Position numbers and translations under genes: made by a program
The notes under the pieces: model-generated
Told to the model about the DNA's origin: nothing
Database searches by the model: none
The model's input: the letters and a program-made list of their open reading frames with translations, nothing else
In this document: piece by piece, positions 1 through 20,553 of the stretch
Layout: each line of letters opens with the position of its first letter
Position numbering within the stretch: position 1 is the stretch's first letter
IMG/VR virus record: IMGVR_UViG_3300020438_000355
Coordinates: 1 to 20,553 of that record
Origin: a virus
Length of the DNA stretch: 20,553 nt
Strand: one strand, 5' to 3'

Positions 1-91
1 AGCTAGGAAATTCATCTTCATTAAAATAGAGCTTGTCGTCACAAAAAATGCCAACACACTCAGATTTATCATCTAAAGTTTGAAATAACAC
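1..91 (-). CDS. Start of an unidentified gene, cut by the left edge
   Basis: A frame starts with GTG at 91-89 and stays open to the window edge, giving 30 residues that begin (M)LFQTLDDKSECVGIFCDDK. The sequence AAAGGA sits six bases before the GTG, a good ribosome binding site. It begins 16 bases after the stop of the 498-aa gene, matching the tight spacing of the cluster. The fragment is too short to assign a function; by position it would be another baseplate or virion gene. An alternative ATG in another frame (around position 72) is also open to the edge but has no comparable binding site. Confidence 0.5.
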   Translation of the reverse strand, partial: MLFQTLDDKSECVGIFCDDKLYFNEDEFPS

Positions 92-107
92 TTGTATTCC
101 TTTGCTG

Positions 108-1604
108 CTATTCTAGTATATCTTTTACTTTGTGGTATGTTAATGGCTTTTCTAAGAATGGACCCAACAATTCTTCGTGGATAAATTTCAAAGCAAAATA
201 ATAGTCTTCATTCGGCGTCAAGCGATAGATATTTAAAAACTTACGGATATCTTTTGTTTTTTGTGATGTAGTTTTGTTAATTTGGCGCTCAACTGATCTT
301 AATTGATAATAGCACTTTAGAGCCCACTCTTCTCCATATTGCGTATCGGAGCTAAAAACACCCATGCTAACTGGGCTTCTTGTGTGAACATTCGCATCGA
401 CAATATCACATGCTATATTGTTTATAGGAACACTAACTTGAGGGCTCGCCTCCACAAATGTGTTATAAAATTGTAGAAGATAAGGTTTTAAAATTGCCAT
501 ATCACTTCTCCACGATTCTATAAACGAAGCGCCGAAAACTCGATTAAAGACTTCTAATCCGTCAGATGCTGAGCGTATGTCTGTCGGTCCTGTTCGGTAT
601 TTAAAGTAGCCGGGAAAAATAGTGTTTCCTATTTGGTAAATATTAATTTTTCTTTTTATCCCCACATACTGGGGGATTTGAGAGAAACCGTAATAGTCGG
701 TGGCAGGTACGTAACCAGCCAAAATAGGATCATCGCACCTCATCACGTTCTTGATATCCTCTGGAGGATTGGATATGGGGACCCCATACATGTATTCCTG
801 CATAGCGGCACTAGCCAAGTTAGCAACCAGTCGGAAAGGTATGTGCTGATCTATGGAAAAACCATATTGGGCCGCTATGTTCGCAACTATTTGAAATTCC
901 GGACCTCCCCATTTATTCATCTTTTGAATGTCATTGTCGTACCTATCCTTAGAGACCTCAATAGCCAGTCCAGACATCATGGGCGTAGACTTTGGAGATT
1001 CCAAGAATCCTGAAAAGGTAATTGGTCCCGCATATGATAGCACGTTTTCTACATAAGCTGAAAACTCTGCTAGAAATCCTTCAATGTTTTGAGTTCGACG
1101 CTGGCGAGTGGCTTGAGACATATAGATATCACTAAAAGTAGAGAAAACAGCCTGGGTCATCCAAGCGTCATAAGAGCGTTCAGGAGAAGTCCATGCCTTG
1201 TAGGCTTGTATTTGTGACCAGGGACTATCAGCAGGTATGATATTATTTGCTGCAAGATCTTTTATTTTTTCTACAAAATCTCTCCACGCATCTGCTACAA
1301 AATCGATAGCATAGTGTACCTTATTGTCAGCGCAATAACGTAACGTCTTGAGGGAAGATTCCCGAGGAACCATGGCATTTCCAAAACTGTTCAGCACCCC
1401 GTAATAGCTATCCCTCCCCCAAGTATCAACCATATTAGGTATCAACCCGAAGGGAAAGATATTTTCACGATACATTTTTCTTCCAGCAAAAGTGGTCAAG
1501 GAAGAAGCACCATTAATGACCATAGGGAAAAGAAAGTCTTGACTCTCGTCCTTAGTACCATTTTCGAAATAGGTATTACGATGAAAAGGTTTAACTATAG
1601 TCAT
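108..1604 (-). CDS. Unknown 498-aa protein, probable virion or baseplate component
   Basis: A 498-residue soluble protein with no signal peptide or membrane segment. It is rich in aromatic residues and looks mixed alpha/beta. I do not recognise a named domain. The middle (about 190-290) contains SGLAIEVSKDRYDNDIQKM followed by a segment with KWGGPEF, IDQHIPFRLVANLAS and MQEYMYGVPIS. This looks like a conserved structural core rather than low-complexity filler. The ATG overlaps the stop of the upstream 909-aa gene by four bases (ATGA), so the two are probably translated in a coupled way and made in similar amounts. It is the last complete gene in a run from tape measure through baseplate hub, so a baseplate or tail-tip role is the best contextual inference. 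The function is not established from sequence. Confidence 0.9.
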   Translation of the reverse strand: MTIVKPFHRNTYFENGTKDESQDFLFPMVINGASSLTTFAGRKMYRENIFPFGLIPNMVDTWGRDSYYGVLNSFGNAMVPRESSLKTLRYCADNKVHYAIDFVADAWRDFVEKIKDLAANNIIPADSPWSQIQAYKAWTSPERSYDAWMTQAVFSTFSDIYMSQATRQRRTQNIEGFLAEFSAYVENVLSYAGPITFSGFLESPKSTPMMSGLAIEVSKDRYDNDIQKMNKWGGPEFQIVANIAAQYGFSIDQHIPFRLVANLASAAMQEYMYGVPISNPPEDIKNVMRCDDPILAGYVPATDYYGFSQIPQYVGIKRKINIYQIGNTIFPGYFKYRTGPTDIRSASDGLEVFNRVFGASFIESWRSDMAILKPYLLQFYNTFVEASPQVSVPINNIACDIVDANVHTRSPVSMGVFSSDTQYGEEWALKCYYQLRSVERQINKTTSQKTKDIRKFLNIYRLTPNEDYYFALKFIHEELLGPFLEKPLTYHKVKDILE

Positions 1605-4330
1605 GCGCTATCCCCAGGCATTCGCTCATGAATAGCTTCGACCGTTGTATTAAAAGAACCTGGTCCAATCTCATGGCTAGATTTCACCACTCGATAATAG
1701 CCTCCTAATTTCAATTGCCGAGCAGCCTCGGTCCCTAAAGCCATATCGGCATTAATATATATTAGACTACCATTGAGAAGAAAATTATTACCCACCATAC
1801 CCAGACTACAATCTTGAGGCAGCACTAAGATCCCTGCCTTGTTGACAGGGGTGTTACTCTCGATGTTCATAGCTCTTATCTGGGGCATCTGTTTTTCACT
1901 GAAGGAAAACTTCTTTGCAAGACCGTTATCTGCCCCAACAAAGAAATGGTATATTCCTCTCGCTTCATCGTCATCCCTGTATCCATTTAACTCAGCGCCT
2001 TGTTCCGCAAAAATTAACATATAATTTGTTGTGCGCCTTGGAGCGGTTGGCATCTCTGGTTGCGTATAGGCATCTTGTATAGCCTTTATGCCCCTCTCAG
2101 TTAAAAAGTTTTTTCCCACAGAGCCCTGAGATTTTCCGGAAACGCTCGCTAACCAGCCCGTATCTAGGCGCAACGGAAGAGTAGTATAGCCAAAGTTTAT
2201 TTTCTCTCGTGGCTTTAAGTCTCCAAAATTCATCATAGGAGAAACAAGCTCATTAAGCAAGGAGTCCAAATACCTTCTAAATGACCATGAATCTCTCTCT
2301 ATTGAGACAACACTTTCAAAAAACCACTGCGAAAAAGTTGTTAGTGCGATTGGCAGATCCGCAATCGGAATAGGAGTAGACCCCTTAAAATGCTTGTATC
2401 CAAGTAGAGCCGGATGATAACTTCCCATGATTACTGCCGCTTCAGAGCCGGCACGGATCGGCGCATTGGCTAAAGCAACCGATATAAGATCCCCTAACCT
2501 CATGTAATACCCTGTATAACTGCGGTTGACATCTGTTGAGGAAGCTTCTTGGGCATTTTCTCGCTCATGAAGTGGGTCTAGAATATGTTTCTCTTCCAAG
2601 TAGGAGTTGAGATCTTTGCTGCCCCGCAAGGTATCAGCTTGAGCGAGCCCTATTAATTTTTCCTCAACTTGTGACAGGTGCCACTTACTAGCTGACCCTA
2701 TACGTGAACCTCTTTTAATCTTCACGGCACGCAAGTTATCAGCAGTCCCCCCAAATTCTCGGGACCCCCTAACAGCGCCTATCGTGGTCTGAACACAGAA
2801 AAGAATCTCGCTTTCTATAATGCGCTTCATGAACGAGGTGTATTTTTTCTCTCGCACGAGTCTCTTCGCCACCTCTAGGTACAAATTAGCTTCACCCAAG
2901 CTTTTGTTAAGTTTCTTTGTTTTCTTGTCTGCCGCTGTTTCAGATGGGGATGCCTTGGCTTTTGATTTAGCTTTCTTTTTGGGCTTCAACGATTCATAGT
3001 ACTCTATTTCTTCTTCAATTAGAGCTATCTCTGCCTCAATTCCCTCAATACTGCCCAAGAAAGCTCTTGAATATCCCACTGGCGGTGTAGCGCCGGATGA
3101 ATATTCCGTTCCCGCCACGGCGTCGGTTGCTGCTGCCAGAGTGTCCACGTAAGCATCAGCAACTCTGCCAGCGCCCTGGGCAGCACGAGACCAGGTAACA
3201 CCCTCAACGTCATACGTCATCTCTCTTGGGTTAATAGTTCTGTATCCCTTTGTGCGGTCGGTAGCGATGCGGTTCAGGATGTATCCGTCTGAATATAAAT
3301 CGTCATCAGTGTCCTCAAACCACGGGAGTAAGAGCGCCTGTTCCCTGATGGGAGGCTTTATTGTTTCGGCAGCCAATACATCTGTGTGGTTAGAGAGCAT
3401 TTGTGCATCGAAACTGCCCACATATTCTATGTTTAAAGTTACTGTACCATTCTCTCCAAAATTAATATCATATTTGCTCAGGTTTAATAATATAACCCGT
3501 TGAGTTGACTTGACGCCATTCATGAAGCTTTCTGACAGCATTTTAAGATCTGTATTTTCAGGAATTGCCCAGCCACATTTAACTTTTAATATCTTGAAAC
3601 TCTTAGAAGCTGAGTCTGTTCCAAATGATGGCGGCTCTTTGCCCTGCTTTAAAAATTTCTTACGCTCATCAACCCGTTTTTTTAGCCACGTTTGGCGGTC
3701 TGTTGGGTCATCTGGTTTGGGGTTCAAACTAGATGGCTTTGGATCTATTTCAGTCTTAATAAAATCCAAATAGGTATTGTTTAAAAGCTCTATCATAGAT
3801 CCAAAATACAAACTTAAGTTAGCTTTGATGATTCTATCACCCTGGTGTTTGTTCTCAAAATTCCAACTAAATGACTTTACCCCCACGTTAGTGCCCATTT
3901 TATCAGTAGCACTAGTAATATCAGACAACTTGCCCTGAGATCTAAGCGTGGCAAACTCAACCATTTTCTGAGATGATACATAATCACTAAACAGAATTGG
4001 CTGATTTTCAAAAAACGTGTTACCAAGACCATCTTTGTGTCCAATAAAAAATTCCAACTTTGGAACCAGAAGGGACAACTGGTCGGAGTTAGCTCGGATA
4101 AAGTCTATCGTATCGGCTGAGTTAACTATTTTATTGGGAATATCATTGGCTGGTCCTAAATAATGATAAATGTCTCTAGGTGGAAAATTAAGTTTGCCGC
4201 CGCAAGGAAAAAGCTGACTCGTATTAGGCTGAAGAATATACTGGTTTAACAAAAGGAGCTTTTGAATATTCTCCCTTTTAAGCTGCTGCGCTTCTGTTTC
4301 TGTAATAGTATCTGGTTTTGCCGAGGACAT
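1601..4330 (-). CDS. Large baseplate/tail hub protein (probable)
   Basis: A 909-residue protein encoded one base after the LysM-type gene (TAA-G-ATG) and overlapping the next gene by four bases. The C-terminus (about 865-909) has a pattern typical of phage tail hub proteins, with GSLIYINADMALGTEA, then LKLGGYYRVVKSSHEIGPG, then a final strand VEAIHERM. Such a 'gyyRV...H.i..g.f.T.l.a.' ending is common in gp27/gpD-like central hubs. The N-terminal half has segments VKSFSWNFENKHQGDR plus IKANLSLYFGSM (about 150-175) and VTLNIEYVGSFDAQML (about 300), which look like beta-barrel or tube-like domains. Between about 425 and 500 lies a charged helical stretch with a lysine/alanine-rich linker (PKKKAKSKAKASPSE). 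I infer it is the central baseplate hub that connects tube and spike. It could also combine hub and wedge roles. No lysozyme motif was seen. Confidence 0.72.
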   Translation of the reverse strand: MSSAKPDTITETEAQQLKRENIQKLLLLNQYILQPNTSQLFPCGGKLNFPPRDIYHYLGPANDIPNKIVNSADTIDFIRANSDQLSLLVPKLEFFIGHKDGLGNTFFENQPILFSDYVSSQKMVEFATLRSQGKLSDITSATDKMGTNVGVKSFSWNFENKHQGDRIIKANLSLYFGSMIELLNNTYLDFIKTEIDPKPSSLNPKPDDPTDRQTWLKKRVDERKKFLKQGKEPPSFGTDSASKSFKILKVKCGWAIPENTDLKMLSESFMNGVKSTQRVILLNLSKYDINFGENGTVTLNIEYVGSFDAQMLSNHTDVLAAETIKPPIREQALLLPWFEDTDDDLYSDGYILNRIATDRTKGYRTINPREMTYDVEGVTWSRAAQGAGRVADAYVDTLAAATDAVAGTEYSSGATPPVGYSRAFLGSIEGIEAEIALIEEEIEYYESLKPKKKAKSKAKASPSETAADKKTKKLNKSLGEANLYLEVAKRLVREKKYTSFMKRIIESEILFCVQTTIGAVRGSREFGGTADNLRAVKIKRGSRIGSASKWHLSQVEEKLIGLAQADTLRGSKDLNSYLEEKHILDPLHERENAQEASSTDVNRSYTGYYMRLGDLISVALANAPIRAGSEAAVIMGSYHPALLGYKHFKGSTPIPIADLPIALTTFSQWFFESVVSIERDSWSFRRYLDSLLNELVSPMMNFGDLKPREKINFGYTTLPLRLDTGWLASVSGKSQGSVGKNFLTERGIKAIQDAYTQPEMPTAPRRTTNYMLIFAEQGAELNGYRDDDEARGIYHFFVGADNGLAKKFSFSEKQMPQIRAMNIESNTPVNKAGILVLPQDCSLGMVGNNFLLNGSLIYINADMALGTEAARQLKLGGYYRVVKSSHEIGPGSFNTTVEAIHERMPGDSA

Positions 4331-4331
4331 C

Positions 4332-4670
4332 TTACACCATCGTTAACACTTCTGACAAAGGCTTCGGAACATAGATAACTTCACCTACCTTAAAGTGAGA
4401 CTCCGTTGGCTTCTTATTATACCAAGCAATTACCCACCACATCTTTGGGTCCTGATAAAACTCATAAGCTAAATTGTACAGTTTGTCTGTCGAGGTCCAA
4501 ACGTGAGGAATTGACTCTATAGAATTAATTTGCTCATTCGAGGGATAGCTGAATCTAGCACTCCCATACTGAAAGACTTGATGGATGTCTCTATTTTTGA
4601 AGAAAACTTTTTTATATTCTTTGTTATCATTTAAGAATATTGTTCTTCCATCGTAACGTGAGGTTGCCAT
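4332..4670 (-). CDS. LysM-type baseplate protein (gp53-like)
   Basis: A 112-residue protein. Its C-terminal half is a recognisable LysM-like module of the kind found in phage baseplates: TSTDKLYNLAYEFYQDPKMW, then WVIAWYNKKPTESHFKVGE, then VIYVPKPLSEVL. The helix-helix-'vG..i.vP' layout matches. In T4 the wedge protein gp53 carries such a domain, and small LysM proteins next to the tape measure are common in contractile tails, where they clamp the baseplate around the tube. The ATG follows AGGAGACAAAAACA, a strong ribosome binding site. It sits 15 bases after the stop of the 285-aa gene and one base before the 909-aa hub gene. The protein is shorter than T4 gp53 (about 196 aa), with only a short N-terminal segment before the LysM part. 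A cell-wall hydrolase role is unlikely because no catalytic domain is attached. Confidence 0.75.
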   Translation of the reverse strand: MATSRYDGRTIFLNDNKEYKKVFFKNRDIHQVFQYGSARFSYPSNEQINSIESIPHVWTSTDKLYNLAYEFYQDPKMWWVIAWYNKKPTESHFKVGEVIYVPKPLSEVLTMV

Positions 4671-4685
4671 TGTTTTTGTCTCCTA

Positions 4686-5543
4686 TTAAATGTCCGAAGC
4701 ACTGCCCGCTGTAGGCAAACCAGCACTTCCGCCACCCCCACCACCAGAGGATGCCTGGGTTACCGCTGCTTGACCAGCAGCAGCAGGACCGTTTGGATCT
4801 ACAGGTTTTACAACTGACTTTGGCGGGGACGGAGGTTTAACATTTGTTTTCCAAACATTGTTTTGTTTATCGCCATAGGGAAACCCTTGGGAACCGCCTC
4901 GGAGGTAAAAACTATCCTTGTCGTCATCTGTACCTCGGCGGAAACCAAGGGCGTGCTCATGCAGCACAGTCAGTTCGAAGTTTAAACGAACTGCTTTCGG
5001 TAAATATTCTACACCGCCCGTGCGCAGGGGCCCACCCTGAGCATAAGTAAACATACCCTCTTCCAAGAGGGGGTCCATAGTAAAACCATTAACGTAACCA
5101 AGAAGTGGCCCACCTGTCGCACCATTCTGAATCAGGTTTCCGAACTTTACCTTAAGAAGGGGACCCATGTTGATGGTAGAGGCTCCCTGTCGTTGCTCGT
5201 AAAGGGGATATAAAAACGTAAATAGCTTATTTATCTTCGAAAGATTTTCTGCTGCCTGATCAACCCCTGAAGAGGGTACTACCCAAGCCACCGAAAGGGC
5301 TCGTCTTGTTTCCGAGAATGTAGCGATAGGATCCATGCGACCGAAGACGTTCTCGGCATTCCAATTAGAATTATACGCATCGCTGAATCCATCCAGAAAA
5401 GCAGAAAACTCTACAAAGTTTTTCTTTTTATCTGTACTAGTGGGAACATGCTCGATATAGAGAGTAAGCCCCTGATTATATAAATCTTGCTCCCCTGGTA
5501 AGCCGGTTTTCATGGGGTATTTAGGATGACTATTGTTTGGCAC
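4686..5543 (-). CDS. Probable tail-tube end / baseplate core protein
   Basis: A 285-residue protein, starting with GTG at 5543 (GGGAG nine bases upstream); the first in-frame ATG is ten codons later. Residues 25-200 look like a folded beta-rich domain, with LYIEHVPTSTDKKKNFVEF, RMDPIATFSETRRALSVAWV, LLKVKFGNLI, LLGYVNGFTMDPLLEEGMF and LPKAVRLNFELTVLHEHALG. Statements about force or geometry cannot be read from this. The strand pattern and position right after the tape measure suggest a tube-terminating or tube-initiating baseplate protein, in the role of T4 gp48/gp54. The last about 65 residues are low-complexity (proline, alanine, then a run of six glycines), a flexible tail. I do not recognise it firmly, so the role is inferred from neighbours. 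Confidence 0.65.
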   Translation of the reverse strand: MPNNSHPKYPMKTGLPGEQDLYNQGLTLYIEHVPTSTDKKKNFVEFSAFLDGFSDAYNSNWNAENVFGRMDPIATFSETRRALSVAWVVPSSGVDQAAENLSKINKLFTFLYPLYEQRQGASTINMGPLLKVKFGNLIQNGATGGPLLGYVNGFTMDPLLEEGMFTYAQGGPLRTGGVEYLPKAVRLNFELTVLHEHALGFRRGTDDDKDSFYLRGGSQGFPYGDKQNNVWKTNVKPPSPPKSVVKPVDPNGPAAAGQAAVTQASSGGGGGGSAGLPTAGSASDI

Positions 5544-5556
5544 CTTTTGTTTCTCC

Positions 5557-7836
5557 CTATGTTATGTTCAGCGGGTTAGTGTATTCTTCATATACGTCCA
5601 TTACAGCTTCACCAAACACTCTATCATTTACTATTAACTGAATTGGTTGGCGTCTTGTTTGGGCTGAGGATCTTGACTGTCCAGCACTCGCAGTGGCGTT
5701 GGCTGCCTCACGCATAGCCAAGCTGTCCGCTGCCTGAGAGGCGTTGAAGGTGGCCTGAACCTGTCCCATCACTGCTTTCATATTTTCTAGGTCCCCCGTA
5801 CTTACTGTTGTTGAAACAGAAACAATACGCTCTAAACTTGCCATCGATCCAGTATCCGCATCAAATTTACCAAAAGCTTCCGCCAAGGATCCTAACTCTA
5901 CAACGAAAGACCGGAGACCATTTATAACCTCCGAGCTTCCTAAGCGAGCCATGGCGTTAGCTATGATATCCAAAGAGCCCGCTATTCCGCTGCCCCTGTT
6001 TCCTAATGCTGAGGATATTACATGAAGGGCTCCCCCTAAAGCCACTAAAGCTGCCGATAGACTCAACAAAGCCACAATACCAGCAGCAAAAACAATTGCC
6101 CCAATACCGGTATACATGACTGCCCCCAGTGCTAGTATAGCTAGACTCAAAATACCAATGGCACCGGCGGCGGTTGCCAACTCATCTAAACCAACATCTG
6201 TAAACGCCCTCAAAGATAATCCTAAAAGCCCAAGCGACGCTGCCAAGCCGACGAGTGCCAAGGCACCTTTAGCAATTTGTGCTGGGGAAATAGTCGTCAT
6301 GAAAGCAAAAAATCGCTGGAGGGCAGCGCCCAAGTTTGTTAGGAAAGCCGGCATTGTTGGAGCAACAAAGCCCAGCATAGTAAACAAGGACCCCAACATT
6401 GGACCAACAATAGGTAGTGTGGTGGCTAGAGTGGCCACTATAGTCAGAATCCCTTTCATGGCTGCGACGAACAAAAGTACTTGAGCAATGCCACTGTCAG
6501 CAAGGAACTGGACAAACCCCATTATTATTTCAACCACTGGTGCTATTTTTAAGAAAAGGTCCTGCATAGCGACTTTGAATTTATCCATAGCTGTTGTCAT
6601 GGCTTCTGCTCGCTCTTTCAGTTCTTTCTGTTCTTTGTTATATTTCCGCAATTCTACGGGGTCGCCAAACAAACGGCTAGCCAAATCTACATCAACACCC
6701 AAGACCTCGGCAATGGCTTGCTTCTGTCTTCGATCCATATCTTTAAAGTTTTTGCCTCGTAAATCAAATTCTTGTCGTAGAATCTTAATTCTATCTTCAT
6801 GACTGGCTGTCATTAGTTCAACTGAATTTAACTGAAGCCCAATTTGGGCATTTAGTTTTCCGGCAAGGTCAGCAGCACCCTGAAAAGTATCAAAGGCTTC
6901 CGCAATGTTAAAAGCCTCCTGAAGGTCCATCCCCAATGCTCTGGCCTCTTTGGAGAGTTCTTTGAATACTTTTACGCCCTCAGCACCATAGCGAGCAAGT
7001 TGTGGTTGCAGCGTGCTGAAGTCCTTAACCATCTGGCTAGTGGGGAGACCTATCTGTTGACCGAGTTGGTCAAAATCTATAGCAACCCTTTCAGCAGCGG
7101 TCACTGTCATATTCATCCCACGGGTCAGACCATCAAAAAGTACGCCGGTTTCCTCAGCACTAACTCCCATCTTAGACAATGACGCTGCCGTATCTCGTAA
7201 AGATTTACGAGTATTGTCACTAACCGTGGCGAACAAGGTCATATTAGTTGTAAGTCCGCCAATAATTTCAGACCCCTCTGCCAGAGTAAGTCCTAAAGTA
7301 TTGTTCGCTGCCGTAACATCTATTATATCAGCAGCAAAAGCCTGAGTGTATCCAGTAGATTTTGCGAGAGCAACGTTGGCAGCATCAAGCTGATGTGCCA
7401 TCTTGATAAGCTCTATTGTTAGACCTTTTGCTGTAGCAAGCTGATCGAGTTGAATCCCAAGTAACTCGGATGAAATATCTCGAATTGTTCCACGAAGTTC
7501 TGCTTCTTCAGCAATTTGCTCTCGTAAATCTAGCTGAACTCGGTAACGTTCCTGCGTGATATCCAGTTGTTGCTGGCTTAAACCGACCTCTTCATTGAGT
7601 GCAGCAACATTGCCTTCTAGTGCTTGTTTCTGTTCTTCCAGAAGTTGCTTATTTTGCCCGGTGGCGGTACCTATCTCTTGTTCAAGTTTTGCTATTTCTC
7701 GCTGGCTCGTGAGAATCTTAGCCTTCTTCTTATCGTTTTCGTCAGTTAAGTCTAGGAGATCCCGCTCCAACTCAATGCGGCGTTCTAATATTTTTAATTC
7801 TTCTTCAGCAGCAGTTAAGTTGCGTTCATCAACCAT
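5557..7836 (-). CDS. Tail tape measure protein
   Basis: A 759-residue protein that sets tail length and is packed inside the tube. Residues 1-120 are a long charged coiled coil. Then comes an alpha-helical region with features of tape measure proteins (LDAANVALAKSTGYTQAF near 155, TNMTLFATVSDNTRKSLRD near 200, and LSKMGVSAEETGVLFDGLT near 220). The segments at about 445-480, 520-541 and 552-605 are long, very hydrophobic, Gly/Ala/Leu-rich stretches of the kind that insert into the host membrane during DNA entry. At the usual about 1.5 angstrom per residue, 759 residues would fit a tail of very roughly 110 nm (inference only). The start ATG follows TGAGGTAACATCCG. It lies 11 bases after the stop of the 111-aa gene, downstream of the gp26-like/frameshift pair, the classical order tube, chaperone, tape measure. 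Confidence 0.9.
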   Translation of the reverse strand: MVDERNLTAAEEELKILERRIELERDLLDLTDENDKKKAKILTSQREIAKLEQEIGTATGQNKQLLEEQKQALEGNVAALNEEVGLSQQQLDITQERYRVQLDLREQIAEEAELRGTIRDISSELLGIQLDQLATAKGLTIELIKMAHQLDAANVALAKSTGYTQAFAADIIDVTAANNTLGLTLAEGSEIIGGLTTNMTLFATVSDNTRKSLRDTAASLSKMGVSAEETGVLFDGLTRGMNMTVTAAERVAIDFDQLGQQIGLPTSQMVKDFSTLQPQLARYGAEGVKVFKELSKEARALGMDLQEAFNIAEAFDTFQGAADLAGKLNAQIGLQLNSVELMTASHEDRIKILRQEFDLRGKNFKDMDRRQKQAIAEVLGVDVDLASRLFGDPVELRKYNKEQKELKERAEAMTTAMDKFKVAMQDLFLKIAPVVEIIMGFVQFLADSGIAQVLLFVAAMKGILTIVATLATTLPIVGPMLGSLFTMLGFVAPTMPAFLTNLGAALQRFFAFMTTISPAQIAKGALALVGLAASLGLLGLSLRAFTDVGLDELATAAGAIGILSLAILALGAVMYTGIGAIVFAAGIVALLSLSAALVALGGALHVISSALGNRGSGIAGSLDIIANAMARLGSSEVINGLRSFVVELGSLAEAFGKFDADTGSMASLERIVSVSTTVSTGDLENMKAVMGQVQATFNASQAADSLAMREAANATASAGQSRSSAQTRRQPIQLIVNDRVFGEAVMDVYEEYTNPLNIT

Positions 7837-7847
7837 CGGATGTTACC

Positions 7848-8183
7848 TCAGTTCCGAATAGGCCAAGCTATTCCAGCTTCCCTTTCGAATCTCTTAATAG
7901 CCACATCAAGCTTGGCTTTCTGGGAGTATGTCATCGGATTATCAAGACCGTACTTTTTAATATAATTCATATATCTTTTTTCATTAACAAGGGCATCAGT
8001 GAATCTTTCCACTTCTATTTTGTTCCCTCGAACACGAACAGGGATCCGCCTTCCCTTGTACATCTTTGAAAGCAAGTATTGTATCCACGCCGCAAAGACG
8101 TGGAGAATGTTTTCGTTGAGTTCACCCTTACGAGCAGCACCCAAATCGAATACTATTTCTTCTAATTGTTCTTCGTTAAGCAT
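7848..8183 (-). CDS. Small protein between chaperone and tape measure
   Basis: A 111-residue, helix-rich basic protein that I cannot assign. Visible segments are LEEIVFDLGAARKGELNEN, VFAAWIQYLLSKMY, RIPVRVRGNKIEVERFTDA and EKRYMNYIKKYGL, ending in FEREAGIAWPIRN. It has no membrane segment and no cysteines. The ATG follows AAGGA at six bases, just after a small hairpin (8195-8213). It is encoded immediately upstream of the tape measure gene. Proteins in this slot often help the tape measure fold or join the tail to the baseplate, so a tail-assembly accessory role is reasonable but is only inferred from position. Confidence 0.85.
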   Translation of the reverse strand: MLNEEQLEEIVFDLGAARKGELNENILHVFAAWIQYLLSKMYKGRRIPVRVRGNKIEVERFTDALVNEKRYMNYIKKYGLDNPMTYSQKAKLDVAIKRFEREAGIAWPIRN

Positions 8184-8194
8184 ATTAATTCCTT

Positions 8195-8213
8195 AGCAAC
8201 AAACACAGTTGCT
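8195..8213 (-). other. Small inverted repeat before the 111-aa gene
   Basis: The arms AGCAAC (8195-8200) and GTTGCT (8208-8213) are a perfect six-base inverted repeat around a seven-base loop. On the transcript the hairpin ends directly before the AAGGA ribosome binding site of the gene starting at 8183. There is no T run after it, so it is not a normal terminator. It could modulate ribosome access or separate the two messages. It could also be chance, given the short stem. Confidence 0.35.
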
Positions 8214-8247
8214 TAGTAAATAGTCATTAAATTAGATTTATGATCAA

Positions 8248-8448
8248 CTACCGTCGCCGAGATTTAGCTTTAGACATAGCTTTCTCATGTTGGTCGGCTT
8301 CATCCTTTTTCTGCTTTGCTAAACGACGCAAAAACCAACGTCTTAACACCACTGGGAGATTGTACGCTTCAAAGAAGCTCCAACCACCATAATACTTTAA
8401 TTGAAAAAACTCTTCGTATACACTTTCAGAGTATGCCTCATTTAGGCC
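8248..8448 (-). CDS. Frameshift-accessed extension of the gp26-like gene (putative tail assembly chaperone)
   Basis: A frame in +1 register to the upstream gene encodes 66 residues from GGC at 8448 to TAG at 8248. It includes VYEEFFQLKYYGGWSFFEAY and NLPVVLRRWFLRRLAKQKK, then a charged lysine/arginine tail. It looks like real coding sequence and fills an otherwise empty gap. It has no usable start: the frame is closed upstream by TGA at 8466-8464 and contains no ATG, GTG or TTG before two GTG codons in the middle of the conserved-looking core, which have no ribosome binding site. It joins the upstream gene at TTT TTT T (8455-8449), where a +1 slip re-pairs perfectly with TTT. The fused product would be 286 + 66 = 352 residues. 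Position between tail tube and tape measure matches the lambda G/GT chaperone. A homopolymer sequencing error would produce the same picture. It may also be annotated elsewhere as a gp51-like small gene. Confidence 0.72.
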   Translation of the reverse strand, partial: GLNEAYSESVYEEFFQLKYYGGWSFFEAYNLPVVLRRWFLRRLAKQKKDEADQHEKAMSKAKSRRR

Positions 8449-9307
8449 AAAAAAAGTCGATGGTCAGCGGAACCTCCATGTCCGCAGAGTACCCGCATGA
8501 ACTGCACTCGAATGTTTGTGTAAGGTCAATATTAGGAGAAGCCGCCGCATAGAAGGTTCTCAAGAAGCGTGAGTCTCGGGCTGGCATTGCGTTAACAAAA
8601 CTAGCGACAGTCATTACGTCGTCAGAACCGTTAACCGAAACAATGAACGCTCTAAACTGGTCTGTAAGTGTTGAGTCATTAAGCTTTTTCTTAGCGTTAC
8701 GCTGTGCCTTCTTGAACAGCATCATCTCATCCTCTCCAGTAAGAAGCCGAACCTCGACCTGAGCCTTTGTCATAGGAGTTTCGAGCAAGAAGGTATTACG
8801 GTCAGTTAGCGTTGCATTATAATCTTCTAGCGCACTTGAGGGATCCGAAACTATCCCATCGTCTAAATCAAAAGCATATTCGTTTTGCTCCTGACAAGAG
8901 GGACAAGTTACTTTGGTCTCGTAAATGTTGCCATACCCAGTTACTCGGGCGGCAATGATTAAAGCATTCTTATCACCAACCAAAAGAGAGTTGATATTAA
9001 TGCTCTTATCGACTATTAGATTCTCCAAAACTCGATCGATAGCTACTCCGGCTTTGACAAGCGACCTTGAAGTCAAAATGTCTTCTTCTTTGGCAGTCAT
9101 ATACTTAATTTCTATATTACTGCTATTATGGAGTGGGTGACCCGGAGGGTAAAACTTTCCTGCGCTTGGCAGGTTAATCATTTCTGTGGGGGTTGCCCAA
9201 GAGAAACCACCCCCAGTCTGTGCTGTGATAGCAGCAGCGGGGGGGTTCTCATCCATTTCTAGAATTTCTTCGCCCTCTAAGCCAAGGCGATCTTTATTTC
9301 TACTCAT
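8438..9307 (-). CDS. 26: gp26-like baseplate/tail assembly protein with zinc ribbon
   Basis: A 289-residue protein of the T4 baseplate protein family (T4 gp26-like). The family pattern is seen in MTAKEEDILTSRSLVKAGVA near 70-89, VLENLIVDKSININSLLVGD near 93-112 and NALIIAARVTGYG near 114-126. It then has two CxxC pairs, C135/C138 and C268/C271, which probably bind one zinc. The N-terminal about 45 residues are acidic and proline/glycine-rich. The ATG is preceded by AAAGG, 29 bases after the tube gene stop. The end reads IDFFWPK, with codons TTT TTT TGG CCT AAA TGA, and the run of seven T is a potential +1 slip site into the next frame. By position (after the tube, before the tape measure) it may work as a tail assembly chaperone rather than a permanent baseplate part. 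Both readings are compatible with the family. Confidence 0.82.
   Translation of the reverse strand: MSRNKDRLGLEGEEILEMDENPPAAAITAQTGGGFSWATPTEMINLPSAGKFYPPGHPLHNSSNIEIKYMTAKEEDILTSRSLVKAGVAIDRVLENLIVDKSININSLLVGDKNALIIAARVTGYGNIYETKVTCPSCQEQNEYAFDLDDGIVSDPSSALEDYNATLTDRNTFLLETPMTKAQVEVRLLTGEDEMMLFKKAQRNAKKKLNDSTLTDQFRAFIVSVNGSDDVMTVASFVNAMPARDSRFLRTFYAAASPNIDLTQTFECSSCGYSADMEVPLTIDFFWPK
8449..8455 (-). promoter_or_regulatory. Putative +1 ribosomal frameshift site (seven T)
   Basis: On the coding strand the zero frame reads GAC TTT TTT TGG CCT AAA TGA. A peptidyl-tRNA on the second TTT can move one base forward and pair perfectly with TTT again, entering the frame GGC CTA AAT GAG that encodes the 66-residue extension. 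A stop follows only three codons later in zero frame. A GGAGG lies 17 bases upstream, farther than in known stimulatory cases. I see no clear downstream pseudoknot. Without reads or homologues, a one-base homopolymer error remains possible. Confidence 0.6.
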
Positions 9308-9338
9308 ATTTTAAAACCTTTCTTAAGAAACTTTTTGT

Positions 9339-9878
9339 TTATCCTACGGAACCCTGAGAGTACCTAACGCCGTTGCCAGCTTTGGAAAGTACGGCATAGT
9401 CGTACACGATCTCCATTGTAATCTCATTCATATCGTCAGATGAATAATCAAGGGCTCCGCCAAAGTCAATACTTGATACCCAGGGATTGGTCAGTGTCCA
9501 TGTTTCAACAATCCCTCCTTCGCCATTGATCTGTGAAATGCTGACCCCGATGAGACCCTGTTGAACCGAGGCTTTCTTGCTAATAGTGCCCCGCTTGTTT
9601 TCATCTGTTGGGTACTGATACCCGGAGGCTACAATGCGATCGAGCATCGTCTTTGCCATGTCAGGATCTAAAGGGTCAACCAGAGTTACGCTAATCGGAT
9701 CCCAACTAGCACGTCCCGGATACTTAAATGTATGATTCAGAAACGTATGTTCAACAGTGTTGATATTAACCTTTGGTTTGTTTGTTGTTTTGATAACCCA
9801 AACTGGAATATTCCCAATATTGAGAATAAATCGATATCTGCGCTTTGGATCGAGGTCCGAGTTGTTCCAGAACTTCAT
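9339..9878 (-). CDS. 19: Tail tube protein (gp19-like)
   Basis: A 179-residue protein close in length to T4 gp19 (163 aa), the subunit that polymerises into the inner tail tube. It has the expected layout: an N-terminal strand with RRYRFILNIGNIPVWVIKT, then KPKVNINTVEHTFLNHTFKY, WDPISVTLVDPLDPDMAK, a loop region, and a C-terminal block with ETWTLTNPWVSSIDFGGAL followed by MNEITMEIVYDYAVL. The 'W.l.n.wv.s..fg.ldys.d...ei.m.i.yDya' ending is characteristic of contractile tail tube proteins. It lies directly after the sheath gene, 45 bases apart, with a good AGGAGC ribosome binding site nine bases before the ATG. Confidence 0.9.
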   Translation of the reverse strand: MKFWNNSDLDPKRRYRFILNIGNIPVWVIKTTNKPKVNINTVEHTFLNHTFKYPGRASWDPISVTLVDPLDPDMAKTMLDRIVASGYQYPTDENKRGTISKKASVQQGLIGVSISQINGEGGIVETWTLTNPWVSSIDFGGALDYSSDDMNEITMEIVYDYAVLSKAGNGVRYSQGSVG

Positions 9879-9923
9879 CTGTTTGTGCTCCTATTATTAG
9901 TATATAGTATTTCCATAACTTTT

Positions 9924-12900
9924 TTAGTCCTCAAAAGAAGCGCCACTATTAGTGACCACAAAGTCAATAGCAAAGAACTCAGCAGCACGAGTAGGTTTGA
10001 CCAACAACTTAGCATAGATAATATTTCTATCAATCAAGTCTGGAGTAGTGGTGCTTTCGTCAAGAATCAATCTAAAGTCTTCGATTCCGAACTGAGAGCG
10101 AACATCGCTAAGAATAGGTGTTGCCTGCTGCGTAAACCGAGTCCAAGTGTCTTGAGTATTCGGAGCAAACAATAAGCGAGACGCAATGAATGAAATCTCA
10201 CGCTTCAAGTAAATCATCAAGCGACGAACATTAATCCGGTCAAGAGCCGAAGCTGTCTGTTGGAGCGTCTTCTGTCCAAAGATAACGATTCCTTCCGCCG
10301 GGAACTTAGCAATCGGGTTAATATTTGCTTCGTAGAGCGAGTCTCGATCAGCCGAGGTTAGGCGCTTTGAAACATCCAGCACCGGAACACCGCCGCCGCC
10401 ATCTGTCAGTCCACCACGGGCAAAACCAGCCGGGGCAAACCACGGAGCAGCAATATTGTCCGTGTTAGAGAGCGCACCAAGAGCCACAATCGAAGGGGGT
10501 GCCCACAGGCTTCTCCCGGAATTTGTGTCGTTGATGAGCACCCATGGATAATAAGTTGCCCCATAACTTGTATTAAGGTTACGAGCGTATAAACCATCTA
10601 CTGCTTGTTTCACAGTAAAGGCATTACGTTGCGCAGCACTTAAAGCATTGGCTGTATCTGGAGTATAGACATTTTGAATATCAATAAGTGCGAGAGAGTC
10701 GCCTCGATCTTCGGCAGTGTCCAACAGATAGTCAGTAGCAACATTTTGAGTTATTCCAGGCATCGCTACCGCATTCATTTGAACAACTTCTGGATCGCTA
10801 ATAAGGTTGATTGCCTTCTGAATCGAGAACAAAGGATAGGATGTCTTTCCGTCTGTAGCAGCATTAAAAGCCGTAGACAAGCGGAACGGGTCTCTCTCCG
10901 TAATGTCAAACCCATCTACACCACCATGAAGTGTAGTAGTAAACTTATCAATACCAGCCGCCAAAGTTCCTGTGTAACTCTGTAAAGCAGAAACGCTCGA
11001 CCCCGCTCTTCGGTAGCCTTCGGAATAAGCAGCCGCACGAGCCACGCCGGCCGAGTTAAGTGTTCCAGAAACATTGTCTAGAGAAAATACCCAAGATGTC
11101 TGGAGTGGGTCGGAGTTTCCAAGGCTTTGACTTGGTTGTGTCGCAATGTTATGCGTAACCGACGCTGGGGTACCCTGGAGTCCTTTGGCGGGTGAGCGAA
11201 GGCAATCCACCAACTGTTCGCTGAGAGTTGGGTCTGTAGCTGTGCGTCCAGTCCATGCTCCCCAGAATACATTGTTCATACCACGGGGGCGACCCCAAGT
11301 GTTGTTAGTCCGCAGGGGCACACTTGGGAAGACAATGGATCCACTAAAGCGATAGCTTGTGTTAGTTTTGGTTGCCTTCTTCCCGAAGGAGAGAACAACC
11401 GTCGAAGATGCGACGTCATGACCACCTAAGGTGCCGTATGTTGCGGCATTTCCGCCCATTATCATGCTGGAAGCCGCTCCGGGCATTCCACCATAACCGG
11501 TGCCCTCGGCTGTGTAATTAGAGGCCGGCTTGCCATCAGCGCCGCCAACACCAAACCTGGCGGATCCCGAAGCTACTAGTACTGTACGATAACGCTGCGG
11601 ACCCCACACACCGAATGGCAACAAGCGGGTGTCTGTAGCACCACGATCCACATCTTCATCCACTTCTACACGAATATATGTAGATTGGTTCTCATATGTG
11701 CCATAAGTAATATTTACTTCTTGATCTTCGTTGTACTCCGGATATTGATCACCGATAACCTTAGCAATATAATTTGACGAAGCTGGGTTGAGGGTTAGAG
11801 AATCAAAACGCTCCAAAATCTGAGGAGCATCATCAGTATCCCCAAGGCTTCTAATCAGCAAAGAGAATGTTCCGTACTGCTGAAAGTCGCCACGAGGCGC
11901 TACAATGTTTGTGATAGAAATTTTAATCTCTTCTTGTGCCCAAGAACCCTTAGTTCTTGCTACGCAGCGGAAAAGTCGTTGCATATTCTCAGAGTAATAT
12001 GATGCTGCTAGACCAAGATCCTGCGCTATAAACCAACCAGTACTACTGGCAATAGCTCCATAGTTACGATCATTCAACTCTGTTCCATCCGAGGGGATGG
12101 CTCCATTTTCAAGGGGAAATATCGCAACATGGGCGGAAGTATTGATGCCCGCCCCTAGCTCACCAATGCTATTGGCTCCTACAGCCACCAGCGACCTTTC
12201 GTAAGACTCGCCGAGCCAATACTTACCACCCTGAGCAGCGGTTTGAGCGGCTGTGGTTGTAATATCGCTGTTTGTCAAGGTGGGATTAGTATTCAAAACC
12301 TTGCGTATAAACCTTGGAGAGTTAGGATCAAGACTTACTTTAATCTTCTTTCCACCGCCAGCAGTTCCGTCGGCGGAAATCAGCAGAGTAAGCTCTCGGT
12401 TGGTCATGGGATACATGGTACAGCCAGCGTTGGATGTCAGCGCCCCGCCCGTCATCACTTCGGCAACAGGCGACCCGTCAATAGCTACTCGACCTGTGGC
12501 GCAATATACGACAGCAGCCAAAGACCCAGTTTGAGTAGTTGTAGAAGCAAGCGAAGCCGATGGCCAAACCACCAGTCCCCATGCGCCGCCGTTTGCCGGA
12601 GTGGCATCAATCGTTCCGGCTTTCCATCCAGCCAGACCATTCCCAGAAGCGTCATTTGCTTGTTCACCTAGAAGGCGAACGTAGGTTAAGGTTGAACTAT
12701 TTTTAAGCCACGCTTGGGCGGCATAACCACCAAAGGTAGGGGCGCTTTTATTACCCTCTCTCCAGTAATCACCGGGCTCGACGCCTGCTATGGGCTCGCC
12801 GAAGGTGGTAACAAAATCAGAAAACGAGGAAACCTGAACTGGGAGCATTCCCGGTCCTTTTCTAGCCGTTCCTACCACCACTGGTCCAATAGCTGCCGGT

Positions 12901-12986
12901 ATATCCGGGATCGCCGAGTTATCGATCTCGTCGATATAAACGCCAGGTGAGATGAACTTGAACTTTCTTGAAGAATTATCCGCCAT
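9924..12986 (-). CDS. 18: Tail sheath protein, extended (gp18-like)
   Basis: A 1020-residue contractile sheath subunit. The N-terminus has the classic sheath opening FISPGVYIDEIDNSAIPDIP, then AAIGPVVVGTARKGPGMLPV and VTTFGEP. The centre shows ILERFDSLTLNPASSNYIAK near 390 and the typical NLISDPEVVQMNAVAMPGIT and TAEDRGDSLALIDIQ near 735-770. The C-terminal domain (about 885-1020) contains GIVIFGQKTLQQTASALDRI, NVRRLMIYLKREI and FRLILDESTTTPDLIDRN, the part that binds the tube and forms the inter-subunit mesh. T4 gp18 is about 659 residues, so this protein carries roughly 360 extra residues, mainly in the first and middle thirds, where surface domains are usual. AAAGGAG precedes the ATG by 12 bases. 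A possible promoter and inverted repeat lie upstream. Confidence 0.94.
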   Translation of the reverse strand: MADNSSRKFKFISPGVYIDEIDNSAIPDIPAAIGPVVVGTARKGPGMLPVQVSSFSDFVTTFGEPIAGVEPGDYWREGNKSAPTFGGYAAQAWLKNSSTLTYVRLLGEQANDASGNGLAGWKAGTIDATPANGGAWGLVVWPSASLASTTTQTGSLAAVVYCATGRVAIDGSPVAEVMTGGALTSNAGCTMYPMTNRELTLLISADGTAGGGKKIKVSLDPNSPRFIRKVLNTNPTLTNSDITTTAAQTAAQGGKYWLGESYERSLVAVGANSIGELGAGINTSAHVAIFPLENGAIPSDGTELNDRNYGAIASSTGWFIAQDLGLAASYYSENMQRLFRCVARTKGSWAQEEIKISITNIVAPRGDFQQYGTFSLLIRSLGDTDDAPQILERFDSLTLNPASSNYIAKVIGDQYPEYNEDQEVNITYGTYENQSTYIRVEVDEDVDRGATDTRLLPFGVWGPQRYRTVLVASGSARFGVGGADGKPASNYTAEGTGYGGMPGAASSMIMGGNAATYGTLGGHDVASSTVVLSFGKKATKTNTSYRFSGSIVFPSVPLRTNNTWGRPRGMNNVFWGAWTGRTATDPTLSEQLVDCLRSPAKGLQGTPASVTHNIATQPSQSLGNSDPLQTSWVFSLDNVSGTLNSAGVARAAAYSEGYRRAGSSVSALQSYTGTLAAGIDKFTTTLHGGVDGFDITERDPFRLSTAFNAATDGKTSYPLFSIQKAINLISDPEVVQMNAVAMPGITQNVATDYLLDTAEDRGDSLALIDIQNVYTPDTANALSAAQRNAFTVKQAVDGLYARNLNTSYGATYYPWVLINDTNSGRSLWAPPSIVALGALSNTDNIAAPWFAPAGFARGGLTDGGGGVPVLDVSKRLTSADRDSLYEANINPIAKFPAEGIVIFGQKTLQQTASALDRINVRRLMIYLKREISFIASRLLFAPNTQDTWTRFTQQATPILSDVRSQFGIEDFRLILDESTTTPDLIDRNIIYAKLLVKPTRAAEFFAIDFVVTNSGASFED

Positions 12987-13034
12987 TTTAAACTTATTCT
13001 CCTTTAAAAATGCCTACATAAAAATGTGTGTATT

Positions 13035-13080
13035 GGGAGTTACACTATTATTAAATAGTTCGATAAACCGTCAAACTCCC
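13035..13080 (-). promoter_or_regulatory. Possible promoter bracketed by a nested inverted repeat before the sheath gene
   Basis: The 102-base gap between the gp15-like and sheath genes holds a perfect seven-base inverted repeat, GGGAGTT (13035-13041 on plus) with AACTCCC (13074-13080). Nested inside is a six-base one, ACTATT (13044-13049) with AATAGT (13054-13059). On the minus strand TTGACG (13074-13069) and AATAAT (13052-13047) are spaced 16 bases, each one base off the sigma70 -35 and -10 consensus; the mismatch at the first T of the -10 weakens it. The arms thus bracket a promoter-like sequence, as an operator or an mRNA hairpin might. No T tract follows, so it is not a standard terminator. 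Confidence 0.4.
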
Positions 13081-13088
13081 TGCTGTTG

Positions 13089-13988
13089 TTAAGGACGATA
13101 TTTTTCTTTTTTGCCGTAGTGAAAATCTGGTATATCACCAACTACAGCACGCTCACGTCCGATTGTAACTTTAACTGCCGACTCTCTTTGAACGATTGTT
13201 GGTGTTCTTTGGTTTGTTTCTTCTCCCACTATGTATCCCAAAACACGAATAGTGATATTTGTTTTAAAAATTCTCTCGGCGACGTCCAAGCCGGATGAAT
13301 TATTATCTAGGGAAAAATCTGGCTCCATAAAAGCCTCATAGTTGTTTCCCTCGTGGGAGACTTGGAAGACACTAGGGGTACTTGTTCGAGCTAAAAAAGG
13401 AGCGACAATTTCATTCATCTGCTGGGCATAGCTCGACACGAGCCCAATGGTATATGATACCTCAATAAAGGTGGGCATCGGCACTAGAAGAGTCTCATAT
13501 ACAATCTCTTTATTGTTGCCCGGAAAGGTTTGCTTGTTTACATCAGTGCCTGATGGTGATTTACGGATTGAATTAGCGTTAGCAAAGTTCTTAGTCTTAT
13601 CTTGTTGTACCCTACGAGTTATCTCAACGGAGCCTCCTTTTTTATAATAGTCAAAATATGGAGGAACATACACGCCATAGCGACCTTTATTTTGAGGATT
13701 CCTATTGACAGTCGTGCGCAAGATTGATATCATTGGGTATTCTAAAGTTCTGCCACCGGACTTATCTGGGCTTCCTGAGCGTATGGTTCTCTCATTCTTT
13801 ATTTGATATGCTCTTTCGGGGACCGAAAAAATAACCGGAACTTTACCGAAGCCTGAGTTCTTTGTGGCATAGATATTAAGTTCTTCATTTATGTAGTTAT
13901 AGATCGCATAATCTATGTCTTCCATAGAAGAAGGACTAAAAGGGTAGTCAATTTGCGATTTAATATTAGGACGTGGTTCACTTGGCAT
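13089..13988 (-). CDS. 15: Tail terminator / sheath stabiliser (gp15-like)
   Basis: A 299-residue protein similar in size and pattern to T4 gp15 (272 aa), which caps the finished tail and joins it to the head. It opens with a helix (MEDIDYAIYNYINEELNIYA), followed by strands VPVIFSVPERAYQIKN and LEYPMISILRTTV. The block VPMPTFIEVSYTIGLVSSYA then QQMNEIVAPFLARTS resembles gp15's 'yelsiftryeddmfqiveqilpyf'. The last strands include FKTNITIRVLGYIVG. The start overlaps the gp14-like gene by 11 bases, with GGGAGGG seven bases upstream inside that gene. The order 13-14-15 is preserved, which strengthens the call. The region about 120-160 is an extra loop rich in K, N and S. Confidence 0.75.
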   Translation of the reverse strand: MPSEPRPNIKSQIDYPFSPSSMEDIDYAIYNYINEELNIYATKNSGFGKVPVIFSVPERAYQIKNERTIRSGSPDKSGGRTLEYPMISILRTTVNRNPQNKGRYGVYVPPYFDYYKKGGSVEITRRVQQDKTKNFANANSIRKSPSGTDVNKQTFPGNNKEIVYETLLVPMPTFIEVSYTIGLVSSYAQQMNEIVAPFLARTSTPSVFQVSHEGNNYEAFMEPDFSLDNNSSGLDVAERIFKTNITIRVLGYIVGEETNQRTPTIVQRESAVKVTIGRERAVVGDIPDFHYGKKEKYRP

Positions 13989-14502
13989 TGAATAGACCCT
14001 CCCTGGCCTGTTTACAAACAGCAGTAACCTCTAGGGACGTTCCATCAGCAAAGTCGCTATCTTGCCCAAAAAGATATCGTGGCTCGAAAACATCTACAAT
14101 CTCAAAATACATCCCATCGTACTGTACAAAATCTCCAAGGCGCACAAATAAATTTTGATCTGCTGTTAAGCGGCGCTTGTGGAAATGAATGGTAATGTTG
14201 TAGAGGTTATCAAAGCCATACTGTTGCTGTACTCGATCAGATCCGTTAAACTCCACTAAAGAATAGACCCGTACCGGAGGCAAAAACGTCTTCTTGATCG
14301 CCTCTCCATACAAAGGATGATAATTGGTCTTCTCCATATCCAGCGAAAAATACAAAACCTGTTGACCAATGATGCGCTCGATGACCTCATCATTAATCTG
14401 CTTAACAAAATTTCGCTCAGCCTTCCCTACAAAAAGAGGGGGAGGTGGTGATACTGGCTGTGACCAGCGATTGGCGTTTGCTCCTGCTTTCCACGTTGGC
14501 AT
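13978..14502 (-). CDS. 14: Neck protein (gp14-like)
   Basis: A 174-residue protein matching the core of T4 gp14 (256 aa), one of the two neck proteins that close the filled head and receive the tail. Recognisable stretches are EVIERIIGQQVLYFSLDMEK, then YHPLYGEAIKKTF and VRVYSLVEF (gp14: 'lYGEDlknkf...'-like). Later come ITIHFHKRRL, LRVGD-like FVRLGDFVQYDGMYFEIVDV and FEPRYLFGQDSDF, corresponding to the gp14 'p.eGDliyfp....fei..vep.dpfyqlGq' block. The C-terminal part of T4 gp14 is absent. It starts four bases after the gp13-like stop and overlaps the gp15-like start. Binding-site bases before the ATG are weak (GGGG), so coupling to the upstream gene is likely. Confidence 0.78.
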   Translation of the reverse strand: MPTWKAGANANRWSQPVSPPPPLFVGKAERNFVKQINDEVIERIIGQQVLYFSLDMEKTNYHPLYGEAIKKTFLPPVRVYSLVEFNGSDRVQQQYGFDNLYNITIHFHKRRLTADQNLFVRLGDFVQYDGMYFEIVDVFEPRYLFGQDSDFADGTSLEVTAVCKQAREGLFNAK

Positions 14503-14506
14503 TTAT

Positions 14507-15793
14507 TTACCCCACATAGATGCCTTGCGGTATCTTTGATAAAACTTCCTGGACACTGGCTTGCATAGCAGAGTCGCCTTCTGCCAGTTTTCCGTAAACT
14601 AGTTCGTCAAACACTCCTTTAAGTTCTTCCCTTAGGCTGTTTTGCTCCTCCTTGGACTCACTTATTAAAGCTGGACCATTTAGAGTTACATCATTTCCTG
14701 GAATAGGTATTGAAGCCAACTTAGAACGGACCTGCCCTAGAGTCTCTTTACTTAACGACAAGGCAAAACGGCGTATCCACTGTTTGCCTATACTGTTAAT
14801 ATTAATATAAGGAACGTTCGGAAAAGGCAATGAGTTTATATTATTGACACCATCAGCGCCATACTTCCTATCCGGTTGTTCGTCAAAAGCATCCTCAGAG
14901 ACTCTGAAATCTATCCAAAACTTTTCTGGGTACTGACCGTCTGGTATAGGAAAGATTCTCAACCTATTGTCATTAATTTTAAACGAATAATGAGAAGCCC
15001 TGACATGCATGTCTTCTTTGAATGCGTAAGCCTGAAGGACGTTTTGCCATGCTGGGACTAATTGAAAGGTACTGTCATCGGCATACATCCCATAAGTAGA
15101 AAGATTGCCCACAGTTCCTACCGGATACCCCCCAAAAAACTGCCACATTGAGCCGGGCGTCTTATAGTATACCTTTTGAATTGTTATCCCTGTTTTTCCT
15201 ATTTTTCCAAAGTAAGGAACAGCGTTAGGGTTTCCTGCCTCGATAGAGGCACTATAAATTATAGCCTGAAGATCGTAGTCTTGCTGGTTTCTTACGGGAG
15301 AGAAAGAAGCAGAGTAGATCCTCTGAGAGGCACCCACCGGGACATGAAGGCTGGCTCCTCTGGAGATATGAGTAGCATAACCTAATTGGAACCTAGGAAA
15401 CTTAAGGTTTGGCTTAACGTCTACACCTTTACCATAGGCTGTAAACTCCCCGTCTTGATTGAAAGATCCTGTAGAATTCCCAAGCATATCCGATAATACA
15501 TTTTTTGCCTGGTGAGTGTTTAACAAATATGAATATTCTAAACAAGCTTCCTCATAAGCATTGTACACGTTGGATGGTGTTATTTCTAAATCAAGAACAT
15601 TACCACCCAATTTATTATAAACATAGGCTACTTGATCTACTGCTCCCGAAAGAAATGATCGAACTCCCGCACTGGTTATCCCGGCGGAAGTATATATTCC
15701 ATATGCGAGAGTGCCCTCAACATCTGTTAAGGTTCCGGTAGATGGCAGAACAACAGAACTTACAGTGCTCTCAGGTTGAAGATTAGTTGGCAT
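14507..15793 (-). CDS. 13: Neck protein (gp13-like)
   Basis: A 428-residue protein, longer than T4 gp13 (309 aa). The match is clearest at both ends. Near 70-92, LEITPSNVYNAYEEACLEYS parallels gp13's 'vELTPdqIYdciqrAlElYg'. At the C-terminus, GKQWIRRFALSLSKETLGQV, GNDVTLNGPALISESKEEQN and SLREEL parallel 'nrWvkdyAtaLaKelnGqi... gGvtidGq.lieEarlEkeaLREEL', and both proteins end in G-I-x-V-G. The centre has many aromatic residues, including MWQFFGGYPVG and IFPIPDGQYPEKFWIDFRVS. gp13 acts with gp14 at the portal to stabilise packaged DNA. The ATG follows CGAGGT at nine bases. The extra length lies mainly in the middle and the N-terminal leader. It is the first gene after the capsid terminator. 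Confidence 0.82.
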   Translation of the reverse strand: MPTNLQPESTVSSVVLPSTGTLTDVEGTLAYGIYTSAGITSAGVRSFLSGAVDQVAYVYNKLGGNVLDLEITPSNVYNAYEEACLEYSYLLNTHQAKNVLSDMLGNSTGSFNQDGEFTAYGKGVDVKPNLKFPRFQLGYATHISRGASLHVPVGASQRIYSASFSPVRNQQDYDLQAIIYSASIEAGNPNAVPYFGKIGKTGITIQKVYYKTPGSMWQFFGGYPVGTVGNLSTYGMYADDSTFQLVPAWQNVLQAYAFKEDMHVRASHYSFKINDNRLRIFPIPDGQYPEKFWIDFRVSEDAFDEQPDRKYGADGVNNINSLPFPNVPYININSIGKQWIRRFALSLSKETLGQVRSKLASIPIPGNDVTLNGPALISESKEEQNSLREELKGVFDELVYGKLAEGDSAMQASVQEVLSKIPQGIYVG

Positions 15794-15850
15794 TTAGCAT
15801 GTACCTCGTTTGTAAATATTATTAATTAGTTTTGTCATTGAAGACTTTAC

Positions 15851-15885
15851 TAAAAATAAAAGAAAACCCCGCCACAAGGACGAGG
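15851..15885 (-). terminator. Rho-independent terminator after the capsid gene
   Basis: On the transcript strand, CCTCGTC (15885-15879) pairs with GGCGGGG (15873-15867) over seven base pairs, including two G-T wobbles, around the loop CTTGT. It is followed at once by TTTTCTTTTATTTTT. It lies about 38 bases after the capsid stop and 58 bases before the gp13-like start. It probably trims most transcripts after the capsid gene, so the capsid is made in excess over neck and tail proteins. Confidence 0.85.
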
Positions 15886-15922
15886 TAATCTTCGGTTTAT
15901 TCACCTGATTTGGTTTTTTATA

Positions 15923-17683
15923 TTAAACCAAGTCGTGGCAAACCACCAAGCCGTACATGTCCGGACGAACCATCTTCTTGGCATAGCGAGTCATGACTCC
16001 CTTACGGGGCACGAAATCCTCTGTACCAAAGATGGTCGGCGTGACTTGCAGCGGAACATATGGAGCGTACACATAGCCGCTCTCAAGGAAACTAGTACCA
16101 CGGCGTCCAACCAAGAGAAGGTTGCGTGGGAAGTAAGGATCGACGAAAACGTCCATCTTACGACTCAAGCTACCGACCTTAACAGCACCCCAGCTACCTT
16201 TTTCCTCATCCACTACAGCGTCAGCACGGAAGCCTGCTGTAAACTCCATTACGCTTGCTACTTCTGGCGATGTAATAACAAAGTTAGCTCCGCCACGAAG
16301 CGTCTTACGATGGATACGAGCACTGAGGTCATTAATGGTTTCGAGAAGAGTCTCGTACCACTCCGACACGGTGCCGGTGAAGTCAGGATAAAGCGATGTG
16401 GTTACATCTTCTCCGTTTTCACGATTCAAGAAACGACCAGGCTGACGGCTCCAGTGAAGCATTCCACCTGTTTGTCCCTTAATAAGATCTTCAAGAATTT
16501 CTTGATCGATCTCAAGAGCAATGTGCTCCGAAAGAACACTTGTAAGCTCAACTTCGGCGTCCAAGTTATGATAAGCGTTGAGGTCCTGAGCAAGCTCGGG
16601 GGTCCACTTAGCCTTCAGCTTCTTGGTCAACGCTGTAACAGCCACCGAATCAACCTTAATGTCGATTTCCGGAATTGCCGACTGGTTTTCCAGGTTCCAT
16701 GTGGGTCCACCTCGGATCGATCCGAGAGCGTTGCCAGCCTGGAATACATCCTTAACTGGCCAAGAGATACCACCCGCCAAAGCGGCAAGGTTAGCACCGT
16801 TTGTTGCAGCCTTAAGATCAGCTACATTGACCGAACCAGTCGGGGCGGCGAAGACGAACAAAATGTTGTCTCTGGACGAACCCGAGAACTGTGTAAGGCG
16901 ACGAATTTGCGGAACACTACGACCGTTGACCTGAACTGAACCAGTACCAACAGTAATAGCAACCAAGTTATCTTCGTTCAGATTGCTAAAGCTCGTTGTC
17001 GGCTCTTCGAGGATTACATAAGTAGTCGAACCTGAAATGAATGCCGGATCATCACGCAATACGCTAATAACGTTGTTACGATTTCCATAATCCGATTCAC
17101 CGAACGTTCCGCTTTCCTTGGCGGTAAGCTGGAGGTTTAATGCCGAACCTGTGGGGCTCGAATAGCCGTTGTTCAAGCTGTAAAACGATGTTTCATCACC
17201 AAGTTGTCCACCATCTTTGGGGAAATCAATTTGATTAAGTGGTCCCAGATCAACACCGCCAGTAATTCCAGCGCCGACACGACCCTTACCATAAATCGAA
17301 GTTCCTGCCATCGCACCAAGGCGGTGACCAGCATTCATTCCACCGTCACTGCTGTACACAAAGTCGAGGAAGAAGATGAGTCCACTAGGGAGGCTCATCG
17401 GTTGTACCGAAACAACATCTTGTGCCAAAAGGTTACCGAATACACGACGAACCAATGGGAATGCAACCGAGGCAAAGCCTTCTACGTCACCAGCAGCCAT
17501 TGTGCTGGTTTCTTTCAACAATTGAGCAGCCTGGTTTTCTAAAAGACGAGCCATGTTGGAGCGTTGAATATCTCCGAGGCCTTCTAAAAGTCCAGTGCGG
17601 TCCCATTTGTCGAGAAGGGCTTCACCTTCGTTGGCAAGAGAGCGTTCTCTTATGCCTTCTGTGAGTCTTTCTACTACTGACAT
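15923..17683 (-). CDS. 23: Major capsid protein (gp23-like)
   Basis: A 586-residue shell protein with the HK97-type fold of T4 gp23 (521 aa). Family signatures are VVSVQPMSLPSGLIFFLDFV near 92-110 (gp23 'CgVQPMnsPtGqvfalr'), AKWTPELAQDLNAYHNLDAE near 357-376 (gp23 'AaYsiELAQDLraVHGmDAe'), LSEHIALEIDQEILEDL near 381-397, and YVYAPYVPLQVTP with KGVMTRYAKKM near 536-573. The N-terminal about 60 residues are helical and charged, as expected for the part removed by the prohead protease. LTE-G at 7-10 and LLE-G at 33-36 fit the loose T4 protease consensus, but this is only suggestive. The ATG follows AGGAG (17697-17693) at nine bases, 25 bases after the scaffold gene. A terminator follows it. A long antisense frame in this gene is a shadow. 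Confidence 0.95.
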   Translation of the reverse strand: MSVVERLTEGIRERSLANEGEALLDKWDRTGLLEGLGDIQRSNMARLLENQAAQLLKETSTMAAGDVEGFASVAFPLVRRVFGNLLAQDVVSVQPMSLPSGLIFFLDFVYSSDGGMNAGHRLGAMAGTSIYGKGRVGAGITGGVDLGPLNQIDFPKDGGQLGDETSFYSLNNGYSSPTGSALNLQLTAKESGTFGESDYGNRNNVISVLRDDPAFISGSTTYVILEEPTTSFSNLNEDNLVAITVGTGSVQVNGRSVPQIRRLTQFSGSSRDNILFVFAAPTGSVNVADLKAATNGANLAALAGGISWPVKDVFQAGNALGSIRGGPTWNLENQSAIPEIDIKVDSVAVTALTKKLKAKWTPELAQDLNAYHNLDAEVELTSVLSEHIALEIDQEILEDLIKGQTGGMLHWSRQPGRFLNRENGEDVTTSLYPDFTGTVSEWYETLLETINDLSARIHRKTLRGGANFVITSPEVASVMEFTAGFRADAVVDEEKGSWGAVKVGSLSRKMDVFVDPYFPRNLLLVGRRGTSFLESGYVYAPYVPLQVTPTIFGTEDFVPRKGVMTRYAKKMVRPDMYGLVVCHDLV

Positions 17684-17708
17684 TTTATTAATCTCCTTAT
17701 ATTTATTA

Positions 17709-18677
17709 TCAGTTTTTGTTTAAACCCGCAAGGGTTGCCCAACGATTTACCGTTGGGTCTGAAGAATCAGAGGTGCTTTCGTCTTTACGACGGCTGCTAA
17801 GAATTACTGACGATTTTCTGGATACAACTTCAGACAACGATTGTGTTTTGCGCTTTGTATGCGCCATTGTCTTTTGAAGAGTTTCGAAAATGGTTCTCGA
17901 TTCTTCCACTGATTTTGCTCGACTGACCAACTCAGCAATTTTTGACTTTTGCTGCTCATTCAAGGAGGTGTCAGTAAGAACTTTATTTGTATATAAAAGC
18001 CTTGCATTTTGTAAATTAATATCTTCAAGCTTATTTTTAAGTTCTTGAAGTATATGCTTCATTTTTTTATTGTGAGCACGAAGAGACTCGTTTTGAGATA
18101 CTGCTTGCTTTAGCTCATCCGACTCCTCTTTATCCATACCGTCTGTATAGTGGTGAGTCACAGCCTCTTCTTCACGCTTTTCGTACTCTTCTTGCTCCGC
18201 CTCGTCCACTAGGGCTTCCATGTCTTCTTTAGGTATTTCTAAGGAAAGAACTTCTTTAAACATTTCAACCAAATCGTCTGAGTCAATTTCCACATCGTCT
18301 GAGCGGTTGGCGACGGGATCGTCGTCGATCTCAAGATCAATTCCAATTTCGGCGGCTAGGGAGTCCCTATCCATTTCGTCAGCGTCGCCTTCTTCTTCAT
18401 CGGCGGCGGCGAGGATGTCATCCAAATCTACAACTACAACTTCTTCCTCGTTATCGCTGGGTTCGTGAGCCATCGGCACCTGCTCCATGGCAGTGCTGTC
18501 AACCTCTTCTTCAGATGATTCGCCACCCATGAGATCTATTTCTTGTTCCAAGAGGTTACCCACAGCAGCCTTAACTTCTGCGGAGTACTTCTCTACGATC
18601 ATCGCCTCGGCGTTTTTAAGAGCAGCATCTCGTAACGTAGACGCATCAATAATAGCCTGTTCTAGCATACTTGACAT
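17709..18677 (-). CDS. 22: Prohead core scaffold protein (gp22-like)
   Basis: A 322-residue protein located immediately upstream of the capsid gene, as gene 22 is in T4 (269 aa). It is very acidic in residues 45-175, with runs of E and D such as EEEVVVVDLDDI. It then forms a coiled coil (about 180-235, ESLRAHNKKMKHILQELKNK) and ends in a basic region. The segment SLNEQQKSKIAELVSRAKSV followed by EESRTIFETLQKTM is typical of gp22-type scaffolds of environmental T4-like phages. The scaffold fills the prohead core, shapes the shell, and in T4 is then cut to small peptides. Start: GAGGGG lies about nine bases before the ATG; an ATG three codons later is the alternative. A TATAAT (18716-18711) stands about 34 bases upstream but lacks a good -35 partner. 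Confidence 0.87.
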   Translation of the reverse strand: MSSMLEQAIIDASTLRDAALKNAEAMIVEKYSAEVKAAVGNLLEQEIDLMGGESSEEEVDSTAMEQVPMAHEPSDNEEEVVVVDLDDILAAADEEEGDADEMDRDSLAAEIGIDLEIDDDPVANRSDDVEIDSDDLVEMFKEVLSLEIPKEDMEALVDEAEQEEYEKREEEAVTHHYTDGMDKEESDELKQAVSQNESLRAHNKKMKHILQELKNKLEDINLQNARLLYTNKVLTDTSLNEQQKSKIAELVSRAKSVEESRTIFETLQKTMAHTKRKTQSLSEVVSRKSSVILSSRRKDESTSDSSDPTVNRWATLAGLNKN

Positions 18678-18762
18678 AAAATCTTCCCCTCACTAATGAG
18701 AATACATCAAATTATATAGTTTGTCGGGTCCTGAAAGTCCCTGGTTTTTGCTTTTACTGACT

Positions 18763-19227
18763 TTAAGCGTTAATGCCAGAGCCACTTAGATTAGCGGTCG
18801 CACCGGGATTGATACTAGTAAGAGAGGCATAAAGGTTAAAATAACTATTGTTACGACCCAGTACCTCGGTCACCCAAATTTCAGAACACTTCACGTCAAT
18901 CGTTACAGGTTCACAATATTGTGTTGGGTTATTAGTAGATCCAGTAGGAAGATAAGGCATATTAAAAGTGTGCCCTTGACCCATTACACGAGGATTTGTT
19001 GTTGGATCAGCAAAACTTACAATATATTGGCTATTTTGCGAGGGAAAAAATGTGATAGACTTGGTGACATTAGGAAAACTAATTTGATATGTGGTGCTCG
19101 CTTTGTCACCCACTCCAACACTACCAGTAACAAATGGAAAGCCAGATACCTGAAAGGCACCTGCCGAGCCGAGACCTGGTTGTTGGAATCCTCTTCCGTA
19201 ATTTGTTGTGTCTGGGCTTGTAGCCAT
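18763..19227 (-). CDS. Small beta-rich virion protein, candidate capsid decoration
   Basis: A 154-residue protein with no recognisable named domain. It has a glycine-rich N-terminus (YGRGFQQPGLGSAGAFQVSG, then FPFVTGSVG). This is followed by alternating strands such as TYQISFPNVTKSITFFPSQN, YCEPVTIDVKCSEIWVTEVL and YFNLYASLTSI, which suggests a small beta sandwich. There is no signal peptide or membrane segment. The ATG overlaps the bS21 stop (TAATG) and has a perfect GGAGG ten bases upstream inside that gene, so it is probably translated strongly and in a coupled way. Its position just before scaffold and capsid would suit a head decoration protein, but this is inference. Confidence 0.85.
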   Translation of the reverse strand: MATSPDTTNYGRGFQQPGLGSAGAFQVSGFPFVTGSVGVGDKASTTYQISFPNVTKSITFFPSQNSQYIVSFADPTTNPRVMGQGHTFNMPYLPTGSTNNPTQYCEPVTIDVKCSEIWVTEVLGRNNSYFNLYASLTSINPGATANLSGSGINA

Positions 19228-19514
19228 TATCTTTTCCTCCGCTTAGGAACTATTCTTTCCGTAGTCTTAAATAGTTCATCCCTTTTTCTATTTATCTTTT
19301 GAATAAGTCTTTTTTTGTTTCTTTTTTGTTCAGCACGGATTTGTGTCGGCTTAGTATAATAGCAGCGATTACGAAATTCTTCAACAATTCCTTCTTTTTT
19401 ACTCTTGCGAATAAACTTCCTCACCATCTTTTCAGCGTCGCCGCCGCACTCGTGGGCTTCTACTGTCAATACCCCGCTTAATGTTGGCTCTTGGTGTCTA
19501 CTTTTGTTTCTCAT
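19227..19514 (-). CDS. rpsU: Phage-encoded ribosomal protein bS21 homologue
   Basis: A 95-residue, very basic protein whose residues 15-80 follow the bS21 pattern. The strand VLTVEAHECGGDAEKMVRKF leads into IRKSKKEGIVEEFRNRCYYT and KPTQIRAEQKRNKKRL. This parallels E. coli bS21 '[20 protein letters not shown]...RRREFYEKPTTERKRAKA', including the E-x-G-hydrophobic turn, R-x-R before the tyrosine pair and the invariant K-P. E. coli bS21 has 71 residues; the extra length is an N-terminal leader of about 12 and a basic tail. bS21 sits by the 3' end of 16S rRNA near the anti-Shine-Dalgarno region and takes part in initiation. Start: ATG at 19514, one base after the previous stop. An upstream in-frame TTG (19538) would overlap the previous gene and is less likely. 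Phage bS21 homologues are known; its placement inside a virion operon is what stands out here. Confidence 0.85.
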   Translation of the reverse strand: MRNKSRHQEPTLSGVLTVEAHECGGDAEKMVRKFIRKSKKEGIVEEFRNRCYYTKPTQIRAEQKRNKKRLIQKINRKRDELFKTTERIVPKRRKR

Positions 19515-19515
19515 G

Positions 19516-19905
19516 TTATCTTTTCTTTCCGGCAGCAAGTGCTGCCCAATTAGATGCGCCAGGAATGGCGCTGATGTCTAGACCGGGATCTCCAGCAGAT
19601 AATCCAGCAAGGGGTCCGTTTCCTTTTCCTTCGGGAATTGGCTTGGTGCCCTCGAACAAACCAGGGTTTGAAAATCTTTTTTTCAAATCTTCATACCCCT
19701 GGTTTCCGACTGCCTTAAGTACTTCTTTCTTTGTTTCACTCAAAGCAGTCCGTGGCGGTGTAAGCGTGCGGCGTGGGGAATCCTGTAAGGCACTTGATCC
19801 AAGACCGGCGGCCACTTCAGTGATAATACCAGAGAGAACACCCTCCTCAAAGATAACCTCTTTGACGCATTCTTTAATAATATTTTTGAGTTCCGATTTT
19901 TTCAT
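19516..19905 (-). CDS. Small protein with amphipathic N-terminal helix
   Basis: A 129-residue protein I cannot identify. The first about 22 residues (MKKSELKNIIKECVKEVIFE) form a charged amphipathic helix, a style of N-terminus seen in several small proteins of environmental T4-like phages. The rest is rich in G, P, A and S (SPRRTLTPPRTALSETKKEV, FEGTKPIPEGKGNGPLAGLS) and is probably mostly disordered. There is no membrane segment or signal peptide. The ATG follows AAAGGAAAGAG, a good binding site, and the stop is one base from the bS21 start. The short helix followed by E-E-G could be a head-targeting peptide removed by the prohead protease, as in T4 internal proteins; this is speculation. 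Confidence 0.82.
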   Translation of the reverse strand: MKKSELKNIIKECVKEVIFEEGVLSGIITEVAAGLGSSALQDSPRRTLTPPRTALSETKKEVLKAVGNQGYEDLKKRFSNPGLFEGTKPIPEGKGNGPLAGLSAGDPGLDISAIPGASNWAALAAGKKR

Positions 19906-19921
19906 CTCTTTCCTTTCTATG

Positions 19922-20553
19922 TTAGCCGGCGGTGGCTAACGGATTACTACTAATCATTGCCCACTTGCTCCCGGTCCAAATAAATTCAAATGCAGCGCCT
20001 TGTTTATTATTTTCGAAGGCGATGCCGCTATACGAACCGAGTATGTTTGTAGTGCTCACTGCAATAAGCACATTGTTAGTGGTAGTGTTTAATATAATTT
20101 TTAGTATTTGCCCGGCAGTTGTGCCATCCGCTAGAGTCATCACATGTGCCCCGACAGCGGCGTTCATCGTAATAGAAGTAGCATCGAGAAGATGAACAGA
20201 ACTAGCAGGTGTCAGCGTACTTGTTTGACCATTTCCCAAGTCTGTGCTTGTCGTGCCTAGTATGACCTCTTCTGTTGCCTTAAAGTCTCCACTTACTTCA
20301 AGCGAGTGGGTTGGTGTTGCCGTATGAATGCCGACATAACCATTTGTTCCCTCTAGTGTGATACGGGCAGCATGACCACCGTTTACACTAGCATTAGCGA
20401 TCTGCAATGGTCGGCTACTATGACCAATCAAGGGGTAAAATGCATCCATAAAGAAAGCATCTGCCAAAGATCCCGTGAACGTCGTACCGGCTACATCCTC
20501 TAATGCCAGCGAGCCTTTTCTGTTATTTCTACCGGAGGTGTCTGAGTTGCCAT
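19922..20553 (-). CDS. Fibre-like virion protein, N-terminus beyond the right edge
   Basis: The frame stays open to the right edge (from 20551 it reads GNSDTSGRNNRKGSLALEDV, then AGTTFTGSLADAFFMDAF), with no ATG in that stretch. The TTG at 20467 is therefore unlikely to be the true start and the gene is 5'-partial. At least 210 residues are visible. The segment ARITLEGTNGYVGIHTATPT then HSLEVSGDF resembles the 'gnvGIGT.sP...LdVsG' repeats of phage fibre and head-fibre proteins. The C-terminal part (VMTLADGTTAGQILKIILNT, then FEFIWTGSKWAMIS) looks like a trimeric beta-structured end domain common in virion fibres. By position upstream of capsid genes it could be a head fibre or a tail fibre. 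Receptor binding is not shown. Confidence 0.8.
   Translation of the reverse strand, partial: GNSDTSGRNNRKGSLALEDVAGTTFTGSLADAFFMDAFYPLIGHSSRPLQIANASVNGGHAARITLEGTNGYVGIHTATPTHSLEVSGDFKATEEVILGTTSTDLGNGQTSTLTPASSVHLLDATSITMNAAVGAHVMTLADGTTAGQILKIILNTTTNNVLIAVSTTNILGSYSGIAFENNKQGAAFEFIWTGSKWAMISSNPLATAG

What the first reader, a model, noticed from the sequence alone, without database searches (positions are those of the whole stretch)
8248..8466. Probable programmed +1 frameshift making a tail assembly chaperone fusion
Seen: the gp26-like gene ends TTT TTT TGG CCT AAA TGA. The +1 frame right after the T run is open for 66 codons, encodes a plausible conserved-looking module (YYGGWSFFEAYNLPVVLRRW), and has an upstream stop (TGA, 8466-8464) but no start codon before its core. 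A +1 slip on TTT-T re-pairs perfectly. Known: many tailed phages make a chaperone pair (lambda G and GT) by frameshifting, encoded between tail tube and tape measure, exactly the slot here. Inference: the gp26-like protein and its 352-residue fused form act as the chaperone pair for the 759-residue tape measure. If so, it extends the G/GT logic to a T4-like gp26 family protein with a different slip type. The rival explanation is a one-base homopolymer error.
Basis: partly seen in the sequence, partly recalled or inferred. Interest (0 to 1): 0.8.

Follow-up and report, generated by a model that had tools for sequence, protein, structure and literature searches.

The report
Ribosome-slip tail chaperone in marine phages
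A virus related to phage T4 makes a short and a long form of a tail-building helper protein from one gene by having some ribosomes slip forward one base on a run of Ts; the slip site is kept in over a hundred related, mostly marine, viruses and has so far gone unannotated.

Summary
It is not a sequencing error. The gp26-like gene (9307-8438, minus strand; Pfam PF12322) is followed in the +1 frame by a 66-codon module that has no start codon. 164 of 165 related loci carry the module in the +1 frame. The junction TTT TTT TGG CCT is nearly invariant: 124 of 139 non-identical loci match TTT TTT TGG exactly, and the other 15 keep a TTT-Y or CTT-T re-pairing site. Purifying selection passes from frame 0 to +1 at this point, and all 136 anchored loci read Gly-Leu in +1 straight after the T run. 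Programmed +1 frameshifting giving short and long tail assembly chaperones is therefore well supported by comparison; it has not been shown biochemically.

The novelty claim needs cutting. gp26 and gp51 of T4-like phages were identified as the chaperone pair in 2022 (Vladimirov et al.). T4 encodes them as two paralogous genes; cyanophages and KVP40-like phages carry a -1 slippery T TTT TTC at the same place. Apparently new are the +1 version at that poly-T position, its sense-codon (TGG or CTA) A site, and an upstream GGAGG element kept in 123 of 136 loci. I rate it a new variant of a known kind.

The parts
8438..9307 (-). gp26-like gene, short form (TAC-N), 289 aa, zinc-finger-type protein of the T4_baseplate family
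   Evidence: Pfam PF12322 5e-15; phrog_150 2.1e-17; AlphaFold2 model pLDDT 87.7 with BFVD matches to T4-like gp26 proteins, e.g. SP-15 E 2e-17
8449..8455 (-). seven-T slip site: P-site TTT slips +1 to TTT, A-site TGG replaced by GGC
   Evidence: conserved in 124 of 139 non-identical loci, the rest keep TTT-Y or CTT-T; same T7 in 14 of 15 more distant relatives
8251..8448 (-). +1-frame C-terminal module, 66 codons, no start codon; long form is 352 aa
   Evidence: purifying selection in +1 frame; helical model pLDDT 86; weakly DUF6760-like
8438..8440 (-). frame-0 TGA stop of the short form, 3 codons (TGG CCT AAA) after the slip codons
   Evidence: 3-4 frame-0 codons (counting TGG) after the slip in 134 of 136 loci
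8464..8466 (-). in-frame TGA closing the +1 frame upstream, so the module cannot start further upstream
8473..8477 (-). GGAGG, anti-SD-complementary element 17 nt upstream of the T run; candidate stimulator
   Evidence: GGAGG found upstream in 123 of 136 loci, mostly at -28 or -34, expected 0.023 per 45 nt; GAG 105 to GAA 5 at that codon against 949 to 1389 elsewhere
9339..9878 (-). tail tube gene (context)
   Evidence: phrog_4542 7.9e-22
5557..7836 (-). tape measure candidate, 759 aa (context; the presumed chaperone client)
   Evidence: position; the corresponding gene of Flavobacterium phage immuto is annotated as tape measure; profile match weak, phrog_167 E 0.51

Best explanation
The locus encodes a tail assembly chaperone pair. 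Most ribosomes read the gp26-like gene to its TGA and make the 289-residue short form. A minority slip forward one base when peptidyl-tRNA-Phe sits on TTT with a slow sense codon (TGG) in the A site. They then continue in the +1 frame and add a 66-residue helical module, making a 352-residue long form. By analogy with lambda G/GT and T4 gp26/gp51, many short and few long forms coat the tape measure protein, and the module recruits tail tube subunits; both then leave. Shown by comparison: the frame, the place of the shift, the absence of a start codon, and selection on the module. Inferred: the tRNA slip mechanism, the ratio of forms, and the function of each form.
For: The start-less +1 ORF is confirmed. 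The +1 frame is kept in 164 of 165 loci and in the 15 more distant loci from bacterial assemblies, 34-51% identical. TTT TTT TGG occurs in 124 of 139 loci and every variant allows re-pairing. Coding constraint hands over at the T run. All 136 loci give Gly-Leu in +1, and all 11 deviations from CCT are silent in +1 but change the residue in frame 0. Third-position changes at the slip codons are 2 and 2, against a median of 41. gp26 family membership rests. T4 gp26 and gp51 are paralogues differing by this module. The top PDB fold match of the short form is the HK97 tail assembly chaperone 2ob9, below significance at E 1.0. The module's BFVD matches include gp51 of P-HM1 and annotated tape-measure/tail chaperones, also sub-significant.
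Against: There are no protein or ribosome data. No strong RNA structure lies downstream (mean z -0.2 to -0.8). The GGAGG spacing of 17-23 nt is longer than in known stimulators and it is missing in 13 loci. The tape measure gene is identified mainly by position. Many relatives, unlike the window, contain ATG/GTG/TTG codons somewhere in the overlapping part of the +1 frame, so only 25-26 loci (the window included) strictly exclude independent initiation.
Confidence: 0.87

Rival explanations
1. Sequencing or assembly error: one T too many or too few splits a single ordinary gene.
Against: Same frame relation in 164 of 165 independently assembled loci. Variants without a long T run (TTT CTT TGG, TTT CTA TGG) have the same +1 relation. 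Isolate genomes Mel-JY01 and Flavobacterium immuto show it too.
Confidence: 0.01
2. The module is a separate small protein made by independent initiation or translational coupling, like annotated gp51 of cyanophages or DUF6760 of contractile injection systems.
For: Mel-JY01 annotates it as an ORF from an upstream TTG; some -1 relatives (Moby, R10Z) have an ATG overlapping the gp26 stop; injection-system-type loci have NTGA overlaps with an SD-like GGGGGA.
Against: 25-26 loci, the window among them, have no ATG/GTG/TTG before the core, and the window has no CTG/ATT/ATC/ATA either. The +1 frame is under selection from Gly-Leu right after the T run. T4 gp51 carries the module fused to a full gp26 domain.
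Confidence: 0.04
3. Transcriptional slippage on the seven-T run, rather than ribosomal slippage, makes the +1 message.
For: T7 runs can slip; the run is nearly invariant.
Against: TTT CTT TGG (8 loci) and TTT CTA TGG (2 loci) break the run yet keep the +1 relation and codon re-pairing.
Confidence: 0.05
4. A -2 rather than +1 slip reaches the same frame, as in phage Mu.
For: Seven Ts allow P-site re-pairing after -2; -2 is known in Mu (PMC5009743).
Against: In the TTT CTT TGG and TTT CTA TGG/TTC variants a -2 step cannot re-pair, while +1 can (reasoning from codons).
Confidence: 0.03

Closest known systems
T4 gp26 / gp51 and T4-like tail assembly chaperones (Vladimirov, Gautam and Davidson 2022, doi 10.1016/j.virol.2021.11.003; seen only as cited in PMC12846349 and PMC10885494)
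   Same: Same PF12322 family, same short/long logic, same C-terminal module; T4 gp26 ends at FFELL where the slip would be.
   Different: T4 uses two paralogous genes on opposite strands and relatives use a -1 heptamer T TTT TTC (68 of 68 cyanophage-type loci); the window uses +1.
Phage lambda G / GT tail assembly chaperones
   Same: [quoted passage not shown] gene lies between tail tube and tape measure.
   Different: -1 shift at another slippery sequence; no sequence relation found here.
Vandenendeviridae / Andersonviridae tail chaperone with GTTTTT slip (PMC12846349)
   Same: Poly-T slip site in a contractile-tail phage, module previously called a hypothetical protein.
   Different: -1 shift; described as a separate chaperone locus, and kinship to PF12322 was not tested here.
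Bacterial prfB (RF2) +1 frameshift, CTT TGA with an upstream SD-like element
   Same: +1 slip with a CTT-T or TTT-T P-site re-pairing and an anti-SD-complementary element upstream.
   Different: RF2 has a stop codon in the A site and the SD-like element about 3 nt away (own knowledge); here a sense codon and 17-23 nt.
DUF6760 (PF20546) of contractile injection systems
   Same: Weakly related module following a zinc-motif protein.
   Different: There the junction looks like an NTGA start-stop overlap, not a poly-T slip.

Membership tests
PF12322 / gp26-type tail assembly chaperone | Significant match to the family profile over its length | tested here: met
   PF12322 56.2 bits against cut-off 24.5, profile 14-219 of 219
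PF12322 / gp26-type tail assembly chaperone | Lies between tail tube and tape measure | tested here: met
   tail tube phrog_4542 directly upstream; tape measure by position and by annotation in the relative immuto
Frameshifting tail assembly chaperone pair (G/GT kind) | Out-of-frame C-terminal extension without own start, conserved across relatives | tested here: met
Frameshifting tail assembly chaperone pair (G/GT kind) | Slippery sequence allowing tRNA re-pairing at the frame junction | tested here: met
Frameshifting tail assembly chaperone pair (G/GT kind) | Both products made; bind tape measure and tail tube; absent from virion | not testable with these tools
   needs protein experiments
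-1 T TTT TTN class of T4-like chaperones | Module in the -1 frame | tested here: not met
   module is +1 in the window and its clade; -1 only in T4-like/cyanophage and jumbo clades
RF2-type +1 frameshift | Stop codon in the A site at the slip | tested here: not met
   A-site codon is TGG (or CTA), stop lies 3-4 codons downstream
HK97-type tail assembly chaperone fold | Significant structural match to 2ob9 | tested here: inconclusive
   rank 1 but E 1.0, probability 0.30, TM 0.46 by target length
DUF6760 | Score above the Pfam cut-off | tested here: not met
   window module 14.7 bits against cut-off 27; 21 of 35 members match weakly, best 7e-4

The most novel reading that the evidence does not exclude
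A distinct class of bacterial-virus +1 frameshift signal: P-site TTT-Y or CTT-T with a sense A-site codon (TGG or CTA) and no stop codon, helped by a GGAGG element 17-23 nt upstream that is kept while its position moves. It sits where relatives use a -1 heptamer, so slip direction was switched in evolution while the short/long chaperone outcome was kept.
Probability: 0.5. Interest if true: 0.65.

Novelty: new variant of a known kind. Interest (0 to 1): 0.5.

Why it matters
It corrects the annotation of a tail assembly gene in a large group of environmental, mostly marine, T4-superfamily viruses. It shows that one chaperone family reaches the same two-product outcome in three ways: +1 slip, -1 slip and gene duplication (T4). 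Slip direction can thus be seen switching at one homologous site, a natural test of what sets the direction of ribosomal frameshifting. The conserved GGAGG element offers a direct test of long-spaced anti-SD stimulation of +1 slipping.

Tried and rejected
Homopolymer error: rejected by conservation and broken-run variants. -2 slip and transcriptional slippage: disfavoured by the CTT and CTA variants. Slip further downstream at CCT: rejected because the +1 frame is already under selection at GGC CTN. Downstream RNA stimulator: no clear signal. Direct hhalign of the fused alignment with single T4 gp26 or gp51 sequences gave weak scores; T4 paralogy was shown instead by family profiles and BLASTP 2e-6. 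PDB sequence search gave nothing useful. DNA-level search of phages and a plasmid search were empty. The 2022 T4-like chaperone paper itself is not held, so whether it mentions +1 cases is unknown.

Full report
1. Observation. On the minus strand the gp26-like gene runs 9307-8438 and ends GAC TTT TTT TGG CCT AAA TGA. The seven Ts lie at 8455-8449. The +1 frame is open from TGA 8466-8464 to TAG 8250-8248. The first ATG/GTG/TTG in it is GTG 8352, after the YYGGWSFF core, and CTG, ATT, ATC and ATA are also absent before the core. The fused length is 352 residues.

2. Family and context. The short form matches PF12322 (T4_baseplate, 5e-15) and phrog_150 (2e-17). It follows a tail tube gene (phrog_4542, 8e-22) and precedes a 111-aa gene of unknown function and a 759-aa tape measure candidate. 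The tape measure call rests on position and on the annotated counterpart in Flavobacterium phage immuto; its own profile match is weak. The contig is a 20,553-base IMG/VR virus record. Its capsid protein is nearest to LR756508, immuto, Mel-JY01, LR756511 and Rhodothermus RM378, so I place it in the far T4 superfamily (inference).

3. Conservation of the shift. A phage-record search found the module in +1 in LR756508 and in the isolate Microcystis phage Mel-JY01. Two scans of viral contigs gave 160 loci. Of the 165 loci with both gene and module, 164 have the module in +1. Among 139 non-identical loci the slip codons are TTT TTT TGG in 124, TTT CTT TGG in 8, TTC TTT TGG in 2 and TTT CTA TGG in 2, plus three distant forms. 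Every one permits +1 re-pairing of tRNA-Phe or tRNA-Leu. In 15 more distant loci from bacterial assemblies (34-51% identity), 14 have TTTTTTTGG and the other has TTTTTTTTCC, all with the module in +1.

4. Selection. pN/pS upstream is 0.53 in frame 0 and 1.02 in +1; downstream it is 0.36 in +1 and 2.02 in frame 0. On a 136-tip tree the third positions of the two slip codons change 2 and 2 times, against a median of 41 for other conserved codons and 20-35 for other Phe columns. All 136 loci read Gly-Leu in +1 straight after the run; all 11 departures from CCT are silent in +1 and change the residue in frame 0. This places the shift at the T run itself. The CTT and CTA variants argue against -2 slipping, transcriptional slippage and sequencing error.

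5. Possible stimulator. GGAGG lies within 45 nt upstream in 123 of 136 loci, at -28 (100 loci) or -34 (20 loci) relative to TGG in most, while 0.023 per 45 nt is expected from the rest of the gene. Its position class changes 16 times on the tree, yet it is kept. Codon choice there (GAG 105, GAA 5) differs from the rest of the gene (949 to 1389). The counts are not corrected for relatedness. Its spacing, 17 or 23 nt to the T run, is long for known stimulators, so its role is open. No downstream RNA structure stood out.

6. Related systems. Cyanophage-type loci have T TTT TTC at the end of gp26 in 68 of 68 non-identical cases, with the module in the -1 frame. Aeh1, KVP40-like R10Z, Moby and ACP17 have the same -1 heptamer, as do jumbo phages such as XacN1 and RAS14 with T TTT TTN-type runs. 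In T4, gp26 and gp51 are separate genes on opposite strands. Both match PF12322 over its length; gp51 alone reaches the C-terminal module of phrog_150, and the two align by BLASTP at 2e-6. In a 40-row tree the slip directions cluster: T4-like -1 with the T4 duplicates on one side, and on the other side +1 rows in two groups with a jumbo -1 group between them. Direction therefore changed at least once at a homologous site. The tree is of divergent sequences and has several open forks.

7. Structure. The short form models well (pLDDT 87.7). It matches predicted gp26-type proteins in BFVD, and its first PDB match is the HK97 tail assembly chaperone, but below significance. The module models as helices (pLDDT 86); its sub-significant matches include gp51 of P-HM1 and annotated tape-measure/tail chaperones.

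8. What is known. A 2016 review (PMC5009743) says G-T frameshifting is conserved in long-tailed phages except T4, with -1, -2 or +1 used in different phages. Vladimirov et al. 2022 then identified the T4-like chaperone genes, and PMC12846349 cites it for poly-T -1 signals in T4-like phages. So the chaperone identity and the -1 form are known. I found no report of the +1 form in this family, but the 2022 paper itself could not be read.

9. Verdict. The frameshift is very likely real and +1; the chaperone function is likely, by homology. It is a new variant of a known kind.

Noticed in passing
L295-L299, L301-L306, L313 (Actinomycetota genomes with DUF6760): Injection-system-type loci carry a zinc-motif protein ending mostly ...GG(R/S)RLGES* followed in -1 by DUF6760, with a conserved junction CCTGGGGGAATC[A/G]TGACG in most that looks like an NTGA start-stop overlap with an SD-like sequence; two loci (L301, L305) have CTGA and no usual start.
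   Followed up: partly
L272 (Aeromonas phage Aeh1) 3180-3380: The -1 chaperone module after gp26 is open and resembles the other modules but is unannotated; the next annotated gene starts at 3384.
   Followed up: partly
L010, L276 (cyanophages Syn1, S-CAM3): Annotated 'gp51' genes start inside the -1 module; they are most likely truncated calls of the frameshift extension, not independent genes.
   Followed up: partly
L004, L006, L008 (SP-15, LIS04, GXN1): The Gram-positive +1 group shares a CCCGATT motif a few codons after the T-rich stretch, so its slip point could be at NCC CGA rather than at TTT-Y.
   Followed up: no
window 7848-8183 (-): 111-aa gene between the module and the tape measure candidate with no Pfam or PHROG match above chance.
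   Followed up: no
cyanophage-type loci, e.g. L185-L255, about +32 from the first T of the heptamer: A second strongly anti-SD-complementary stretch (CTGGAGGG, coding L-E-G) lies inside the -1 module; purpose unknown.
   Followed up: no
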